Shown: one piece after another, positions 1-64,000 of the stretch
Numbering within the stretch: position 1 is the stretch's first letter
How the letters are laid out: every line of letters starts with the position of its first letter
Assembly (NCBI GenBank): GCA_028286395.1
Contig: JAQBRS010000003.1
Coordinates: 62,001-126,000 of the forward strand
Origin: Candidatus Saccharimonadota bacterium
GTDB taxonomy: Bacteria > Patescibacteriota > Saccharimonadia > Saccharimonadales > Saccharimonadaceae
Direction: 5' to 3'
DNA: 64,000 bases
Notes under the pieces: model-generated
Seen by the model: the letters and a program-made list of their open reading frames with translations, nothing else
What the model was told of the DNA's origin: nothing
The model's database searches: none
Translations under genes and position numbers: made by a program

Positions 1-1
1 G

Positions 2-97
2 CACGAAGAGTACATCTTACAAAATGCCGATGTTGATTTTGAGATCGACGCTGAAGATATGACATTCCTCGACGGCTTAACGGATACTGAAGAATAA
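2..97 (+). CDS. C-terminal end of an upstream protein (partial)
   Basis: An open frame enters from the left edge and stops at TAA 95-97, giving 31 residues. The tail is strongly acidic (DVDFEIDAEDM, then TDTEE) with no recognisable domain. It is followed 22 nt later by a terminator hairpin, which supports this being a genuine gene end. Function cannot be assigned from this fragment. Confidence 0.6.
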   Translation, partial: HEEYILQNADVDFEIDAEDMTFLDGLTDTEE

Positions 98-119
98 AAC
101 GTTAATCTTTATACAAAGG

Positions 120-141
120 GTCTCCGTTATGGAGGCTTTTT
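120..141 (+). terminator. Intrinsic terminator after the partial gene
   Basis: A 6-bp stem (GTCTCC 120-125 with GGAGGC 131-136) with a 5-nt loop is followed by TTTTT 137-141. It closes the upstream gene just before the promoter of the VIT gene. Confidence 0.6.
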
Positions 142-157
142 GGTATGATTGAATGAG

Positions 158-865
158 ATGACAAGCGAACTTATAAGTCCCCATGAAGAAAAACACAGAT
201 CACACCGTTCGCCGTGGCTTCGCGCTGCAGTGCTTGGTGTTAACGACGGTATTGTTTCAACCTCAAGTCTGATGCTCGGTGTACTTGCTGCTTCCGCAAA
301 CCAAACGGCTATATTAACGGCCGGAATCGCAGGTCTTGTTGCAGGGGCTATTTCTATGGGCGTTGGCGAATACGTGTCCGTTAGCTCACAGAAAGATTCA
401 GAGAAAGCAGATATAGCGATTGAGGAACGATCACTTGCGATGCACCCGGAAGAAGAGTTGGCGGAACTTGCATTAATCTATGAACGTCGCGGCGTTGAAA
501 AAGAGCTGGCGCTAACGGTCGCAAAACAACTGCAGGCACACGATGCCGTCGACGCTCATGCGAAAGATGAACTTAATATTAACCAAGCCGTACTCGCTAA
601 TCCAATCCAAGCTGCAATTGCTTCAATTGCAGCATTTTCTTTAGGGGCCATCGTTCCTATTATTGCGACGCTCCTTCCGACAGGTTCGAATAGGGTATAT
701 ATGATCGTTGGATTCTCGATCGTCGGATTGGCAATTTCTGGCACAGTTGGCGCATATATTGGTGGGGGAAATCGACTTACCGCATCTCTACGGGTACTTA
801 TTGGCGGTATTATCGGTATGGCAATTACGTACGGTATCGGGCTTTTGATTGGACATGCGATTTAG
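158..865 (+). CDS. VIT family Fe2+/Mn2+ transporter
   Basis: A 235-residue membrane protein of the VIT1/CCC1 family, which moves ferrous iron or manganese across a membrane. Near the N-terminus is the family signature GVNDGIVSTSSLMLGV, then AISMGVGEYVSVSSQ followed by an acidic cytoplasmic stretch (EKADIAIEE, HPEEELAELAL) that binds metal in the family. Three further hydrophobic segments close the protein. I chose ATG 158 because a TATGAT -10 box at 144-149 ends 8 nt before it, the spacing of a leaderless mRNA; TTG 149 would be an alternative 3 codons upstream. It overlaps the next gene by one base, so the two are probably co-transcribed. Confidence 0.88.
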   Translation: MTSELISPHEEKHRSHRSPWLRAAVLGVNDGIVSTSSLMLGVLAASANQTAILTAGIAGLVAGAISMGVGEYVSVSSQKDSEKADIAIEERSLAMHPEEELAELALIYERRGVEKELALTVAKQLQAHDAVDAHAKDELNINQAVLANPIQAAIASIAAFSLGAIVPIIATLLPTGSNRVYMIVGFSIVGLAISGTVGAYIGGGNRLTASLRVLIGGIIGMAITYGIGLLIGHAI

Positions 866-1230
866 TGGATAGCGCCAAAAAACTAGCAAAAAAGACCTAT
901 GCCGGTCTTGATGGTATTTTCTCTGATAAAGAAGCGTGGATGCTGTTTCGACTGGCTGCTTTTGTCGAGACTTTTGGCTGGACGTGTTTAATTTTCGCAA
1001 TCATTGCCATTAAGCTCAATTGGCCATACGCCGATACCTACATCGCCATAGGAGGGAGTATTCACGGCATCTTATATTTGTTCTACGTCTTTATCGTGAT
1101 TTTTGCACATCGATCACTCAAGTGGAGCCCATGGCGATTCGCCTTTGCTGAACTTATTAGTGTCGTTCCTTATGGAGCACTAGGATTTGAATTGTGGGTT
1201 TCGCATCGTCGCAATCATGGTAAAGTCTAA
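865..1230 (+). CDS. DUF3817 family membrane protein
   Basis: A 121-residue protein with about three membrane segments and the DUF3817 pattern: FRLAAFVETFGWTCL near residue 30, a middle GGSIHGILYLFYVF segment, and a final segment with SVVPYGALGFELWV. Start is GTG 865, whose first base is the last base of the VIT stop codon, so translation is likely coupled. The biochemical role of DUF3817 is unknown. The final 8 residues are basic (SHRRNHGKV). Confidence 0.75.
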   Translation: MDSAKKLAKKTYAGLDGIFSDKEAWMLFRLAAFVETFGWTCLIFAIIAIKLNWPYADTYIAIGGSIHGILYLFYVFIVIFAHRSLKWSPWRFAFAELISVVPYGALGFELWVSHRRNHGKV

Positions 1231-1231
1231 G

Positions 1232-1642
1232 TTATTGAACTTGGAACGTGCCCGCGACTTCGTCGTGCATATGGTCATGAAATTTGAAACTTCCTGTTTG
1301 AATAAGCGTAATGGTAAATTCTTGATTGCCAAGTAATTCGCGTTCTTCAACACCATCATAAGGAGTGTGCATTTCGTGAACACCAAAAGCCATCATACGA
1401 TCAACGTCATCAAGATTCTTAATCGTGAGCGTGTCACACTTTGACGCAACCGTATTTTCTGGCGATACGACAGCATCCTTAATAGTGACGAGATGACTGG
1501 CATAATGAGGAGAGCATCCTTGATGCAGACTTACGTATTGCTGGTCATTATATGCATTCACACCAACGATTGATCCGTAGGTTGCCGCACCACCAAGCAC
1601 GATGACTAAAAGAGTGATTCCTACCGTTTTTATGCGACTCAT
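1232..1642 (-). CDS. Membrane-anchored cupredoxin-like protein
   Basis: A 136-residue protein with an uncleaved signal/anchor at residues 6-30 and an extracytoplasmic domain of the cupredoxin type (SKCDTLTIKNLD, then FTITLIQTGSFKFHDHMHDEVAGTFQV). The histidine-rich HDHMHDE motif near the C-terminus sits where type-1 copper ligands lie, but the classic C-x-H-x-M order is not clean, so metal binding is inferred. Reverse-strand box TGGTATAAT ends 7 nt before ATG 1642, consistent with a leaderless mRNA. Its stop lies 1 nt from the stop of the DUF3817 gene on the other strand. Confidence 0.7.
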   Translation of the reverse strand: MSRIKTVGITLLVIVLGGAATYGSIVGVNAYNDQQYVSLHQGCSPHYASHLVTIKDAVVSPENTVASKCDTLTIKNLDDVDRMMAFGVHEMHTPYDGVEERELLGNQEFTITLIQTGSFKFHDHMHDEVAGTFQVQ

Positions 1643-1755
1643 TGAGGCGATTATACCACGGAAGCATAAGGAGATTGATTCTAAAACGAAATATTCTCAG
1701 TATCACTTCAGGAAAATTCCAGCGTCCTTACTGCATCTTCGTATATCGTGTGTAA

Positions 1756-2715
1756 GTGCCCACAGTATATTCGACCTATCGACCGACTCCGCCGAAACAA
1801 AAAAAGCGAAAAACAAAAGCTCTGTTGTTCGGCTTACTTGTGACCGCCATTATTCTCATTACTGTCATTATTATTAATAAACCAGAGACAACGCAAGCAA
1901 CAACCGAAGTAACTCCCGTCGCCACAACGACCACAACACCAATCACCAAGCAAGTCCAAACCCCGACACAATCAACGCAACTCGAAAGTGCCTGGAAGGG
2001 CGTCATTGACGCCCAATCTGGAAACATAGCTATCGCTGTCTATAACAGTAAAACGGGTAAGACGGCGCAATATTCGAATACAACTAGCGCATTTGATAGC
2101 GCAAGTATCGTCAAAGTATCGATCGCCGAAGCCCTCCTTGCCCAAGCCCAAGCAAGCGGAACCACGCTTTCCGATACGACGCTTGCAAATATGGCACCAA
2201 TGTTAGAAATAAGTGACAATGCCACTGCTTCAACGCTATGGGGCCAAGCAGGTGGCGCAGCAGCTATGAACAGCTATTTTGCCTCGATAGGCGCGTCATC
2301 GACAACGGCTGGAACAAATGGACTATGGGGACTCACCCAAACAACCGCAGTCGATCAACTTGCGATCTTGAACGCATTTGCCTATCCAGGACTGACGCTA
2401 ACGAGTGACTCTGCGACAACCCTTAATGGTTTCCTTGATAAAGTCGAAACGGATCAAGCATGGGGAGTAAGCGCAGGACTTCCGTCGGACGGAAACTTCG
2501 AATTAAAAAATGGCTGGCTTGAAGATTCTGAAACTAACGATGCCTATGCGGATACCGACGACTGGACAGTAAACAGCATCGGCCACATCTGGTACGGTAA
2601 TGCCGACTACACGATCGCAGTGCTCACGAATGGACAACCGACCGAACAATACGGCATCGACACAATAGAAAGTCTATCGACTGCGACATGGAATATTCTC
2701 AGTGGCGATTCGTAG
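1756..2715 (+). CDS. Beta-lactamase-fold serine hydrolase, membrane anchored
   Basis: A 319-residue protein with a basic N-terminus, a single membrane anchor (about 25-45), a Thr-rich linker, then a class A beta-lactamase/transpeptidase fold. The active-site motifs are present in order: SIVK (SxxK), SDN in ISDNATAS, and KNG in ELKNGWL in place of KTG. It is likely a surface penicillin-interacting enzyme or peptidoglycan hydrolase rather than a resistance enzyme. Start is GTG 1756; a weak TATATC box (1742-1747) lies 8 nt before it. No Shine-Dalgarno site is visible. Confidence 0.8.
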   Translation: MPTVYSTYRPTPPKQKKRKTKALLFGLLVTAIILITVIIINKPETTQATTEVTPVATTTTTPITKQVQTPTQSTQLESAWKGVIDAQSGNIAIAVYNSKTGKTAQYSNTTSAFDSASIVKVSIAEALLAQAQASGTTLSDTTLANMAPMLEISDNATASTLWGQAGGAAAMNSYFASIGASSTTAGTNGLWGLTQTTAVDQLAILNAFAYPGLTLTSDSATTLNGFLDKVETDQAWGVSAGLPSDGNFELKNGWLEDSETNDAYADTDDWTVNSIGHIWYGNADYTIAVLTNGQPTEQYGIDTIESLSTATWNILSGDS

Positions 2716-2731
2716 CAGCCGTTAAAATGAA

Positions 2732-3283
2732 CTAAGCCGTTTGAGTTCGATCGGGCTTCTTGGTAATTTTGAAGCCCTCTTTCTTGACCTTTTTATACTC
2801 TCGCCAGATGAGCGCGAGAATCAATAGGTCAAGGATCGTCAAAGCAATAACGAAGACTGAACCGGCACCAAAAACGATGTCATAAAGCTGGTAGAGCGTC
2901 AGCGCTCCGAGTGCAATCAGTGAAAACGGATACGCCCACAGTTTGTTTCGAAGGATGCCAATCACAGAAATAAGCTTAATTGCTGCGTGAACAAGCAGGT
3001 AGATAATAAAGAAAAGCCGCGCACTATTCGTAAACTGATGTGATGCATGAATGAGGAAGTTCGATACGAAATCGTCAGGATCGTGCGCAAGTTCGCGGTG
3101 CGTCGCAAGCACGACCAACCCTTGAAGGCGGAGTGGACTCAAGAAAATAAGTGCGATTGCCGTGACAAGCTCAATAAGGCCGTCGATACCTTTAATCAAA
3201 ATACCGTATTCGAATATCTTATCGAAGAGGTTCCTCGGCTCAAACCACGAAGCTTGCTTGTTTGGCTTTATTTCTTTTTCCAT
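2732..3283 (-). CDS. DUF2127 family membrane protein
   Basis: A 183-residue protein with four hydrophobic segments (about 28-48, 86-108, 116-135, 140-158) and the DUF2127 pattern GILIKGIDGLIELV near the N-terminus and NKLWAYPFSLIALG further on. Both ends are basic and cytoplasmic. A TATAAT box ends 8 nt before ATG 3283 on the minus strand, so the mRNA is probably leaderless. The promoter is interleaved with that of the divergent ASCH gene. Function of the family is unknown. Confidence 0.78.
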   Translation of the reverse strand: MEKEIKPNKQASWFEPRNLFDKIFEYGILIKGIDGLIELVTAIALIFLSPLRLQGLVVLATHRELAHDPDDFVSNFLIHASHQFTNSARLFFIIYLLVHAAIKLISVIGILRNKLWAYPFSLIALGALTLYQLYDIVFGAGSVFVIALTILDLLILALIWREYKKVKKEGFKITKKPDRTQTA

Positions 3284-3320
3284 TACTCTTTATTATACGG
3301 TCATTTGGTATAATTGTTGC

Positions 3321-3683
3321 ATGGAAGAAATTGGAATCGAATCAACACTTGTTGAGGCTATCAGGAACGGTGACAAAACAATCGAGGCACGTCTGGGAAA
3401 ACCTCGCTTTCTTCGTATCCAAGAAGATGACATGTTAAGTATTCGTGAAGACTTTTGGTATGAAGGGAAAATCCTCGAATCATTGTCACACGCAGTACAA
3501 GTAAAGGTCACTCAAGTGCTGTACTTCGAATCCTTCAAGGAAATGCTCAATGCGATCGATTTTCAAGCCGCGATCCCAAACGCAAAGACTGCAGACGAAG
3601 CTTTAAAAACGTACAGACAATACTACGGCCCGGAAGACGAACGAGAATTCGGTGTCGTCGCGTTTACTTTTGAACTTGTCTAG
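3321..3683 (+). CDS. ASCH domain protein
   Basis: A 120-residue protein with the ASCH fold, an RNA/nucleoside-binding beta-barrel related to PUA. Recognisable pieces are the start DKTIEARLGKPRF, the loop GDxxxIR-like DDMLSIRED, and the end YYGPEDEREFGVVAFTFEL. The open frame runs upstream to 3162, but ATG 3321 is the start: GGTATAAT at 3307-3314 ends 6 nt before it and no ribosome site lies further up. The 3' end overlaps the convergent PAP2 gene by 20 nt. Possible roles are RNA modification or N4-acetylcytidine hydrolysis, not decidable here. Confidence 0.78.
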   Translation: MEEIGIESTLVEAIRNGDKTIEARLGKPRFLRIQEDDMLSIREDFWYEGKILESLSHAVQVKVTQVLYFESFKEMLNAIDFQAAIPNAKTADEALKTYRQYYGPEDEREFGVVAFTFELV

Positions 3684-4371
3684 ACTTCGTTTTAAGACGA
3701 TCATTCTTGTGATACTCATACGAAGCAGCCTTCGTAATCAACAGAACGATAGCAATCCAAACGACGCTCACGCTCCAGCCGGCGACGATGTCGGTGGGGT
3801 AGTGAACGCCCAGGTATAACCGTGAGAACCCAATGGATAGAATCAAAATCGCACCCAGCACGATCGAAATAATTCGCCACTTCGTCTTCCATAGAATGGC
3901 GACGATACAAAGGATGAGCGCACTTGTTAACATTGCGTGTCCGCTTGGAAACGAATACCCAGTTTCGGTAATGAGTGATTGCCAAAAGGCTGGTCGATCA
4001 CGATGAAATAATAGCTTTAAAATAAAGTTCGCAACCGCTGCACCACCGACGCCAAAGAACACTAACATCGCATGACGGCGATGTTTTTTATATAAAAGAA
4101 GTGCGAGCAATAGGATAGTGATAGGTAAAATAACTTCAACATTTCCAATTGTCGTCAGATCGAAGAAAATCCAGTTCAGGGTAGGATTTGCTTGTGAGTG
4201 AATCCAACTGAGAATGGTAGTGTCTAATCCAATTGGTTGCCGCTCGGCAATTTCGCCCGCAATACGAAAAAAGATAATGATTGGCGTCCAAAACAAAAGG
4301 AGAGCGACAATCAATTGTGATGTTTTATATTTTTTAAAAAATGATTTCAGTGAAGTTTTTGTGTTGTTCAT
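3664..4371 (-). CDS. PAP2 superfamily lipid phosphatase
   Basis: A 235-residue membrane phosphatase with six hydrophobic segments and all three PAP2 motifs: KLLFHRDRP, PSGH in YSFPSGHAM, and SRLYLGVHYPTD. The family dephosphorylates lipid pyrophosphates such as undecaprenyl diphosphate or phosphatidic acid on the outer membrane face. TGCTATACT lies 9 nt upstream of ATG 4371 on the minus strand, a leaderless arrangement. Its last 20 nt overlap the end of the ASCH gene. Confidence 0.88.
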   Translation of the reverse strand: MNNTKTSLKSFFKKYKTSQLIVALLLFWTPIIIFFRIAGEIAERQPIGLDTTILSWIHSQANPTLNWIFFDLTTIGNVEVILPITILLLALLLYKKHRRHAMLVFFGVGGAAVANFILKLLFHRDRPAFWQSLITETGYSFPSGHAMLTSALILCIVAILWKTKWRIISIVLGAILILSIGFSRLYLGVHYPTDIVAGWSVSVVWIAIVLLITKAASYEYHKNDRLKTKSRQVQK

Positions 4372-4488
4372 TGTAGCTTTAGTATAGCAAGAAAACTACC
4401 GTGACGGAGATGCGAGATTAGGAAAACACGCCGATGAGGCGCATAATGGAGACATATACGTACCGTGCATCGAAACGAAAGGTTTTAC

Positions 4489-4548
4489 ATGTCAAAAGGG
4501 AAAGATCGTAAAAAGGAACTCAAAAAGCCTAAAAAGGTTGTTGCATAA
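4489..4548 (+). CDS. 19-residue lysine-rich peptide
   Basis: A very short frame encodes MSKGKDRKKELKKPKK plus VVA. It has a Shine-Dalgarno-like GAAAGG 6 nt before ATG 4489 and its TAA stop overlaps the ATG of the next gene (TAATG), so translation is coupled. Tiny Lys-rich proteins of this kind (start MxKGxxRxxxExKKPKK) are annotated in many bacteria without a known function. That resemblance is from memory and untested here. Confidence 0.5.
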   Translation: MSKGKDRKKELKKPKKVVA

Positions 4549-4787
4549 TGGCTAAATCTTTAAGCGCACAACGTTTTCTTGACTCTGCGGAAGCAAAAGA
4601 AATTCGCGACATTCTAAAAGAAATGATGACTGACCCCGAGTTCAACACGAAGTCTATGTACTCGCCAACTGCTGGCGGTGATGTCCTCTTTGTTGATAAG
4701 CACATGGAATATTTAAGTCAGCACACGACACTCAACGTAAACCACTACTTGTCGAACCTTCGACTTATGACACGCGTTCGTAGCTAG
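4548..4787 (+). CDS. 79-residue protein of unknown function
   Basis: A soluble, mixed-charge protein without a domain I recognise. It has a helical first half (AQRFLDSAEAKEIRDILKEMM) split by a Pro, then a short GGDVLFVDKHMEYLSQ segment. It is translationally coupled to the 19-residue Lys-rich peptide through a TAATG overlap, so the pair is one expression unit. A hairpin at 4809-4842 (TAGGCGC/GCGCCTA) follows and may end the transcript. Confidence 0.6.
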   Translation: MAKSLSAQRFLDSAEAKEIRDILKEMMTDPEFNTKSMYSPTAGGDVLFVDKHMEYLSQHTTLNVNHYLSNLRLMTRVRS

Positions 4788-4894
4788 GTTTTTATTCTCC
4801 ATATCATCTAGGCGCTACACTGGCGCTTATTTGTTGCGCCTATACTCCTTTGATGAAATTGGATTATAATAAGTGAGTAATGTAAGGAGTAAAT

Positions 4895-5140
4895 ATGCCA
4901 TACAACAATACGAACGAGTTACCAACGAGTGTAAAAAATGTTCTTCCTGAGCATGCTCAAGATATATATAAAGAAGCCTTCAATAGTGCCTACGACGAAT
5001 ATTCATCTCCTTCCAAACGTCGTGGCAATGAAGGTCAAGAAGAAACTGCTCATAAAGTTGCATGGGCTGCCGTAAAGTCTAAGTACGAAAAAGGCGCCGA
5101 TGAGAAGTGGCACCCTAAAGAATCCGGTGGTCATCAATGA
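4895..5140 (+). CDS. chaB: ChaB family protein
   Basis: An 81-residue protein matching ChaB: it starts MPYNNTNELPTSVKNVLP, continues HAQDIYKEAFNSAYDEY, and has the C-terminal HKVAWAAVKSKYEKG and KWHPK blocks. E. coli ChaB was named as a regulator of the ChaA cation exchanger, but its role in other bacteria is not settled and no chaA is present here. It has an AAGGAG ribosome site 7 nt before ATG 4895 and a TATAAT box at about 4865. Its TGA overlaps the next ATG. Confidence 0.88.
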   Translation: MPYNNTNELPTSVKNVLPEHAQDIYKEAFNSAYDEYSSPSKRRGNEGQEETAHKVAWAAVKSKYEKGADEKWHPKESGGHQ

Positions 5141-5466
5141 GATCAATTAAGTTACTTCACGACGCAGCAAGTAAAGAGCGTCAGAAATCTGAAGACCTCA
5201 GGAACGAAGCTGCTAAAAATCGCTTGAAAGCACAAGAAACGATGGAGGATCAGCCTCTTTCTCTTCAATATACGAATGAGGCACAAAAGAATGAAGAGAA
5301 AGCGGCGCAGCACGACAACGTTGCAATGAACCTTGAAAACGAGGCGACAGCGCTCGAATCGAAAGCACTTGAACTAAATCGTCAAAAAAATGACATTCAA
5401 GCGTCGAGCCAAGCTGAAATCGTAAAACTCGATAAGGAAGAAAAATCTTTGCGAGGCGAGATCTAG
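5137..5466 (+). CDS. Coiled-coil protein of unknown function
   Basis: A 109-residue, almost wholly helical and charged protein. Runs of E, K, Q and A with regular Leu suggest a continuous coiled coil from about residue 5 to 105. There is no signal peptide or membrane segment. ATGA overlap with chaB indicates coupled translation, so it is probably a partner or stress protein expressed with ChaB. No family recognised. Confidence 0.62.
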   Translation: MRSIKLLHDAASKERQKSEDLRNEAAKNRLKAQETMEDQPLSLQYTNEAQKNEEKAAQHDNVAMNLENEATALESKALELNRQKNDIQASSQAEIVKLDKEEKSLRGEI

Positions 5467-5515
5467 CATTTTTTTGCTATACTACATACAAACATAAGCA
5501 CCAAGGAGCCTGCTT

Positions 5516-5617
5516 TTGAGAAAACATTCACGTCTAGGGAAAGACTTAGTGATTGCTGACGTAGCCAGCTTTTTTCCTATTTCTAATCTCAAGACAATAA
5601 GTGGAGTTTCTTTCTAA
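5516..5617 (+). CDS. 33-residue upstream peptide coupled to the next gene
   Basis: A short TTG-started frame (MRKHSRLGKDL...) has a good AAGGAG site 7 nt upstream, a TGCTATACT promoter box at 5475-5483, and a TAA stop overlapping the next ATG (TAATG). It may be a leader peptide that governs translation of the downstream tail-anchored protein, or a genuine microprotein. There is no homology I recognise. Confidence 0.4.
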   Translation: MRKHSRLGKDLVIADVASFFPISNLKTISGVSF

Positions 5618-6117
5618 TGCCTTCTTCTCCAATCGTTCCACCTACTGCATCGAATCAGCCTATCAGCCCCGAGGATGATGCAACGCTTCAAGCGATTGAA
5701 GCGCTTGAAGCACGGACAGTCGATCCGGACCCAGAACCGTACACGCCTTCAGCGTCGCGTCGGCCAGCTCCAGCTATCACCCCCAAGCCCGTCGTTGCCC
5801 CGATACCTGTCGCGCCAAAGGTAATGGAACCTGTCTTAGCTAAAGCCGCCGTCGCTGCTACCACGGTCATCTCAGCACCCCCCGAAACCCCTGCTGCTCC
5901 ACAACCGGTAAAGCCTTCCGTTCCCAAGACACCAGCAATTGAAATCGCCGAAGAACTCGCCAATGCTCCAGCAACATCACCCGAAGACGCGCCGTTCCAA
6001 CCGTTTCCGAAACGAAAACCTTCAAAAAAGTCTCTCCTTGCTATTGTCGGGGTTATCGTCATTATCGGACTAATTATTGGTGGCTACTTTGGCTGGCAAT
6101 CACTCCATAGTTCCTAG
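5617..6117 (+). CDS. Pro/Ala-rich tail-anchored membrane protein
   Basis: A 166-residue protein. Residues 1-125 are low-complexity, Pro/Ala/Thr/Glu-rich and probably disordered; then comes a basic patch (FPKRKPSKKS) and one membrane helix (about 140-160, LLAIVGVIVIIGLIIGGYFG) with only a few residues after it. This suggests a cytoplasmic disordered region anchored by its tail. No catalytic motif is seen. Translation is probably coupled to the 33-residue frame upstream. Confidence 0.65.
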   Translation: MPSSPIVPPTASNQPISPEDDATLQAIEALEARTVDPDPEPYTPSASRRPAPAITPKPVVAPIPVAPKVMEPVLAKAAVAATTVISAPPETPAAPQPVKPSVPKTPAIEIAEELANAPATSPEDAPFQPFPKRKPSKKSLLAIVGVIVIIGLIIGGYFGWQSLHSS

Positions 6118-6151
6118 CTCATAACGACACATCTTTGCTATACTGTCATAT

Positions 6152-6727
6152 ATGAAACCCCTGACTTCTCTCGCGCCCCACGTCATCATAATGGTTGGTA
6201 TTCCTGGATCTGGTAAGACAACGTTTGCCGAACATTTCGCAAAAACGTTTCAAGCGCCCTACATCAATCCCAGTCGTCTCGCCGAGAAAATTGGACTCAG
6301 TGCGAATGCAGCAGAGAAGGTAACGCTCCTCTTATTCGAAGAGCTGCTCAAAACAAATCGTACGCTTATTTATGAAGGCTTAACCTTTACGAAAGCACAG
6401 CGATTTGAGCTAACGAAACATGTTACCAAGGCTGGATACAAAACTATCACGGTCTGGGTACAAACAGAGCCATACGAAGCGAAACGTCGTGCAACACGAA
6501 AACTAAACCCTTTGGCAATATCATCTGACGAATACGAAGATGCAGTGCGTCGATTCGAAAACCCAACTGCTGTTGAAAAACCCGTCGTTATTAGTGGGAA
6601 GCACACCTACGCGACACAGCTAAAAACCGTTCTAAAGCATCTTGCACGAAATGCGCCCGAAACGCAGGTACCGCCAGCGCCTCAACAACCAATCGTCCGC
6701 ACGGGACGTAACATTATCGTTAGGTAG
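6152..6727 (+). CDS. P-loop kinase-like ATPase (AAA_33/zeta-toxin type)
   Basis: A 191-residue P-loop protein with Walker A GIPGSGKTTF at about 17-26 and a kinase-like layout: RTLIYEGLTFTKAQRFEL as the second acid-containing strand, TVWVQTEPYEAKRRATRK as a lid with arginines. The fold groups with small-molecule or polynucleotide kinases (AAA_33, zeta-toxin-like); the substrate is unknown. No antitoxin accompanies it. TGCTATACT ends 7 nt before ATG 6152, so the mRNA is leaderless. The YgjP-like gene follows 6 nt after. Confidence 0.72.
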   Translation: MKPLTSLAPHVIIMVGIPGSGKTTFAEHFAKTFQAPYINPSRLAEKIGLSANAAEKVTLLLFEELLKTNRTLIYEGLTFTKAQRFELTKHVTKAGYKTITVWVQTEPYEAKRRATRKLNPLAISSDEYEDAVRRFENPTAVEKPVVISGKHTYATQLKTVLKHLARNAPETQVPPAPQQPIVRTGRNIIVR

Positions 6728-6733
6728 CTTACT

Positions 6734-7429
6734 ATGCCGATCATTCATGATGAAGAGTTTGGCAAAATCACAATCAGGCGAAGTGCTCGTGCCTCACAAG
6801 TACGCCTTAGAGTTGCGCCGGACGGAACCCTTCGTGCATCATTGCCACTCTACGCACCGTCTTTTCTCGTAAAGCGACTCATCAAATCGTCACGACAGGA
6901 ACTTCGTGACATGCTATCACAAGCGCAACCTCACACCGAATACACCGACGGTATGCGTATAGGGAAGAGCCACACCCTGATCGTTCGTCAAATCCCAGCA
7001 GGCATTGTGCAGACGAATCGCCGTGGGCAACAAATTATCATAAGCTTGCCCGAAGGAAAATCGCTCCAGGAGAGCGACGTCATCAGAGAAGTACGAGATG
7101 CTATCATTGCCGCCCTGAGGATTGAGGCAAAGAGCTATCTTCCAAAGCGACTCTCATTTCTTGCAGCAAAAGGTGGCTTTAGCTATAAGAAAGTTCGCTT
7201 TTCGCATGCCAGTGGCCGATGGGGAAGTTGCACCTCTGAAGGCACGATCAGCCTTAACATCGCACTAATGAAATTGCCATTTGAGCAAATTGATTACGTT
7301 ATCATCCATGAACTCGCCCACACCAAACATATGAACCACAGTCCTGAATTTTGGGAACAAGTTTCAGAGTGGGATCCGCACTACAAAGAGCATCGTCGCG
7401 CGTTGAAACAAGAAGCGCCAACTATCTAA
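6734..7429 (+). CDS. YgjP-type zinc metallopeptidase-like protein (DUF45)
   Basis: A 231-residue protein with the YgjP/DUF45 (M48-related) signature: RWGSCTSEGTISLNIALMKLP, then YVIIHELAHTKHMNHSPEFW. The HELAH zinc site and downstream His/Glu are intact. The N-terminal half carries the usual beta-rich DUF45 region (VRLRVAPDGTLRASLP). The start is 6 nt after the P-loop gene stop, so it is likely co-transcribed. Physiological substrate unknown. Confidence 0.85.
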   Translation: MPIIHDEEFGKITIRRSARASQVRLRVAPDGTLRASLPLYAPSFLVKRLIKSSRQELRDMLSQAQPHTEYTDGMRIGKSHTLIVRQIPAGIVQTNRRGQQIIISLPEGKSLQESDVIREVRDAIIAALRIEAKSYLPKRLSFLAAKGGFSYKKVRFSHASGRWGSCTSEGTISLNIALMKLPFEQIDYVIIHELAHTKHMNHSPEFWEQVSEWDPHYKEHRRALKQEAPTI

Positions 7430-7477
7430 TCCAGCACATATACAAAACGGTTATGCCTGCGCTATAATGACAGCAAT

Positions 7478-9112
7478 ATGTTCGAGGGTGGTATTAGCTT
7501 CAACAAAGATTCCGACAGGGCACTCCGGCTTATCGGCCTCCTTGGAACGCCTATTTTTGTGGGGTACAACCTTCTTGTCTTCTTTGGTATTGCACACAGT
7601 CCGAACTACAGCGGTAATCTGACCTGCCTCGTCATATCCGCCTTATGGCTCGCTGCTGGTGCATATCACTTCTTTGCACCGATCCGATCAATGGCGCAGA
7701 TGCTATTCCGAATCGTCATGTACCATATCATCACGATCGCGACTTTGATGTTTATTACAGGCTTTATCGAGCCGTTTACCTCATCGGTTGTGTTGCTGTT
7801 CTTGGCATATAACGTTTATTTCGGCCGAAAAGCATTGTTACTCAGTATTGCGTCTTTCATCGTCGCTGCAGTTATTGATATCATCATTCGTTACCCAAGT
7901 GATCATACGATTGTCGCAAATAACCTTATCGGTATAGCTGCCATCACCGTACTAGGAGTTGCGCTCGTTGGTATCATCATGGCCCAGGAAACACGTCGTC
8001 AGACACTCATCCACAGTCAGATACAAGAACGCCTGCAGTATGATCGAGTCCTGACGATTATCAACAACTTGTCAGACGCTACCTTTAGCACCGACGAAAA
8101 GGGTAATGTCTTGATGTATAACGCTGCTTGCCTCAACTTGCTCGACACAAACGACAACCTCAAGGGCGCGAACATTAGCTCGCTATTCAAACTGACTGGT
8201 GCGGACAAGAAATCCGTGCAGTTATTCGACATTTTGAGTGAAGCACGAAAAACGGTTCGTCGTGATGATATTAGCCATACCTATGACGATGGTGAAGAGA
8301 TTCGTCTAGAGATGACCTACGCGCCAATCAAAAGCACGTATAGCCGTCGTAAAAAGGGCCAAGTTCAAGGTGGATTTATCCTGATTGTGCGTGACGTTAC
8401 AAAACAAAAGAGCCTCGAAGAAGAGCGTGACGAATTTATTAGCGTTGTCAGCCATGAGCTACGTACGCCAATTACGATTGTCGAGGGGACGCTTTCCAAC
8501 CTTCAGGTCATGATGGATATGCCAACCAAACCTGAGGAGAGTGTGCTAAAAGGCTCTATTGGTACCGCGCACGATCAAGTACTGTACCTCGCAAAGATGG
8601 TAAATGACCTCAGTACGCTTTCACGAGCTGAACGAGGCGTTGCCGATGCTGGCGAGGACATCAATGTCGAAGAGCTGATGCACAAACTCCATAAAGAGTA
8701 CGAAAAAGCCGCAACTGCGCGAAAACTACACCTTAATCTTGATTTGGGCACGAAGCTCGGTACGATTCACGTCAGTCGCCTCTATGTAGAGGAATTGCTG
8801 CAGAACTTCATTACAAATGCGATTAAGTACACAAACGAAGGGAGCATCACCGTCACCGCTAAGGCGAAAAAAGGTGTCATTCTCTTTTCAGTGAAAGATA
8901 GCGGTATCGGCATTAGCAGAGGTGATCAGCAAAAGATCTTCGCCAAGTTCTACCGAAGCGAAGACTACCGTATCCGTGAAACGAATGGCACTGGACTAGG
9001 CCTGTACGTATCAGCAAAGCTCGCCCACAAGATCGGCACCCAGATTAATGTCAGCAGCCGACTGAATCATGGTTCGACTTTCAGCTTCGAACTTCCTCAA
9101 GTAACTAAGTAG
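7478..9112 (+). CDS. Membrane sensor histidine kinase with PAS domain
   Basis: A 544-residue kinase: about six membrane segments (20-175), a PAS domain (about 190-300, DATFSTDEKGNVLMYN), an HisKA dimerisation domain with the phospho-acceptor His in SVVSHELRTPI (about residue 326), and an HATPase domain with N box QNFITNAIKYTN, G1 DSGIGIS and G2 GTGLGLYVS. No response regulator is adjacent. TATAAT at 7463-7468 ends 9 nt before ATG 7478. The stop region overlaps the convergent glycosyltransferase by 8 nt. Confidence 0.9.
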   Translation: MFEGGISFNKDSDRALRLIGLLGTPIFVGYNLLVFFGIAHSPNYSGNLTCLVISALWLAAGAYHFFAPIRSMAQMLFRIVMYHIITIATLMFITGFIEPFTSSVVLLFLAYNVYFGRKALLLSIASFIVAAVIDIIIRYPSDHTIVANNLIGIAAITVLGVALVGIIMAQETRRQTLIHSQIQERLQYDRVLTIINNLSDATFSTDEKGNVLMYNAACLNLLDTNDNLKGANISSLFKLTGADKKSVQLFDILSEARKTVRRDDISHTYDDGEEIRLEMTYAPIKSTYSRRKKGQVQGGFILIVRDVTKQKSLEEERDEFISVVSHELRTPITIVEGTLSNLQVMMDMPTKPEESVLKGSIGTAHDQVLYLAKMVNDLSTLSRAERGVADAGEDINVEELMHKLHKEYEKAATARKLHLNLDLGTKLGTIHVSRLYVEELLQNFITNAIKYTNEGSITVTAKAKKGVILFSVKDSGIGISRGDQQKIFAKFYRSEDYRIRETNGTGLGLYVSAKLAHKIGTQINVSSRLNHGSTFSFELPQVTK

Positions 9113-10238
9113 TTTGCTTTGGCGCTTTAACGAGGCGGCCCTTCCAGGTCACGGCTTTTTGGGCGTAGCGAATGGCGCTCATAATAACAAGAACGGCTTC
9201 TTGAATCGTTGCATATGGCCACAAGAATCCGCCGATAAGCCAAGCACTCTTCCATACTTTGCGAAGATACAGCGCATAAAGACCCGTAAACAACAGATAA
9301 AAAATACCGCCAATAAGCTGATTAACACCCCAACCGACGAACACGCCGGATAAGATCACGAGTAGTGGAGCGGACACGATCAACAAATCCAACCCAGCGA
9401 TCACCATATTCACAGGTTTGCCGCCAAGTAGTGGGAATAGCAGGCGAATACTCGTGCCAACTTGTGAGCTCCACTTCTTTTCATACGAAATCCCTAGTAG
9501 CTCGGTACCAATGAGGAATCGATACTTGTTAGAGGCCATGAGATCAGCCGAAAAGCGTGATTCGGGCTGAATAGCGTCTGCAAACCGGGTAAAGCCCTGC
9601 CACCTGTCTAAGAGCGTCTGGCGATGAATCATCCAAGCACCACTTGCCGTCGCTGGGAAGTCTTTACGGTGGAACATGATCTCCCAGAAATAGCGGAGGG
9701 GAGAGAAGAATGCACTGGCGCGTGGTGTATCTTCACGACGAGGCAAGACCGATACCATCAAGGCGTCTTCCTGCAACGTATACGCGACAAGCTGCTCAAT
9801 CGACTCAGGACTTAACCTGGTATCAACATCCATAAATAAGACATACGTGCCACTGGCCTGCTCTAAAAGTCCTTGTAGGGCATGATTCTTACCGAGCCAA
9901 CCGCCGGGCAGCTTCGATCCTTCAACAAAGCGAATACCCTCATGGGCAAACGCTTTAATGAGAGCGGACGTATCGTCGCCCGATAGGTCATCGAGAACGA
10001 TAATTTCTAGTTTCGGATACGTACTAGCGATGACTCGTTCCAGTGAATCAGTCATTGCGTGCGTTTCATTACGAGCGGGGATACAGACTGTTACGCTCGG
10101 AAGTGACTCTTTAGAGCCAACACCAGTCATGAGCGTCTTCATCTTGAAATGGGTATACGCGTACCGGAGTCGCACAGCGGCTAATAAAAACATTCCTAGA
10201 AGTACTGCGTAAAGTACATAAAGTAAAACCTGAAGCAT
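9105..10238 (-). CDS. GT2 family membrane glycosyltransferase
   Basis: A 377-residue protein with an N-terminal membrane helix, a GT-A catalytic domain (VTVCIPARNE, IIVLDDLSGDDT, FMDVDTRLSPE as DxD site), and a C-terminal block of three to four membrane segments. The layout resembles CrtQ-like or cell-surface polysaccharide transferases acting at the inner membrane face; the acceptor is unknown. TGCTATGAT ends 8 nt before ATG 10238 on the minus strand, a leaderless arrangement. Confidence 0.82.
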   Translation of the reverse strand: MLQVLLYVLYAVLLGMFLLAAVRLRYAYTHFKMKTLMTGVGSKESLPSVTVCIPARNETHAMTDSLERVIASTYPKLEIIVLDDLSGDDTSALIKAFAHEGIRFVEGSKLPGGWLGKNHALQGLLEQASGTYVLFMDVDTRLSPESIEQLVAYTLQEDALMVSVLPRREDTPRASAFFSPLRYFWEIMFHRKDFPATASGAWMIHRQTLLDRWQGFTRFADAIQPESRFSADLMASNKYRFLIGTELLGISYEKKWSSQVGTSIRLLFPLLGGKPVNMVIAGLDLLIVSAPLLVILSGVFVGWGVNQLIGGIFYLLFTGLYALYLRKVWKSAWLIGGFLWPYATIQEAVLVIMSAIRYAQKAVTWKGRLVKAPKQTT

Positions 10239-10260
10239 CTTTATCTATCATAGCATCCCC

Positions 10261-10321
10261 TTGACGACAGAGGGAATAAAAGCTACAATGATCTTGACAG
10301 TCTGCAGTAGCAGGCTATTTT
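10261..10321 (+). promoter_or_regulatory. Tandem sigma-70-type promoters of secE-nusG
   Basis: TTGACG 10261-10266 and TACAAT 10284-10289 are separated by 17 nt. A second pair, TTGACA 10294-10299 and TATTTT 10316-10321, has a 16-nt spacer. The second spacer contains a 7-bp hairpin (AGTCTGC/GCAGGCT) whose 3' side runs into a T-rich tract, so transcripts from the first promoter could also pause there. Confidence 0.6.
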
Positions 10322-10364
10322 TATTGAGAACGATAAAGGGAACAAAGAAAGTAGGAAGGCTAAC

Positions 10365-10619
10365 GTGGCTACCGCAAAAAAGACACTCAAGGTAACGAAA
10401 GAGCGCAAAGCTCCGACTAACCCTTTCATCAAGACTTTATTCGCCATTGGCGGCTACTTCCGAGGAGCCTGGATTGAACTTCGTCTTGTACGTTGGCCAA
10501 CCCGTAGTGCGACTTGGGGACTCACGTTTGCAGTGATCCTCTTTAGTGCCTTCTTCGTCGTCGTTATTCTGCTGCTCGACATATTATTTAAGTACGTTTT
10601 TGAATTAATTCTAAAGTAA
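10365..10619 (+). CDS. secE: SecE preprotein translocase subunit
   Basis: An 84-residue single-span SecE: basic N-terminus, the conserved amphipathic segment ending LRLVRWPTRSATWGLT, and one membrane helix (about 54-78). It stabilises SecY in the Sec channel. Start is GTG 10365 with an AGGAAGG ribosome site. nusG follows 13 nt later, the usual bacterial secE-nusG pair; the secY partner is outside the window. Confidence 0.92.
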   Translation: MATAKKTLKVTKERKAPTNPFIKTLFAIGGYFRGAWIELRLVRWPTRSATWGLTFAVILFSAFFVVVILLLDILFKYVFELILK

Positions 10620-10632
10620 GGATCAAAACACA

Positions 10633-11178
10633 ATGTCAACCAATCGCTATGACTCATCACGACAATGGTACGCCATTCACACCTACAGCGGCTACGAAGA
10701 AAAAGTAGCAGATAGCATTCGCCAACGTATTAACGCAGTCGACATGGCCGACAAGATCTTTGACGTTATGGTACCGAAAGAAAAGCAAATCGAAATTAAA
10801 AACGGTAAACGAAAAGTCGTCGACAAGAAAATCTTCCAAGGCTACGCCCTTGTTGAGATGAAACTCACCGACGAAACATGGTACATCGTCCGTAACACCC
10901 CTGGTGTCACCGGCTTTGTTGGAACCAGCACGCAACCAACCCCTGTCTCTGACGACGAAATTCGTAAGATCAAGAAGCGTATGGGCGTTGAAGATCCAAA
11001 GCACTTCATCGACTTCTCTGAGGGCGAAGTAGTCAGCATCACCGACGGTCCTTTCAAGGGCTTCGACGGTGCTATCTCTGAAATCGACAACCAAAAGGGT
11101 AAAGTTAAAGTTATGGTCAGCATGTTTGGCCGTGATACTTCTGTCGAGCTCGACGCGCTTCAAGTTAAAAAGGTTTAG
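10633..11178 (+). CDS. nusG: Transcription termination/antitermination factor NusG
   Basis: A 181-residue NusG with an NGN domain (WYAIHTYSGYEEKVADSI near residue 13 and KIFQGYALVEMKLTDETW) and a C-terminal KOW domain (GEVVSITDGPFKGFDGAI). It binds RNA polymerase and links it to Rho or the ribosome. It has an AAGGA site before ATG 10633, directly downstream of secE. Confidence 0.96.
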   Translation: MSTNRYDSSRQWYAIHTYSGYEEKVADSIRQRINAVDMADKIFDVMVPKEKQIEIKNGKRKVVDKKIFQGYALVEMKLTDETWYIVRNTPGVTGFVGTSTQPTPVSDDEIRKIKKRMGVEDPKHFIDFSEGEVVSITDGPFKGFDGAISEIDNQKGKVKVMVSMFGRDTSVELDALQVKKV

Positions 11179-11181
11179 TCT

Positions 11182-11406
11182 ATGTCTCCAGAAAATGGCA
11201 CACCACAACCAGCATCACGCGAATTCGTCCACACAATGGACTACGTTCGTCTCGCTGAAGTATCAGAAAATCCTCGTAACGTTGAAGTAGTCTATCAAGA
11301 ACTCCTTCGTCGTAGCGCCAGCCCTGATGTAAAAGCAGATCCGTTATTCCAACACGTTTGGGATATCGTCGCTTTGCACCGACGCGAGCTTTTACAAGAT
11401 TCTTAA
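11182..11406 (+). CDS. 74-residue protein of unknown function between nusG and rplK
   Basis: A small soluble, charged protein (core FVHTMDYVRLAEVSENPRN, end WDIVALHRRELLQD) with no domain I recognise. ATG 11182 lies 3 nt after the nusG stop, so it belongs to the secE-nusG unit. The position suggests a lineage-specific accessory of transcription or translation, but this is only context. The promoter of rplK follows. Confidence 0.6.
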   Translation: MSPENGTPQPASREFVHTMDYVRLAEVSENPRNVEVVYQELLRRSASPDVKADPLFQHVWDIVALHRRELLQDS

Positions 11407-11423
11407 CTCTGTCCGCTAACGGA

Positions 11424-11452
11424 TAGACAAGTGCTCTTAAATCTGCTACAAT
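11424..11452 (+). promoter_or_regulatory. Promoter of rplK
   Basis: TAGACA 11424-11429 and TACAAT 11447-11452, spacer 17 nt, with TGC directly before the -10 box (extended -10). Transcription would begin at about 11459, leaving a leader near 50 nt before ATG 11508. Confidence 0.6.
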
Positions 11453-11507
11453 ATCTCAGTTACGCACTAGATAAGCTTCAAAATTATTTAGTACAAGAAA
11501 GAAAATT

Positions 11508-11933
11508 ATGGCAAAGAAAATTATCGGAAATCTTAAACTTCGTATCCCAGCTGGTCGTGCGACTGCAGGTCCTCCTGTTGGTTCAACACTCGGTCAATGG
11601 GGTCTTAATATGATGGATTTCATCAACCCGTTCAACGATGCAACTAAGGATCTTATGGGTAAAGACGTGATCGTTCACATTCAAGTGTACGAAGACCGTT
11701 CATTCACATGGAACTCACTTGGTCAGCCAGTTGACGACATGATCCGCGATGCAGCTGGTATCAAAAAGGGAAGCGCTAAGCCTCATACTGACAAAGTCGG
11801 TAAGATCAGCCGTGCTCAACTTGAAGTTATCGCTGAAATCAAGAAAGACCAACTCAACGCAATCGACGTTGATGGCCGAGTAAAGGTTATCGCTGGTACT
11901 GCTCGTTCTATGGGTGTTGAAGTTACTGAGTAG
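11508..11933 (+). CDS. rplK: Ribosomal protein uL11
   Basis: A 141-residue L11: N-terminal domain with KLRIPAGRATAGPPVGSTLG and a C-terminal RNA-binding domain ending KVIAGTARSMGVEV. It forms the base of the L7/L12 stalk and binds 23S rRNA. The usual partner rplA is not next door: two minus-strand genes separate them. A strong bidirectional terminator follows 16 nt after the stop. Confidence 0.97.
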   Translation: MAKKIIGNLKLRIPAGRATAGPPVGSTLGQWGLNMMDFINPFNDATKDLMGKDVIVHIQVYEDRSFTWNSLGQPVDDMIRDAAGIKKGSAKPHTDKVGKISRAQLEVIAEIKKDQLNAIDVDGRVKVIAGTARSMGVEVTE

Positions 11934-11949
11934 TAGCTTTTCAAAATTA

Positions 11950-11978
11950 AATAAGCTCCGATATATTCGGAGCTTATT
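11950..11978. terminator. Bidirectional terminator between rplK and a minus-strand gene
   Basis: A perfect 12-bp stem (AATAAGCTCCGA 11950-11961 with TCGGAGCTTATT 11967-11978) with a 5-nt loop. A/T flanks on both sides allow termination in either direction. Confidence 0.8.
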
Positions 11979-11980
11979 TC

Positions 11981-12220
11981 TTAACCATCTAATTGAGCAA
12001 CGCTTTGTATAACCTTGTCAGGATCAATATCCCACATAACTTCAGGGGTTACTCCATCAAGATTCGCATTATTCCACCAAATGTTGACGCCCTCTGATGT
12101 ATAGGTCATTTTAAGTCGACCCAATACCCATGCGAGTGCTTCGTCAACATCGCTAAAACTATCAAAAGTTGGTATGCGTTCAGGTTGTAACTCGTGCGAT
12201 CCGGTATTTGTCTCTGTCAT
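11981..12220 (-). CDS. 79-residue protein, possibly MbcA/ParS-antitoxin-like tail
   Basis: A small acidic protein. The C-terminal part (NANLDGVTPEVMWDIDPDKV, then IQSVAQL) loosely resembles the DUF2384/MbcA toxin-binding domain pattern (NPxLxGxTPxE), but no toxin partner is adjacent, so this is a weak guess. TATAAT ends 6 nt before ATG 12220 on the minus strand, consistent with leaderless expression. Confidence 0.55.
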   Translation of the reverse strand: MTETNTGSHELQPERIPTFDSFSDVDEALAWVLGRLKMTYTSEGVNIWWNNANLDGVTPEVMWDIDPDKVIQSVAQLDG

Positions 12221-12344
12221 AAAACTATTATACTCGAAAGATTCTGCGGATGTCGAAGCGATTTTATTGTATACTCACGAAATAGTTACTAATAGTAGGC
12301 CTTGACCGAGCACTGGCTATCCCAGGGAATAGCGACGACGATAT

Positions 12345-14003
12345 TTAGAACTTATCCCGAATATGCGAGAAACTAAAGCCCCAGTCGGCATTAGCCTTCT
12401 TGTGAGGGTTAAAGATGTGTTGTGGGTCAAAGATATCCTTCGATTTACGGAACAGATCAACGATCTCTTTGCCATACATCTGTTCTAGCCATGGGCCACG
12501 TACGAGTCCGTCGTTGTGCTCACCAGATAGTGATCCCTTGTACTTCAAGACTAGTTCATCAACTTCGCGCATGGCTGGAAGCAGTTTTGCACGGTCGTTA
12601 GGGTCTTCAAGCTTCATCAATGGAATAATGTGGAAGTTTCCGTCACCCATGTGTCCAGCAATTGTCGCAAGTAGTTTGTACTTCTTGATGATGTCACGAA
12701 TTTGTGGCAAGAACTCGGGAAGATATTCTGGGTTCACGATCAGGTCATCGATGAATGGGGCAGTGTGCTTGTCTTTCACCTTGCTTCGCAGCAACTGGAA
12801 ACTGTTACGGCGCATAATCCAGAACTTTTCGCTGGCAGCTTCAGTTGGATCTTCTTCGAAGCCGTTGATTTCGTAGCGAGCACGATATGGAGACAACTCT
12901 TTGTGAAGTGTCGTGATCTTGCGTCGGACTTCAGCTTCAGTGTCAGCATTAAATTCAACCATCAGGACAAGCTTCGGGAAGCCACGGAGCAGTTGCATAC
13001 CGTCAGGAATCAACGTGAATAGGAAGTGAACGAAACGCACTGGACCAAGCATCTTGAGGAAGCTCGGCATGAACTTCATCACGAGGAGGAGTGTCGCGTC
13101 GTCGAAACTCTCGAATGTCGCAGGTTTGTGCTTCATGACGGTCTTAATGACGTCACCAAGCTTATCAATATCGTGCATGAACAGCACAAGAAGTCCCGAG
13201 TGCTTTGGACGTGGCACGAGTTTAAAAGTTCCCTCGGTGACGAAACCGAGTGTTCCCTGCGCACCAATAATCATCTGTGTCAGGTCAAAGATACCCGTCT
13301 CACGGTCCCAGACATTCCAAAGATTATAGCCGGTCGAGTTTTTACTGACGTTGGGCTTGGCTGCTTTGATCTTGTCGTAGTTCTTCTCAATCAGCCCAAA
13401 GAGGTCCTTATAGACTTTGCCTTCGAAATCATCCTGCTTCATTTTTTCGTCGAGTTGTTCTTTTTTTAAAGGCTTCACAACACGTTCGATACCGTCAGCG
13501 AAGACGAGCTTCAACTGCGGAACATACAGTTCAGTCTTACCAAACTCGAGTGATTTTTCACCACCAGAGTTGTTATTGATCATCCCACCGACAGACGCAA
13601 GATCACGGCTAGCGGGGTAGCTTGGCAAAAGGTAATCGCCAGTCTCTAGATCAAAGTTACGAAACAGAACACCTGGCTGCGTGACGGCTTTGTCGTCCTT
13701 GACCGAGATAATGTTTTGGAAGTACTTGTTGAAGTCAACGATAATAGAGTCGTTAATCGCTGCACCAGACATATCAGTACCTGCGCTTCGGGCGGTCAAC
13801 GATAGGTCAGGGTTCTTCTTTTTGTGTTCTGAAACGAGCTTTACGGCAGTCTCAACATCCTTCGTATTCTTCGGTTTAATCACTAGTTTTGGAACCAGCT
13901 CAAACATTGATGCGTCATGTGAATAGAACGAAAGTGCTTCAGCTGTATCATCAAGATCCCCAGTGAACCCACGCTCCAAGAGTTCCTTTTTTATATCATC
14001 CAT
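12345..14003 (-). CDS. FAD-linked oxidase, glycolate/D-lactate dehydrogenase type
   Basis: A 552-residue flavoprotein: FAD-binding PP-loop TARSAGTDMSGAA near residue 70, GGMINNNSGGEKSLEFG, and a C-terminal oxidase domain with IAGHMGDGNFHIIP and SGEHNDGLVRGPW. It is a GlcD/DLD-like dehydrogenase acting on 2-hydroxy acids. The frame is open to 14087, but ATG 14003 is right: TTGACA (14039-14034), an 18-nt spacer, TATTCT (14015-14010), then 6 nt to the ATG. This start aligns with the paralogue at 35382-37046. No Fe-S domain or partner is present. Confidence 0.88.
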   Translation of the reverse strand: MDDIKKELLERGFTGDLDDTAEALSFYSHDASMFELVPKLVIKPKNTKDVETAVKLVSEHKKKNPDLSLTARSAGTDMSGAAINDSIIVDFNKYFQNIISVKDDKAVTQPGVLFRNFDLETGDYLLPSYPASRDLASVGGMINNNSGGEKSLEFGKTELYVPQLKLVFADGIERVVKPLKKEQLDEKMKQDDFEGKVYKDLFGLIEKNYDKIKAAKPNVSKNSTGYNLWNVWDRETGIFDLTQMIIGAQGTLGFVTEGTFKLVPRPKHSGLLVLFMHDIDKLGDVIKTVMKHKPATFESFDDATLLLVMKFMPSFLKMLGPVRFVHFLFTLIPDGMQLLRGFPKLVLMVEFNADTEAEVRRKITTLHKELSPYRARYEINGFEEDPTEAASEKFWIMRRNSFQLLRSKVKDKHTAPFIDDLIVNPEYLPEFLPQIRDIIKKYKLLATIAGHMGDGNFHIIPLMKLEDPNDRAKLLPAMREVDELVLKYKGSLSGEHNDGLVRGPWLEQMYGKEIVDLFRKSKDIFDPQHIFNPHKKANADWGFSFSHIRDKF

Positions 14004-14065
14004 AGAAACAGAATAAGCGTTAGGGCTATCACCTGTCAATGACACTGGTAAAAGAGGTGGGATAG

Positions 14066-14142
14066 TGCTATAATATGGATATAACAATCAATGTTGGGAG
14101 ACCGTAAAACAGTCGTTATTACCACAGAAAGGGTTAACACCT
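14066..14142 (+). promoter_or_regulatory. rplA promoter and leader
   Basis: An extended -10 box TGCTATAAT lies at 14066-14074, giving a leader of about 60 nt. The leader contains TGTTGGGAGACC, reminiscent of the GGUGGGAG element of the L1-binding site in 23S rRNA, then AAAGGG as ribosome site. Autoregulation by L1 is an inference. Confidence 0.45.
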
Positions 14143-15171
14143 ATGGCAAAGAAAGCCAATCTGCTTGAAGAAGCAAAAAAACTAGGCCTCGATGTTTCTG
14201 AAAAGAACACCGTCGCACAAATCGAAGCAGCTATTGTTGATGCTCAAGATACCACTTTGGCACCTGCAGTTGCAGTGACCGAAGCGATCATCGTCGAAGA
14301 AGACGTTGAAGCTCCCGCTGAAGTTAAGGTAGCAAAAGCCGGCAAGCGAAGCGCGAAGTCAATCGCTGAAGCAGAAGCTAAGGCTGAAAAAGAAGCTCGT
14401 AAAGAGGCTGGTGATACATCATCTGCTGACGGCGAAGAAGCTTCAATGCCAAAGGGTCCAAAGCCTGTGACTCGTCCACTTCTTGAACGACGTGGCAAAA
14501 AGTACCAAGAAGTAGCAAAACTTATTGAGAAAGACACATTCTACTCACTCGCTCAAGCTGTTGAACTTGCTGCAAAGACAAGTCCAAGCAAGTTTGATGC
14601 TTCAGTTGAAGTTCACGTTCGCTTGAACGTTGACCCACGCCAAGCTGACCAAAACATCCGTACGACAGTCAGCCTTCCAAACGGAACAGGTAAAACTGTT
14701 CGTGTCGCTGTATTTGCACCAGAAGGCGACCATGCTGCAGCTAAAAAAGCTGGTGCTGACGTCGTTGGTGACGAGACATTCCTCGCACAACTTGATAAAG
14801 AACAAATCGACTTCGATATTCTTATCGCGACACCACAGTACATGCCTAAACTTGGTAAGTACGCTCGTCTGCTTGGTCCACGTGGCCTTATGCCTAACCC
14901 TAAGAGCGGTTCAGTTGCAACTGACGTCGCCAAGGCCGTTAGCGAAGCAAAGACTGGTAAAGTTGAATACCGTGTCGACAAGCAAGCTATCGTTCACCTT
15001 AGCATCGGTAAAGTAAGCTTCGGTGCTGAAAAGATCGCTGAAAACGCAAAGAGTTTCTTTGATAGCCTTATTAGCCAAAAGCCACAAAGCATCAAGGGTT
15101 CATTTGTAAAATCGATCAGTATGAGTACCACTCAAGGTCCTAGCATCAAGATTGAGAACTTCGTTAACTAA
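14143..15171 (+). CDS. rplA: Ribosomal protein uL1 with long N-terminal extension
   Basis: A 342-residue protein; L1 is usually about 230 residues. Residues 116-342 are a normal L1 (GRKYQEVAK-like RGKKYQEVAKLIEK, LIATPQYMPKLGKYARLLGP, RGLMPNPKSGSVA). Residues 1-115 are extra: a short helical motif (NLLEEAKKLGLDVSEKNTV) resembling SAP/HeH-type folds, then an Ala/Glu/Lys-rich charged segment. The same frame is continuous with normal codon use, so the extension is real. A promoter and terminator flank it, so rplA is monocistronic. Confidence 0.94.
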   Translation: MAKKANLLEEAKKLGLDVSEKNTVAQIEAAIVDAQDTTLAPAVAVTEAIIVEEDVEAPAEVKVAKAGKRSAKSIAEAEAKAEKEARKEAGDTSSADGEEASMPKGPKPVTRPLLERRGKKYQEVAKLIEKDTFYSLAQAVELAAKTSPSKFDASVEVHVRLNVDPRQADQNIRTTVSLPNGTGKTVRVAVFAPEGDHAAAKKAGADVVGDETFLAQLDKEQIDFDILIATPQYMPKLGKYARLLGPRGLMPNPKSGSVATDVAKAVSEAKTGKVEYRVDKQAIVHLSIGKVSFGAEKIAENAKSFFDSLISQKPQSIKGSFVKSISMSTTQGPSIKIENFVN

Positions 15172-15184
15172 TAACGAACCCTCC

Positions 15185-15223
15185 AAAATAAAAACCGCCT
15201 CATCACGAGGCGATTTTTATTTT
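15185..15223. terminator. Bidirectional terminator after rplA
   Basis: The stem CGCCTC/GAGGCG is extended by A-run/T-run pairs on both sides, with a 5-nt loop (15202-15206). T tracts are present in both directions, serving rplA and the convergent 15232-16011 gene. Confidence 0.8.
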
Positions 15224-15231
15224 GTTCGCTG

Positions 15232-16011
15232 TTAGGCAGCGAGTTGTTCAGATGCGACTGATGGAGTCGTCATCTCGTATTCGTGTAGTTCAATATCACG
15301 ATCAGCAATGTGCGCCTCGGCTTTTTTCAACTGTTCGGCAAGCACGGCAGCAACGCTCTTTAGATCAACCATCTCAAGTTTATTTTTACGTTCTTGTTCT
15401 TCAAGGTCTTTGATCTTTTGCACTGCAATAGTGAGCGCTTCTTTTTGCGCTTCGACGTTTAGCTCACGAATGTACTTTTCGCTCAAGTCATACAAAGCCG
15501 TTTCGTCCAGCATTGCGAATTGACTGATACGTTCAGATACTTCAAGGTGAATTTCACTTCGTGCCTCAAGATTAGGAACATCTTTTTGCCAATAGTAGCC
15601 TGGGATATCAGGTTGAGCTTCGGGACGCATCTTTGCAAGGGGAACGACGGTGGTATCAATATGCGTGGCACTTTGGAAGTGGTGGTCGCGTTGACTCGTC
15701 ATTTCTTTCCGAATAACGTCACGAACGGACCCGATGTTGAGCTGGAGATTATCCTGGCCAAGCCCGTGAAAAATCTGAGCAACTAATTCATTTTTTACTC
15801 GCCAATTGAGCCAGTCTTTAAACTCACCATATTGAGCTTCGACACCTTCTTCGACAATTTGCTCATACGTCTTTGTCTGTTCAGGTTGTTCAAGATATTC
15901 ATCAGTACCACGAACGATCACTTCGTTACTATCAGTCGTTGGCTCAGTCGTATTTTTGGGTAGGGTAACCTCCGAGTAAGTGTTTACTTCGGGGGATACT
16001 ACCAATGTCAT
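15232..16011 (-). CDS. Coiled-coil protein of unknown function
   Basis: A 259-residue soluble protein. The first 45 residues are Thr/Pro/Glu-rich; the middle contains EFKDWLNWRVKNELVAQIF; residues about 185-250 form a likely coiled coil (AQKEALTIAVQKIKDLEEQ and following Leu/Lys/Glu heptads). It has CAGGAG 7-8 nt before ATG 16011. No family recognised. It ends at a shared bidirectional terminator with rplA. Confidence 0.65.
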   Translation of the reverse strand: MTLVVSPEVNTYSEVTLPKNTTEPTTDSNEVIVRGTDEYLEQPEQTKTYEQIVEEGVEAQYGEFKDWLNWRVKNELVAQIFHGLGQDNLQLNIGSVRDVIRKEMTSQRDHHFQSATHIDTTVVPLAKMRPEAQPDIPGYYWQKDVPNLEARSEIHLEVSERISQFAMLDETALYDLSEKYIRELNVEAQKEALTIAVQKIKDLEEQERKNKLEMVDLKSVAAVLAEQLKKAEAHIADRDIELHEYEMTTPSVASEQLAA

Positions 16012-16115
16012 ACGATGCTCCTGAGCTATTTTGATTTTGTAACGTAAGTGCGTTTTTGTTTTGGTGATAACTGCGCTTAACTCCAGTTTAGCACAAGCGA
16101 GAAGAGAGTAAAGGG

Positions 16116-17747
16116 TTATTTTTCGGTTGGTGCGTTTTGAGTGGCCGTAAGTTCCTTAGCCTCCCTGTTTCGTTCAGCCCCAAGTCGCGCAAGCTCTTGA
16201 TTTTCATCTTTATTCACAAATTTGATGACTTCGGCAAGGTTAGGGTGAATTTCAGCAATCTGTCTGTGGAGCTCAATGTAGAAATCACGATATGCTGAGT
16301 GGCCTTGTGGCGTCGTACGAAGCTCGATCGTATGAACAAGTGAACGTAAGTTAGACTTCATACTAAAGCGCATGATGTGACCAAACAGTGTTGCGTACTG
16401 CGCTTGGTCAACATAGCCACGATCGATAAGCATTTCATGCGTGTTTGCGCTTATCTTGAATGCTTTCTCATATTCATCAGTGAGTCCTGCCGCATCAATA
16501 ATATCTGGGCGAACATGTCCAAGTTCGGTGCGAAGATCCTGCCACTTCAAGCCGTCAACCATACGACCTCGTTGAATATCACGCCATCCGCCGTAATCGA
16601 CTTGGCCCTCGTAGACATAGTCGACGAGCTCAAATGCACGACCTGGCTTCACGCGTCGGTTATCACGATTTCCAACATACGTATCGAGTACTCGCTGTTT
16701 GTCCTCGTCAGACATTCCAGCAACAGTTTCACGCACAAATTGATATGACTTATCACTTGAGTCGACAAGAATCTTTGTGATGATATCGTCTTCCGTTCCA
16801 TTAACACTAACGATCTCAACATAAGGACCCTGTTTAGGCTCGACTTCGCTGTCTGGCATGAACTCATCAGCGAGCGCACGTGATGCCTCTCGACTCGCTC
16901 GCTTTTGATCACTGATCAGTCCACCGCGATCCGCTTTATCAATTCGTTCAAAGAAGACTGGCGCAACACCACGCGCTGCGGCTAATGCTTGACGACCAAG
17001 TTTATTAATCTCGGGGAGCGGATGAGCTTCCATGTTAAGAATCATATTGTAAAAAGCTTGCGCACTTCCTTGAACAGCCACTGTCGCACGTGTTGAAGCG
17101 GGCAGAAGTGAACGAATGCTGTCACATGCCTGTGCGTGAACTGCGCGATGCCAGGCGGCAGTTCGCTTTTCTTCAGGCTCATTCGATGTCGCTTCGATAT
17201 GCGCATATATTTTTTTATAAAGATCAGAATAAATGTCGAAGATTTCGTCCATATTCGTTTCGTATTCTGCAAATGTGTCTGGGTCGAATTCCGTCGGAGT
17301 GAAGTAGGCGTAGTGACCTTCGGCATCTTTCGTATCGAATCGAAGATATCGAGTTGATTGTTCAAGGTAGGCAGCAAGGCGACCCCATTCAACTTCTTTT
17401 GTCGCAATATTGCTAATACCCTCAAATACCATTTGCATCGGATACAGCTGCATGACTGAGTCATCACCAAATTCAGTGACGACACGGTGGAGGAGGTCAC
17501 TTTCTCGGTTCTCTTTGTCAATAAACTCACTCGCAAGAATAGTGACTAGTTGGTTGCCGTTACGTGAAAGGCGTGCCATTGCCGCAGCGACAGCAAGTGT
17601 GTCGGACTCTGGAGTAAATGCAAATACATTACTATCCAGATCAGTGACCCACGGTTCGATAGCATCACGCCCGGCTTCCGTTAAGGCTAGAACACCCTCC
17701 GGACTCTTCGTCACATACGCTTCTTTGTCTTCTAGGACTGTAGACAC
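16116..17747 (-). CDS. thyX: Long, tandem-domain flavin-dependent thymidylate synthase
   Basis: A 543-residue protein made of two ThyX-like halves; classical ThyX is about 220-250 residues and works as a tetramer making dTMP from dUMP. Half one (about 85-270) has WGRLAAYLEQSTRY where RHRxxSxxxxSxRY is expected: only the third Arg and SxRY survive. Half two (about 305-510) has WRDIQRGRM (His replaced by Gly) and NLRSLVHTIELRTTPQGHS, matching the ThyX substrate-binding segment. Start is GTG 17747 with a strong GGAGGTG site. The gene is divergent from dcd-tmk, which supports a role in dTTP synthesis. Confidence 0.8.
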   Translation of the reverse strand: MSTVLEDKEAYVTKSPEGVLALTEAGRDAIEPWVTDLDSNVFAFTPESDTLAVAAAMARLSRNGNQLVTILASEFIDKENRESDLLHRVVTEFGDDSVMQLYPMQMVFEGISNIATKEVEWGRLAAYLEQSTRYLRFDTKDAEGHYAYFTPTEFDPDTFAEYETNMDEIFDIYSDLYKKIYAHIEATSNEPEEKRTAAWHRAVHAQACDSIRSLLPASTRATVAVQGSAQAFYNMILNMEAHPLPEINKLGRQALAAARGVAPVFFERIDKADRGGLISDQKRASREASRALADEFMPDSEVEPKQGPYVEIVSVNGTEDDIITKILVDSSDKSYQFVRETVAGMSDEDKQRVLDTYVGNRDNRRVKPGRAFELVDYVYEGQVDYGGWRDIQRGRMVDGLKWQDLRTELGHVRPDIIDAAGLTDEYEKAFKISANTHEMLIDRGYVDQAQYATLFGHIMRFSMKSNLRSLVHTIELRTTPQGHSAYRDFYIELHRQIAEIHPNLAEVIKFVNKDENQELARLGAERNREAKELTATQNAPTEK

Positions 17748-17898
17748 GATACACCTCCATATTCCCCAATATTTTTGCGCAACTACCCAATTAATTTTAG
17801 TGTAGCATCAGCATAAGCTCGCATGCAACGAAAGTTTGATGTGATATAAACATACGGTATACTGAAAGAAATTTGGGAAGATTGAAAAGGGGAGTGTT

Positions 17899-18567
17899 AT
17901 GAGTGTCTATAGCAATATAGAAATCGAAGATGCAATTAAGGATGGTCATATTATTTTCCATCCTTACAAACCGGAACATATTAATGGAAGTAGTGTTGAT
18001 GTGACACTTGGCGAATGGTTTTATCGAACTGATCGCAAGAGTCCTGAAACTGTCTACAACCCTTTCGACAAAATAGAAGTTGATCGTTATTTCGGTGAAC
18101 CACAAAAAGCCATTACTCACTCTGAATGGTGTAAGCAAACAGGCAATAAGCCTCTCGCCAACATTCCTATTGATCATCCTGTTATCGTCCTTGAACCCGG
18201 TGAACGTATCCTGGCGCATACCAAAGAGTTCATTGGCATTCTTCCTCCAGGAACGACCAGCATGCAATCACGCAGTACGTGGGGCCGAAACGGCGTTGCT
18301 GTCTGTTTTGATGCTGGTTGGGGCGATCCTGGCTACGTAAACCGTTGGACACTCGAAATCTATAACTTGAACCAGCGTCACAGTATTGTCCTCCCCGTAG
18401 GTGAGCGAATTGCGCAAATCGTCTTTATGCACACAGGCGAAGTTCGTGGCAGCTACGAAAACCTCAGTGGTAAATACGCAGCAGGAACGGACGTCACGGA
18501 ACTTGAAAAAGCCTGGACTCCGCAACAAATGCTTCCGCGCGCGTATAAAGACCAGCGAGCTGCCTAG
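17899..18567 (+). CDS. dcd: dCTP deaminase family protein
   Basis: A 222-residue trimeric dUTPase-fold protein of the Dcd family, converting dCTP to dUTP (or to dUMP in bifunctional members). Conserved parts: GSSVDVTLGEWF, the SRSTWGRNGV loop, DAGWGDPGYVNRWTLEIYN with the catalytic Glu in LEIYN, and LPVGERIAQIVF. It has GGGGAG before ATG 17899 and a GGTATACT box near 17856. tmk overlaps its stop by one base, so the products feed the thymidylate pathway in order. Confidence 0.88.
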   Translation: MSVYSNIEIEDAIKDGHIIFHPYKPEHINGSSVDVTLGEWFYRTDRKSPETVYNPFDKIEVDRYFGEPQKAITHSEWCKQTGNKPLANIPIDHPVIVLEPGERILAHTKEFIGILPPGTTSMQSRSTWGRNGVAVCFDAGWGDPGYVNRWTLEIYNLNQRHSIVLPVGERIAQIVFMHTGEVRGSYENLSGKYAAGTDVTELEKAWTPQQMLPRAYKDQRAA

Positions 18568-19253
18568 TGGGATTTTTTCTTGCAATCGAAGGTGGTGATG
18601 GATCTGGTAAGGGAACACAAACTAAAATCCTCACGGCGTATCTAAAAAGTATCGGTAAAAAAGTGCACACCGTTGCCTTTCCGCGACACGGCGAATTCTC
18701 GTCATACTATGCAGATCAGTACCTTAATGGCGTATACGGTGGCGTTAATGACGTTCATGCAGACCTCGCCAGTCTTCCGTATGCCTTTGATCGTTTTGCC
18801 GCCAGCAAAGAAATCCGTGATGTTATTAACAACCCGAATGGCTTCGTCATTGCCGATCGTTATGTCGCTTCGAACCTGGCACACCAAGGAACGAAGTTTA
18901 GTGATAAAAAAGAGCGCATCGCTTATTACGAACGTATGATGAAAACAGAGTACGAAGTACTGGGCATTCCCGTGCCAGATGTTAATATTATCCTGCTCGT
19001 ACCATCAGAGATTTCACAGAAGAATATCGATAAAAAAGAAGATCGCGCCTACACGACCTTGAAGCGTGATATTCACGAAGCGGACGCCAATCACCTTGAT
19101 AAGGCAAAGGCAAATTACGAAGAACTGTCACGGCTGTATCCAGACAAGTTCAAGGCAATCGATTGCATGAATAAAAATGGTGAAATGCGCTCAATCGAGG
19201 ATATTCAAGACGAGATACGTGCATTGCTCGATACGTTCACCGACACAACATAG
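18567..19253 (+). CDS. tmk: Thymidylate kinase
   Basis: A 228-residue P-loop kinase phosphorylating dTMP to dTDP. Walker A is EGGDGSGKGTQ at about 8-18, the dTMP-binding FPRHGEFSS follows, and the DRY motif is IADRYVASN near residue 98. Start is GTG 18567 sharing a base with the dcd stop (TAGTG). The long insert around NGVYGGVNDVHADLASLP is typical of some tmk subfamilies. The next gene ends back to back on the other strand. Confidence 0.92.
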   Translation: MGFFLAIEGGDGSGKGTQTKILTAYLKSIGKKVHTVAFPRHGEFSSYYADQYLNGVYGGVNDVHADLASLPYAFDRFAASKEIRDVINNPNGFVIADRYVASNLAHQGTKFSDKKERIAYYERMMKTEYEVLGIPVPDVNIILLVPSEISQKNIDKKEDRAYTTLKRDIHEADANHLDKAKANYEELSRLYPDKFKAIDCMNKNGEMRSIEDIQDEIRALLDTFTDTT

Positions 19254-20342
19254 TTACTTGTCGTCATCCGAAAATTTAACCGACTTATACACATCGTGCT
19301 GATACGCCTTTACGATCCGGTCTAGTCTTTCCTGGACCTCATTTGCTCGACCCTCATCAACCGGATGAGCAAAAAATTCTTGCTCAGTCTCTGGCTTAGG
19401 TGATTGTCTGAGTGATTCTTCAACAAGTTTTGTGGTATTTCGATCAAATACGTACGTCGTGGTGGCAATCGGAATTGCTTCCGTAAATTCATTCGAATCA
19501 AGGAATATCGAAATGGTGTCATTGAACTCTTCAAGTAGTTTTTGCTGCTCTTCTTTACCTTTACTTGCAATTGCAACGAACTTATCAATTCTTTGGTCAC
19601 CATAGATGTCTCTCAGCTCGCTCATATCGTCGATACGCATGATAAATGAAGACCGCTCGCGTACAATACTTCCGTCTCCACCATGACCATCAGGTAAAGT
19701 ACCGACGTCTTTTTTACGCGTCATCAATATAGCGACAGGCCTACCGGATTCATCACGCAGCACTTCTTTCATTCCGTAGCGAGGCTTAGGGTACTCATCA
19801 TAGGTTCCGCCAAAAATCTCAACTGCCTTCTTTACGGATTGGCGCATAACCGGAAGTTGCGCTTTAATCCCCTCGCCGTATGGGTGGGTGAGGCAGGCAA
19901 CTTCAAGACTTCTAATACCAAGTTGATCGCGGATGAGCATTAACTCAGCCGGCGAGGCTTTCCCAAAACGACCAAGATCAATCATCCGGTGGAGGCGTGG
20001 GTCAGCTTCTAGCAAATCTTTATGCATAAGACGAGTCGTAAAGTTCTCGTCGTTTGCTGCAAGGCGAGCCCAAAATCGATTATTAAATGTTTCTTGGACA
20101 TAGTTCGCAACAAGAATAGGGATATTGTCAGGAATGTGCTGAACGAGTGTCTGGCGGTTACTCAGAACCTCTTCTTGATTTGCAAGTGAGACAAGCTTGT
20201 CGAAAGGAGTTGCGCCATAGGTTGTTTCTTCTCCACGAGGTGCAGCTTCAACCGAAGAGACTAACTCATCCGATAGTTGAAATGCTGGGGTGTAGAGTGA
20301 TTCTGGACGCGAATCATCAATTTCCTTTTTCTCGATGTCCAT
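19254..20342 (-). CDS. 362-residue protein of unknown function
   Basis: A soluble protein without a domain I recognise. Features are an acidic N-terminus, a middle segment with LHRMIDLGRFGKASPAELML, a KPRYGMKEVLRDESGRPVAI strand pair, and a charged C-terminal helix. The frame could start at 20351, but that ATG lies directly on the -10 box; ATG 20342 lies 9 nt after TGGTATAAT on the minus strand, matching the leaderless pattern. It converges with tmk, with the stops adjacent. Confidence 0.65.
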   Translation of the reverse strand: MDIEKKEIDDSRPESLYTPAFQLSDELVSSVEAAPRGEETTYGATPFDKLVSLANQEEVLSNRQTLVQHIPDNIPILVANYVQETFNNRFWARLAANDENFTTRLMHKDLLEADPRLHRMIDLGRFGKASPAELMLIRDQLGIRSLEVACLTHPYGEGIKAQLPVMRQSVKKAVEIFGGTYDEYPKPRYGMKEVLRDESGRPVAILMTRKKDVGTLPDGHGGDGSIVRERSSFIMRIDDMSELRDIYGDQRIDKFVAIASKGKEEQQKLLEEFNDTISIFLDSNEFTEAIPIATTTYVFDRNTTKLVEESLRQSPKPETEQEFFAHPVDEGRANEVQERLDRIVKAYQHDVYKSVKFSDDDK

Positions 20343-20381
20343 ATTTGGCATATTATACCACGAATTGAGTCCCGGGTCTAC

Positions 20382-20390
20382 TTATCCACA
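20382..20390 (+). other. Single DnaA-box-like sequence
   Basis: TTATCCACA, a perfect consensus DnaA box, lies upstream of the 19254-20342 gene. Only one copy is seen, so it is not an origin by itself. Confidence 0.35.
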
Positions 20391-20398
20391 GAGGTGAA

Positions 20399-20483
20399 GA
20401 GAGCCTCGACCGAAAATGGCCAAGGCTCTTAGTTGAGGATGAGAAATGTGAGTGTGCGGGGTGTCGTCATTGACACCCCGCAC
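20399..20483 (-). terminator. Two hairpins downstream of the minus-strand gene
   Basis: GTGCGGGGTGTC 20454-20465 pairs perfectly with GACACCCCGCAC 20472-20483 (12 bp, 6-nt loop). A second stem uses AGAGCC/GGCTCT between about 20399 and 20430. They follow the 20523-20822 gene in its transcription direction and probably end its message, though T tracts are weak. Confidence 0.55.
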
Positions 20484-20522
20484 GCCCAGTCTGGGGGGTT
20501 CCTGACTCCCTGGGTGTAGCTA

Positions 20523-20822
20523 CTACTTCATCAAAAGGGCGGTGACCCGGTTCTTATCGAACTTGATCGAACCTTCCAGCTGGAAAAGTGCAGCCCTCAG
20601 CTCGTCGTAGAACTGCCCATAAGACAGTCCCAGACTGCGACCGAGGTTGCCAATGTTGATGGTGTAGTCGGCCATGCTCTCGTACTTTTTGCCGAGGGCG
20701 TAGTCCAGCGCAATCTCCTTGATGCGATGGGCCATCTTCTCGGTGATCACGACATCCGGACGAATCTTGACCTCGGCGGTCATGACTGTCATCGCGGGTG
20801 CTTTATCGATAGTAGTGCTCAC
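20523..20822 (-). CDS. 99-residue protein of unknown function, GC-rich class
   Basis: A small soluble, probably helical protein (MAHRIKEIALDYALGKKYES, then NIGNLGRSLGLSYGQFYDEL). Codon use is richer in C/G third positions than its neighbours, like six other genes in this window. GTG 20822 has an AGGAG site 4 nt upstream and a TATAGT box further up. Paired GC-rich hairpins follow the stop. No family recognised; the LGLSYGQFYDELRAAL part could be a helix-turn-helix, but this is a guess. Confidence 0.6.
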   Translation of the reverse strand: MSTTIDKAPAMTVMTAEVKIRPDVVITEKMAHRIKEIALDYALGKKYESMADYTINIGNLGRSLGLSYGQFYDELRAALFQLEGSIKFDKNRVTALLMK

Positions 20823-20963
20823 GTTTCTCCTCTACTCAGAGTCCATTCGTGTGAAAGGACAAGAACTATAATAACCTACTACGACATATTTTTCAAGACA
20901 CGCCAATAGTAGCGGGTAGCAACGTGCATGACACGCTACACCTAGTCCACCTCTTTAGAAACG

Positions 20964-20992
20964 TTGACTTATTTACCTACGACCTGTACAAT
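20964..20992 (+). promoter_or_regulatory. Promoter of rplJL
   Basis: TTGACT 20964-20969 and TACAAT 20987-20992 with an exact 17-nt spacer. Transcription would begin near 20999, just before the L10 leader motif. Confidence 0.7.
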
Positions 20993-20999
20993 GCGAGGT

Positions 21000-21130
21000 A
21001 AGACAACCAAAGACAGTGGCCGTGGACGTGCGAGTAATCAATCTGAAACTTAATTTGCTACCGAGGAATTGTAAATAAACATACATTTCATGAGTCTTTG
21101 GCAGTGCGAGGTCCAAAGACTTTTTGTTTT
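21000..21130 (+). promoter_or_regulatory. L10 leader with transcription attenuator
   Basis: The leader carries CCAAAGACAGTGG (from 21007) and CTACCGAGG (21058-21066), the paired conserved elements of bacterial L10(L12)4-binding leaders. Downstream, AGTCTTTGG 21093-21101 pairs with CCAAAGACT 21113-21121 and is followed by TTTT, forming an intrinsic terminator. The CCAAAGAC inside the leader is identical to the 3' arm of the terminator, so it could pair with GTCTTTGG as antiterminator. L10 binding would free the terminator and shut off rplJL. Confidence 0.75.
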
Positions 21131-21223
21131 CTCCTCCATATGCTGCCTGTCTAGATTTGATTAACAATTTGGCCGAATAAATCAATGTTAAATTCCTGAT
21201 TAAATCAGGGGGGATTTAAATTT

Positions 21224-21748
21224 ATGGCGATTTCACGCGATAAAAAGAACACATTGGTTGCTGATATGAGCGAACTACTTACAGCGTCTAAGACAACCGT
21301 ATTTGCAAAATACGATGGTCTTACCGTTGCCGACGTCCAGAAACTCCGAGCTCAAGCTCGTGAAGCTGGCGTCGTGATCAAGGTGATTAAAAACCGCCTT
21401 GTTCGTGTAGCGCTCTCAGATGTTGATACGTACAAGAATACTGACACCTCAACTCTTACCGGACAACTTCTGTACGCTGTTAGCGCAGAAGACGAAGTTG
21501 CACCAGCGAAGATACTGAATGCGTTTGCAAAAACAAATCCAGCTCTCGTTATTGCCGGCGGGTTTTCAGGTGAAGGGCTTCTTCTCAGCGCTGATGAAGT
21601 GAACGCACTCGCAAGTCTTCCTAGTAAGTCACAACTTATTGGCGAAGTTATCGCAATGCTTCTTTCACCAGTTAATGACATCACAAACGCATTGTCGGGT
21701 AACCTACACGCGCTACTTGATGGCGTTGAAGCTAAAGCAACCAGTTAA
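21224..21748 (+). CDS. rplJ: Ribosomal protein uL10
   Basis: A 174-residue L10: N-terminal rRNA-binding domain (FAKYDGLTVADVQKLRAQAR, VVIKVIKNRLVRVAL) and a C-terminal helix that carries L7/L12 dimers. An AGGGGGG ribosome site sits beside a small hairpin (CCTGA/TCAGG). It lies about 225 nt downstream of its promoter, behind the L10 leader and attenuator. rplL follows after 45 nt. Confidence 0.95.
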   Translation: MAISRDKKNTLVADMSELLTASKTTVFAKYDGLTVADVQKLRAQAREAGVVIKVIKNRLVRVALSDVDTYKNTDTSTLTGQLLYAVSAEDEVAPAKILNAFAKTNPALVIAGGFSGEGLLLSADEVNALASLPSKSQLIGEVIAMLLSPVNDITNALSGNLHALLDGVEAKATS

Positions 21749-21793
21749 TTTTTACACTATATAATTTTTGAATAATACAAAGGAGTCATTACA

Positions 21794-22168
21794 ATGGCTG
21801 ATCTAAAGAAATTTGCAGAAACCCTCGTTGGTTTAACTGTACTTGAAGTAAACGAACTCAAGACTATCTTGAAAGACGAATATGGCATCGAGCCAGCTGC
21901 GGCTGCCGTTGCTGTTGCTGGTCCTGCTGCAGAAGCAGCTCCAGCTGAAGACGCAAAGAGCGACTTCAACATCATCCTTAAGGATGCTGGTGCACAAAAA
22001 GTTGCTGTTATTAAGGCCGTAAAAGACATTACTGGTCTTGGTCTTGGTGAAGCGAAAGCTTTGGTTGACGGTGTTCCATCAACAATCAAAGAAAAAGCTC
22101 CAAAAGAAGAAGCTGAAGCTGCTAAAAAGCAACTTGAAGAAGCTGGCGCAACCGTCGAGCTTAGCTAA
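21794..22168 (+). CDS. rplL: Ribosomal protein bL12
   Basis: A 124-residue L7/L12: N-terminal dimerisation domain ([20 protein letters not shown]), an Ala-rich hinge (about 36-52), and a C-terminal factor-binding domain ([30 protein letters not shown]). AAAGGAG ribosome site. It ends with a clear terminator 45 nt downstream. Confidence 0.97.
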
Positions 22169-22212
22169 TCAACATTCGGCCATTTTGAAAATCGTAATAA
22201 GAAAATCCTTTT

Positions 22213-22243
22213 ATACCGTCCTCATGTAGGGCGGTATTTTTGT
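22213..22243 (+). terminator. Terminator of rplJL
   Basis: ATACCGTCC 22213-22221 pairs with GGGCGGTAT 22229-22237, followed by TTTTTGTTG. Confidence 0.85.
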
Positions 22244-22321
22244 TGTCTTTTCTTATCTGCAAAATATACAACAATTCCGCAGCCACCCCAGAAAATTATG
22301 TGGAAAAGAATAATTCATTCC

Positions 22322-22350
22322 TTGATAGATCAAGATTTTTATACTATAAT
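22322..22350 (+). promoter_or_regulatory. Promoter of the 22402 gene
   Basis: TTGATA 22322-22327 and TATAAT 22345-22350 with a 17-nt spacer. The leader of about 45 nt ends in a GTAAGG ribosome site, unlike the leaderless genes elsewhere in the window. Confidence 0.65.
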
Positions 22351-22401
22351 ATGCGTATTGTTTTAGCTCTATCGAAACCCGACAGAAAGTAAGGCACGAA
22401 C

Positions 22402-23337
22402 ATGAAGATACTGGGATTTACCATCACCATGGAACAACTTCCATACGTGATCATCATCGCAATCGTGGCACTCGCCGTCATCACACTGGCGATCGTACTG
22501 CCTGTACGATCGTTCAGGAAACACGGGAAGATCACCAAAGATGCCATGAAAGAACGAACGCGGATACATCACGCTCAGGAAGCAATCGACAGCCAAGTCA
22601 CCCAATGGATTCGACCGATCCTTCGAGCTGCGATGACACCAGAAGATGACCTAAAGGTCGTCGGTTACGGTCCGCCACCCGCACACTACGAACAAGCAGC
22701 CAACCGACTCGGAGTCCAAGATGCTCTCGAGCGCCAGAGTGCGGCACAGGCACGAATCGACGCGCTCGCGGTACATTACGCAGCCGCCGACGCGCTGTTC
22801 GCCGAACTGCGAACGCAGTCCGACGACGTCCAAGGGTTGTACGACACGATCCAACAGGCACTCGATGATCACGCCAGCTACATCACTCAAGAGGACCTCG
22901 ATTGGGCAGAGGATCGTCTCGATGACCTGATAGGTCAGCGCTGCACGACGCTACTCGAAGAAGCTCGCCAAGGAAACAAGGAGAGTTTCGACGAGTTGCT
23001 GGAACTCGACCATGATGGTTGTTGGCTGACCGACGACGAAGAACACCCTTCCGACTGGGAGGATCTCGTCGCCAAGTTCATCCCCAACCCGAAGGTCAAG
23101 GACTTCGGTCGACGCACCGATCCAAAGCCGGGCGAACTCCGCTTGCTTGCCGACAAGGCGATCAGGTACGGGCTGTACACGGAAGCCAAGGTCGTTCTGG
23201 CCTACTGCAACCGTCGAAAGCAACCCGAGTTCTACGACGAGGTTGGCATGAGTTTCGCAACGCAACTTGCGCGACTCATCGGGAGTAAGGACCAGGCGAA
23301 ATCCACCCAGATCACCACCTCCAGCGTCGCTGGATAG
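22402..23337 (+). CDS. Membrane-anchored cytoplasmic protein of unknown function, GC-rich class
   Basis: A 311-residue protein with one membrane helix near the N-terminus (about 14-34) followed by a basic stretch, so the long remainder is probably cytoplasmic. Residues 60-210 are helical and rich in Ala, Asp, Gln and Leu; a Trp/Asp/Glu-rich part (DHDGCWLTDDEEHPSDWEDL) follows. No domain recognised. Codon choice is markedly GC-rich compared with the flanking rplL and tdk genes. It has its own promoter and a UUCG-loop terminator. Confidence 0.65.
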   Translation: MKILGFTITMEQLPYVIIIAIVALAVITLAIVLPVRSFRKHGKITKDAMKERTRIHHAQEAIDSQVTQWIRPILRAAMTPEDDLKVVGYGPPPAHYEQAANRLGVQDALERQSAAQARIDALAVHYAAADALFAELRTQSDDVQGLYDTIQQALDDHASYITQEDLDWAEDRLDDLIGQRCTTLLEEARQGNKESFDELLELDHDGCWLTDDEEHPSDWEDLVAKFIPNPKVKDFGRRTDPKPGELRLLADKAIRYGLYTEAKVVLAYCNRRKQPEFYDEVGMSFATQLARLIGSKDQAKSTQITTSSVAG

Positions 23338-23363
23338 GCCTGCCCCCTAAGGTTGAAGCCACG

Positions 23364-23404
23364 CAAGATTCGTCTTGTACGCTCCCTTCGGGGAGCGGGC
23401 TTTA
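23364..23404 (+). terminator. Terminator with UUCG tetraloops
   Basis: Two consecutive hairpins have TTCG loops: CAAGA-TTCG-TCTTG, and CGCTCCC-TTCG-GGGAGCG at 23380-23397, followed by GGCTTT. They end the 22402-23337 transcript. Confidence 0.75.
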
Positions 23405-23438
23405 ACTTTTTATATAAATAAAACTTTCCAAAATAAAA

Positions 23439-23483
23439 GTGCCCCGCCTCCACCTGCAGAACTGCAGAGGGGACGGGGAACAC
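23439..23483 (-). terminator. Terminator of the 23499 gene
   Basis: On the minus strand, GTTCCCCGTCCCC and CTGCAG pair with CTGCAG and GGAGGCGGGGCAC, with one bulged region, followed by TTTTATTTT. A strong GC-rich intrinsic terminator. Confidence 0.75.
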
Positions 23484-23498
23484 TTTCACTAGAGATGA

Positions 23499-23999
23499 TC
23501 AGTGGAACGTTGGTCCCACTTTTGCGACTTCAACCACTTCCGGCTGACGACGGTTGATTCTCACCGAAACAACCATGATCAACAGGATGATGGCGATGCC
23601 ACCAGCACTGATAGCACAGATTAGGGACACGAATGCCCGAACCTGTGCATCGCGCAGCTGGTTGTCCCAGATCTTCAGCTGGTGAACACTCACCTGCACG
23701 ACATCGTCAGAACCAGGGGGCGCTACGGCCTCCGGGTCAGGAACGTTCGTGCAGGGATTGCTCACTTCGCATCCGTTCAGGTTCAGCGGAACCGTTCCTT
23801 GCGGGGGAGCCACATCTTGCGATGGGTCCTTCGGAGTCAGCGTCCGAACAGGGCCGGGCGAAGCTGTGCATGTAGCAGGGCTACATCCGACAGGGGCTGC
23901 ACCACCAGTTGCCGCCGAAGCGGAAACAGATGGAACAACGGCGAAGAACACGATTGCAAACATAGCAATCAGCAGTGCTTTAATGATGTTGCGGCGCAT
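23499..23999 (-). CDS. Exported single-span membrane protein of unknown function, GC-rich class
   Basis: A 166-residue protein. It starts MRRNIIKALLIAMFAIVFFA, a signal peptide probably cut after VSASA. A Pro/Cys/Thr-rich ectodomain follows with two cysteine pairs (VGCSPATCT, GCEVSNPCT), then a membrane helix (about 130-150) and a basic tail. I chose ATG 23999, 33 nt inside the longest frame, because GAGAGGA lies 6-8 nt upstream and the signal peptide begins there. The paired cysteines suggest disulfides on the cell surface. Confidence 0.68.
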   Translation of the reverse strand: MRRNIIKALLIAMFAIVFFAVVPSVSASAATGGAAPVGCSPATCTASPGPVRTLTPKDPSQDVAPPQGTVPLNLNGCEVSNPCTNVPDPEAVAPPGSDDVVQVSVHQLKIWDNQLRDAQVRAFVSLICAISAGGIAIILLIMVVSVRINRRQPEVVEVAKVGPTFH

Positions 24000-24120
24000 T
24001 TCTGCGTCCTCTCTAATAGTGAAAGTGTGCAAAGCCGGAGATTGTGGTCGCCGGTTTGTTTGTTACCAAAACCCTCGGCAATCACACTTTCAATCGACTT
24101 GTGCATGCATTATAGCATAA
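24000..24120 (-). promoter_or_regulatory. Promoter and structured 5' UTR of the 23499 gene
   Basis: TGCTATAAT on the minus strand (about 24119-24110) starts a leader of about 100 nt. In it, GAAAGTGTG near the 5' end can pair with CACACTTTC near the ribosome site, enclosing a CCGG/CCGG hairpin. The long-range stem would lie just upstream of the Shine-Dalgarno sequence. Confidence 0.45.
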
Positions 24121-24145
24121 ACATAATGAAATGTCAATATACCAT

Positions 24146-24193
24146 GTTGTCAACCAGATAAACATTGACAACTTGACGGCATCTTGATATAAG
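24146..24193 (+). promoter_or_regulatory. Promoter with overlapping inverted-repeat operator
   Basis: TTGACA 24165-24170 and TATAAG 24188-24193 have a 17-nt spacer. GTTGTCAA 24146-24153 and TTGACAAC 24165-24172 form a perfect inverted repeat (8-bp arms, 11 nt apart) whose right arm covers the -35 box, a typical repressor position. Confidence 0.5.
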
Positions 24194-24242
24194 TGAGTTA
24201 TACCATTTCAAAAACACACAGATAAAGGAATTGCGAGTACCC

Positions 24243-24761
24243 ATGTCTGAACTACCAGAGAAACAAGTCAAGCGACTACACAGCTTGATCCAAGAAGCCG
24301 AGACAAACCTAGCGGCAGCTAAGGAGCTTCTTATTAGTATCATCGGTGATGATGGCACTGTCATCACGCCAAAATCAGGTACTAACGAAGAAGTAACAGG
24401 TAAAGTTGTCGAAGGAATCTTCGATGGCCAAAAAATGGCTGGACCTGACGGCAAAGAATACCCTGTTCCTGCGAACTATGCCAGCAAGTCAAAGCTGGTT
24501 GAAGGTGATATCCTAAAACTCACTATCGCTGACGACGGGAGCTTCATTTACAAACAAATTGGCCCAATCGAACGTATCCAAATCATCGGAACACTTGTCC
24601 AACACGACGGTGCATACTACGTTGAAGCAAACGGACGCGAATACCGCATCCTCCTTGCCAGCGTCACATACTTCCGTATTAATATGGGCGACCAAGTGAC
24701 AATCATCGTTCCTGCTGATAACCCAGAAGCGACCTGGGCCGCAGTTGAAGCCGCACTTTAG
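24243..24761 (+). CDS. Conserved-looking CPR-type protein of unknown function
   Basis: A 172-residue soluble protein: an N-terminal helix pair (KQVKRLHSLIQEAETNLAAA), then a beta-rich domain (VVEGIFDGQKMAGPDGKEYP, LVEGDILKLTIADDGSFIYK, then GTLVQHDGAYYVEANGREYR). The GxxYPVPxNYASKSKLVEGD pattern resembles a protein common in CPR genomes, from memory only. The nearest ATG is 24243, though AAAGGA is 13 nt upstream; TTG 24231 would give four more residues. It has an operator-like promoter and its own terminator, so it is monocistronic and possibly regulated. Confidence 0.7.
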   Translation: MSELPEKQVKRLHSLIQEAETNLAAAKELLISIIGDDGTVITPKSGTNEEVTGKVVEGIFDGQKMAGPDGKEYPVPANYASKSKLVEGDILKLTIADDGSFIYKQIGPIERIQIIGTLVQHDGAYYVEANGREYRILLASVTYFRINMGDQVTIIVPADNPEATWAAVEAAL

Positions 24762-24776
24762 TTCTTGAAACCACAT

Positions 24777-24808
24777 AAAAACCGTCCTCTGTGCAGGGCG
24801 GTTTTTTA
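24777..24808 (+). terminator. Terminator of the 24243 gene
   Basis: AAAACCGTCC and GGGCGGTTTT form the stem, with a T6 tract (24802-24807). Confidence 0.85.
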
Positions 24809-24889
24809 TTGCAAAGTTTATACGTAAGCAGTATAGTAGCCTTATCACTGAGGTGAAAACAAACAGGTTGGGAAAACGGGGAACAAAAA

Positions 24890-25489
24890 ATGGCAAAACT
24901 TCATTTTAAGTATGGTGCAATGAATAGCGGTAAAAGCGATACGCTTATTAAAACTGCCTATAATTACATCGAACGCGGACTTTCGATCGTCACGATTAAG
25001 CCCAGCATCGATACAAAAGGCGACACGCGTATTATCGCGCGCGGTGGTGCTGAGCGGGACGTTGATATCATTGCGACGCCTGATATGAACCTACGCGAAG
25101 CCATCCAAGCTTTCAGAAAGTCTCACAAGATTGAAACGTTATCTTGCGTACTTATCGACGAGGCGCAATTCTTAACAGCTGATCAAGTCGATCAGCTCCT
25201 CTCGGTAGCCAAATCCGATAACATCTCCGTCATCACTTACGGGTTACGAGCTGACTTTAAAACCAAACTATTTCCAGGCAGCAAACGACTTCTTGAAACT
25301 GCTGATAATATCGAGAAACTCCCCACCATGTGTCGCTGTGGCAACCAAGCAGAATTCAATTGCCGAAAAGTAAACGGCAAGTATGTGTTCGAAGGCGAGC
25401 AAGTAGCCATCGACGGCGAACAGTCCGTTACCTATGATTCACTGTGTGGAACGTGTTACTTAACAGAGAAAGAGGCCGTTCATGCTTAA
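24890..25489 (+). CDS. tdk: Thymidine kinase
   Basis: A 199-residue type II thymidine kinase for dT salvage. P-loop YGAMNSGKSDTL at about 7-18, Walker B LIDEAQFL, the lasso-type substrate region TYGLRADFKTKLFPGS, and a zinc site made of CRCG plus a later CGTC. The first pair is CxC rather than the usual CxxC, so zinc geometry may differ. GGGGAA ribosome site before ATG 24890. It complements the ThyX/Dcd/Tmk route elsewhere in the window. Confidence 0.9.
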   Translation: MAKLHFKYGAMNSGKSDTLIKTAYNYIERGLSIVTIKPSIDTKGDTRIIARGGAERDVDIIATPDMNLREAIQAFRKSHKIETLSCVLIDEAQFLTADQVDQLLSVAKSDNISVITYGLRADFKTKLFPGSKRLLETADNIEKLPTMCRCGNQAEFNCRKVNGKYVFEGEQVAIDGEQSVTYDSLCGTCYLTEKEAVHA

Positions 25490-25552
25490 AAACACAACAA
25501 ACTCGGTCTTTTATCTGCGTATACTAAAGATAGAAATCAGGGGAAAAAAGTA

Positions 25553-26983
25553 ATGGCCACGGCACTCTACCGGAAATATCGGAGCAAATCGCTCGACGAA
25601 GTCGTTGGGCAAAACCACATCACCGATATTTTGATGCGAGCAATTAAAGCTGGCCGTATTTCTCACGCGTACTTACTGACAGGGCCTCGTGGCGTTGGAA
25701 AAACCTCTGTCGCGCGCATTCTTGCACATGAAATCAATAACCTACCATACAGCGACGATTCAACCCACCTAGATATTATTGAAATTGATGCTGCTAGCAA
25801 TAACGGCGTTGAAGATGTTCGCGACCTTCGTGAAAAAGTCCAAATCGCGCCAGTCTCCGCGGCCAAAAAAGTCTACATTATCGATGAGGTCCACATGCTG
25901 TCAAAAGCAGCCTTCAACGCGCTACTGAAAACACTCGAGGAACCACCAGAGCATATCGTCTTTATCCTTGCGACAACCGATGTCGATAAGCTCCCTGCGA
26001 CGATTATTAGCCGCACTCAGCGGTATGGTTTCCGTGCGATTAGCGAACCAGATGCCGTCAAACACCTCCGCCACATAGCAGACGAAGAGAAAATTATCAT
26101 TGACGACGCATCGCTTAAACTCATTGCTCAACGAGGCGACGGTAGTTTTCGTGACAGCATCAGTTTACTTGATCAACTTGCTAGCCTGACTGACGACAAA
26201 AAAGGAATCACTCCGGACCTTATCGAAGCAACTCTCGGTCTTGCGCCGACTAAAGTTGTTGACGATATCCTCACAAGCGTCGAAGCTCATGACGTGAGCA
26301 AAGTTGCCGAACTATTAGAGCAAACCATCGCCGATGGCATCAGCTCCATCACACTAACAGAACAATTGACACACACCATTCGCGACCAGATAGCGACCAA
26401 GCCACACTTCCTCCCGCTCCTCGACAGCCTACTAGACGTCTCAAAAAGCAGTCAGCCACAACTGAAGTTGCTAGCAACCCTCGGCGCCGCCGCACTAGAG
26501 CACAAACCATCAAAAACAGCCGCCTTAGCATCGCCGGTACTAGAAGTTACAGCAACCATTAAAGAGCTGAGCAAGCAAGCGACAAAAGTAAAACCTGCAA
26601 TGCCCACTCCTCTTGAAGCAGTATCTGCAGAAGAAGTTTTAAGCGACGGTGATGTAGCTATTGCAGAACTTGGCGAAGCTCAACCCTTTAATTGGGACGC
26701 GTTGGTAGAATATACTCGTCAAAACTACGTCGCCCTCTATAGCGTCTTGTCTAAATGTGCCCATGAATTGATAGGAAACGACCTCACGCTGTACACAAAC
26801 TCTGCATTTTATAAGAAAAAGCTCGACGACCAAAAATACAATACCCACCTCTATGAGTCCCTCAAAGCACTCGGTAGTTATCAACTCCTCGTCCACACCG
26901 TACCCACACCCCTTCCACCAAAGGATAGTCAGGCTGCGGCCGTAGCTGTTATTATGGGTGGAGGAGAAGAGGTCGCGATCTAA
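25553..26983 (+). CDS. dnaX: DNA polymerase III tau/gamma subunit without zinc module
   Basis: A 476-residue clamp-loader ATPase: YRKYRSKSLDEVVGQ start, Walker A GPRGVGKT (44-51), Walker B VYIIDEVHML, SRC-equivalent ISRTQRYGFR (sensor region), and domain III. The C-terminal part (about 395-476) is a tau-like domain. The four-Cys zinc insert that normally follows LAKxxNC is replaced by INNLPYSDDSTHLDI at residues 61-75 with no cysteine. AGGGGAA ribosome site; dnaB follows in the same direction, giving a replication cluster. Confidence 0.93.
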   Translation: MATALYRKYRSKSLDEVVGQNHITDILMRAIKAGRISHAYLLTGPRGVGKTSVARILAHEINNLPYSDDSTHLDIIEIDAASNNGVEDVRDLREKVQIAPVSAAKKVYIIDEVHMLSKAAFNALLKTLEEPPEHIVFILATTDVDKLPATIISRTQRYGFRAISEPDAVKHLRHIADEEKIIIDDASLKLIAQRGDGSFRDSISLLDQLASLTDDKKGITPDLIEATLGLAPTKVVDDILTSVEAHDVSKVAELLEQTIADGISSITLTEQLTHTIRDQIATKPHFLPLLDSLLDVSKSSQPQLKLLATLGAAALEHKPSKTAALASPVLEVTATIKELSKQATKVKPAMPTPLEAVSAEEVLSDGDVAIAELGEAQPFNWDALVEYTRQNYVALYSVLSKCAHELIGNDLTLYTNSAFYKKKLDDQKYNTHLYESLKALGSYQLLVHTVPTPLPPKDSQAAAVAVIMGGGEEVAI

Positions 26984-27009
26984 CCGAGCGCCCTCGAACG
27001 TGAGTTGTT

Positions 27010-28359
27010 ATGGCGACGAAAGACGTCCCAGCGGGGAAAATACCACCACAAAACCTTGATGCCGAGATGAGTCTGCTCGGTGCTGTTCTTATTGATGAAG
27101 AAACGCTGGCTGATATCACTGAGCACGTCAAAGCTCATGATTTTTACGACAAGCGCCACGGCCTGATTTACGACGCAATGATGCGCTTATACGAAAAGCG
27201 TAAACCAGTCGACCTTTTGACGTTGACTGAAGAACTAAAAAAGAAAAATGACATCGAAACAATCGGTGGATCAGCCTACTTAACCGAACTAACAAACTAT
27301 GTCCCGACCGCCGCACATGCCGAGGCGTACGCCGAACTCGTTGGCCAAAAGGCAATTCGACGTCGACTCATTAAAGCCAGTGCCGAGATCTCGGAAATGG
27401 GATTTGATGAAGAAACCTCGACAGCGGAACTACTGGAACAAGCGGAAGCGCAATTATTTGCCGTCAGTGACCAATCACTCAAACAAGACCTTGTTCCACT
27501 TGAAAGCATTTTGACCGAAAGTTTCGACCGCCTGGAAGAGTTACACCGCAACAAAGGGTCTTTGCGTGGTGTCCGTACCGGGTACCGTGACCTCGACAAC
27601 ATGACCGCAGGTCTGCAACGAAGCGACCTCATTATCTTGGCCGCTCGTCCTGCAATGGGTAAGACCACATTGGTCACAAACCTTGCATATAACGTCGCGA
27701 CCATTGCAAAACAACCTGTCCTCTTCTTTAGCCTCGAGATGAGCAAAGAACAGCTGGTTGACCGTATGCTGTCCGATGCTTCTGGAGTTGATAGCTGGAA
27801 CATCCGAACAGGCAACTTGTCAGATGATGACTTTAGCAAGCTTTCTGATGCAATGGGCGAAATGGCCGAAGCGCCGATCTTCATCGACGATACTCCTGGT
27901 GTGAGCGTCCTCGAAATGCGCACCAAAGCGCGCCGTGCCGCACACGAACAACCACTCGGACTGATCATCATCGACTACCTACAGCTGATGCAGGGGAGTG
28001 GTCGTGATAATGGGAATCGTGTCCAAGAGGTGAGTGAGATTTCGCGTGGATTGAAACTCCTTGCGCGCGAATTGAATGTGCCGGTCATTGCGCTGTCACA
28101 GTTATCTCGTTCAGTTGAATCTCGTAGTCCCCAAATTCCACAACTTGCCGACCTCCGTGAATCTGGATCAATCGAGCAAGATGCCGACATCGTTATGTTT
28201 ATTTACCGCGAAGAGTACTACAACCCAGACACCGATCGAAAACAGATTACCGATCTCATTATTGCGAAGCACCGTAACGGACCAACTGGCAAGATTGAAC
28301 TCTTCTTCCACCCAGAACGCCTCAGGTTCATGTCCTTAGACCGCAAGCACGATAGTTAA
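27010..28359 (+). CDS. dnaB: Replicative DNA helicase DnaB
   Basis: A 449-residue hexameric helicase. N-terminal domain (PPQNLDAEMSLLGAVLID), then the RecA-like motor with Walker A ARPAMGKTTLV, H2 FFSLEMSKEQL, Walker B LIIIDYLQLM, and H4 QLADLRESGSIEQDAD with the arginine finger. No intein. It starts 27 nt after dnaX. The promoter of the next gene overlaps its last codons. Confidence 0.97.
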   Translation: MATKDVPAGKIPPQNLDAEMSLLGAVLIDEETLADITEHVKAHDFYDKRHGLIYDAMMRLYEKRKPVDLLTLTEELKKKNDIETIGGSAYLTELTNYVPTAAHAEAYAELVGQKAIRRRLIKASAEISEMGFDEETSTAELLEQAEAQLFAVSDQSLKQDLVPLESILTESFDRLEELHRNKGSLRGVRTGYRDLDNMTAGLQRSDLIILAARPAMGKTTLVTNLAYNVATIAKQPVLFFSLEMSKEQLVDRMLSDASGVDSWNIRTGNLSDDDFSKLSDAMGEMAEAPIFIDDTPGVSVLEMRTKARRAAHEQPLGLIIIDYLQLMQGSGRDNGNRVQEVSEISRGLKLLARELNVPVIALSQLSRSVESRSPQIPQLADLRESGSIEQDADIVMFIYREEYYNPDTDRKQITDLIIAKHRNGPTGKIELFFHPERLRFMSLDRKHDS

Positions 28360-28379
28360 TGATATAATCAAGGTAACTT

Positions 28380-29813
28380 ATGGCTGCGAGAGATATTACT
28401 AATTTCTTCATTTACCGCTGGCGTTACGTCGTTGGCTACAGCATTATTGCACTGCTTCTTGCTGGGCTCCTGATTTTTGCAGGCCTCTATGTTCCTGGTG
28501 GCGTCTCACCGGAAGAGATGCGCGCTACCGTTCGCAGTGATGCGTTGTCCTTCTCGGACCTTACGTCATTTGGCATCACTAGTTTGCCGTTTTATATCTT
28601 ACAGGCGGGCATATTCCACATCTTTGGTGTCTCTGATTTTACTATCAAGCTACCATCTCTCATTCTGGCGCTTTTCTCGGCGATCGGACTTATTTTACTG
28701 CTACGACGCTGGTTCAAGCCTAATATTGCCGTTCTGACATCACTTATCGCTATTACCACAGGGCAGTTCTTGTTTATTGCTCAGAATGGTACGCCTGGTA
28801 TTTTGTACGTCTTTTGGCCAATTTTACTTCTCTCGCTAGGCACACAAGTGACGCGAGCGAAGAAGGGGAGACTCTTTTGGAAACTTTCGTTTGCCGCAGC
28901 AGCAGCGCTCAGCCTGTACACCCCACTTAGTATCTATCCGCTGATTGCCATTACGTTGGCCGTCACGCTGCACCCACACCTCCGCGCGATCGTTCGTCGA
29001 CTGTCTCGATTCAAGATTGTCCTGAGTAGTATTCTTGGTGGTATCCTAGTCGCACCACTTGTGTATCTTATTGTTACTACACCTAAACTTGGACTAAGTC
29101 TTCTTGGCGCCCCCGCAACCTGGCCGCCAGACATTGGAGCGAATGTTATGACATTACTAAAGCAATTCTTCTTGTTCTGGGAACCGAGTACGACGACCCT
29201 GATGACACCAGTTTTTGGCTTTGGTTCAGTCCTTATCGTCGGACTAGGAATGTATCGCCTCATTCGGACGCGAGATACAACCAGAAGTTATTTAATTATC
29301 CTTTGGCTCCTCTGCCTACTGCCAGTCCTTAACCTTAACCCTTCATTCACGAGCGTGACATTTGTTCCTTCGGTATTACTGCTTGCCGCAGGGCTCACCA
29401 GCCTCATCACGTATTGGTATCGACTATTCCCATTGAACCCCTACGCGCGTATCGCCGGACTTATCCCGATCATAATCTTAGTTGTGACGCTTATCGGTTC
29501 CGGGCTTGATCGTTACGTCTACGGCTATCACTACTCGCCGACGACTGCGATTAACTTCTCACAGGATCTGAAGCTTATTCCAAAGGAAACGACACACCTC
29601 GTTGTCTCACAGACTGAACTGCCATTCTATGTGGCCGTCGCGCATCATCGAACAGGTTTAATAGTAACCACAGCTCCGACGAGCAACCAATTTACCGCGA
29701 CTCGCGCAGCACATGAAAGCATTCCAGCAACGTATCGGATCACGCGGATCATCACGACGACCTATAGCACTGACAGCGACCGCTTGTACATCTATAAAAA
29801 CCTCGTTCAATAA
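28380..29813 (+). CDS. GT39-like (ArnT/PMT family) membrane glycosyltransferase
   Basis: A 477-residue integral membrane protein with about ten to eleven hydrophobic segments. The first outer loop has the PMT-like acidic pattern PGGVSPEEMRATVRSD and FSDLTSFGITSLPFYILQAG, typical of polyprenyl-phosphate-dependent transferases. A soluble outer domain ends the protein. It probably glycosylates a surface polymer or protein. TATAAT ends 11 nt before ATG 28380, with AAGG between them, so it may be leaderless or have a very short leader. Confidence 0.75.
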   Translation: MAARDITNFFIYRWRYVVGYSIIALLLAGLLIFAGLYVPGGVSPEEMRATVRSDALSFSDLTSFGITSLPFYILQAGIFHIFGVSDFTIKLPSLILALFSAIGLILLLRRWFKPNIAVLTSLIAITTGQFLFIAQNGTPGILYVFWPILLLSLGTQVTRAKKGRLFWKLSFAAAAALSLYTPLSIYPLIAITLAVTLHPHLRAIVRRLSRFKIVLSSILGGILVAPLVYLIVTTPKLGLSLLGAPATWPPDIGANVMTLLKQFFLFWEPSTTTLMTPVFGFGSVLIVGLGMYRLIRTRDTTRSYLIILWLLCLLPVLNLNPSFTSVTFVPSVLLLAAGLTSLITYWYRLFPLNPYARIAGLIPIIILVVTLIGSGLDRYVYGYHYSPTTAINFSQDLKLIPKETTHLVVSQTELPFYVAVAHHRTGLIVTTAPTSNQFTATRAAHESIPATYRITRIITTTYSTDSDRLYIYKNLVQ

Positions 29814-29853
29814 CGTATAATTAAGAAGTAATTAAGACAGACGGAGTAATACA

Positions 29854-30144
29854 ATGGCTTTTGACCAAATGAAGATGCTGAACAAGCTACGTAAAGCGCA
29901 GAGCGATCTAAAAAAAGAGATCATTGAAGTTGAAGCAGGTGATGGCGCAGTTGTCGTTCAAATCACTGGTGAGCTAAAACTCAAGAAAATCACCATCGAC
30001 CCAGCATCAGTTGATACCGATGACATCGGTGAACTAGAACACTGGATTGAAATCGCTGTTCGTGACGGGCTTGCCAAAGCACAAGAAGTTGCAGCAGAAA
30101 AAATGAAGCCCCTCATGGGTGGTCTTGGTAGCCTAGGTCTTTAG
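29854..30144 (+). CDS. YbaB/EbfC family nucleoid-associated protein
   Basis: A 96-residue YbaB: N-terminal helix (MLNKLRKAQSDLKKEIIEVE), beta hairpin (GDGAVVVQITGELKLKKITI), and C-terminal helix with Met-rich end. It binds DNA as a dimer. GGAG ribosome site. It precedes recR by 6 nt, the arrangement seen in most bacteria, which supports both calls. Confidence 0.92.
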   Translation: MAFDQMKMLNKLRKAQSDLKKEIIEVEAGDGAVVVQITGELKLKKITIDPASVDTDDIGELEHWIEIAVRDGLAKAQEVAAEKMKPLMGGLGSLGL

Positions 30145-30150
30145 AGTTTC

Positions 30151-30765
30151 ATGGCTCACTTGCTACCAGTTGCACTGGAAAAACTCATCGACGAACTCGG
30201 GCGCTTGCCCGGCGTTGGGTCGCGTACTGCCGAGCGGTACGCGTATTTCCTATTGAAAGCTGACCAGCATATAAATACGTCGCTCTCGACGGCTATTCAC
30301 GACATTCACAGCCTCGTGAAGACCTGTCCGATCACCTTTGCGCTGATTGACGCAGACGAAGAGGTATCGCCACTCTACAGCGACCCGGATCGTGATAAAA
30401 CGCTCATTGCCGTGGTTGAAGAGCCCCTCGATATTGTCGCTCTTGAACGAACGGGTCAATTCAAAGGAACGTATCACGTCCTTGGTGGCGCAATCAGCCC
30501 TATCGATGGAGTGGGGCCTGAACAGCTCCATATTCCTGAACTTATCAAACGTCTGACTGACGATAACGTCAAAGAGGTCATTATTGCTACCAATGCCAGT
30601 GTCGAAGGGGAGTCAACCGCGCTCTTTCTGCAACGCCATATCAAAGATGCTGGTATTGACGTCGAAATGAGCCGCTTAGCTCGTGGTATCCCTGTTGGGG
30701 TTGATCTGGAATATGCTGATCAAATTACCCTGACACACGCTCTTGAAGGCCGTCGCGCGTTTTAG
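30151..30765 (+). CDS. recR: Recombination protein RecR lacking the zinc finger
   Basis: A 204-residue RecR with helix-hairpin-helix (LGRLPGVGSRTAERYAYF), a Toprim domain (TLIAVVEEPLDIVALERTG, YHVLGGAISPIDGVGPEQL), and the C-terminal GIPVGVDLEYADQITLTHAL. The four-Cys zinc finger expected at residues 58-82 is degenerate: only C59 remains in TCPITFALIDADEEVSPLYS, while the SDPDRD end is kept. It acts with RecO/RecF at gaps. Adjacent to ybaB. Confidence 0.92.
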   Translation: MAHLLPVALEKLIDELGRLPGVGSRTAERYAYFLLKADQHINTSLSTAIHDIHSLVKTCPITFALIDADEEVSPLYSDPDRDKTLIAVVEEPLDIVALERTGQFKGTYHVLGGAISPIDGVGPEQLHIPELIKRLTDDNVKEVIIATNASVEGESTALFLQRHIKDAGIDVEMSRLARGIPVGVDLEYADQITLTHALEGRRAF

Positions 30766-30851
30766 TCATCCCACTTGTGCTATATTGACAAATTTACATT
30801 AATTTGCTATAATATATCCCAAGTCTTCCACCGACAAGAGAGCGAGACGAC

Positions 30852-31634
30852 ATGTTCATTTCCATCAAGGATACTGAGGTCAATCAGTTCCGCAAAGCCC
30901 CGGCGCACCTCGTGAGGCGCGCCAAGTCCAAACACTCGAACATATGGGACCGGTTCTCCATCGCGGCGATCGTGATCGGAGCCCTACTGACCATAGGGGG
31001 GTTCTTTACCTTTGTGGCCACGATGATCTCGCCCCCGACGACATACGACTCCAACGACTGGTACGGCTACTATCCTCACAAGGATTACACGCCCGGCATC
31101 ATCATTGGAGCCGTTCTGTTCTTCCTGGGTCTGTTCCTGATCATCGCAGTGTCTTCACTACTAGAAGACATCGACTACAACGTGAAGAACACTCAGCGGA
31201 ACATCCTCAACGGATACCACCGAGGGTACTTCGTAGGCCCGGAGCACTACAGCTACAAGGCCGTCTTCGGTGGCCCCATGCGAGTCGCCCTAAACAGCAA
31301 GGACGAAGCCGCATGTCGTCACTGGCAGGCAACCAACGAGATGTTCACCTCACGGGCGATCATCAAGGCCGACAAGCAGATCCTCAACGCTGGCAACGGA
31401 CTGAAGGGCATCAAGCGCGCCTACCTGGCGAAGCTTGTGATCCTCGATGCCGCCGACAAGCTGTACTCGAACGAAGCGGTCATTAAGAACGACCACTTCG
31501 ACGACCTCAGGGCAGAAGCGGAACGCAAGTTCACCCGTCGCCTCATCGCGATCAAGGACAAGGCCTCGCGCAAGCTGCAGGCCTCGGAAGAGCTCGAGAG
31601 AGTTCATGCCACGTCCGCGCCCACCAGTCGGTGA
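30852..31634 (+). CDS. Two-span membrane protein of unknown function, GC-rich class
   Basis: A 260-residue protein with two membrane helices (about 36-60 and 82-103), a short Tyr/Asp/Pro-rich outer loop (TTYDSNDWYGYYPHKDY), and a long basic cytoplasmic domain with YFVGPEHYSYKAVFGG and helical Ala/Lys/Arg-rich end. No family recognised. Codons are GC-rich with many CTG, CGC and ATC, unlike recR upstream. TGCTATAAT lies about 40 nt before ATG 30852, leaving a true leader. Confidence 0.65.
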   Translation: MFISIKDTEVNQFRKAPAHLVRRAKSKHSNIWDRFSIAAIVIGALLTIGGFFTFVATMISPPTTYDSNDWYGYYPHKDYTPGIIIGAVLFFLGLFLIIAVSSLLEDIDYNVKNTQRNILNGYHRGYFVGPEHYSYKAVFGGPMRVALNSKDEAACRHWQATNEMFTSRAIIKADKQILNAGNGLKGIKRAYLAKLVILDAADKLYSNEAVIKNDHFDDLRAEAERKFTRRLIAIKDKASRKLQASEELERVHATSAPTSR

Positions 31635-31638
31635 AGAC

Positions 31639-31690
31639 AGGGACGTCCCAGTCTCGGAACTTCGGTTTCGTGACAGGGGCGTCCCTCTTC
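31639..31690 (+). terminator. GC-rich hairpin after the 30852 gene
   Basis: AGGGACG 31639-31645 pairs with CGTCCCT 31680-31686, with a further TCCC/GGGG pairing inside. The tract after it (CTTCAATTT) is only weakly T-rich, so it is a probable terminator. Confidence 0.55.
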
Positions 31691-31713
31691 AATTTCTGGT
31701 ACAATAAGACCCA

Positions 31714-32709
31714 ATGTACGAATCTGCAAAAAAGCTGATAGGCTCAGCTCAAAAAATCATGGTCATCCAGGCCGAAAATCCCGACGGCGATAGCCTTGGA
31801 AGCGCTCTTGCGTTAGAAGAAATTCTTTCCGACCTCGGCAAAGACGTTCATTTGTATTGTGACGTAGAAATTCCTAAATACCTTCATTACGTCAACGGCT
31901 GGGATCGTGTCACACAAGACTTCGATACATCCGTAGATCTCGCAATCATCGTCGATACCACCAGCGAGACGTTGATTAGTAAGGCCCTCGATATTAATGG
32001 CGCTCGCCACTTCCTCGAATCTCATCCTGTCCTTGTGATTGATCACCACACCGAAACGGCAACAACGTTACAATTCGAGCACGATATCCTCGCCGAAGAA
32101 GCAGTCGCCACCAGCGAAATCATCTATAAACTGGCGGCTCAGTTTGACTGGAAGATCACTCCACAGGCCGCCGAAGATATGATGATCGCCATCATGAGCG
32201 ACAGCCTTGGCCTCACGACGCAAAACGTCACCCCTTCAACCTTCCATACTGTGGGTGAATTAGTCGCACTCGGTGCGCACAATAGCGTCATCGAAGAGCG
32301 TCGTCGTGAATACATGAAGAAATCAGCTGAAATTCTTGCCTACAAAGGTCGTCTTTTAGAGCGTATCGAGTACAGCCTTGACGGCCAGCTCGCCACCGTT
32401 CACATTCCATGGGAAGAAATTGCTGAGTTTAGTGACCAGTACAACCCAAGCGTTCTGGTGCTTGATGAAATGCGCCTCGTTATTGGCGTGAAGATTGCGA
32501 TTGCTTTTAAAACGTACCCAGACGGAAAACTAACAGGCAAGATCCGTAGCAACTATCCGATCGCCGAGCAAGTCGCTGGCTTCTTTGGTGGTGGCGGACA
32601 CAAATACGCTTCAGGCTTTCGCGTTTTTGAAAGCTATGACAAAATAATGTCAGAACTAATTACCGCAACAGATAAGGCGATTACCGATTATGAGTCTTCA
32701 ATTTCATAA
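31714..32709 (+). CDS. DHH/DHHA1 family phosphoesterase (NrnA-like)
   Basis: A 331-residue DHH-family protein, probably a nanoRNase or cyclic-dinucleotide/pAp phosphatase. Motifs: NPDGDSLGSALALEEIL near the N-terminus, AIIVDTT, the DHH triad VLVIDHHTET, and the DHHA1 end FFGGGGHKYASGFRV. TGGTACAAT ends 8 nt before ATG 31714, a leaderless arrangement. cysS starts inside its last 20 nt, so the two are one unit. Confidence 0.88.
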   Translation: MYESAKKLIGSAQKIMVIQAENPDGDSLGSALALEEILSDLGKDVHLYCDVEIPKYLHYVNGWDRVTQDFDTSVDLAIIVDTTSETLISKALDINGARHFLESHPVLVIDHHTETATTLQFEHDILAEEAVATSEIIYKLAAQFDWKITPQAAEDMMIAIMSDSLGLTTQNVTPSTFHTVGELVALGAHNSVIEERRREYMKKSAEILAYKGRLLERIEYSLDGQLATVHIPWEEIAEFSDQYNPSVLVLDEMRLVIGVKIAIAFKTYPDGKLTGKIRSNYPIAEQVAGFFGGGGHKYASGFRVFESYDKIMSELITATDKAITDYESSIS

Positions 32710-34162
32710 CCAACTCAATAAAAAAGTAGATCCATTTACTCCTCAAGTTGAAGGAAAAGTCAGTCTTTATACCTGTGGCCCAACCGTCTACAACTATCTG
32801 CATGTCGGAAACTGGACTGCTTACATTTATTGGGATACGTTGGTTCGCGTCTTGCAAGCGAATGACCTACAAGTCGACCGTGTCATGAATATCACTGATG
32901 TTGGACACTTAACTGGCGAAAACGAAGGCGACGCTGATCACGGTGAAGACAAGCTTCAAAAAGGTGCACGTCGTGAAGGCAAAACTGCCTGGGAAGTTGC
33001 CGCGTTTTATACTGATGATTTCCTCAAAGGGATGAAGCGACTCAACCTGATTGCGCCGACGCATATTACAAAGGCGACCAACTATATAGAAGAGCAACTA
33101 CAGCTCGTTCGAACCTTGAAAGAAAAAGGCTTCACCTACGAAATTGACGACGGAATCTATTTTGATACCGCCAGGTTCCCAACCTACAGCGATTTTGCCG
33201 GCCTTGATCTGGAAGCTCAAAAAGCTGGTGCCCGCGTCGAATTCAATCCCGAAAAGCGAAACCATAGCGATTTTGCTCTATGGAAATTTACTCCCGCAGG
33301 CGAAACTCGTGACATGGAATGGGATACGCCCGCAGATTTGATCGAAGCAGGTGAGGAACGCCTTGGATTCCCAGGTTGGCATCTTGAGTGTTCCGCAATG
33401 GCAATGACGCTACTTGGTGTGACCCTCGACCTTCATACAGGTGGCATCGACCACATCCCAGTACACCACACGAACGAGATCGCACAGTCCGAAGCAGCTA
33501 CCGGTAAGATCTTCGCAAACTATTGGATGCACAACAATCATCTTAAAGTGAATGGCACCAAGATTAGCAAGTCACTCGATAACGGCTTTACGCTCGACGA
33601 TCTTGAAGAAAAGGGTTACAGCCCGATTGAATTCCGTATGTTCGTTCTGCAGAGTCACTATCGTAGCGAAGGTAACTTTACTTTCGAAAACCTTGATGCC
33701 GCCAAGAACCGTCTGCGTAACTGGCGCAATATTGCCGCACTTCGCCATCAGACACACGACCGTCTGCGTGATGATGATGAGAAATCAACCGACGATGAGT
33801 CAGTATCGTTGTACGCAAGCTCTCAGGCACTCGTAGAAGCACTCTCAAACGATCTTGATACACCAGCAGCTTTCGCAATTATCGACGAAGCTTTCAGTAA
33901 GATTGAGGGTATCGATATCGAAGATATTCACCAACATGCGCTGACATCTTTGCTTGAAACAATTGATGACCTGCTGGGCCTGCAACTACTTGAAACGACC
34001 AAAGATATATCTGATGACAGCAAACGTTTAATTATCGAACGCGAACGTGCCCGCGAAGCAAAAGACTGGAAAGTAGCCGATCATCTTCGCAACGAAATAG
34101 AAAAGAACGGCATCACTGTTCGTGACACCGCTCATGGATCTATTTGGGAATACGCTGCTTAA
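32690..34162 (+). CDS. cysS: Cysteinyl-tRNA synthetase
   Basis: A 490-residue class I synthetase. The HIGH-equivalent is in CGPTVYNYLHVGNW with the zinc Cys; other zinc ligands are kept in GWHLECSAMA and the following HTGG; KMSKS-equivalent is KISKSLDNG. A DALR-type anticodon-proximal domain and C-terminal segment follow. ATG 32690 overlaps the DHH phosphoesterase frame by 20 nt. Confidence 0.96.
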   Translation: MSLQFHNQLNKKVDPFTPQVEGKVSLYTCGPTVYNYLHVGNWTAYIYWDTLVRVLQANDLQVDRVMNITDVGHLTGENEGDADHGEDKLQKGARREGKTAWEVAAFYTDDFLKGMKRLNLIAPTHITKATNYIEEQLQLVRTLKEKGFTYEIDDGIYFDTARFPTYSDFAGLDLEAQKAGARVEFNPEKRNHSDFALWKFTPAGETRDMEWDTPADLIEAGEERLGFPGWHLECSAMAMTLLGVTLDLHTGGIDHIPVHHTNEIAQSEAATGKIFANYWMHNNHLKVNGTKISKSLDNGFTLDDLEEKGYSPIEFRMFVLQSHYRSEGNFTFENLDAAKNRLRNWRNIAALRHQTHDRLRDDDEKSTDDESVSLYASSQALVEALSNDLDTPAAFAIIDEAFSKIEGIDIEDIHQHALTSLLETIDDLLGLQLLETTKDISDDSKRLIIERERAREAKDWKVADHLRNEIEKNGITVRDTAHGSIWEYAA

Positions 34163-34166
34163 ATAA

Positions 34167-35291
34167 CTAAGTTTTTATTTTTTCAATAATAATATCTGCT
34201 TCGTCATCATCAGAATCATCACCCTTACGGCTCTTTAGATACTCATCAAGAAGCACGCGGATTGATCCAGCGATAGGAATGGCGATAATACCGCCAAGTA
34301 GTCCGAATAAGTACAACCCGATTGTGACCGAACCAAGCACGGCAAGTGCGGATAATTCAATCTTCTTCGCTTGTACCTGTGGAGCAACGAAGTTATTCTC
34401 GATCTGCTGGTAGATAAAGAAGTAGATGATGTAAATGATCGCAGCAACGGGGGCGTTAAATGCTAACAACACAGTGATTAACAGGCCAGCGATCGTCGCG
34501 CCAAACATCGGAATAAGTGAAAGGGTGAAGGTAATCGCAGCTGTTGGGAACGCAAGGCCCGAAGGAATTTGCGGAAAGACTAAGCTCAACACAAACACGG
34601 CTGCACCTGCAAGCACACCGCCAATAGTAGACACGATTAATTGTCCTGTCACATAGCCGTTCACAACGCCGTAGATGCGACGAACAACACGCCTATGCGC
34701 CTTCATCTTCCTTTTATCGTTATAAAGTCCCCACAGTCGCTCCATCCACGCTGGGCCCTCAATGAGCATCAAGAAGGTAAGTACCAGCACAAGCAATCCT
34801 TCGGTCAAGACCGCGAAGACCGAACCAACCCCCGCAATCACCGTTGAACCGACGTTACTTGCCCAGCTGGCAGTACTATCTTTGATTGAGTTCAGCGCTT
34901 GATCAACTTGTGGCCGTAGGTTGTATTGTTCAATCAAATTATTGAGGCCTTTGTATTGATTTGTTGCTGAATCAACGAACGACGGCACGTTCTGCACGAA
35001 CTTCGCTGTCTGTTGCACGATTGGTGGTACGACAAGCACGAGAATCGCTCCAAGAACGACGACAACTAAGACATAGGCAATGGCTGTTGCCGCAACACGA
35101 CTCTTCCCAGGAAGAATGCGACTAATACGATTCACCGGGCCGTTCAATGCAACTGCAAGGAATAAAGAGATCCCAAGAATAAGCAGTGCTGTGCGGGCGT
35201 GATAGATCGCAAAAATGGCGAGTCCAAAGCCAATCACTACGAGAATAAAGCGGACAAAAGTTTTCGTGTCGATATCTATACGTGTCTTCAT
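34167..35291 (-). CDS. AI-2E/PerM family membrane transporter
   Basis: A 374-residue protein with about eight hydrophobic segments and the family's C-terminal conserved part (NFVAPQVQAKKIELSALAVL, GGIIAIPIAGSIRVLLDEYL). Family members export small molecules or ions; the substrate is unknown. The frame is open to 35351, but ATG 35291 is preferred: TGTATAAT ends 7 nt before it on the minus strand. The acidic C-terminal tail (GDDSDDDEADI) is unusual. It converges with cysS. Confidence 0.85.
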   Translation of the reverse strand: MKTRIDIDTKTFVRFILVVIGFGLAIFAIYHARTALLILGISLFLAVALNGPVNRISRILPGKSRVAATAIAYVLVVVVLGAILVLVVPPIVQQTAKFVQNVPSFVDSATNQYKGLNNLIEQYNLRPQVDQALNSIKDSTASWASNVGSTVIAGVGSVFAVLTEGLLVLVLTFLMLIEGPAWMERLWGLYNDKRKMKAHRRVVRRIYGVVNGYVTGQLIVSTIGGVLAGAAVFVLSLVFPQIPSGLAFPTAAITFTLSLIPMFGATIAGLLITVLLAFNAPVAAIIYIIYFFIYQQIENNFVAPQVQAKKIELSALAVLGSVTIGLYLFGLLGGIIAIPIAGSIRVLLDEYLKSRKGDDSDDDEADIIIEKIKT

Positions 35292-35381
35292 GAGACGTAT
35301 TATACACATAATAAAGTTATAGAGATAGGAGAGTGGGACGCATCTCGACAAAGCGCTTATGCCTAGATATACTACAGAGGC

Positions 35382-37046
35382 ATGGAGGATTTATTTCATA
35401 AGTTACAGCAAGTCTTTAAAGGTAGTATCCTCACGCACCGCGAAGACCGAATTGAACACAGCCGTGACGCCAGTATATATGAGATCATTCCACAGGCCGT
35501 TTTAGAGCCCAAAGACTCAAAAGACATTCAAAATCTCGTCACATTCGTTCATCAATACAAAGAAACCTATCCGTCACTTTCAATCACCACCAGAAGCGCT
35601 GGCACTGATATGTCAGGTGCGTCAATCGGGAGTTCTCTTATCCTCAGTATGACGAAGCATTTTTCTCGCATTGGAGGATTGTCAGGAACTATTTTGCACG
35701 CACAGCCGGGTGTATTTCTACGTGATATCGATCCGTTACTGACAGCACATGACTTAATGCTGGGATCGGCACCGGCCTCACGAGCAATTTCGACGATTGG
35801 CGGCATGGTAGGAAATAACTCGGGCGGTGAGCAATCGCTTCGTTTCGGAAACGCAGATCGCTCAGTTCGAGAACTAAAAGTTGTTTTTGCCGACGGCAAA
35901 GAATATACCGTCACGCCACTGACCAAAAAAGAACTCATTATAAAGATGAGGCAAAAAACATTCGAGGGATACCTTTATAAGCAAGTCTATGACTTAATTG
36001 AAGCAAACTACGACCACATCAAAAACGCTCGCCCCCAGGTGAATAAAAACTCGATGGGCTATAACCTTTGGAGCGTCTGGGATCGAACAACAGGCGTCTT
36101 TGATATGACACAGCTTATTACGGGCAGCCAGGGCACACTCGGCATCATTACTGATATAAAATTAGAAGTTGTTCCAAAAGCACCACATACGGGACTGCTC
36201 CTCGCATATCTTTCTTCATTTAATCAACTCGGGCGGATTATTCCACTCGTCATGAAGCACAAGCCTGCAACCTTCGAAGGCTTTGATGACATGACGTTTA
36301 ACCTTGGGATGAAACATTTTAGAAGTTTCTCAAAACAAATTGGTATGAAAGAGATGCTAAAGCAACAAGCCTGGCTCCTTAGGTCTGTCGTACGTTTCAA
36401 AGGCCACCTGCCGAACATCGTCCTGATGATTGAGTTCGAAGGTCAGACGAAAGAAGAAGTCTACGCTAAGATTTCAAAATTACATGATGCGCTTTCAAAG
36501 TTTCACCTTAAGACGGATATCGAAGGTGATGAGGCAGCCAGTGCACCGTTTTGGCACATTCGACGTTCATCATTATCACTTCTGCGCAATCGCATTAAGG
36601 ATAAGTACGCCTCACCATTTATTGACGACATGACCGTGCAGCCGAAATACTTGCCGGAGTTCTTACCTAAGTTACGAAAGATTATCCGCAGGTATAAACT
36701 GCCTGCAACCTTATCAGGCCACTTCGGCGACGGGAACTTCCACATTGTTCCTCTACTGAATATTGAGGGGAAGCGCGACCAGGCCAAACTCGAACCAGTG
36801 ATGCGCGAAATTATTCCACTCGTCCTCACATATGGCGGCACGATGGCAGGCGAACATAACGACGGGATGGTGCGCGGACCATGGCTACCAGCCGTCTTTG
36901 GTGATGAAATGTATCAACTCTTTAAAGAGACGAAAGAAATTTTTGATCCTGGTTATATCTTTAATCCTCACAAGAAAACCGATGCGTCGTGGGAATACAG
37001 CATGGATCATATCCGAACCAATAACAATGGTGAGTGGATCAAGTAA
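35382..37046 (+). CDS. FAD-linked oxidase, paralogue of 12345-14003
   Basis: A 554-residue GlcD/DLD-type flavoprotein: TTRSAGTDMSGASIG (FAD loop), GGMVGNNSGGEQSLRFG, ATLSGHFGDGNFHIVP and AGEHNDGMVRGPWLP. The whole length lines up with the minus-strand copy at 12345-14003, including N-terminus (EDLFHKL versus DDIKKEL) and the end FNPHKKTDASW. No Fe-S subunit is fused. TATACT ends 8 nt before ATG 35382, with TCGACA 17 nt further up, so the mRNA is leaderless. Confidence 0.88.
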   Translation: MEDLFHKLQQVFKGSILTHREDRIEHSRDASIYEIIPQAVLEPKDSKDIQNLVTFVHQYKETYPSLSITTRSAGTDMSGASIGSSLILSMTKHFSRIGGLSGTILHAQPGVFLRDIDPLLTAHDLMLGSAPASRAISTIGGMVGNNSGGEQSLRFGNADRSVRELKVVFADGKEYTVTPLTKKELIIKMRQKTFEGYLYKQVYDLIEANYDHIKNARPQVNKNSMGYNLWSVWDRTTGVFDMTQLITGSQGTLGIITDIKLEVVPKAPHTGLLLAYLSSFNQLGRIIPLVMKHKPATFEGFDDMTFNLGMKHFRSFSKQIGMKEMLKQQAWLLRSVVRFKGHLPNIVLMIEFEGQTKEEVYAKISKLHDALSKFHLKTDIEGDEAASAPFWHIRRSSLSLLRNRIKDKYASPFIDDMTVQPKYLPEFLPKLRKIIRRYKLPATLSGHFGDGNFHIVPLLNIEGKRDQAKLEPVMREIIPLVLTYGGTMAGEHNDGMVRGPWLPAVFGDEMYQLFKETKEIFDPGYIFNPHKKTDASWEYSMDHIRTNNNGEWIK

Positions 37047-37088
37047 GCTTTGACGATTTTAACTAGATAATGTATAGTAAGTAGTACT

Positions 37089-37415
37089 ATGAGTACAGAA
37101 ACAATTGGATGCGTCAAGGCAGCAACAAGGATACTTGGAGATAAGTGGACTCCTCAATTACTTCGTTTTTTCATTAACGAAGAATCTGTCCGTTTTTGCC
37201 AAATCCAAGACCTCGTTGAAGGCATTAACCCTCGTACATTGTCTGCACGCCTTGATCACCTTGAAGTCGAAGGTATTATCACTAAGAACGCAACGACCTC
37301 CGACAGTCGCTGTGAATACCGCCTGACAACAAAAGGCCGTGACCTTATGCCAATCCTTAAAGACATGCAAGCCTGGAGCGATAGTTACGCCCCTACCACG
37401 AGCGCGATTGCTTAA
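37089..37415 (+). CDS. HxlR family transcriptional regulator
   Basis: A 108-residue winged-helix protein with the HxlR signature: CVKAATRILGDKWTPQLLRF, the recognition helix INPRTLSARLDHLEVEGII, and the wing SRCEYRLTTKGRDLMPIL. HxlR proteins often sense redox or electrophiles via the N-terminal Cys, here C8. TATAGT lies 10 nt before ATG 37089. It stands between the FAD oxidase and a two-component system; either could be its target. Confidence 0.88.
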   Translation: MSTETIGCVKAATRILGDKWTPQLLRFFINEESVRFCQIQDLVEGINPRTLSARLDHLEVEGIITKNATTSDSRCEYRLTTKGRDLMPILKDMQAWSDSYAPTTSAIA

Positions 37416-37478
37416 ATAAAGCCTACAGAATTCTTTGGGTTAAGGCATATCTCAGCAAAATAGCGGTATAATAGCTAC

Positions 37479-38150
37479 ATGAGAGTATTAATTGTTGAAG
37501 ATGAACACAAGATTGCCCGTGCCTTGAAAAAGGCACTTGAGCAAGAAACTTATGCCGTTGACGTCGCTTTTGACGGAGACGAGGGACACGCTATGGCCAC
37601 AACTGAGCCATACGATATCGCTATTATTGACCGTATGCTTCCTGGAGATTACGATGGTCTCGCAATCGTTAAAGCAATGCGTGACGCTAAAGTACACACA
37701 CCAGTCTTATTCCTTAGCGCACTAGGAAGTGTCTCTGAACGAGCAGCAGGACTTGATGCTGGTGCCGACGACTACCTCGTCAAGCCATTTGCGCTTGAAG
37801 AGTTACTTGCTCGTGTTCGAGCACTCCTTCGGCGCCCAACCGAACAACAATCAGCCATTCTTGAAGCAGGGGACTTAAGCCTCGATACGATTACCTACAG
37901 CGTTGCCCGTGCAGGCAAATCGGTTCAACTTACGAGTAAAGAGTTCGCACTACTTGAATATATGTTGCGCAACCCTGGCCGCCCACTCAGTAAAGAAGTG
38001 ATCATTAGTCACGTCTGGGATTACGATGCCGACATCTTGCCGAATACTGTTGAAGTCTATATTAAATACCTACGGAACAAAATTGACAGTCCATTCAAGA
38101 AACCGCTGATTCACACGGTTCGAGGGTTTGGCTACAAACTCGAGGCATAG
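37479..38150 (+). CDS. OmpR/PhoB-type response regulator
   Basis: A 223-residue regulator: receiver with acidic pair EDEH (8-11), phospho-acceptor D in IIDRMLPGD (about 51), and Lys in YLVKPF; then a winged-helix DNA-binding domain (VQLTSKEFALLEYMLRNPGR, VYIKYLRNKID, HTVRGFGYKLE). GGTATAAT ends 6 nt before ATG 37479, a leaderless start. The kinase follows after 3 nt, then a MacB-like exporter. Confidence 0.93.
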   Translation: MRVLIVEDEHKIARALKKALEQETYAVDVAFDGDEGHAMATTEPYDIAIIDRMLPGDYDGLAIVKAMRDAKVHTPVLFLSALGSVSERAAGLDAGADDYLVKPFALEELLARVRALLRRPTEQQSAILEAGDLSLDTITYSVARAGKSVQLTSKEFALLEYMLRNPGRPLSKEVIISHVWDYDADILPNTVEVYIKYLRNKIDSPFKKPLIHTVRGFGYKLEA

Positions 38151-38153
38151 TGA

Positions 38154-39185
38154 GTGTTTAAATCCGCCACCGTTAAATTGACCGCATGGTACCTGGTCAT
38201 CATTATGGCGATCAGCCTTATCTTTAGTTTTGCCATTTATCAACTCAATTTTCACGAAGTAAACATTCGTCTCGAAAACTTGCAACACAGTTTGATTGAT
38301 CCAAGTATTCGACCACGAAGCCCGATGACGACTGACTTCCAAGATGAACTCCGCATGGACCAATCTCGACAAGCGGCAGTGCAGATGATTCTGGCGCTCG
38401 TCTACATTAATGCCTTCATTTTGATCGCCGGGGGATTCGGTAGTTATTTCCTAGCCCGTCGAACGCTGGGACCAATCGAGAAAGCCCACGAAGCCCAAAG
38501 CAGATTTACCAGTGATGCTAGTCACGAACTCCGTACGCCTCTCGCAGCAATGAAAGCCGAATTAGAGGTCTATCTTCGCGACGACAACCTCGCACTCGAT
38601 GAAGCCAAAGAGTTGCTAGAAAGTAACCTCGAAGAAGTAGACAAACTGATTCAGTTATCGGAAATGCTCCTAAAGATGGCGCGTCTCGACTACGACAAGC
38701 TTGAAAAGAAACAAATCGACCTGGTTGAACTGTTGCCTTCTGCGATGAAACCGTTCGCTCGTTTAAAGAAGCGCTTTGATATTACAACTCGAAAGAACGC
38801 GCTTATTTTCGGTAATGAAGCCGCCGTGATTGAGCTGATGAACATCCTCGTCGAGAACGCCGTGAAATATAGTCCCGATCACTCACGTATCTCGATTCGC
38901 ATTTTCGAAAAACGACTCATGACCGGGTTTGAGATCAAAAATACAGGCAAACCGATCAGCGAAGAAAAACTGCCACATATTTTTGATCGTTTTTACCGTG
39001 CTGATAACTCACGAACTGAAAGCGGAAAGAACGGACTTGGACTGGGACTTGCGATTGCAAAGAAGATCGCCGAGATTCACCATGGCTATATCCAGGCTAG
39101 CTCAACAGAGAAAGAAACATCATTTACGTTTTATTTGCCAAACTTAAGAAATCTTACAGCTAAAATTCAAGATCCCCAGTTATAG
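38154..39185 (+). CDS. Sensor histidine kinase of the adjacent response regulator
   Basis: A 343-residue kinase with two membrane helices (about 10-30 and 75-100) around a short 45-residue outer loop, phospho-acceptor His in SDASHELRTPLAAM (about 124), N box LMNILVENAVKYS and G box GLGLGLAIAKKIA. Start is GTG 38154, 3 nt after the regulator stop. The tiny sensor loop is typical of kinases that sense via an ABC transporter, and an ABC exporter lies directly downstream. Confidence 0.92.
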   Translation: MFKSATVKLTAWYLVIIMAISLIFSFAIYQLNFHEVNIRLENLQHSLIDPSIRPRSPMTTDFQDELRMDQSRQAAVQMILALVYINAFILIAGGFGSYFLARRTLGPIEKAHEAQSRFTSDASHELRTPLAAMKAELEVYLRDDNLALDEAKELLESNLEEVDKLIQLSEMLLKMARLDYDKLEKKQIDLVELLPSAMKPFARLKKRFDITTRKNALIFGNEAAVIELMNILVENAVKYSPDHSRISIRIFEKRLMTGFEIKNTGKPISEEKLPHIFDRFYRADNSRTESGKNGLGLGLAIAKKIAEIHHGYIQASSTEKETSFTFYLPNLRNLTAKIQDPQL

Positions 39186-39217
39186 TTACGCTTGTTACTA
39201 CAAGAAATAACTATAAT
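39180..39217 (+). promoter_or_regulatory. Exporter promoter with inverted repeat
   Basis: TTATAGTTA 39180-39188 and TAACTATAA 39208-39216 form a perfect 9-bp inverted repeat 19 nt apart. The right arm overlaps the -10 box TATAAT 39212-39217 of the ABC exporter, so a bound regulator would control it; the upstream response regulator is the obvious candidate. The left arm overlaps the kinase stop codon. Confidence 0.5.
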
Positions 39218-39234
39218 AAGGAGATATAAACATA

Positions 39235-40593
39235 ATGAACGTTGTGACACGTGGCGTAAAAAACGCCGTACGGAGTCCACTGAAATCAGGTGCAATCGTC
39301 CTCATGTTCGCTATCAGTATTGCACTGATCCTGAGTATGCTGGTCGCACGTGGCAGTGTCCTCGCAAAAATCGATGACGTCAAAGCAAACGCTGGAACCG
39401 CGATTACGATTAGCCCAGCTGGAGTCATGGGAGACCAAGGTGGAGGAGATCCTCTGACTGCGGCTCAGATCGCAACTATTGCAAGCACGGCAAACGTTAG
39501 TTCTGTGACGTCGTCATTGACCGACCAAATGACAACGGCCGATACGAACCTGACGTCATCATTGACACTTGGGTCATTTGGAGCACGTCAGCAACGAAGC
39601 GCGCCAACAGATACGACAGGTGCCGACCCAACGGCGACTCAAACAACTCGTCCGGCACCAACTCCACGTATTAGCGTGACAGGAACAACCGACGCGAACT
39701 CAGTCTCAACAACCGGTGGAACGCTCACAATCAGTAGCGGTACAGCGATTGATGGAAATAGTTCAAGTAGCGTTGCGCTTGTTGGTACAACCCTTGCAAC
39801 CAAGAACAACTTAGCCGTTGGAAGTACATTCACTGCCTACGGCCAAACCGTTACGGTGCAGGGAATCTATACAACAGGAAACGCATTTCAGGATAGCGGC
39901 ATCATCATGCCACTTGCAACCGTTCAAACATTGACCGGCCAACCAGGTGCCGTGAGTAGTGTGAGCGCAAAGGTAAATAGCAGCGATAATGTTGCTTCAA
40001 CCGTCACTGCGCTCAAGACAGCTCTTGGTGACAAAGCCGACATTACCAGCCAGGCAGAGCAAGCAGCCACAAGTGTGACATCACTTGAAGGTATCGCCAG
40101 CTTAACCCTCGCAGGAGTTATTGCGGCCGCTGCGGCAGGAGCCTTGATTGTCCTCCTCGCGATGATCCTCGTCGTTCGTGAACGTCGTCGTGAAATCGGT
40201 GTCATCAAAGCAATTGGTGGCTCAAACGGAAAAGTCATCGGACAGTTCATTGTTGAAGGACTCACTATCACGGTTATCGGTGCAGTCATCGGACTTGTCC
40301 TCGGTATCCTTGTCAGTGGCCCAATGACAACTTCACTTGTGTCTAATAGCCAAAACAGCACCTCAACGTCAACCAGCACGACTGGGCGCGGTGGCCGCGG
40401 TGGCTTCGGTGGCGGATTCGCTAGCGCACAAAGCCAACTAAACACTAACCTCACGCAAGTCACTGCAAGCTTGACTCCACAAATCTTCCTTGCAGCCGTC
40501 GGTATTACTCTGTTGATCGCCCTTCTTGGAAGCGCGATTCCAGCATGGTTAACCGCTCGTATTCGACCAGCAGAAGTACTAAGGACGGAATAG
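39235..40593 (+). CDS. MacB/FtsX-type ABC transporter permease
   Basis: A 452-residue permease: one N-terminal membrane helix (about 20-40), a 240-residue outer domain rich in Thr/Ser/Gly, then three membrane helices with the FtsX signature VRERRREIGVIKAIGGSNGK. A Gly/Arg-rich loop (TTGRGGRGGFGGGFA) lies between the last helices. Such permeases move lipoproteins, peptides or antibiotics outward. AAGGAG site before ATG 39235. It forms an exporter with the ATPase that follows 8 nt later. Confidence 0.87.
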   Translation: MNVVTRGVKNAVRSPLKSGAIVLMFAISIALILSMLVARGSVLAKIDDVKANAGTAITISPAGVMGDQGGGDPLTAAQIATIASTANVSSVTSSLTDQMTTADTNLTSSLTLGSFGARQQRSAPTDTTGADPTATQTTRPAPTPRISVTGTTDANSVSTTGGTLTISSGTAIDGNSSSSVALVGTTLATKNNLAVGSTFTAYGQTVTVQGIYTTGNAFQDSGIIMPLATVQTLTGQPGAVSSVSAKVNSSDNVASTVTALKTALGDKADITSQAEQAATSVTSLEGIASLTLAGVIAAAAAGALIVLLAMILVVRERRREIGVIKAIGGSNGKVIGQFIVEGLTITVIGAVIGLVLGILVSGPMTTSLVSNSQNSTSTSTSTTGRGGRGGFGGGFASAQSQLNTNLTQVTASLTPQIFLAAVGITLLIALLGSAIPAWLTARIRPAEVLRTE

Positions 40594-40601
40594 GAGATCA
40601 T

Positions 40602-41273
40602 ATGTTAACCGTAGAAAACGTATCAAAGACATTTAACACCCCTGGAGGACAAGTCCAAGCACTAAAGGACGTGAACCTCTCAGTCAAAACAGGCGAGTTC
40701 GTCAGTATTATCGGAAAGTCGGGAAGTGGGAAAAGCACCCTCCTGAGCATTCTCGGAGCTCTCGATAATCCATCGACAGGAAGTATCATCGTTGACGACA
40801 CCGAGATTAATAAACTCAGTGGTGGCAATCAAACGCAGTACCGAGCGAAAAAGATCGGATTCGTCTTCCAACAATACAACCTCGTTCCAAACCTCACCGC
40901 GCTTGAGAACGTCATGCTCGCATTAGAGTTCGGAGGCTACCCAGCAAGTAGCCGCCTGGACCGCGCTTCACAGCTTCTCGAGTCAGTTGGCATCGAAGAG
41001 GACCAACAACAGCGTCGCCCAACCAGGCTCAGCGGTGGACAGCAACAGCGCGTCAGTATTGCTCGCGCACTTGCAAACCAGCCGGCCTACATCCTTGCCG
41101 ATGAGCCGACAGGAAACCTTGATAGCGCAACGGGTAAAAAGATCTTCGATCTCCTCCATGATTTATCAAGGAGCCAAAAGACCACGATTATTGTCGTGAC
41201 TCACGATTTAGAGATAGCCGGAAAGACCGATCGCACCTTCACATTGAAGGATGGCAAAATTACAACAAAATAA
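40602..41273 (+). CDS. MacB/LolD-type ABC transporter ATPase
   Basis: A 223-residue ATPase: Walker A GKSGSGKSTLLS, Q loop FVFQQYNLVPNLTALENVM, signature RLSGGQQQRVSIARAL, Walker B YILADEPTGNLDS, H loop VVTHD. The frame is open from 40545, but ATG 40602 with TAGGAG 4 nt upstream is the start and falls after the permease stop. It pairs with the MacB-like permease and the upstream two-component system. Confidence 0.93.
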   Translation: MLTVENVSKTFNTPGGQVQALKDVNLSVKTGEFVSIIGKSGSGKSTLLSILGALDNPSTGSIIVDDTEINKLSGGNQTQYRAKKIGFVFQQYNLVPNLTALENVMLALEFGGYPASSRLDRASQLLESVGIEEDQQQRRPTRLSGGQQQRVSIARALANQPAYILADEPTGNLDSATGKKIFDLLHDLSRSQKTTIIVVTHDLEIAGKTDRTFTLKDGKITTK

Positions 41274-41386
41274 CGAGTTCCTTTAAGAATCTATTCAGGA
41301 AGACGCGCAATACTATAAGCAGTAGCGCATCCATTGCTACAACAAAAACGCTGCGAGCAGCACATAACAAGGAGGGAGTGAACATT

Positions 41387-41878
41387 ATGAACACCACCAT
41401 CACCACCAATAAAGTATCAGAAAAAACTATTCTACTCAGCAAAAAGGGTATGAAAGAGTTAAAGAAAGCAGTTTCACAGTTAGAACACGATCGTGCGATG
41501 ACCATCATGGGTCTGCACGACATAGATAAGACCACGGGGCATGACGACCGCCTTGAACGCATCGAGCGTTTGGCGCGACTTGAATCGATTGAATCAGAAT
41601 TAGCCGAAAAGCATCAAACGATTCAGGAAGCCAAACTATTGCCGTCAAAGCGAGCGCGCATGAAAGTTGCTATGGGATCAGTGGTTGATCTTATCGACCA
41701 GCAAGGAAGACTCTTCCGATACACACTGGTTGATACGATCGAAGCCAACCCAAGCGACGGACGTATTTCGGTCCTTAGCCCACTCGGTCGCAACCTTGTC
41801 GGCAAGACCGTCAAAGACATCGTCGAATGGAGCTCAGGGATGCACAGTACAACCTTCAAGCTGGTACGAATTTCGTAG
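41387..41878 (+). CDS. GreA/GreB-family transcription elongation factor
   Basis: A 163-residue protein: an N-terminal coiled coil (KKGMKELKKAVSQLEHDRAM to about residue 80) and a C-terminal FKBP-like domain (VDLIDQQGRLFRYTLVDTIE, ISVLSPLGRNLVGKTVKDIV). Gre factors rescue backtracked RNA polymerase. ATG 41387 has AAGGAGGG 10 nt upstream; GTG 41378 is too close to that site. The coiled-coil tip has DIDKTTGHDDRLE, so acidic residues for cleavage may be present but differ from GreA. Confidence 0.82.
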   Translation: MNTTITTNKVSEKTILLSKKGMKELKKAVSQLEHDRAMTIMGLHDIDKTTGHDDRLERIERLARLESIESELAEKHQTIQEAKLLPSKRARMKVAMGSVVDLIDQQGRLFRYTLVDTIEANPSDGRISVLSPLGRNLVGKTVKDIVEWSSGMHSTTFKLVRIS

Positions 41879-41893
41879 ACAGTCGCACACTCT

Positions 41894-41930
41894 AAAAATA
41901 GCCTTTCCCTTATAGGAGAGGCTATTTTTT
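41894..41930 (+). terminator. Terminator of the GreA-like gene
   Basis: AAAAATAGCCT and AGGCTATTTTT form the outer stem with an inner TCC/GGA pair, and a T6 run. The T tract merges directly into the TACAAT box of the cation ATPase. Confidence 0.8.
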
Positions 41931-41945
41931 GATACAATAGTGCTA

Positions 41946-44477
41946 ATGCTTTATTACCATCGATCGATCGAAGCCACCTACAAAGAGCTCCAGACCGGAC
42001 CGAATGGGCTTTCAAGCCGTGACGTTAAAGAACGATTAGAAACGTACGGACACAACTCAATCCAGATTAAAAGCGAGCCACTATGGCGTAAACTTGCCGA
42101 GCCGTTCGTGAACGTCTTTATGCTCGTTCTGTTTATTGCCGCCGCCATCAGTCTGTTCCATCACGCCATATTTGACGCCGTTATCATTCTCATCATCATG
42201 GCGACCAGCGCAATCATCTATTACGTACAACGGTTCTCGACAGAGCGTATTCTACGCTCGTTGCAAAAACACACGACACAGCGAGTTGAAGTTATTCGTG
42301 GCGGGGAAACCCGTTACATCGAAGACTCCGAACTTGTCCCTGGAGATATTATTCAACTCAATGAAGGCGACAAGATACCTGCTGACATCCGTTTGACCGC
42401 AGCTAATACCTTACGTGTCGACGAAGCGGTATTAACAGGCGAGTCAGCACCCGTGACGAAATCAACAGATACGCTTGAAGACAATAAAGAAGTCTACGAA
42501 CAAGCGAATATGCTGTTCCAAGGGTCGTTTATTGTTGCGGGACAAGCAACGGGTATCGTCGTCTTTACAGGTAATACGACTGAATTTGGCCGTATTGCCG
42601 CTTTATCACGCAAAACATCGACTGATAGTACCAGCCCTGTGCAGAAGAAGATTGATACACTCCTCACCTACATCGTTATGGCCGTTGGTGGTCTCGCTAT
42701 CGGAGCGTTTGCGCTCGCTATCTGGAGAGGTATTGAGTTTACCGAAGCAATTCGCTTCGTCCTCGCGCTATCGGTCTCGGCCGTCCCCGAAAGCCTCCCG
42801 GTTGCAATCTCTGTTATTCTTGTCCTCGGGATGCGTCGTATGGCTGCCAAAAAAGCGCTCGTTCGGACTATGAAAGCAATTGAGACCATTGGTGTGATCA
42901 CCACCATTGCAACGGATAAGACAGGGACATTGACCGAGAACAAGCTGTCCGTCCAAGAACACTGGCAGCCACGTAAAGCCAGGCATGAACTGCCAGCGAT
43001 TGCACACCGTACCATTAATCACCACGGCGAACATACCCGCGACCCACTCGATATTGCGATGATCGAATTTACCCGTGCCGAAAAGTTCGTCGAGCTAAAG
43101 GGTGAACCGATTAAAAAACTACCGTTTGATCAAGCCTTTTCAATGAGTGGTAACATTTGGCATCACGAAGGAACGTACGACCTTGTCGTAAAGGGCGCCC
43201 CAGAACAGATCATGGATCGTAGTCATATGACAGCAGCAGATAGGACCGAGGCAGAAACGGCACTGCAGGGCCTTACCTCAAGGGGATACCGAGTGATTGC
43301 GCTTGCAACAGGTTCAGTCGCAAAGCCAGTTGAGACATTTACCGATCTTTCTGCAAAGCCGCTGTTTACTTTCGTTGGGTTTATGGGGGTCGCTGATACG
43401 CTTCGCCCAACCGCACGTCGGGCTATTCAGACTGCTCAGCGCGCTGGCGTTACCGTTCGCATGATCACTGGTGACCACTTTGAAACTGCTTTCCATATCG
43501 GGAAACAACTGGGATTAATCGAATCGCGTGATCAAGTTTTTGATAGCCGACAGATCGGCGACATGACCGAAGGGCAACTTCGACAACGAGTCGAGAGCTC
43601 ATTCGTGTTCTCGCGTGTTACTCCTGAAAATAAATTCCGCATCTTGCAGGTCTTAAAGATCAAAGAGGTCACCGCTATGACAGGTGACGGAGTCAATGAC
43701 GTTCCCGCACTTTCTAGTGCCCACGTTGGGGTCGCAATGGGGAGTGGATCACAGATTGCTAAGGACGCTGGTGATATCATCCTCCTCAATAACGACTTCG
43801 AGAGTATCATCCGTGCCATGAAAGAAGGGCGAATCATCTTTTCTAATATTCGCCGTATGCTGTTTTACCTGCTCTCGACGAATACAGGCGAGGTTATTAC
43901 CGCACTCTTTTCTATTGGCATTGGGTTTCCGATGCCTCTCTCACCAGTACAGATTCTGTGGGTTAACCTCGTGACTGATACGGCCATGGTTATCCCACTG
44001 GGCCTCGAAAAGGGCGAAAAGCATATTATGAAGATGAAGCCCGTTTCACCAACAGCACCACTACTTGGTCGCTATATGATCTTCCGCGTCGTGCTTGTCG
44101 CCCTGACTATGGCAGCCCTGGCTGTCGCAATGTATATTTACTTCAGTCTCAAATATGGCGCCCCTTACGGTCATACGATCGCCTTTACGGCCTTAGTCGT
44201 CATGCAGTGGGCGAATGCCTTTAATGCGCGAAGCACCTTCCAGTCGTTCTTCACACGCTTGAAGGTCATCAACAAACCGTTCTACGTTGGCTTATCGGTA
44301 TCAGTTATCCTACAAGTCTTAGCTGTCTTTGGACCACTCCAGGGGATGCTCGGTATCACCCCGATTGCGATTGGCGACTTGTTCACGACCAGCCTTATTG
44401 CTTTCAGCATACCAATTCTGGTCGTCGAGATTCATAAGTTCTACGGCCGGCGGTTTGTGAAGCTTATTGTTGAATAA
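41946..44477 (+). CDS. P2-type cation-transporting ATPase (Ca2+-ATPase-like)
   Basis: An 843-residue P-type ATPase: N-terminal cation-ATPase domain, LTGESAP actuator motif, phosphorylation site TDKTGTLTEN (Asp about residue 324), nucleotide site KGAPEQI, hinge MTGDGVNDVPALSSA, and ten membrane segments with PESLPVAISVIL in M4 and ILWVNLVTDT in M6. The residues fit Ca2+/Mn2+ or H+-type P2 pumps. ATG 41946 is chosen since TACAAT 41933-41938 ends 7 nt before it; GTG 41940 would fall inside that spacing. Confidence 0.92.
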   Translation: MLYYHRSIEATYKELQTGPNGLSSRDVKERLETYGHNSIQIKSEPLWRKLAEPFVNVFMLVLFIAAAISLFHHAIFDAVIILIIMATSAIIYYVQRFSTERILRSLQKHTTQRVEVIRGGETRYIEDSELVPGDIIQLNEGDKIPADIRLTAANTLRVDEAVLTGESAPVTKSTDTLEDNKEVYEQANMLFQGSFIVAGQATGIVVFTGNTTEFGRIAALSRKTSTDSTSPVQKKIDTLLTYIVMAVGGLAIGAFALAIWRGIEFTEAIRFVLALSVSAVPESLPVAISVILVLGMRRMAAKKALVRTMKAIETIGVITTIATDKTGTLTENKLSVQEHWQPRKARHELPAIAHRTINHHGEHTRDPLDIAMIEFTRAEKFVELKGEPIKKLPFDQAFSMSGNIWHHEGTYDLVVKGAPEQIMDRSHMTAADRTEAETALQGLTSRGYRVIALATGSVAKPVETFTDLSAKPLFTFVGFMGVADTLRPTARRAIQTAQRAGVTVRMITGDHFETAFHIGKQLGLIESRDQVFDSRQIGDMTEGQLRQRVESSFVFSRVTPENKFRILQVLKIKEVTAMTGDGVNDVPALSSAHVGVAMGSGSQIAKDAGDIILLNNDFESIIRAMKEGRIIFSNIRRMLFYLLSTNTGEVITALFSIGIGFPMPLSPVQILWVNLVTDTAMVIPLGLEKGEKHIMKMKPVSPTAPLLGRYMIFRVVLVALTMAALAVAMYIYFSLKYGAPYGHTIAFTALVVMQWANAFNARSTFQSFFTRLKVINKPFYVGLSVSVILQVLAVFGPLQGMLGITPIAIGDLFTTSLIAFSIPILVVEIHKFYGRRFVKLIVE

Positions 44478-44479
44478 CA

Positions 44480-44506
44480 AAAACCCGGCCTTTACTGCCG
44501 GGTTTT
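44480..44506. terminator. Bidirectional terminator after the cation ATPase
   Basis: AAAACCCGGC 44480-44489 pairs perfectly with GCCGGGTTTT 44497-44506, with a 7-nt loop; it serves both convergent genes. Confidence 0.85.
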
Positions 44507-44535
44507 ATGTTCGTTGCATGCTCATTGCTTATCCT

Positions 44536-44787
44536 CTAAGAGATAATACTGAGAAGCATCCAGTTTCCTCCGTGGTTGTCGCTACGAAGTCGGTACTGTG
44601 ATTGACCGTCTGTAAGGGTAATGATCTCTGCCATTTGCTCACCTGAACGGATAAGGCAGCGAAGGCCAGCGTCGAGGAACTCGTAGATAGTGCCCCGGAA
44701 TTCCATACGTCGTGGGTATGCCGATAGGTCTTTCTTGAAGCCCATTTTTGTGACGGCGATTTCTTCGTTGATAGTGATACGATTCAT
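44536..44787 (-). CDS. 83-residue protein of unknown function
   Basis: A small soluble, beta-rich protein (RRMEFRGTIYEFLDAGLRCL, LTDGQSQYRLRSDNHGGNWM) with no family I recognise. AGGAG lies 9 nt before ATG 44787. The nearest good promoter boxes on this strand are about 290 nt away near 45080-45107, so the message may carry a long leader. Confidence 0.6.
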   Translation of the reverse strand: MNRITINEEIAVTKMGFKKDLSAYPRRMEFRGTIYEFLDAGLRCLIRSGEQMAEIITLTDGQSQYRLRSDNHGGNWMLLSIIS

Positions 44788-45145
44788 GATTGTGTTCTCC
44801 TAAGAAGTTTGTTGTTTGATTCTAGTAACGCAAAAAGGCTGACAACATTATTTTGGTCAGCAGCGGCTTTGAATTCCATTTCTGGGGAGGAGAGATTTAG
44901 AGAGGGGAGAGAGACCGCTTTGACTCGTCTGCCTGTTTACTAAATATCACGTAGAATTGTATCGATTACCAGGGGCGCCTTCTCTGTTAACTTGAGGGTG
45001 TGCATAGCATCGGTTGGTGGCTTCTGTATAAGCCTATAAGTGGAAATCCTCGCAGAAGTACTTATATGACTATCCTAAGTATACACCCGCCTATAGCATG
45101 AGCGTCAAGCATTGTTTTCACCCTAGTTTATGGAGCTCACGTATA
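44788..45145. other. Gene-free stretch with possible RNA structure
   Basis: No coding frame or tRNA is convincing here. On the minus strand TTGACG and TATACT boxes (about 45107-45077) could start a long leader for the 44536 gene. Between them, CTTCTG 45021-45026 can pair with CAGAAG 45053-45058, and TATAAGT 45035-45041 with ACTTATA 45060-45066; these two stems cross, as in a pseudoknot, or are alternatives. The rest shows nothing clear. Confidence 0.35.
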
Positions 45146-45238
45146 TTTACATTTTGATCAATTTGTGCTATAATTGTCTAGTTGCCGTGGGCCTTTGATT
45201 TTAAGGTGCCCTGGTGGCACCTTAAATCTTAGGCTCAC
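45146..45238 (+). promoter_or_regulatory. Promoter and long 5' UTR hairpin of the surface-protein operon
   Basis: TTTACA 45146-45151 and TATAAT 45169-45174 (17-nt spacer, TGTGC before the -10). The leader of about 138 nt contains a large hairpin: TTTAAGGTGCC 45200-45210 with GGCACCTTAAA 45216-45226 (11 bp), extended outward by GTGGGCCT 45187-45194 with AGGCTCAC 45231-45238. No T tract follows, so it is a structural or stabilising element, not a terminator. Confidence 0.65.
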
Positions 45239-45318
45239 TACTACACATAAAGTCCAAAAAAGACTCAAAAAAGCATCAGTATCTCTGGTGTTCCCACCTC
45301 GAAAGAAAGGAAACCCTC

Positions 45319-47100
45319 ATGAGGGCTTCTCGTTTCATGAAGAGTGCGGCTGCGGTATGTACCGTTTCAGCCATGCTCTTTCTGGGTACCGTCTCGGCAG
45401 CTAATGCCGCAGACGGAGTTCCCGATCCTGCCACGACGCCCGTCGTCGCCACAGCGGATCCGAGTCCCTCACCGGACCCGGCCCCCGTTGCTGCACCTGC
45501 AGCTGACCCCGCACCCGAAGCACCCAGCTCGACCGCCCCCGTGGTGACCGACACGGATGTTCCAGTTGCACCGACCGATGAGAAGAGCAGTCCTCCGGCG
45601 CCGGCTGAACAGCCAGCACCTCAGGTCGCTGCTCGGATCACGAGCAATGGCTACGAGACCCCCAAAAAGGTCTTCGTCTGCAAGTACGTTGGCACCCCTG
45701 GTGTCGACGAACGTCTACAGACAAGTATCCAGAACCCGATCTCGGTCAGCGTCAACGCGATCCAGCACAACAAATGGGACGGCACGGTTCCGGGGTACTT
45801 CTCGGACGCCCATGACCGTTCCTACGTGCTCGCGTACGACACAGGGCAGACCGAACCGGATGCCTCGGCATGTCCGACTCCGGTCGGACCGCCACCGGTC
45901 GTGCAGAAGGAGGTGGGTTTGTACATCTACCCGCTTCTCGATGCAACCCAGGCTCCCTCATGGGAGAACTCAGGCACGCAGATCTTCTGTGCAAGCAAGG
46001 ACGGCGACACGTGGTTTACCACGCTGAGCTGCACCTTGCCTCCGCAGGTCTGTGGCCCGAGCTGGGGCTACCAGCAGGACAAGGTCAAGGACTGGGGCTA
46101 CGCCGGCGCTTTCAATTGGCCGTCGAGCATTCAGTTCCCGATCGACAATATTGGGTGGCCACCGATCTACGATGCGAAGCACGGACTCCTGTCCGAGCTG
46201 ACCACCGTTCCGGACTGCACGCCGCCACCGACCCCGGTGACGGACACGCCTGTCATTACCGTGACCGGCCCGACGTGCGACGCGCCCTACAACACCATCA
46301 ACTACACCATCCCTGAGGGGCTGAGCGTGAACGGGTTCACTGGCACGGGTTCCATCCGTGCTGAGGACTACCCGGACGCGCGTGGTGATGGAAGCAGCAT
46401 CTACGGCCACTGGAGCGATCCGGTGACCGTCGAGGACGGGTTCAGCTATGACGGACCCTCCACGCTGGAGTTCGATCTGGTGGACCCGGCGACGCTCGAC
46501 TGCACCGTTCCGACGATGCACCCCGAGAATGTCGTGTTCCATGACAGCTGTGGCGTGACTGATGACTCCACCAACGTTCCTGGTTCCAGCGACGGTCCTG
46601 CGACCGTCGTCAAGGATCAGCCGAACGTCGGAGACACCACCACGCTCAGCTCGTACTCCTCCGAACAGGGTGGGTACAACGTCAAGGACGTGGTGACTGC
46701 AACTGGTGTTCACAGCAGCGAGGTCACGTTCGTTCAGATCGGTGCAGCGACCATCGCTGACCCGGGACCGAACGACACGTACAAGATCGTGGTAATCGAC
46801 GGACACCGGTACGCCCAGTGGACGTACACGTTCGACAGCACGCCATGCCCGACACCGACGCCAACTCCCACCCCCACGCCCACCACACCTGCGACGGTCA
46901 TCCCGTCCAGTAACGGTGGTGCGAACACGGGTCTGAACGGCAGCCAGCCGGGCGCATCCAGCGCCTTGGTCAGCAACCTCGCGCCTTCGGGCTGGGGTAT
47001 CGGTGGCGGCGTCATCGCCTTCATGGCCCTCATCGCGGCCCTGATCGTCGTGGTCACGCGCAAGCGGAACCGCAACAACGGCGAAGCGAGTGTCGAGTAG
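45319..47100 (+). CDS. Large secreted surface protein with C-terminal anchor, GC-rich class
   Basis: A 593-residue protein: signal peptide ending near TVSAANA (about 31), a Pro/Ala-rich linker (40-105), a Cys-containing ectodomain with many Asp, Thr and Trp (about 110-510), a Pro-Thr repeat (about 514-528), then a membrane helix (about 557-579) and a basic tail (TRKRNRNNGEASVE). No LPxTG is seen; the GGANTGLNGSQPG stretch before the helix may be the sorting site. AAAGGAAA ribosome site. It overlaps a sortase gene by 11 nt. GC-rich codons resemble Actinobacteria. Probably a cell-surface or host-contact protein. Confidence 0.75.
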   Translation: MRASRFMKSAAAVCTVSAMLFLGTVSAANAADGVPDPATTPVVATADPSPSPDPAPVAAPAADPAPEAPSSTAPVVTDTDVPVAPTDEKSSPPAPAEQPAPQVAARITSNGYETPKKVFVCKYVGTPGVDERLQTSIQNPISVSVNAIQHNKWDGTVPGYFSDAHDRSYVLAYDTGQTEPDASACPTPVGPPPVVQKEVGLYIYPLLDATQAPSWENSGTQIFCASKDGDTWFTTLSCTLPPQVCGPSWGYQQDKVKDWGYAGAFNWPSSIQFPIDNIGWPPIYDAKHGLLSELTTVPDCTPPPTPVTDTPVITVTGPTCDAPYNTINYTIPEGLSVNGFTGTGSIRAEDYPDARGDGSSIYGHWSDPVTVEDGFSYDGPSTLEFDLVDPATLDCTVPTMHPENVVFHDSCGVTDDSTNVPGSSDGPATVVKDQPNVGDTTTLSSYSSEQGGYNVKDVVTATGVHSSEVTFVQIGAATIADPGPNDTYKIVVIDGHRYAQWTYTFDSTPCPTPTPTPTPTPTTPATVIPSSNGGANTGLNGSQPGASSALVSNLAPSGWGIGGGVIAFMALIAALIVVVTRKRNRNNGEASVE

Positions 47101-47827
47101 CCGCAAGGCTCTCGTCGCACTACTCGTTGCAATAATGGTGGCGGGGCTCGGTGCCTACGCGTGGGACTCTCTGAGACCACACGCGGCGAAACCAGCCCCG
47201 CCATCAATGGCATCGGTGTGGCGTCCAGTGGAAGTCACGCCGGTGCCGTCATCAGCGGTGCCCGAGAGTGATCTCGTCATACCGGCCAGCGCGCCGGTTC
47301 GACTCGAAATCCCCAATATCGGCTTCGATTCGTCGAAACTGGCAGGGAAGGGAACATCGAATCCGATCCAGCAATGGACGAAGGCGATGAACGACGCCAA
47401 GAACGGCGTAGTTGACCCTCCTGGAAAATGGGAATCGAGTCTCGTCTGGGACTCAACAGTAGCAGGTGGCGGTCTCTTCGGAACCGACGCTCAGTCAAGC
47501 GGACGCATCCTGGCCCATACCACTCCGTGGACGTGGGACAAAGACAAGCAAGGTGCCTTCCAGCACCTCCGCGACGTGCATGTTGGTAACTCTGTTGCCA
47601 TCACCACGGAGAAAGGACGACTCTGCTACAACGTCGTCAAACTGGACTCGGTCCTGAAGCCCCAAGTCAATGTTGTTTACAGCAAAGGCGAAGATGGGAT
47701 AATCAAAGGGATCGTGTACCTGATCACGTGTGATCGCCCCCTTGACTACGGTGAAGGTGCGACGACTCACAACCTGGTGGTCACCCTGCAGCTGAATCAG
47801 CAGCAGACGAACACCGGGTCGTGCTAG
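47090..47827 (+). CDS. Sortase-family protein, GC-rich class
   Basis: A 245-residue membrane-anchored protein: anchor at 7-25, linker, and a sortase barrel with RLEIPNIGFD near 71, the catalytic His in GRILAHTTPW (H143) and catalytic Cys in YLITCDRPLD (C214). Sortases join surface proteins to peptidoglycan. The usual third residue, an Arg in a THRxxV-type motif, is Asn here (TTHNLVV, N228), though R216 follows the Cys. GTG 47090 lies inside the end of the surface-protein gene, so the pair is an operon and the surface protein its likely substrate. Confidence 0.8.
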   Translation: MSSSRKALVALLVAIMVAGLGAYAWDSLRPHAAKPAPPSMASVWRPVEVTPVPSSAVPESDLVIPASAPVRLEIPNIGFDSSKLAGKGTSNPIQQWTKAMNDAKNGVVDPPGKWESSLVWDSTVAGGGLFGTDAQSSGRILAHTTPWTWDKDKQGAFQHLRDVHVGNSVAITTEKGRLCYNVVKLDSVLKPQVNVVYSKGEDGIIKGIVYLITCDRPLDYGEGATTHNLVVTLQLNQQQTNTGSC

Positions 47828-47946
47828 ACCCAGAAGTGAGCCCAAGACTGTAATTCGGACAGATTCCGGAAAAACGCAAACGCTCGTCCAGCGTTCCTAT
47901 ACTCGAAAGAGATAGTTGCCGGCCTCGAACTTGTTCGTTGCTGAAG

Positions 47947-47975
47947 GAGCCCTCTCCGTGAGGGCTCTTTGATTT
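47947..47975 (+). terminator. Terminator of the surface-protein/sortase operon
   Basis: GAGCCCTC 47947-47954 pairs perfectly with GAGGGCTC 47960-47967, followed by TTTGATTT. Confidence 0.8.
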
Positions 47976-48007
47976 CCAAAAATAAGGGCATGATATAGTA
48001 GAATACG

Positions 48008-49096
48008 ATGAAACAAGAGGGCACCACACCAAAAAACGTCATTACTCCAGCTGAATCAAAAACAATGATTGATGCTTTTTTAAACCCGCTCTTTAAACAA
48101 CTGACTGAAAATGCCAGGCGAGTGAGCCCTCACTATGAAACGCTCTGGCAAGACGTCCACAAACTCTACAGTGCAGGCGGAAAGCGCCTCCGCTCGTACA
48201 TGACGCTTCTCACGTACGAAGCATTCAGTAAGAAACCTGCTAAAACGATTCTGCCCGCTGCGGCTGCGGCCGAGCTCCTCCATATGGCAATGCTCGTACA
48301 CGACGACGTCATTGACCGTGATGATATCCGTTATGGCATCAAAAATGTTACCGGCGAATACCTGATTCATTACGAGGAGCTAATCAAAGACGAAGCCGAC
48401 CGCAGGCACTATGCGAATAGCGCTGCTATTCTCGCAGGCGATCTGCTTATCTCGGAAGCATATATCTTGATTACCGAAACTAAAACCAATCCAGCCGCCA
48501 TCGTTGCAGCGCAACATTTAATTGCAAAAGCAATGTTTCACGTCATCGCTGGCGAACTGCTTGATACGGAAGCCTCATTTCGAGGCGGAGATTCAGCTCA
48601 TCCACTGTTGATTGCCGAAGAGAAAACAGCCAGTTATTCATTCGTGAGCCCCTTCCTCATGGGAGCAGTCCTTGCCGAAGCGACACTTGCACAACAAGAG
48701 ATCCTGCAAAAATTAGGCGAACAATTAGGAATCGGCTATCAACTGCGCGATGACATTCTGGGTATTTTTGGGGACGAGGCGAAAACAGGCAAGAGTGCCA
48801 GTGGCGACATAAAAGAAGGAAAACAAACACTTCTCATCGAGGAATTCGGTATCCTCGCAACAGAAGCGCAACAGACTGAGTTCCGTACCATTTTCGGACG
48901 ACACGACGTATCTGAAAAAGAATTGAAGCGAATAAAAACGCTTCTCGTTGAAAGCGGTGCAAAACAAGCGGTTGAGATTCAAATCGATGCTTTTCGCGAA
49001 TATACATTGGCGCTTCTTGAATCACTCAATATAGATGCGCCACACAAAGAAGCCTTCAGTACCTTGATTGAACTCTGTCTCAAGCGCGATAAATAG
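48008..49096 (+). CDS. Polyprenyl diphosphate synthase
   Basis: A 362-residue trans-isoprenyl synthase. First Asp-rich motif MLVHDDVIDRDD, second YQLRDDILGIFGD; GGKRLRSYMTLL near the N-terminus binds isopentenyl diphosphate. It makes a prenyl diphosphate of unknown length, perhaps for the lipid carrier used by the PAP2 phosphatase and glycosyltransferases. TATAGT ends 8 nt before ATG 48008. A longer C-terminus than usual is helical. Confidence 0.88.
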   Translation: MKQEGTTPKNVITPAESKTMIDAFLNPLFKQLTENARRVSPHYETLWQDVHKLYSAGGKRLRSYMTLLTYEAFSKKPAKTILPAAAAAELLHMAMLVHDDVIDRDDIRYGIKNVTGEYLIHYEELIKDEADRRHYANSAAILAGDLLISEAYILITETKTNPAAIVAAQHLIAKAMFHVIAGELLDTEASFRGGDSAHPLLIAEEKTASYSFVSPFLMGAVLAEATLAQQEILQKLGEQLGIGYQLRDDILGIFGDEAKTGKSASGDIKEGKQTLLIEEFGILATEAQQTEFRTIFGRHDVSEKELKRIKTLLVESGAKQAVEIQIDAFREYTLALLESLNIDAPHKEAFSTLIELCLKRDK

Positions 49097-49097
49097 A

Positions 49098-49484
49098 CTA
49101 ATCACTCATAATCGAGAGGATGTTTCCCGAAGGGTCTGTAAACCAAGCAATATCTGGGCCATACCCGGCCGCCTTGCCCCTTAAAATGCCTCGTTCGTCT
49201 GGTGCAACCGGCATATTATCATAGCGGAGAAATTCCACACCCTTGGCGGCTAATTCATCGACAACGCTATCGATATCATCGACAGGGAAGTTAAGAATCG
49301 TAAACGTCGCTGGCTGGTGATCATCTTTTTGATAGACAAAAATAACAAGTTCTTTACCGAGATGAAGCTCAAGCCCCATACCAGTATTTTTGACGTCGAG
49401 TTCGAGGATATGCCCATAGAATTCCTCAGCCTCATCAAGATCTTTAACACTGAACCCACTGAACGCTTTGCTGCCTTGTAACAT
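49098..49484 (-). CDS. VOC/glyoxalase superfamily protein
   Basis: A 128-residue VOC protein with paired beta-alpha-beta-beta-beta modules: FSGFSVKDLDEAEEFYGHIL and LNFPVDDIDSVVDELAAKGV, with the end DPSGNILSIMSD. Likely binds a divalent metal in a dimer interface; substrate unknown. AAGGAGG lies 4 nt before ATG 49484, with a TATAAT box further up. It converges with the prenyl synthase. Confidence 0.85.
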   Translation of the reverse strand: MLQGSKAFSGFSVKDLDEAEEFYGHILELDVKNTGMGLELHLGKELVIFVYQKDDHQPATFTILNFPVDDIDSVVDELAAKGVEFLRYDNMPVAPDERGILRGKAAGYGPDIAWFTDPSGNILSIMSD

Positions 49485-49571
49485 AGAGCCTCCTTGTTTC
49501 CTCTATTATATACCTCTTTTTCAGGGTATAATTGTATAAAGGCTTTAGGGCACACTCTATAAACTAACAAT

Positions 49572-49595
49572 AAAACACTGATCTCCAGTGTTTTT
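49572..49595 (+). terminator. Terminator-like hairpin inside the mscS 5' end
   Basis: AAAACACTG 49572-49580 and CAGTGTTTT 49586-49594 form a 9-bp stem with a T5 tract. It lies downstream of a TATAAT box (49527-49532) and overlaps the only standard start codon of the MscS gene. Confidence 0.7.
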
Positions 49596-50574
49596 CCCAT
49601 GGAGCACCACTATACAGAATCCAATCGCACAAGGGACTGACGTCCTTAAATACATTTCCCAAACTTATTTTAATATTCATGCCATTATCACACTCGTCAT
49701 TTGTGTGGCTATTGGGCTTGTGCTGGGTCGCATCGTTGCATTCTTCCTCAGAAAAGCAGTCGCAACCATAGGAGCACGCGCTGATAAAAGCCAAAACCTT
49801 CCCACGGTGAATCGTTACCGACGCTACGAAACCTATCTCGTGTTGAGCATCGCGCTGATTAGAGTTTTCCTCGTGTTACTGAGTCTTTACTTCTGGTGGC
49901 TCCTTGAGCACCCAAACGAACCACCAACCGCTTTAATCGGGGCAAGTGCCATCCTGTTGATTCTCGTAAGTACATCTCTCGGTCCAATCCTTCGGGATAT
50001 CGTCGCAGGTGGCTCAATGATGATAGAACAGTGGTACGGTGTCGGCGATCACATCAAAATCGTGCCATTTGACATCCAAGGCGTGGTAGATCGTGTCACA
50101 CTACGCTCAACTCGCATTAGGGAACTAAACGGAGAGATTACTTGGGTAAATAATCAATATATTCAAGGTGTTCGCATCACCCCTAAAGGTATCCGAACGA
50201 TTGCACTGGAATTATTCGTTACCAACCTTGAAAAGGGTGAGGCGCTTATCCAAAAAGCCAACGACCGCCTGCCAAGTGGCCCACTCTTGATGGTCAGTGA
50301 ACTACGCATTACCGAAGAAGTGAAAGTGGGGGAGCAGTTGTGGCACATCACCGCTATTGGCGATACTGCGCCTGGACGTGAGTGGTTGATCGAAAAAGCG
50401 GCTGTCGATGTCATTAAAGAAATGGACGAGAAATCAAAGAATCCGATCATTGCACATGGTCCGTTGGCACGCTACGCTGACAACGAAGCAGAGAAAAAAT
50501 TCAAACGAACCATCACGAATGCCCGCAAGAAATCACTGCCGAAAAAACGACTCCGCACTAGACAAACAAAGTAG
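49588..50574 (+). CDS. MscS-family mechanosensitive channel
   Basis: A 328-residue protein with three hydrophobic segments (about 35-55, 75-95, 105-125), the MscS pore and beta domain (TSLGPILRDIVAGGSMMIEQ, YGVGDHIKI, GVVDRVTLRSTRIRELNG), and a basic C-terminus. It releases solutes on osmotic downshock. The start is uncertain: GTG 49588 lies within a terminator hairpin. A TATACA box (49611-49616) ends 7 nt before an in-frame ATC (49624), which fits the leaderless spacing but not a normal start codon. Confidence 0.82.
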   Translation: MFFPWSTTIQNPIAQGTDVLKYISQTYFNIHAIITLVICVAIGLVLGRIVAFFLRKAVATIGARADKSQNLPTVNRYRRYETYLVLSIALIRVFLVLLSLYFWWLLEHPNEPPTALIGASAILLILVSTSLGPILRDIVAGGSMMIEQWYGVGDHIKIVPFDIQGVVDRVTLRSTRIRELNGEITWVNNQYIQGVRITPKGIRTIALELFVTNLEKGEALIQKANDRLPSGPLLMVSELRITEEVKVGEQLWHITAIGDTAPGREWLIEKAAVDVIKEMDEKSKNPIIAHGPLARYADNEAEKKFKRTITNARKKSLPKKRLRTRQTK

Positions 50575-50581
50575 CTTGTGC

Positions 50582-50720
50582 TATAATTGAATTATTGCAT
50601 CCGAATGGATACCGCCTCTCATGGTTAGTTGATTAAGACTTGTACCTAATGAGATATCAAAAGGTTCTCGACTATTCGTCTGCTACGAATATTTTTTATC
50701 CCAGAAAGGGAATACATTTC
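50582..50720 (+). promoter_or_regulatory. Promoter and long leader of the DEAD-box helicase
   Basis: TATAAT at 50582-50587 gives a leader near 127 nt. It holds two short hairpins (ATCC-GAAT-GGAT near 50600 and ATTCGT/ACGAAT near 50680) and ends with AAAGGGA before ATG 50721. Long leaders on RNA helicase genes are often cold-responsive; that is an inference. Confidence 0.45.
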
Positions 50721-51971
50721 ATGCCATATCAAAACCGATCAACCGCACCTCGTGGTGCACGACCAGGTCACCGTTCATTCGGTGGAAACAACCAAGGCGG
50801 CCAACGCCGTTCAAGTGGTGGCGGTGGAAACCGTCGTGGAGCTTACATCCACCCAAGTAAGTTTATTAACAAAGCCGTAACCAAAGCTGAAGAAGTCATT
50901 TACGAATCTAAGCACGAATTTATGGACTTTGCTTTTAGCCCTGACCTCCAACACAACATCGTCGAAAAGGGGTACAAAATCCCTAGCGCGATCCAAGACC
51001 AAGCAATTCCTCTTATCCTCGACGGACGAGACGTTATTGGTCTTGCAAACACAGGTACAGGTAAAACAGCTGCCTTCATCTTGCCTATCATCGAAAAGAT
51101 TCGTGGTGGCCAGATGTTTAACTCTGTCCTCATCATGGCTCCAACCCGTGAGCTAGCAGTACAGATTGACGAACAATTCCGTGAATTCTCACGTGGCATG
51201 CGTCTTTTCTCAGCACTCTGTGTTGGTGGAATGAACATCGAACGTCAGATCCGCGACCTTCGTCGTCGTCCGCATGTCATCATTGGTACTCCAGGTCGTC
51301 TTAAGGACCTCATGAAACGCCGTGAACTCAAGCTTGATACAGTCGAATACCTCGTCCTTGACGAAGCTGACCGTATGCTCGACATGGGATTCATTAACGA
51401 CATTCGTGAGATTGTTGACCAAACATCACGTGACCGTCAGACGCTCTTCTTTAGTGCAACGATCACTCCTACGATTCAGTCACTCGTTAACACGTTCCTT
51501 CGTGATCCTGTTGAAGTTTCTGTTCGTACGTCTGAAACCGCTGAACACGTTGAACAAGATATCATCGAAGCACGTGACAAAGATCACAAACTCGACACAC
51601 TTGTCCAAATGCTTGGTGGCGAAGACTTCGATAAGGTCCTTGTCTTTGGTGAAACGAAGTTTGGCGTCCAACGTCTTTCTGACCACCTTGAACAAAACGG
51701 CTTTAGCTCTGTTGCCATTCACGGTAACAAGTCTCAGTCACAACGACAACGTGCGCTTAAGTCATTTAAGGAAAACAAAGTGAACATCATGGTTGCAACC
51801 GACGTTGCTGCCCGTGGACTTGATATTCCTAATGTGAGCCACGTGATCAACTTTGACCAACCTGCGACATACGAAGACTACGTTCACCGTATCGGCCGTA
51901 CTGGTCGTGGTGGTGCAAGCGGAAAAGCTTTCACTTTCGTTCCTATGCAGAACACACAAAACCGCCGTTAA
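50721..51971 (+). CDS. DEAD-box RNA helicase
   Basis: A 416-residue helicase: a Gly/Arg/Asn-rich N-terminus (about 1-40), Q motif with YKIPSAIQDQAIP, Walker A ANTGTGKTAAF, motif Ia PTRELAVQ, DEAD as VLDEADRMLD, SAT in FSATITP, and motif VI HRIGRTGRGG. It unwinds structured RNA in ribosome assembly or decay. The frame is open from 50640, but ATG 50721 is preferred: it has AAAGGGA upstream and starts the low-complexity tail. No long C-terminal extension. Confidence 0.93.
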   Translation: MPYQNRSTAPRGARPGHRSFGGNNQGGQRRSSGGGGNRRGAYIHPSKFINKAVTKAEEVIYESKHEFMDFAFSPDLQHNIVEKGYKIPSAIQDQAIPLILDGRDVIGLANTGTGKTAAFILPIIEKIRGGQMFNSVLIMAPTRELAVQIDEQFREFSRGMRLFSALCVGGMNIERQIRDLRRRPHVIIGTPGRLKDLMKRRELKLDTVEYLVLDEADRMLDMGFINDIREIVDQTSRDRQTLFFSATITPTIQSLVNTFLRDPVEVSVRTSETAEHVEQDIIEARDKDHKLDTLVQMLGGEDFDKVLVFGETKFGVQRLSDHLEQNGFSSVAIHGNKSQSQRQRALKSFKENKVNIMVATDVAARGLDIPNVSHVINFDQPATYEDYVHRIGRTGRGGASGKAFTFVPMQNTQNRR

Positions 51972-51974
51972 TTT

Positions 51975-52379
51975 CTAAGGAATAAGCAGCGTGAGTAGCG
52001 CAAAAGCTACGCCGATAAGCCCAGACCAGATAACAATCTGCTGGGCTTTTCGTTTGTCTTTGAGGCGGAACTCTTCAAGATCAACATTGTCCACGACACC
52101 GACGCTATTCATCACGTTATAAATGCCTTTCATGCCAAAGCCAGCACAAAAGTGCAGTGCGTCTTGCAGAAACCCAGTTGCAGCACCAGCCGCCGGAATG
52201 ATAAGGACAAGTCGCCACCAGATTGGGTCGCCAGTAAGGAGGAGTACGGCCAGAATCAATATAGTTGTGACGACGCCGGCAATACCACCATTTCGGCGTT
52301 TACGACGCTCGGCTGGACCAATATTACAAACGCCAGGAATATACTCTTGGCTTGGCTTTTTTGACGTGGCAACTGCCAT
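51975..52379 (-). CDS. Membrane protein of unknown function
   Basis: A 134-residue protein with a basic N-terminus carrying one Cys (IPGVCNIGPAERRKRR), two membrane helices close together (about 33-70), the segment LHFCAGFGMKGIYNVMN, and a third helix at the C-terminus. No family recognised. AGGA lies 7 nt before ATG 52379, and its start abuts the stop of the gene upstream, so the two are co-transcribed. Confidence 0.65.
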   Translation of the reverse strand: MAVATSKKPSQEYIPGVCNIGPAERRKRRNGGIAGVVTTILILAVLLLTGDPIWWRLVLIIPAAGAATGFLQDALHFCAGFGMKGIYNVMNSVGVVDNVDLEEFRLKDKRKAQQIVIWSGLIGVAFALLTLLIP

Positions 52380-52615
52380 TACTTTTTCCTAAGGACTGCT
52401 ATGACAACTGAAAGCGAAATGAGTCCAACAATGCCAAGCAGGAAGACGACGACAAACGAAAGCAGGGGATCGAGCACGATATTAAATGAGCCGGAGAGTG
52501 CCAAGATAAACATCAAAGCAATAACAAGGAGCACAATCATGCCGTGAGCACGTGCTAATTCTACCTTTGCTGTTTTATCCTTAATGTTGAACTTCTTAAG
52601 ATATTTTTTATTCAT
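52379..52615 (-). CDS. Two-span membrane protein of unknown function
   Basis: A 78-residue protein: basic start (MNKKYLKKFNIKDKTAKVEL), then two hydrophobic helices (about 25-45 and 50-74) with a short loop and basic end. The frame is open to 52651, but ATG 52615 lies 7 nt after TGCTATAGT on the minus strand. It shares base 52379 with the next gene, forming a two-gene membrane unit. Confidence 0.62.
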   Translation of the reverse strand: MNKKYLKKFNIKDKTAKVELARAHGMIVLLVIALMFILALSGSFNIVLDPLLSFVVVFLLGIVGLISLSVVIAVLRKK

Positions 52616-52754
52616 GCTTATGACTATAGCACTTCGTATATCACAGCACAATTTCAGAGGTGGATAAAGATAAAACTATGGTATAATAGCTATAAGTTAC
52701 TATAACAGCTGATAACTGTGTCTATAAAACAGACATGAAGGGAATTAATTTACG

Positions 52755-52844
52755 ATGGCTAAGCACAAAAACTGGCACGGCGCTGCTCGAAAGCGTCTTC
52801 TGAAGAAAAAGGCTAAAAGCCTGAAGCTTAAGAGCAAGATCTAA
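52755..52844 (+). CDS. 29-residue strongly basic microprotein
   Basis: The frame reads MAKHKNWHGAARKRLLKK and continues Lys-rich to the stop; about half of all residues are Lys or Arg. It has a full expression unit: GGTATAAT near 52680, GAAGGGAATT before ATG 52755, and a perfect 15-bp terminator overlapping the stop. The high charge suggests an RNA- or ribosome-binding peptide; the start faintly recalls bL35, which is not established. Confidence 0.65.
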   Translation: MAKHKNWHGAARKRLLKKKAKSLKLKSKI

Positions 52845-52877
52845 TATAAAAACGACTCGCAGGAGTCGTTTTTATAT
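52844..52877 (+). terminator. Terminator of the 29-residue gene
   Basis: ATATAAAAACGACTC and GAGTCGTTTTTATAT pair perfectly with a 4-nt loop (GCAG) and internal T5 run; usable in both directions. Confidence 0.85.
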
Positions 52878-52892
52878 GGGTTAAACCAGTGT

Positions 52893-53304
52893 CTACATAT
52901 TCATACCAGGCATACTTGTTGTCGGTACGTAACCCCAAGTCATCTGCCAATGCTGCATTTGACTTATCTCAAGTGTTTGGGCTTTTATGATGTTCACCGA
53001 TAAATCTTTTATCTCTTGATGGTTTGCTTGTGACTGCACGAGCTTCGCCATCGCGACCGCACCCTGATGATGCGCGATCATCTCCGAGATAAATAGTTTA
53101 TCGAAGTCGTCGCCACTTTTGGCCTTAAGTGCCGACGTCATATCGTCCATAGACATCTGAGAATCAGAGCCGTCGCTCGTGTTCATTGCGTACATGTGCT
53201 GAACGGTGGTATTTTTATTATTCACTGCATACGATGCTGTAGCACCGCTCGTAAAGATACCGACGAATAAGCCAATAAGACCGAATAAGATTGATTTTTT
53301 TCAT
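52893..53304 (-). pseudogene. DUF305 protein gene with frameshift in an A7 run
   Basis: The 3' part (52893-53225 in one frame) encodes a DUF305 domain: HHQGAVAMAKLVQSQANHQE with MIAHH upstream and MQHWQMTWGYVP at the end. ATG 53304 has AAGGAG upstream but is one base out of frame. Reading A6 instead of A7 at 53295-53301 gives MKKSILFGLIGLFVGIF and TSGATASYA, an ideal signal peptide joined to the domain. So this is a sequencing error, a mutation, or slippage-based expression. DUF305 proteins are exported and often sit with metal-resistance genes, as here with DUF4396. Confidence 0.75.
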
Positions 53305-53352
53305 ATGTGCTCCTTGTTATGATCTAGTAAAAAAATAAACGAAAGAGAAGCA

Positions 53353-53715
53353 CTACAGCCCGTCACTATACCTACCCGTTAATAGCAGTATGTCGGGCGG
53401 TCTCCAGCTCGATAAAAGATACAGTCTTCTAGATGTTAGGAGCGCACCAATCAATGCCAGAGATACTCCGGCAAGGCCGAGATAAAAAGTCTGCGGTTCT
53501 TTCTCTATACCTTCATTTTGGAAAAGTCTTTGGTTTTCAGTCGCTGTCGTCGCATAGGTACATATGTTTTGACAGGCCACAGGATTCGTGTGTATATCCA
53601 TGCTCATCATCTCGTCAGAGACACCAAGACCAAGGTGGCTTAGTGAAAACCCAATGATAGTCACAAGGATTATGACGATAGATTGAATGGCGTCTCTTTT
53701 CCAAACAGCATGCAT
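53353..53715 (-). CDS. Two-span membrane protein of unknown function
   Basis: A 120-residue protein with two membrane helices (about 11-31 and 77-94) around an outer loop that contains one Cys pair (VACQNICTYAT) and several Met (DEMMSMD), which might bind metal. TATAAT ends 6 nt before ATG 53715 on the minus strand, so it is leaderless. It lies between DUF305 and DUF4396 genes. Confidence 0.62.
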   Translation of the reverse strand: MHAVWKRDAIQSIVIILVTIIGFSLSHLGLGVSDEMMSMDIHTNPVACQNICTYATTATENQRLFQNEGIEKEPQTFYLGLAGVSLALIGALLTSRRLYLLSSWRPPDILLLTGRYSDGL

Positions 53716-53787
53716 ATTCTTATTATATCAATAACCGTGGAATTAGCTCTAGCACGATATGTTGCAAAGGTAAGTTATAATGAGGTC

Positions 53788-54234
53788 ATGAAGCATCACT
53801 CGATAAACAGAACTGCCGCGAGTGCAACATTGCACTGTCTCACGGGTTGTGCAATTGGAGAAGTTTTTGGCATGATTATATCTACAGCCCTTAACTGGTC
53901 TGCATTTCCAAGCATCGTTCTGTCGATTGTTCTGGCGTTTGCGTTTGGATACAGTCTAAGCATTTTGCCAATTTTGCGACATGGCATCGCCTTTAAGGCA
54001 GCCCTACTGCTCGTGCTAGCAGCGGACACTGTCTCTATTGCCGTAATGGAAGTCGCAGATAATGGGTTTGTGCTCCTCGTACCAGGTGCCATAAACGCAG
54101 GGTTGAATGTGCCTCTATTTTGGATAAGCCTTATCGTATCGCTCGGTGTAGCATTTATTGCCGCTTTCCCTGTCAACAAGTATTTGATACGACGAGGTAA
54201 AGGACACGCGATCGTACACGAATTCCACCATTAG
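53788..54234 (+). CDS. DUF4396 family membrane protein
   Basis: A 148-residue protein with four hydrophobic segments and the DUF4396 pattern: CLTGCAIGEVFGMII, FAFGYSLSILPI, ALLLVLAADTVSIAVMEVAD and the His-rich end GHAIVHEFHH. The frame is open from 53683, but ATG 53788 is right: TATAAT ends 6 nt before it. The family often neighbours DUF305 and copper-handling genes; the His-rich tail is consistent with metal contact. Confidence 0.82.
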   Translation: MKHHSINRTAASATLHCLTGCAIGEVFGMIISTALNWSAFPSIVLSIVLAFAFGYSLSILPILRHGIAFKAALLLVLAADTVSIAVMEVADNGFVLLVPGAINAGLNVPLFWISLIVSLGVAFIAAFPVNKYLIRRGKGHAIVHEFHH

Positions 54235-54246
54235 CAGGAGCGTCCT

Positions 54247-55884
54247 TTACTGCGCGCCGATTTTCAGCACATCGCCCGAAAGCTTATCGCGGAAGTAGCC
54301 ATCGTGGCTCACGTAGATGATTGCGCCAGAATACTTACCGAGAGCAGTTTCAAGCTCTTCCACACTAGGAAGATCGAGGTGGTTCGTTGGTTCGTCAAGA
54401 ATAAGCAGCTGCGGATCATTCGCAAGCATCGCAATCAATTGGAACCGTGCCTTCTGACCACCGCTCAGACGCTTGACTGGCGTTTTGCCATCGCCTTCGG
54501 TAAATAAGTAGTCGCTCATAATTGAACGAATCTTGGTCGTTGTAATAGGCAATTCGCGCGAAAGATACATGCGCTCGATCGCTTCTTCGAGTGGCATGTC
54601 GAAGTAGGTCGATGACACTTCTTGTTCATAGATACCAACACGAACTTGCTTATCGAGTGTCAATTCACCCTCATATTGCGTGATTGATTCATCACCAAGA
54701 ATTGCTTTAATAAGCGTCGTCTTACCAGCACCATTGCGTCCACGGAATTCAATTGCTTCACCTTCGCGTAGGTCGATGTTAATACCTGCAAATAGTGGCT
54801 TGTCATAACCGAGACTGACATTACGACCTGAAATAAGGACATGCTTGCTTCGTGATTCATCAGATTTAAGATTGATACGAACATTCTTCGCCTTAAACTT
54901 ATCGTATTGTGCCGCAACTTTGTAATTAAGATTGTCGACAGAGTCTTTATCAATCCAGAAGGTTGGTTTGCTACGCGTCTGCAGTTCAGCCAGTTCTTTA
55001 CGGCCTTCTTCTTCAAGTCGCTTAAAGCGCTGAATCGTACCGCCGTGGCGAGACTTTTCTTTGAATCGTTGGTACTCGATGACTTTTGCCTTCAAGTTAA
55101 CAATTCGCTTTTCAATCATTTCAAATTCATTCATTTGGCTACCAGTAGAAACGGCGTTCTGTTTCAAGTACGCATCATAGTTGCCTTTAAAAGCTTGTGA
55201 GCCACCATCCTTCAGTTCGACGATGCGATCAACTTCACGAAGGACGTCACGGTCGTGAGTAATCAAAAGAACGCCTTCGTGCGCGCCTTTGAGCCACTCA
55301 ATAAATTGGTCTTTCGCAATGTAGTCCATGTGGTTCGTTGGTTCGTCAACAAGCGCAAGATCGGCATCAGAGTGCATAATTTTCACGACTTCAACGAGAC
55401 GCTTCTGTCCACCAGAAAGCGTCGAGAATTCACGGTGCGCAATATCAGGCAATTGGAAGTTCGCCAGCTCACGCTCGATTTGCTCTTCAATTTGATAAAA
55501 GCCTTTGTCGTCAAAACGAACCAGCGCTTCGCTGTATGCGTGAATTTTCTTCATGTTATCACCCATGGTTTCCGGGTAGGTTTCGATGATATGGCTTAAC
55601 CCTGCGTATTCAGGAAGCCCTTCAAGGACGTACTGAAGGACGGTCTTATCACCAACATCATGATATTCCTGCTGAGTCGCAACGATGACCGTTCCAGGCT
55701 TGTAGGTAATGTCTCCTGTGAAATCTTTGTCCATTCCAGCCAGGATCCCAAAGAGAGTAGACTTGCCGACACCGTTCCGTCCAATGACACCGATTTTCTC
55801 GCCATCGTTAATAGTAAACCTCACGTTAGACATGAGGGATTTAGGTCCAAAGGACTTTTCGGAAACAGTTATATCTGCAATCAC
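54247..55884 (-). CDS. ABC-F family ATPase
   Basis: A 545-residue protein with two ABC domains and no membrane part. Domain one: GRNGVGKSTLF, LSGGQKRLVEVV, DEPTNHMD. Domain two: GRNGAGKTTLI, LSGGQKARFQLI, DEPTNHLD. The linker between (about 240-330) is basic and helical, as in ribosome-binding ABC-F proteins that ease stalled translation or protect from antibiotics. GTG 55884 lies 9 nt after TATAAT on the minus strand. It converges with the DUF4396 gene. Confidence 0.92.
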   Translation of the reverse strand: MIADITVSEKSFGPKSLMSNVRFTINDGEKIGVIGRNGVGKSTLFGILAGMDKDFTGDITYKPGTVIVATQQEYHDVGDKTVLQYVLEGLPEYAGLSHIIETYPETMGDNMKKIHAYSEALVRFDDKGFYQIEEQIERELANFQLPDIAHREFSTLSGGQKRLVEVVKIMHSDADLALVDEPTNHMDYIAKDQFIEWLKGAHEGVLLITHDRDVLREVDRIVELKDGGSQAFKGNYDAYLKQNAVSTGSQMNEFEMIEKRIVNLKAKVIEYQRFKEKSRHGGTIQRFKRLEEEGRKELAELQTRSKPTFWIDKDSVDNLNYKVAAQYDKFKAKNVRINLKSDESRSKHVLISGRNVSLGYDKPLFAGINIDLREGEAIEFRGRNGAGKTTLIKAILGDESITQYEGELTLDKQVRVGIYEQEVSSTYFDMPLEEAIERMYLSRELPITTTKIRSIMSDYLFTEGDGKTPVKRLSGGQKARFQLIAMLANDPQLLILDEPTNHLDLPSVEELETALGKYSGAIIYVSHDGYFRDKLSGDVLKIGAQ

Positions 55885-56077
55885 AACTTGTCCATTATAA
55901 CAGATGAGTGACCGCTTGTCCTTGCAAAATTATATTTTCTGTGACATAATTATATGTAATAGAACGTGTCTTACGTCAGTTGAACATCACTGGGGCTCAT
56001 CACTTAGTTTCTACCAACTAAACTTACATAAACAAAGGAAACTCATCACATGCAACTATATGGAAGGTCTTTTTAAT

Positions 56078-57088
56078 ATGGCGAAAATCTCTTTACGAAT
56101 AGAGGTCGTCCGATCATCTTTCAAGCATATTAGCTCGATGAGCGCAGAGTCTGCCGGCGATATCGTCACGCTGCTTCGTCAGCACTATAGCGACGTTATT
56201 CTGACAAATGTCGATACCCTCGAAGCCCTTAACGCTCTCGTTGAACGAAAACCCGACCTTGTATTCGCAGGGATCTACTTTGTCTTTGATGAAGCTAACA
56301 ATGGCGCAAAAGTATGGCTCGCTGATGTGCTCGAGCAACACGGCATCGCCTATACAGGTTCAGGCAAGCACGCCAATCGACTCAGCCTTAATAAACACCT
56401 TGCCAAGACACGCATGCTCGAACAAGGCATTCGCACTGCAGCTTTCAAGCTCTTCCGACGTGAAGACACCGAAAAAGTACACGAAGGCACGCTGAACTTT
56501 CCACTATTCGTCAAACCAAGCAATAAAAGTGGGGGACAGGGTATCGACGAGTTCTCGATCGTCTACACAACCGAACAACTTCGGAACAAAGTTGCTTACA
56601 TCCATCGCGAACACAGCACCGACGCACTCGTCGAAGAGTATCTCTCCGGACGCGAGTTTAGTATCGCCATCATTGGTGGTCCTGAAAACAGTTTTGTCGC
56701 AATGCCACTCGAACTCATTGCCATCGAAGACCGCAACGGTGACCGTATTCGTAGCCAAGTCGTAAAGAGCTCAAACTCTGAAGCCATGAACCACATTCCC
56801 AATCTGATTGAACGATCAATGCTTGAGAAATTTGCCATTGATAGCTTCCATGCACTCGGTGGTGCTGGCTACGGCCGTATCGATATTCGCTTTAACGCAC
56901 TCGGCGTACCGTACTTTCTTGAAGCGAATCATATCCCCAGCCTTATTCAAATCGATAGCTCATTCTTACGCGCCTACGAAATGACGATTGGCAAAGATTA
57001 CGAATCGATGATCTTGCGTATCGTTGCCCTCGCACTCAAACGTGACTATATGCCACTGTCACGCGAACGAATCTCACCTACGCTTTAG
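56078..57088 (+). CDS. ATP-grasp protein, D-Ala-D-Ala ligase-like
   Basis: A 336-residue ATP-grasp ligase. A Rossmann-like N-terminal part (KPDLVFAGIYFVFDE), the ATP site FPLFVKPSNKSGGQGIDEFS, VEEYLSGREFSIAIIGG, and metal-binding end NALGVPYFLEANHIPSL, as in D-alanine-D-alanine ligases. Substrate is not certain because the N-terminal half differs from Ddl. ATG 56078 has GGAAGG 9 nt upstream; the longer frame from 55904 has no support. An 8-codon frame (56050-56076) precedes it. Confidence 0.8.
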   Translation: MAKISLRIEVVRSSFKHISSMSAESAGDIVTLLRQHYSDVILTNVDTLEALNALVERKPDLVFAGIYFVFDEANNGAKVWLADVLEQHGIAYTGSGKHANRLSLNKHLAKTRMLEQGIRTAAFKLFRREDTEKVHEGTLNFPLFVKPSNKSGGQGIDEFSIVYTTEQLRNKVAYIHREHSTDALVEEYLSGREFSIAIIGGPENSFVAMPLELIAIEDRNGDRIRSQVVKSSNSEAMNHIPNLIERSMLEKFAIDSFHALGGAGYGRIDIRFNALGVPYFLEANHIPSLIQIDSSFLRAYEMTIGKDYESMILRIVALALKRDYMPLSRERISPTL

Positions 57089-57650
57089 GGTGAAACTTGC
57101 TTTCGACATGTTCACGCCCGTACTTGAGCGTTTTCGCCATCCAGATTAATTCAATCCAGGCACCTTTAACGTACTCACGATAATCTTCGTTTAATAATGT
57201 TCCGTTATCATCAAAGAGGTCGTTGATTTTTGGAAATTGCATATCCGTAAAGGTAGACACCAGTCCAAGTTCACGCGCGGGGTGAATAATCGCTTCGATG
57301 CCGCGAACGCCGCCCCATTGAGTTTTCGAAACGCCACCATAGGCAACCGGTTTATGAATGTAGTTGCTCAGTTCGCTATCGAGCATGCGTTTTAGCGTGC
57401 CCGGAAAACTGTGATTGTATTCGGGGAACACGATAAAGAATCCTTCTGCTCGTTCCGTGACTGCGGTATAGCGAGGGTCTTTTCCTTCTGGGTCATTGCC
57501 GTCACCAGGAAAGTAGTAGTCCTTGGGGTCAATTACTTCCGTTTCAACGTCTTCAAACGTATTGCCAACTTCTGCAACTAATCGAGCTGCATAGATACTT
57601 TTACGTTGTTCTCTGGTCGTTCCTGCAAGAACGGGGATATATAGCTTCAT
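57078..57650 (-). CDS. NADPH-dependent FMN reductase family protein
   Basis: A 190-residue flavodoxin-like reductase: LYIPVLAGTTREQRKS at the N-terminus binds the FMN phosphate, GFFIVFPEYNHSFPGTLKRM is the family FMN/substrate segment, and KPVAYGGVSKTQWGGVRGIE follows. It probably reduces flavin or quinones with NADPH. AAGGAGG lies 6 nt before ATG 57650. Its 3' end overlaps that of the ATP-grasp gene by 11 nt. Confidence 0.88.
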   Translation of the reverse strand: MKLYIPVLAGTTREQRKSIYAARLVAEVGNTFEDVETEVIDPKDYYFPGDGNDPEGKDPRYTAVTERAEGFFIVFPEYNHSFPGTLKRMLDSELSNYIHKPVAYGGVSKTQWGGVRGIEAIIHPARELGLVSTFTDMQFPKINDLFDDNGTLLNEDYREYVKGAWIELIWMAKTLKYGREHVESKFHPKA

Positions 57651-57684
57651 CGTGTGCCCTCCTTAATATATTCAGTATAGCAAG

Positions 57685-58470
57685 TTATGTCAGCCGAACG
57701 CTCAGTCCAATGCCGCCAAATTCCTGGCAGATGAAAACGGGTACTTTTGATGTACTCAGTTCAGAGCTATATGCATAGCCAAGCTTGTTGAATTCCTTTA
57801 ATTTCTCACTACCCTCAATCCGGTGACGTACCATCCAACTCGCAAACGCGCCACGTGCAATCTTTGCGTGGACGACGACAAAAACTGGTTCGCCCGTCTT
57901 AGGACTCACCGTCAAGAAGCGGGGGGTGATGATTCGTTCAGGATCGACATACTGCGTAACGGTCTTTCCGTATTCAACCGCTGAGAGATCGACGATCATC
58001 TCACCCGCAGGCAAGGTTTTCGCAATCTTGTCACCCCAGAATGTATAGAGATTCCTGTAAGCGAGGTTAGGGAACTTATATCCCATTTCAGAACGATATG
58101 GATACGTCCCATCGAGTGGACGAAGGATGCCGTACATACCCGAAAGAATGCGCAGGTGATCGTTCGCATATAGTCGATCCTCATCAGTCCATGCACCAAC
58201 CTGCATCCCACTATAAATATCACCGAGAAAACTATCGATTGCAGCTCGTTGATGATGAAGGTCATCCGTCCAGCCTTGTAACAAGTCACGCGTCTTTTCT
58301 GCCAACTTCTGGGACACATGCATAGTCCTCTTAATATCATCAGTAGAGAGCGACGCGGTATATGCATTCAATTCTTTGGCTTGTTCAATCAGGAGGGGGG
58401 TCGCTAATTCAATGACTGCGTTCTCAACCGCGGGTCGCATCGTTTTGGACGTGTGAATCAAGATGATCAT
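57685..58470 (-). CDS. yaaA: YaaA/DUF328 family protein
   Basis: A 261-residue YaaA: the conserved blocks FLGDIYSGMQVGAWTDED, RILSGMYGILRPLDGTYPYR, EMGYKF and VDLSAVEYGKTV are all present. E. coli YaaA lowers free iron under peroxide stress and has a DNA-binding fold. TAAACT ends 6 nt before ATG 58470 on the minus strand, fitting a leaderless mRNA. The first residues (IILIHTSKTM) match the family start. It sits next to the flavoreductase gene. Confidence 0.87.
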   Translation of the reverse strand: MIILIHTSKTMRPAVENAVIELATPLLIEQAKELNAYTASLSTDDIKRTMHVSQKLAEKTRDLLQGWTDDLHHQRAAIDSFLGDIYSGMQVGAWTDEDRLYANDHLRILSGMYGILRPLDGTYPYRSEMGYKFPNLAYRNLYTFWGDKIAKTLPAGEMIVDLSAVEYGKTVTQYVDPERIITPRFLTVSPKTGEPVFVVVHAKIARGAFASWMVRHRIEGSEKLKEFNKLGYAYSSELSTSKVPVFICQEFGGIGLSVRLT

Positions 58471-58579
58471 AGCTACAGTTTACATGAACTTGATGTCCAG
58501 TGGTAAAAATGATATAATATGATTATAACGTTACGTTAGTTCTTCTCGTCCACCATTCGCCACTGCCTGAAAGGTTATT

Positions 58580-58933
58580 ATGGCTGCATTCCCAGACGAA
58601 GTGTTCGTCTCAAAGCCCGTCCATCAAAAGCTGAGGATTCACATTGAACCCAGACGTTTCTACCCGCAAGCGGTGTGGGAGCTCATCTCCCTCCACATCA
58701 CCTACATCATTGAGAGCAATCCAAACATCGAGATCGTCCGAAGCGAAGTCGTACAGATGCGCTTCGGCGAAAAGCGCTGGTTTCACCAACGCACTTTCTA
58801 CCTTGAATTTGAGGTGGAGAACAGCCAGTCGATGTTCGACCACGCTGCGATGACAGAAGCGCTGTACGCCTTCTTCTTCACGCTCGAACCGGCCGCGTTC
58901 GGAAGTGATTTCGAAAAAGTGGACAAGGAGTAA
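58580..58933 (+). CDS. 117-residue protein of unknown function, GC-rich class
   Basis: A small soluble alpha/beta protein (VHQKLRIHIEPRRFYPQAVW, then EIVRSEVVQMRFGEKRWFHQ, then FYLEFEVENSQSMFDHAAMT) with no family I recognise. GC-rich codons, a TATAAT promoter about 65 nt upstream, GAAAGG ribosome site and its own terminator mark it as one of the GC-rich class genes here. Confidence 0.6.
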   Translation: MAAFPDEVFVSKPVHQKLRIHIEPRRFYPQAVWELISLHITYIIESNPNIEIVRSEVVQMRFGEKRWFHQRTFYLEFEVENSQSMFDHAAMTEALYAFFFTLEPAAFGSDFEKVDKE

Positions 58934-58936
58934 CAT

Positions 58937-58989
58937 GTTCGCCGAAAAGGTTCGCCCACTGTGGCTTGAGCCCGACCGGCGAACTTTTT
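58937..58989 (+). terminator. Terminator of the 58580 gene
   Basis: GTTCGCCG 58937-58944 pairs with CGGCGAAC 58977-58984, closing a long loop with its own GC-rich pairing, followed by TTTTTCG. Confidence 0.75.
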
Positions 58990-59034
58990 CGTTTTATCGA
59001 TACAGATTTGCCTATTATATAATAGTATAAAGAT

Positions 59035-60657
59035 ATGGGAAGAACGTCGGAACAAGAGAACACTCAAGATTCTGAAAGTACGCAGGAGCGTCGTGAGGCA
59101 CTCGCTGTCCTAGATCCACGCGATCCGATTGATGCCGAAATCATTAGATACAAAACAAAAATACATAAAGAGGAAACACCAACACAACTCGAGCAAAAAG
59201 AGCTCATACGAACCATCCGCTTCGACGAAGACCAAACCGCTGCAGACAAACTCGTCGCCATCAATAAAGGTTTCATCGCGACAATCGCTTATCAATTTAA
59301 ATCCGAGACATTTAATAATACCGAGGAACTTTTTGAAGCCGGATCTGTCGCGCTCCTTGAAGCCGCGACGCACTACGGCCTAACTGCTTCAAGGGTCAGC
59401 TTCACAAATTACGCTGCAGCGCATATTCAAAATACGTTGAAAGGGGTTGCTCCGGAAGTTCAGGCCCCATACCTTATTAATGACGAGCCGCAACCGCTTT
59501 TAACTATCTACAAATTCCTCTCGACACTGAAAGCAATGAAAAGGTCTGAGTTGGACGAACATACAAGAACAACCATTCTCTCACATGCGGATCTCGTATC
59601 GCTACTTCCGTTAACCGACGAGGAACTCTTCGAAAAAAGAGGATTGAACTCTAGCACATTCTACAAGAACTTGCATTCACTGTACGAAACGCTTGGCATC
59701 CCTAACCGAGCCAGCCTCGCACTTGTAAGCAAAAAAGCAGGTATTGAATTCGACATAGCGCCAATTCCGAAAGGGACCCACTTTACGCCAACTGAACGAA
59801 GGATTGCTCCATATCTGCATCTTAAGTTTGCGGAAGCTGCAAAGATCCTCGACTATAGCGAAGAGAGTGTAGAGCGTGTTTCAACCGGTCTTCGCGCAAA
59901 ACTTGGTGCACGAAGTCGAACAGAACTCGTGCTGATGCTTGATACAGCCGACCTGCGTGAACCAGCACCAAAACCAAAAGAAGTCGAAGAATTTACGTCA
60001 TATGAATTAAAGGTACTTCCATTTATCCAGCACGAAACATCAGTCATTATGCAATTAACAGGACTCACAAATAGTGGTGTTCAAACCGCCCTCAATAAAG
60101 CGTTCAAACGAACGGGGACGAACTCACGCCAAGCATTAGCGCTTAATTTGTTAGAACGTGGCTTTCCGCTTGCAGTCGCACCACCAAAAGATTCGCTGAG
60201 TGCGCTCTTTCATGAAAAGCAAATGGACGTACTGAAAAACCTCCAGCTTGAAAGATCAGAAGTTGCACGCTTAGGCGACATGACCGAAAGCGCAGTTTCC
60301 TCATTCATTTACGAAGCACAACAAAAAACGGGCGCACGCACCCAAATAGAATTACTCCTTATGGCGCATCTCTACGATACGGGCGAGCGACGAGCGAAAG
60401 ATGAACGAACGAAGCATGAAAGACTTGCCGAGAAGCTAGGCTGGGGAACGCTCAATGCCGAACGCCTGAACGGACTCCTTGATACGCTTAACCCAAAACA
60501 ACAAACACTTATAAAAAGTTATTACTTATCCGGTGAAGAAGTCACCTGGAATGCAATTGCCAAAGGATTGGGAATTGATACCCACGTCGCGATCAGCACT
60601 GCGCACTATGGGCTTCTTCGTATGAGAAATCGTCTTGAAACCGATTCTGCCGCCTAA
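59035..60657 (+). CDS. Sigma-70-like protein with four LuxR-type HTH repeats
   Basis: A 540-residue protein with an order I do not know from any described sigma factor. Residues 70-136 read as sigma region 2 (LVAINKGFIATIAYQF, NNTEELFEAGSVALLEAATH, RVSFTNYAAAHIQNTL). Residues 183-446 hold four LuxR-like helix-turn-helix repeats, each ending in a G-x3-R-x2-L signature: LGIPNRASLAL, LGARSRTELVL, TGTNSRQALAL and TGARTQIELLL, with their Gly at 221, 291, 361 and 433. Residues 477-533 read as sigma region 4 (LLDTLNPKQQTLIKSYYLSG, then WNAIAKGLGIDTHVAISTAH). TATAAT lies about 11 nt before ATG 59035. Likely a DNA-binding transcription initiation factor. Confidence 0.72.
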   Translation: MGRTSEQENTQDSESTQERREALAVLDPRDPIDAEIIRYKTKIHKEETPTQLEQKELIRTIRFDEDQTAADKLVAINKGFIATIAYQFKSETFNNTEELFEAGSVALLEAATHYGLTASRVSFTNYAAAHIQNTLKGVAPEVQAPYLINDEPQPLLTIYKFLSTLKAMKRSELDEHTRTTILSHADLVSLLPLTDEELFEKRGLNSSTFYKNLHSLYETLGIPNRASLALVSKKAGIEFDIAPIPKGTHFTPTERRIAPYLHLKFAEAAKILDYSEESVERVSTGLRAKLGARSRTELVLMLDTADLREPAPKPKEVEEFTSYELKVLPFIQHETSVIMQLTGLTNSGVQTALNKAFKRTGTNSRQALALNLLERGFPLAVAPPKDSLSALFHEKQMDVLKNLQLERSEVARLGDMTESAVSSFIYEAQQKTGARTQIELLLMAHLYDTGERRAKDERTKHERLAEKLGWGTLNAERLNGLLDTLNPKQQTLIKSYYLSGEEVTWNAIAKGLGIDTHVAISTAHYGLLRMRNRLETDSAA

Positions 60658-60697
60658 GACGCTTTGTTGTGCAAGCGATATGCACGAAATAGACCGA

Positions 60698-61153
60698 CTA
60701 TTCAACGCGTCGCGCAAATAACTCTTCCGTTTCATGCATAAAGATCTCGGCAGTCTTTGGCCCGACACCATAGAGTGTCTGGAGTCGTTTCGAAAACTCA
60801 TCTTCGTCGAGGCTACTATCGAACATTAATACTAATGAGCCTTCGTATTCACTGACGAGTCGCTCCATGCAGCGATGCAGTGCGTGTGCGGTTACTTCGT
60901 CGTAGCGCGTGTATTTGCCCTCATCGAGAATAGTTTTTAGTTGCCAATGTGTCATATCAAGGATTGCCCATGGGGTATCAATCTTTCTTTCGATAAATAT
61001 CCGCCAGGTGTTAATAGCGACCGTCGACTGAATCGGCTTTCCAAAAAGAAACGACAGCAAAAACCAACGAAACAGGTCGTCGTCGCCAGAGGTGACATCA
61101 AGCCCAAATTCTTCAGCAGTATGAACCGGCTTCGGTTTTTTCTCTCGTACCAT
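60698..61153 (-). CDS. HhH-motif protein, possible DNA glycosylase-like fold
   Basis: A 151-residue protein with a C-terminal helix-hairpin-helix (RLQTLYGVGPKTAEIFMHE) and helical N-terminal half (FRWFLLSFLFGKPIQSTVAI, then MTHWQLKTILDEGKY), similar to the endonuclease III/HhH-GPD layout. The catalytic Lys/Asp pattern and the Fe-S cysteines are not evident, so activity is uncertain. The frame is open to 61207; ATG 61153 lies 7 nt after TATAAT on the minus strand. It is divergent from the HrpA-like helicase with interleaved promoters. Confidence 0.7.
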   Translation of the reverse strand: MVREKKPKPVHTAEEFGLDVTSGDDDLFRWFLLSFLFGKPIQSTVAINTWRIFIERKIDTPWAILDMTHWQLKTILDEGKYTRYDEVTAHALHRCMERLVSEYEGSLVLMFDSSLDEDEFSKRLQTLYGVGPKTAEIFMHETEELFARRVE

Positions 61154-61155
61154 TA

Positions 61156-61181
61156 GCACTATTATACGGTACAATGAAGCT
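61156..61181. promoter_or_regulatory. Interleaved divergent leaderless promoters
   Basis: On the minus strand TATAAT occupies 61166-61161, serving ATG 61153 (7 nt). On the plus strand TACAAT occupies 61170-61175, serving ATG 61182 (6 nt). The -10 boxes are 3 nt apart, so each -35 region falls in the other gene's start and polymerases cannot bind both at once. Confidence 0.65.
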
Positions 61182-63530
61182 ATGGAGATTCCCGAATCTA
61201 GCTTCATTACAGACTTACCGATCTACGATTACCATACAGCTATCACCGAAGCTGTCGATGCCAATCAAGTCACCATTATCACTGCCGAAACCGGTGCAGG
61301 TAAAAGCACCCAGGTACCGCAATATCTTGCCGATCACGGCTATAGCAAAGTTATCGTCACGCAACCCCGTATCCTTGCCGCACGAAACTTGTCAAAACGT
61401 GTTCGCGAAGAGTGGGAAGCACGTACGCATGAAAATGCCGAACACGTCATTGGGTACCGTACCGCTCACGAGCGTGATGACAATCCTGGCACACAAATTC
61501 TGTATTGTACCGACGGGCTACAATTGGTTCGTGAAATTACGGGTGCAGGCACAACTGATAACCAAGTCCTGATTCTCGACGAAGTGCATGAGTGGAACGA
61601 AAACATGGAGGTCCTTGTTGCCTGGGCAAAGAAACGTTGCCTCGAAGATCCTCATTTCAAAGTGGTGATCATGAGCGCAACCATCGATACCGCGCCATTA
61701 GCCACATTCTTTAATACCACTGCAGTAATCACTGTTCCAGGACGAAGCTTTGCAGTAAAAAAACGTCTTGGTTCCGACATCATTGCTGAAATCTTAAACA
61801 AGATCGAAACAACGAACAGTAATATCCTCGTCTTCCTGCCTGGTAAATCCGAAATCCAAAATGTAAGTGATGCAATTGCGAAAAAAGCCTCTGCTGCAAG
61901 CATTCCCGTTATTCCATTGCACTCGCAACTGGAGGCAACTGCCCAACAAGAAGCGTTCGCCAACTATCCAAATGGAAAGATCATCTTGGCGACAAACATT
62001 GCTCAGACAAGTGTCACAATTGACGACATTGACGTCGTCATCGACAGTGGACTAGAGCGACGTAGTGAAGTACGGAACGGCGTTGAAGGCTTATTCATTG
62101 CACAGATCTCACAAGCGGATTCTTTGCAACGTGCTGGCCGTGCGGGACGTACCAAAGAAGGGGAGTATATCCTCGCGCCATACGACGTCATGCCGTGTTT
62201 ACGATTTGAAGAACGACCCGAATACGGAACACCTGAAATTCTAAGAAAACACATTGATCGACTCGTATTACGCTTAGCGAATATTGGTATCGACATTGAA
62301 TCACTCGATTTTTATCACGATCCAAGCAAGGGTGCCATACGTCGCGCAAAGCAAACTTTGATTGCACTTGGTGCAATTACCTATGCGGGAGACGTGACGA
62401 GTATCGGTCGTAAAATGGAGCGCTACCCAGTCGAATCAAGTTACGCACGTATGATCGTAGAATCAGAATTGTATGGTCACGAAGTCCAAACAAAATTGGC
62501 AGCCATTATTGCGATCCAGGAAGTCGGTGGCATCGCCAAAGGCGGCACTCGCTACACGGGTTGGCATAAGTATACGAAACAAAAACGATCGGATCTTTTA
62601 GCACAGTATGACCTGTATTTAGCCTTGCCGAATATTTATCCCGATGACTATGAAGACCTAGGCATCATCAGTAAAAATGTCACGAAAGCCCGTGAAGTCA
62701 TGGAACGTCTGAGTAGTGACCTAGCTGACATTGACGTAGACGATTCTTTGTTAACACCAATCACCGAAGACGAGCAAAACTTCCTGATGCGTTGTATCGT
62801 GGCGGGACAAATTGATCAGCTTTGGACAGTTGATGCCGAAGGAAATGCTACGCACATCTCAGCGAGGGTGACGCGTGAACTATCCGCAACCACTGTTGTC
62901 AGGAATCCGACGCTCATTGCTGGGACACCATTTGATCTTGAGGTTCCAACGCGCGACGGCACGCTGCAAACGCTCCACCTGGTGCAGGGGATTACGGCTG
63001 TGAATACAGAATGGCTTATCGACCTCGCGCCAGAACAATTCGCGACCAAACGAGGCAAAATGGTCTACGATCCACGATCGGGCAGTTTGGTAATTCGACA
63101 ACAAATTCGTGCTGGCAAACAAGTCTTTGAAGGCACGGGCATTCCTGTGACACAAAACACTCGACAGAACCAAAAGTTTTTTCAAGAAGCACTGGCAAAG
63201 TGGGTCTACGAACAATTAGAAAAAGAACGGTATGCCTTAACCAGCTCGCATAGCAAGCGCATTCCACAGGTACCATATCCTCAAGTTCGTCGTTTAGTAT
63301 CATCACTCGCCAGTAACAGTATCACCCTCGAATCAATCTCACCAAGCAAACGCCAGCAGTTATCCGAGTTATCGAAACTTGCCACACACTTCGGCGTCGA
63401 CTTTATGAATCAAGTTGCTTCAACCTTCAGAAAAGAACACACGCCAGGACGACACCACGCACATCGCGGATGGAAGCCAGGGCATAAACAACGAGAATCA
63501 AAACGCGACAATCGGCGTCGGTTTGATTGA
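61182..63530 (+). CDS. DEAH-type RNA helicase (HrpA/HrpB-like)
   Basis: A 782-residue helicase: Walker A TAETGAGKSTQVPQYL, motif II LDEVHEWN (DEVH), SAT in IMSATIDTAP, motif V ATNIAQTSVTIDDIDVVID, motif VI QRAGRAGRT, then winged-helix/ratchet and OB-like C-terminal parts, with a basic His/Arg-rich tail (HTPGRHHAHRGWKPG). It probably remodels structured RNA or ribosomes. The glycine-rich signatures agree with the DEAH family, not DEAD. TACAAT ends 6 nt before ATG 61182. Confidence 0.9.
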   Translation: MEIPESSFITDLPIYDYHTAITEAVDANQVTIITAETGAGKSTQVPQYLADHGYSKVIVTQPRILAARNLSKRVREEWEARTHENAEHVIGYRTAHERDDNPGTQILYCTDGLQLVREITGAGTTDNQVLILDEVHEWNENMEVLVAWAKKRCLEDPHFKVVIMSATIDTAPLATFFNTTAVITVPGRSFAVKKRLGSDIIAEILNKIETTNSNILVFLPGKSEIQNVSDAIAKKASAASIPVIPLHSQLEATAQQEAFANYPNGKIILATNIAQTSVTIDDIDVVIDSGLERRSEVRNGVEGLFIAQISQADSLQRAGRAGRTKEGEYILAPYDVMPCLRFEERPEYGTPEILRKHIDRLVLRLANIGIDIESLDFYHDPSKGAIRRAKQTLIALGAITYAGDVTSIGRKMERYPVESSYARMIVESELYGHEVQTKLAAIIAIQEVGGIAKGGTRYTGWHKYTKQKRSDLLAQYDLYLALPNIYPDDYEDLGIISKNVTKAREVMERLSSDLADIDVDDSLLTPITEDEQNFLMRCIVAGQIDQLWTVDAEGNATHISARVTRELSATTVVRNPTLIAGTPFDLEVPTRDGTLQTLHLVQGITAVNTEWLIDLAPEQFATKRGKMVYDPRSGSLVIRQQIRAGKQVFEGTGIPVTQNTRQNQKFFQEALAKWVYEQLEKERYALTSSHSKRIPQVPYPQVRRLVSSLASNSITLESISPSKRQQLSELSKLATHFGVDFMNQVASTFRKEHTPGRHHAHRGWKPGHKQRESKRDNRRRFD

Positions 63531-63568
63531 CATATCAGTTTAAAGATACTATAACAAGTATTAGTATC

Positions 63569-64000
63569 ATGTCGAGAGAAATTGAGTTAAGTAGTAAGCC
63601 CTGGGAACATGTGTCGAGTGATGAACTCGGCTATACTTTTCCTGGACTAAAAATCGAAACTACTCCTTACGAAAATGAACATACCGGCCAACGCTTCAAC
63701 GTATTAGACATCGATGGAAGAAATAGCGAAAATGACCCAACGGTTATCTCGGCTGCTTCATTCAATTATCGAATTGATCCTTTGAAAATACGTGAGCTTT
63801 CAGTCTTTGCTAAACAGTCAAATGCGCGAATACTCTATGCAGAGCAGCCAGGTGTTACTATGGACCTTAAAGATCCGATGCATACACGAGGTGACTTTCA
63901 AACACCCAAACAACTGGTATTGGCATTTGCGGGCAACTTTGACCCGCTTGTTCGCGAACAATTAAAAGCAATCGATAGTGTTGCGCATCTGAAAAATGGC
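63569..64000 (+). CDS. N-terminal part of a protein of unknown function (runs off window)
   Basis: An open frame from ATG 63569 continues to the window end (144 residues). It reads MSREIELSSKPWEHVSSDEL, with later parts such as TVISAASFNYRIDPLKIREL and ARILYAEQPGV, and a final LVLAFAGNFDPLVREQL. The alternation of strands and helices could be an alpha/beta hydrolase, but no nucleophile elbow is seen yet. TATAAC lies 13 nt before the ATG. No function assigned. Confidence 0.55.
   Translation, partial: MSREIELSSKPWEHVSSDELGYTFPGLKIETTPYENEHTGQRFNVLDIDGRNSENDPTVISAASFNYRIDPLKIRELSVFAKQSNARILYAEQPGVTMDLKDPMHTRGDFQTPKQLVLAFAGNFDPLVREQLKAIDSVAHLKNG

Follow-up and report, generated by a model that had tools for sequence, protein, structure and literature searches.

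What does a sortase act on when the surface protein encoded beside it carries no LPxTG motif? The question is raised by two overlapping genes in the window, i.e. the whole stretch of DNA analysed here, 64,000 nucleotides (bases 62001–126000) of contig JAQBRS010000003.1 from a Candidatus Saccharimonadota bacterium. The reading favoured here, probable though well short of certain, is that the pair is one surface-display unit: a class-F-like sortase translationally coupled to its dedicated substrate, which would be cut between T and G of its GGANTG sequence and then linked to the cell wall precursor.

The overlapping genes and the surface protein

The features of the pair are as follows.

45319..47100, + strand: P0001, exported surface protein gene, 593 aa, ATG start; open reading frame with relatives at the same site in genomes G007 and G117
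45319..45408, + strand: signal peptide of P0001, residues 1–30, cleavage near the ANA/AD junction (residues 28–32), read from sequence
45679..45693, + strand: start of the CKYVG module of the P0001 ectodomain, also present in a surface protein of genome G178 (L118)
46849..46878, + strand: Pro-Thr spacer of P0001, residues 511–520
47008..47058, + strand: C-terminal membrane helix of P0001, about residues 564–580, read from sequence
47059..47073, + strand: basic tail RKRNR of P0001, residues 581–585
47090..47827, + strand: P0002, divergent class-F-like sortase gene, 245 aa, GTG start, with a membrane helix (residues 7–25), a stalk, H143, C214 and Asn228

A sequence-only reading of this locus described an exported 593-residue protein with signal peptide, spacer, membrane helix and basic tail, and this layout is confirmed in the open reading frame at 45319–47100. 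Also confirmed is the position of the gene upstream of and overlapping the sortase gene. The overlap is 11 bases and suggests coupled translation. The pair is real in that it is kept together in three genomes, the window genome (G000), G007 and G117. Open reading frame length alone is no proof of coding here, as the GC-rich stretch also yields long antisense frames (378 aa); it is the presence of relatives at the same place in two other genomes that supports the coding reading of P0001. P0001 shows no match in Pfam or NCBIfam and no convincing match to solved structures. Plasmid and phage searches with P0001 gave no match, and viral contigs likewise gave none.

Two further features lie outside the pair.

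45146..45174, + strand: promoter-like sequence (TTTACA-17-TATAAT) 5′ of the pair, judged by consensus match only and mostly conserved across the four aligned genomes
47952..47964, + strand: weak terminator-like hairpin 3′ of the sortase gene; 5 in the region vs 3.4 expected by shuffling

The region upstream of the pair has no Rfam match. Nearby, on the − strand, positions 44826–45100 of the window form a non-coding leader upstream of a small open reading frame (44536–44787). The leader is strongly conserved in four genomes and ends, before the small gene, in a terminator-like hairpin (GCTGAC...GTCAGC followed by CTTTTT). It shows no Rfam match and its fold is no stronger than that of shuffled sequences (z = 0.30). 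It is perhaps a cis-regulatory RNA.

Class and catalytic residues of the sortase

P0002 passes the Pfam gathering cut-off for PF04203 (32.5 bits vs 26.6, E-value = 8.4e-8). Its best-scoring NCBIfam class is class F (NF033748), with 23.4 bits where the curated cut-off of 166 is not reached. The LPNTG-linked sortase of the same genome, which encodes four sortases in 851,656 bases, is also below that cut-off (116.9 vs 166). On sequence comparison P0002 is described here as a divergent, class-F-like sortase, far under the curated class F cut-off. The single P0002 sequence gave nothing below E = 0.5 against solved structures, while a ten-sequence sortase profile found 33 chains, mostly named sortases, with a best E-value of 3e-6. 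A plasmid search with P0002 gave no match. An AlphaFold2 model built from the window sortase and one relative only (L005) had a pLDDT of 31 and was set aside.

In an alignment of 57 sortases, H143 and C214 of P0002 align with the catalytic His and Cys of the 56 others, and neither residue varies across the 57. At the column of the usual catalytic Arg, P0002 has Asn228. Asn also stands at this column in 22 of the 23 class F enzymes annotated on plasmids (loci including L148–L152 and L161–L177) and in 17 of 24 divergent Saccharibacteria sortases. With Asn so common in the plasmid enzymes, the missing Arg is no bar to a class F relationship, and P0002 may well be active without it. The lone Arg exception among the plasmid enzymes is that of Planococcus, whose partner carries MPETG. 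Three Arg-type rows of the alignment show Asp in the Arg column, which is taken as an alignment shift beside their Arg-Arg. Two other assignments were dropped: replacement of the Arg by His or Lys, as the wider alignment puts Asn at that column, and a relocated Arg at Cys+2 (CDR), which several pairs do not have.

A His-Cys-Arg triad is described as universal among sortases (PMC13257024). The Asn of the plasmid class F sortases contrasts with that description.

A profile of the window sortase group compared with a class F profile gives a probability of 97.4 and an E-value of 9e-12, with Asn aligned to Asn. In a tree of the 57 sortases the window group is placed not with the core class F enzymes but in a divergent branch (support 98/91) which consists of Saccharibacteria sortases together with three plasmid enzymes annotated as class F, from Tsukamurella, Amycolatopsis and one Arthrobacter. 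The sortase of another Saccharibacteria genome, G022, is situated inside the actinobacterial class F branch (support 97/97). Among the three sortase orthologues, P0002 included, dN is 0.066–0.121 and dS 0.18–0.33; the resulting dN/dS of about 0.35 indicates that the sortase is under constraint.

Candidate sorting signals

Two stretches between the spacer and the helix of P0001 come into question as a signal.

46915..46932, + strand: GGANTG, residues 533–538 of P0001, preferred candidate sorting signal, predicted cut between T and G
46978..46992, + strand: LAPSG, residues 554–558 of P0001, rival candidate signal, in the position that LAFTG occupies in the relative from genome G135

The earlier statement that P0001 has no LPxTG is correct. 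L[PA]xTG is absent before the helix as well; LAPSG, one substitution (Ser for Thr) from LAxTG and passed over in that earlier reading, is all that is found directly before the helix. P0001 does show GG followed by Val/Ala and x-Thr-Gly before the helix and basic tail, beside a class-F-type sortase. The signal block reads SNGGANTGLNGSQPGASS in G000, GNGGVNTGENGSQPGASS in G007 and SNGGANTGLSGSQPGASS in G117. Nearer the helix the sequences are NLAPSG, NLTPSG and NSISPW, respectively. Thus GG[AV]NTG is present in three of three orthologues and exact LAPSG in one of three (G000). The blocks of G000 and G117 are near-identical in DNA, silent sites included, and as this may reflect recency, conservation of the block among three orthologues is weak evidence alone. 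When the 49 residues ahead of the helix are shuffled, the pattern GG[VAI]x[TA]G arises in 1.8% of cases. The gap from GGANTG to the helix is about 25 residues, vs 8–21 residues in plasmid partners with the strict motif.

A sorting domain of this kind is already catalogued in NCBIfam (GVDTG, NF058571), so that the proposal of a new signal is not supported. NF058571 matches the partner of a Streptomyces class F sortase (36.5 bits, cut-off 29) and the partner in the G022 pair (29.6 bits), an independent Saccharibacteria pair with a GGVNTG partner and an Asn-type sortase. Of the 394 family genomes, only G022 scores above cut-off. There is no match to P0001, none to its C-terminus up to E = 10 and none in its own genome, and the surface proteins of G007 and G117 show no match either. 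As P0001 has no NF058571 score, its signal is a predicted, divergent instance of the GVDTG type.

Of 23 annotated class F sortase loci on plasmids, 20 contributed a partner to the motif count (L153 was left out as Arg-type, and L161 and L172 showed no partner). GG[VAI]x[TA]G is found in 9 of these 20 partners where shuffling predicts 0.39, the shorter G[VAI]x[TA]G in 11 where shuffling predicts 1.8, and L[PA]x[TS]G in none. The motifs include GGVETGGG (Streptomyces, Cryobacterium), GGADTG (Arthrobacter, twice), GGIHTGGG, GGVRAG, GGVAAG (twice) and GGVGAG.

In Saccharibacteria, sortase matches occur in 164 of 394 genomes, and neighbours were covered at 20 further loci (3 of them with no sortase open reading frame) and in 40 stretches. 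The strict motif is present in 2 of 12 partner lineages (G000 and G022; 0.05 expected). Left out of these 12 rows are G155 and three near-copies (G007, G117, G132); two of the 12, G015 and G096, do not come out as Asn-type in the later alignment. Other partners show a looser xxTG, e.g. AAHTG in G105 and FDTG in G130. The partners in G194 and in G127, whose sortase is the nearest other one, show no such motif. The suggestion that the area before the helix is a sorting signal thus stands to the extent that GGANTG is found where class F partners carry the same kind of pentapeptide, and the proposed search for a motif shared among homologues did recover GG[AV]NTG in every orthologue; however, that conservation is largely at the DNA level and the motif is not strict across the divergent Saccharibacteria lineages.

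In a comparison of 47 pairs, xPx[TS]G partners are found beside 15 of 18 Arg-type sortases and beside 0 of 29 Asn-type sortases (Fisher p = 1e-9). G-type motifs are found in 13 of 29 Asn-type partners and 2 of 18 Arg-type partners (p = 0.02). These p values are descriptive and not proof: the sequences had been viewed before labels (by eye) and patterns were chosen, the rows are related, and two of the 18 Arg-type rows fit the G-type pattern too. Replacement of Arg by Asn and loss of Leu/Pro go together in these pairs, which gives a directly testable enzyme-signal rule. The Arg of Streptomyces SrtE1 forms a bond with the signal's P3 residue (excerpt of PMC5148588), and by analogy a link between loss of the Arg and loss of Leu-Pro is plausible. 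One class F enzyme, from Cutibacterium acnes, is reported to use LPXTG (PMC13257024).

Among known systems, the pair most resembles the actinobacterial class F sortases with GVDTG partners (NF033748, NF058571), in the order partner-sortase, in Asn at the Arg column and in GG[VA]xTG before the helix. It differs in having a partner with no NF058571 match, a sortase far below the class F cut-off, a longer gap between motif and helix, and overlapping genes. Class E sortases with LAXTG substrates, such as Streptomyces SrtE1 (PMC5148588, excerpt), also show Ala in place of the motif Pro, and LAxTG is used by the surface proteins of four relatives at the window site. However, class E enzymes have the active-site Arg and a signal starting with Leu, whereas the window pair has Asn in the enzyme and Gly in the motif. 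SrtB of Clostridioides difficile, with (S/P)PXTG, is another natural case of a signal with no leading Leu, but that signal keeps its Pro (PMC4155245, in part). NVQTG, once proposed for the same enzyme, was not cut by SrtB in vitro according to the same excerpt of PMC4155245; it resembles GVNTG. Ordinary Saccharibacteria sortase operons, consisting of an ice-binding-like protein and a sortase, also have the partner gene directly upstream, but with LPNTG-type signals and an Arg-type sortase. The window genome has an example at L002, in which the sortase follows an ice-binding-like protein with canonical LPNTG.

It is unlikely that LAPSG is the true signal, as a worn LAxTG that P0002, or a different one of the genome's four sortases, would read. 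LAPSG does align with the LAFTG of the G135 relative, all four relatives at the site with no adjacent sortase have LAxTG, and the spacing from LAPSG to the helix is the usual one. But the corresponding sequence is LTPSG in G007 and SISPW in G117, though both keep the sortase at 83–88% identity, and among the 12 Saccharibacteria and 20 plasmid partners no L[PA]x[TS]G is seen other than the LAPSG of P0001. On these comparisons GGANTG appears the better candidate. The further reading that P0001 is a plain membrane-anchored surface protein, beside a sortase that is inactive or acts on something else, is rather improbable. It would fit the missing Arg of P0002, Arg and Cys having been found essential in a study of another sortase (PMC13257024, excerpt), and also a motif that is not strict across Saccharibacteria pairs. 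Yet His and Cys are invariant in the alignment, the plasmid class F enzymes have the same Asn, the dN/dS of the sortase indicates constraint, and the genes for surface protein and sortase travel together.

Polymerization of P0001 into a pilus-like fibre, rather than single-molecule anchoring, is very unlikely. The Tsukamurella and Amycolatopsis branch-mates of the window sortase adjoin proteins with a prealbumin-like fold, a domain known from pilins, but no second subunit gene is seen beside the window pair.

The preferred reading is a display unit acting through GGANTG. Counting against it are the missing NF058571 match of P0001 and its two orthologues, the long gap to the helix, the small share of Saccharibacteria lineages with the strict motif, the possible recency of the block, the position of the window sortases apart from the core class F branch, and the LPXTG reported for the C. 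acnes enzyme. P0001 would be exported by its signal peptide, halted in the membrane by the C-terminal helix and RKRNR, and cut by P0002 between T and G of GGANTG. The cut protein would be transferred to lipid II, the cell wall precursor, giving a wall-linked product with its ectodomain displayed beyond the Pro/Thr spacer. Covalent anchoring of P0001 is inferred, and a part in host attachment is conjecture, on which the comparisons speak neither for nor against.

Flanking site and history of the pair

The genes on either side of the pair are as follows.

41940..44477, + strand: cation-transporting P-type ATPase, upstream flank
48008..49096, + strand: polyprenyl synthetase, downstream flank

The sortase or a close relative (83–88% identity) is found in 3 of 295 family genomes, G000, G007 and G117, all of one genus, and in each the pair sits between the ATPase and the polyprenyl synthetase. 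G127, of the same genus, has a sortase at 33% identity. The nearest named relative among the matches is Candidatus Saccharibacteria bacterium UBA6040 (L005). The polyprenyl synthetase is present in 14 of 17 genomes of the genus, and in 7 of the 14 it directly adjoins a gene for an exported anchor protein; three of the seven have the sortase pair, and the other four have no adjacent sortase. The latter four (G135, G158, G170 and G182) have a GC-rich surface gene whose product shows LAFTG, LASTG, LAETG or LAATG ahead of its helix; the contigs of G170 and G182 stop short of the ATPase position. The ATPase is directly beside the polyprenyl synthetase in G064 and G176, four more genomes have other neighbours there, and G188 is at a contig edge. 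The G135 surface protein has ectodomain stretches in common with P0001. From this arrangement the polyprenyl synthetase flank appears to be a swap site for surface genes.

The surface gene and the sortase have GC contents of 0.628 and 0.580, with a mean of 0.485 over 38 long window open reading frames, the pair included. Their GC3 values are 0.749 and 0.659, with a mean of 0.493 over the same set. By codon likelihood, unlike GC and GC3, the pair is low but within the range of 28 other long window open reading frames (surface gene −1.229, sortase −1.246, lowest −1.257). Open reading frames 30852–31634 and 22402–23337 of the window also show high GC3 (0.79 and 0.65).

The sortase dS is 0.18 for G000-G007, 0.29 for G000-G117 and 0.33 for G007-G117. 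The polyprenyl synthetase gives 0.60, 1.97 and 2.23 for the same comparisons, the ATPase is saturated in all three, and a third neighbour gives 0.50 and is then saturated twice. The ectodomain of P0001 is a mosaic across orthologues, some windows being strongly diverged and others almost identical. A sortase dS lower than that of its neighbours means either that the pair moved between species after their split or that its silent sites are unusually constrained. The pair was probably exchanged horizontally. Its GC content, the plasmid branch-mates of the sortase and the shared signal suggest an origin from actinobacteria, with the qualification that the window sortases lie outside the core class F branch. 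The suggestion that the pair could be a lineage-specific unit is not supported, as the same logic recurs in actinobacteria.

Several other Saccharibacteria sortase loci were seen. A second apparent swap site adjoins an S4/FtsJ methyltransferase gene (L059, L064, L090, L091, L110, L112, L118, L134 and L135; identified by Pfam in L059 only, elsewhere by eye). Divergent sortases, most of which have a GC-rich partner, occupy it in nine genomes from several genera, and YchF is also adjacent in L059 and L064. Operon partners with LPYT[SA]GD, i.e. LPxTG with one extra residue, are found in L066 (2286–3545), L067 (2943–4013), L070 (73–1164) and L076 (2030–3367); relatives of this operon show LPYTG and LPNTG in L072 and L074. 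In many Saccharibacteria a sortase lies downstream of a gene with a SecY-like C-terminus (by eye; L099, L106, L114, L116, L120, L126 and others) and is possibly a housekeeping enzyme. In L092, L095, L097, L102 and L103 the sortase frames are long, about 410–620 residues, and an additional N-terminal region precedes the membrane helix.

In the open-access literature, with subscription papers mostly outside its scope, no paper on GVDTG and sortase together was found among the matches listed. Searches of that literature for Saccharibacteria with sortase or LPXTG gave none on this by title and abstract start, and for class F sortase with asparagine none by title. A sortase family is reported in over half of CPR genomes (PMC6744442), and what class F sortases do physiologically is described as unknown in an excerpt of PMC13251363.

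The locus is a real surface-display pair of ordinary logic. Its signal type is catalogued, its occurrence in this lineage is unexpected, and there are signs that the pair was exchanged horizontally. The pairing of an Asn-type enzyme with a signal that has neither Leu nor Pro is, as a general rule, a more interesting outcome than the pair itself. Saccharibacteria are small bacteria living on actinobacteria. A broader and quite tentative possibility, more doubtful than the display unit itself, is that Asn-for-Arg sortases form a separate code, widespread in actinobacteria, which reads GG[VA]x[TA]G-like signals lacking Leu and Pro; Saccharibacteria would have taken up cassettes of enzyme and substrate, would swap them at fixed chromosomal sites and would wear host-type surface proteins. 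For Saccharibacteria, the pair marks a route for the exchange of surface proteins, which are likely contact points with host bacteria.

Follow-up and report, generated by a model that had tools for sequence, protein, structure and literature searches.

A protein encoded by a Candidatus Saccharimonadota bacterium carries four LuxR-type HTH units between sigma-70 region 2 and region 4, an architecture that is real, conserved and undescribed in the domain libraries and papers we searched. Its gene lies in the window, the whole 64,000-nucleotide stretch of DNA that was analyzed (assembly GCA_028286395.1, contig JAQBRS010000003.1, positions 62,001 to 126,000). Sigma factors are the promoter-finding part of the transcription machinery, and the spacing between their regions 2 and 4 normally fits the distance between the -10 and -35 elements. 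LuxR family regulators normally have one C-terminal HTH, preceded by a sensor or receiver domain. The genomes of Saccharibacteria are reduced and encode few regulators, and little is known of how genes are switched in these bacteria. Our best reading, about which we are evenly divided, is that the window protein is a sigma-derived regulator that would dock on RNA polymerase, take its choice of DNA from the LuxR array and control its own promoter. More tentatively, it may represent a distinct Saccharibacteria class of sigma-70-derived proteins in which a four-unit LuxR array replaces -10/-35 recognition and sets promoter choice.

The features discussed below are as follows, with coordinates in the window.

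58943..58991, + strand: terminator-like hairpin belonging to the upstream gene, with a T run after it (-26.1 kcal/mol, z -3.46)
59012..59025, no strand: candidate operator, the perfect 14-bp palindrome CTATTATATAATAG spanning the -10 box (from sequence)
59018..59023, + strand: perfect TATAAT -10 hexamer, 11 nt upstream of the ATG (from sequence)
59035..60657, + strand: whole ORF, encoding the sigma-like protein and its four LuxR-type HTH units (540 aa)
59140..59454, + strand: sigma-70 region 2-like domain, residues 36-140 (NCBIfam, PDB profile search, hhalign)
59455..59559, + strand: linker, residues 141-175, without a sigma region 3 match
59560..59769, + strand: HTH unit 1, residues 176-245, Gly 221; lowest conservation of the four units, net charge 0
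59770..59979, + strand: HTH unit 2, residues 246-315, Gly 291; slightly basic, modelled with AlphaFold
59980..60189, + strand: HTH unit 3, residues 316-385, Gly 361; highest conservation of the four units, basic
60190..60405, + strand: HTH unit 4, residues 386-457, Gly 433, Gln in place of Arg; conserved tail YDTGERR
60460..60654, + strand: sigma-70 region 4-like domain, residues 476-540, degenerate recognition helix (Pfam, hhalign)

Sigma-like ends and LuxR-type repeats

The domain order of the window protein runs from sigma-70 region 2 through four LuxR-type HTH units to region 4. This is the layout proposed in the preliminary description, and homology searches recovered both ends as well as the repeats. 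No family with region 2, four LuxR units and region 4 is present in the domain libraries searched, nor did we find a sigma factor with internal LuxR repeats in the literature searched, which takes in a minority of subscription journals. Pfam and NCBIfam matched neither region 1.1 nor region 3 in the protein, and no receiver, ligand-binding or sensor domain. The same 851-kb genome also encodes an ordinary RpoD (C4, 341 aa) and an ECF-like sigma factor (C5, 174 aa), so the window protein is an accessory and not the housekeeping factor.

Similarity to sigma region 2 is clear in several searches and extends over about residues 36-140, a wider span than the residues 70-136 first assigned to it. Two NCBIfam models match below their curated cut-offs, sigma70-ECF (E=3.1e-10, 39.9 vs 42.9 bits) and RpoH (E=2.5e-8, residues 36-132). 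A four-member family profile run against the PDB matches SigF (2.1e-6) and SigA (1e-4) in this region, and hhalign of residues 35-139 against 15 Saccharibacteria sigma factors gives probabilities of 94-96% (E 1.6e-7 to 4.8e-9). Individual residues are less well kept. The W-W dyad is A-H in an alignment with RpoD, the F-S-T-Y-A motif is F-T-N-Y-A (F123 and Y126 kept, likewise in the ortholog of a second species of the genus, G015), and the positions of region 2.2 that we take to contact polymerase in other sigma factors are only partly conserved in the alignment. Region 2 diverges even further in distant homologs.

The region 4 end is degenerate. It matches Pfam Sigma70_r4 just over the cut-off (E=1.5e-5, 24.8 vs 24.1 bits) and sigma factors by hhalign (prob 63, E 7.2e-5). 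With homologs pooled the match is weak, the best PDB matches being terminase small subunits (0.004), with RpoH at only 0.48, and the canonical RERIRQ of the region 4.2 recognition helix is missing from the window protein in the alignment. To call the protein a functional sigma factor would go beyond this evidence: homology is found at both ends, and the promoter-reading residues of regions 2.3/2.4 and 4.2 are not conserved.

The four internal units are homologous to one another. Their signatures read G221-IPN-R225-AS-L228, G291-ARS-R295-TE-L298, G361-TNS-R365-QA-L368 and G433-ART-Q437-IE-L440, exactly as first described, including the spacing of 70/70/72 residues between the glycines and the Gln of unit 4. 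When units of one position were held out of the training set and compared with 5000 shuffles each, units 1-4 scored 13.5, 38.5, 26.4 and 28.9 bits against 10.6, 11.8, 11.9 and 10.8 for the best shuffle, and every shuffle was beaten.

The repeats are of LuxR/NarL type by sequence and, for unit 2, by predicted fold. Each single unit of the window protein falls under the Pfam GerE cut-off (7e-4 for unit 2), and the G324 homolog, which belongs to a different family within the order, scores above it (31.8 vs 23.5 bits). An AlphaFold model of unit 2, built on an alignment of the eight units of two orthologs, is a four-helix HTH (pLDDT 84), and its top 50 Foldseek matches in the PDB are all LuxR/NarL-type proteins (NarL, ComA, GerE; TM about 0.7). 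The Foldseek E-values of 0.02-0.2 are high because the domain is short, and the argument therefore rests on the family-wide agreement of the matches. A full-length model built on a two-row alignment reached a pLDDT of 37 and was discarded.

One alternative is that the repeats arose by duplication of the sigma region 4 HTH and are not LuxR domains. Both kinds of domain are four-helix HTHs, the repeat profile does align with sigma region 4 by hhalign (E 1.2e-5), and the TIGR02937 match extends over unit 2. However, matches to GerE/NarL are orders of magnitude stronger, both by hhalign (E 1.5e-13 for GerE domains of other Saccharibacteria) and in the PDB (NarL 1.9e-7, ComA 9.5e-7, GerE 1.4e-5; best sigma 0.35), and LuxR domains typically end in G-x3-R-x2-L. 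Together with the uniformly LuxR/NarL-type structure matches, these results largely refute a region 4 origin, which we regard as very improbable.

As LuxR/NarL/GerE domains (PF00196), the units share the four-helix HTH and the G-x3-R-x2-L end with known members, and NarL, ComA and GerE are the closest solved structures. They differ in standing four in tandem, internally and without a receiver or ligand-binding domain, so that the whole-protein LuxR layout with its single C-terminal HTH is not found, and in most of them the stretch joining helices 1 and 2 is shorter by about two residues. Their recognition helices differ from that of NarL and from each other.

Only part of the array is likely to bind DNA. 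The net charge of the HTH core is neutral in unit 1, basic in unit 3 and acidic in unit 4, both in the window protein and in G324; that of unit 2 is +1 in the window protein, -1 in G015 and +6 in G324. Since a basic tendency is confined to units 2 and 3, and given their constraint (see below), these two are the likely DNA binders. The earlier suggestion of six DNA-contacting modules is thus probably an overcount, with the reading residues of regions 2 and 4 largely lost and units 1 and 4 neutral or acidic.

Known sigma factors offer partial parallels. Members of sigma-70 groups 3 and 4 (SigF/SigB/FliA, ECF) likewise have an N-terminal region 2 and a C-terminal region 4-like HTH, but the window protein has about 280 aa of LuxR HTHs between the two, and its promoter-reading residues are degenerate. 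No recognizable anti-sigma gene was found among the immediate neighbors of its gene. Sigma factors of the ECF41, ECF56 and CorE (ECF238) types carry a fused regulatory domain, which is a SnoaL_2 domain in ECF56 and a Cys-rich extension in CorE (PMC3426412, PMC7730460, PMC8999054). They resemble the window protein in combining sigma ends with an extra fused module; in these ECF types, however, the module is a C-terminal extension, whereas in the window protein it appears from its sequence to be an internal array of DNA-binding type.

Homologs, constraint and tandem LuxR proteins

The gene is rare but is found intact in more than one genome. An ortholog with 86% identity and the same neighbors is present in G015, the gene is missing from 15/17 genus members, and a family-profile search finds carriers in 4/393 genomes of the class. 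The order first seen in the window recurs in another Saccharibacteria lineage: the G324 homolog (574 aa, 29% identity to the window protein) has region 2, four units spaced 71/74/73 and region 4 in the same order. A shortened homolog in G355 (359 aa), from a third family, has two units and no region 4. Unit 1 of the window protein pairs with unit 1 of G324 (z 16) and unit 4 with unit 4 (z 23), and this one-to-one pairing implies that the array predates the split between the two or was transferred whole. Outside the class, phylum-wide matches to the family profile are as a group short, covering region 2 or one or two units, and none has the full order. A phage origin is not supported, with no homolog in viral contigs, phages or plasmids.

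The small number of carriers, and the absence of the gene from most of the genus, could suggest chance resemblance, a pseudogene or an assembly artefact. The ortholog pair refutes this explanation: the ORF is a single frame with 0 internal stops, it is intact in two genomes with syntenic neighbors and under purifying selection (dN/dS 0.068 overall between the window gene and the G015 ortholog), and a homolog at 29% identity keeps the same order. A frameshifted gene confined to one genome, against which the preliminary description had warned, is thus not what we observe.

Constraint is uneven along the protein. Identity to G015 is 77% in region 2, 74% in unit 1, 91% in unit 2, 96% in unit 3, 92% in unit 4 and 86% in region 4, so that the best-conserved repeats are units 2-4. 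In several parts of the gene synonymous sites are almost saturated, which makes dN the safer guide; dN/dS is 0.136 in region 2, above units 2-4, and 0.024, with dS saturated, in region 4.

These patterns bear on the possibility that the window protein is a full alternative sigma factor, in which region 2 would melt the -10 element, region 4 would read the -35 element and all four LuxR units would add upstream or spacer contacts, for the total of six DNA-contacting modules suggested in the preliminary description. Both sigma ends are recognizable, F123 and Y126 are kept in the window protein and in G015, and the FliA/SigF-like sigma factor of G009 likewise lacks the W-W dyad. Conversely, the tyrosine of the F-S-T-Y-A motif is lost in G324 and G355, the region 4.2 recognition residues are not conserved, region 2 is less constrained than units 2-4, and neither unit 1 nor unit 4 is basic. 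We consider a full sigma factor rather unlikely.

Tandem LuxR HTHs also occur elsewhere in the class. LuxR HTHs are present in 37/393 class genomes, and the premise that they are normally single holds for LuxR at large but not for several other Saccharibacteria, with three in tandem in G158 and two in G346 and G192. In G028 (L088:9580-11147, C4), an ECF-like sigma gene is followed after 30 bp by a gene for a 283-aa protein with four GerE repeats spaced 72/72/73. By analogy, this pair may be a split counterpart that connects four-unit LuxR arrays with sigma factors; as its repeats show no particular closeness to those of the window protein, it looks parallel rather than a direct relative. Tandem proteins of G387, G158, G346 and G028 resemble the window array in having two to four HTHs per chain and differ from the window protein in that none of these chains also matches sigma region 2.

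Further tandem proteins were seen in passing. G387, from another Saccharibacteria family, has five consecutive genes for LuxR-HTH or similar proteins (L139:4357-8498, C71), some of them encoding at least two HTHs in tandem, and a TIR-like gene and a histidine kinase lie nearby. Proteins of 355-358 aa in G346 (L083:1258-2325) and G193 (L140:3442-4518) have LuxR-type HTHs behind an unassigned N-terminal part. The first HTH of G346 also has the shortened turn between helices 1 and 2 and, outside the family, matches the window repeats best.

Candidate promoter and proposed role

The region upstream of the gene suggests a promoter that the protein itself may control. The 100 nt 5′ of the gene are nearly identical in G015, though synonymous sites of the genes have strongly diverged, and the terminator-like hairpin stretch differs by 1 substitution between the two species (G000 and G015). 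The perfect -10 hexamer, which like the palindrome over it lies just beyond the coordinates of the preliminary description, is probably used by the housekeeping RpoD, which would yield an mRNA with almost no leader. Upstream of the gene, no -35 element on the + strand exceeds the scan threshold, and there is no Rfam match around the gene. The CTATTATATAATAG palindrome occurs a single time in each of the two genomes, with 1 mismatch allowed, and the chance of a palindrome of at least 14 bp in such a 100-nt stretch is about 0.009. Autoregulation through this palindrome over the protein's own -10 box is probable on this pattern; it is possible that the symmetric -10 arose by chance.

A different use of the same site would make the protein a DNA-binding repressor or a local regulator that has kept a sigma scaffold but no longer touches RNA polymerase, with the palindrome at its own -10 box as main site. 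Regions 2 and 4 are degenerate in the family, with region 4 absent from G355, the palindrome is found once per genome, at the gene's own promoter, and the conserved part of the protein is units 2-4. However, region 2 keeps the core sigma pattern (E 3e-10) and region 4 is under purifying selection, with the caveat of its saturated dS. We therefore consider such a repressor unlikely.

In the reading we prefer, a sigma-derived regulator, the N-terminal region 2 and probably the C-terminal region 4 would dock on RNA polymerase, as their homology suggests. The choice of DNA would have shifted from the -10/-35 surfaces to the LuxR/NarL array, mainly to units 2 and 3 as judged by charge and constraint, and units 1 and 4 would probably space the array or contact partners. 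Acting beside RpoD and one ECF sigma factor, the protein would bring polymerase to a regulon of few promoters with long or composite sites, and its own promoter would be controlled through the palindrome over the -10 box. Several results count against this reading: the weak region 4 with homologs pooled, its loss in G355, the partly kept region 2.2 contacts, the low pLDDT of the full-length model, the single copy of the palindrome, the differing recognition helices and the slightly acidic unit 2 of G015.

Four built-in LuxR modules suggest a mode of promoter choice undescribed in the papers searched. If this reading is true, promoter specificity can move from regions 2.4 and 4.2 to an inserted HTH array, and promoter choice can be set by a modular array inside a polymerase-bound subunit. 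The protein would also offer a concrete handle on a Saccharibacteria regulon and a natural case in which to ask how much a sigma factor can be lengthened between regions 2 and 4.

Neighboring genes

The genes on either side vary in conservation. Just upstream, a 117-aa ORF (58580-58933, + strand) is 35% identical to its G015 counterpart, while neighbors are 82-99% identical, and it has no Pfam, NCBIfam or PHROG match. Downstream, a 169-aa ORF without a family match (60698-61207, - strand) lies between the sigma-like gene and a helicase gene, ends with an HhH-like motif (LYGVGPKTAEIF) and is absent at the G015 locus. Genes at the HrpA-like helicase locus of other genus members were considered as diverged orthologs of the sigma-like gene and are unrelated to it. 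The helicase itself (61182-63530, + strand) is an HrpA/HrpB-like DEAH protein (E 3e-74, below cut-offs); its G015 copy, 97% identical, lies 27 bp directly downstream of the sigma-like gene, and an HrpA/HrpB-like helicase is present in about half of the genus.
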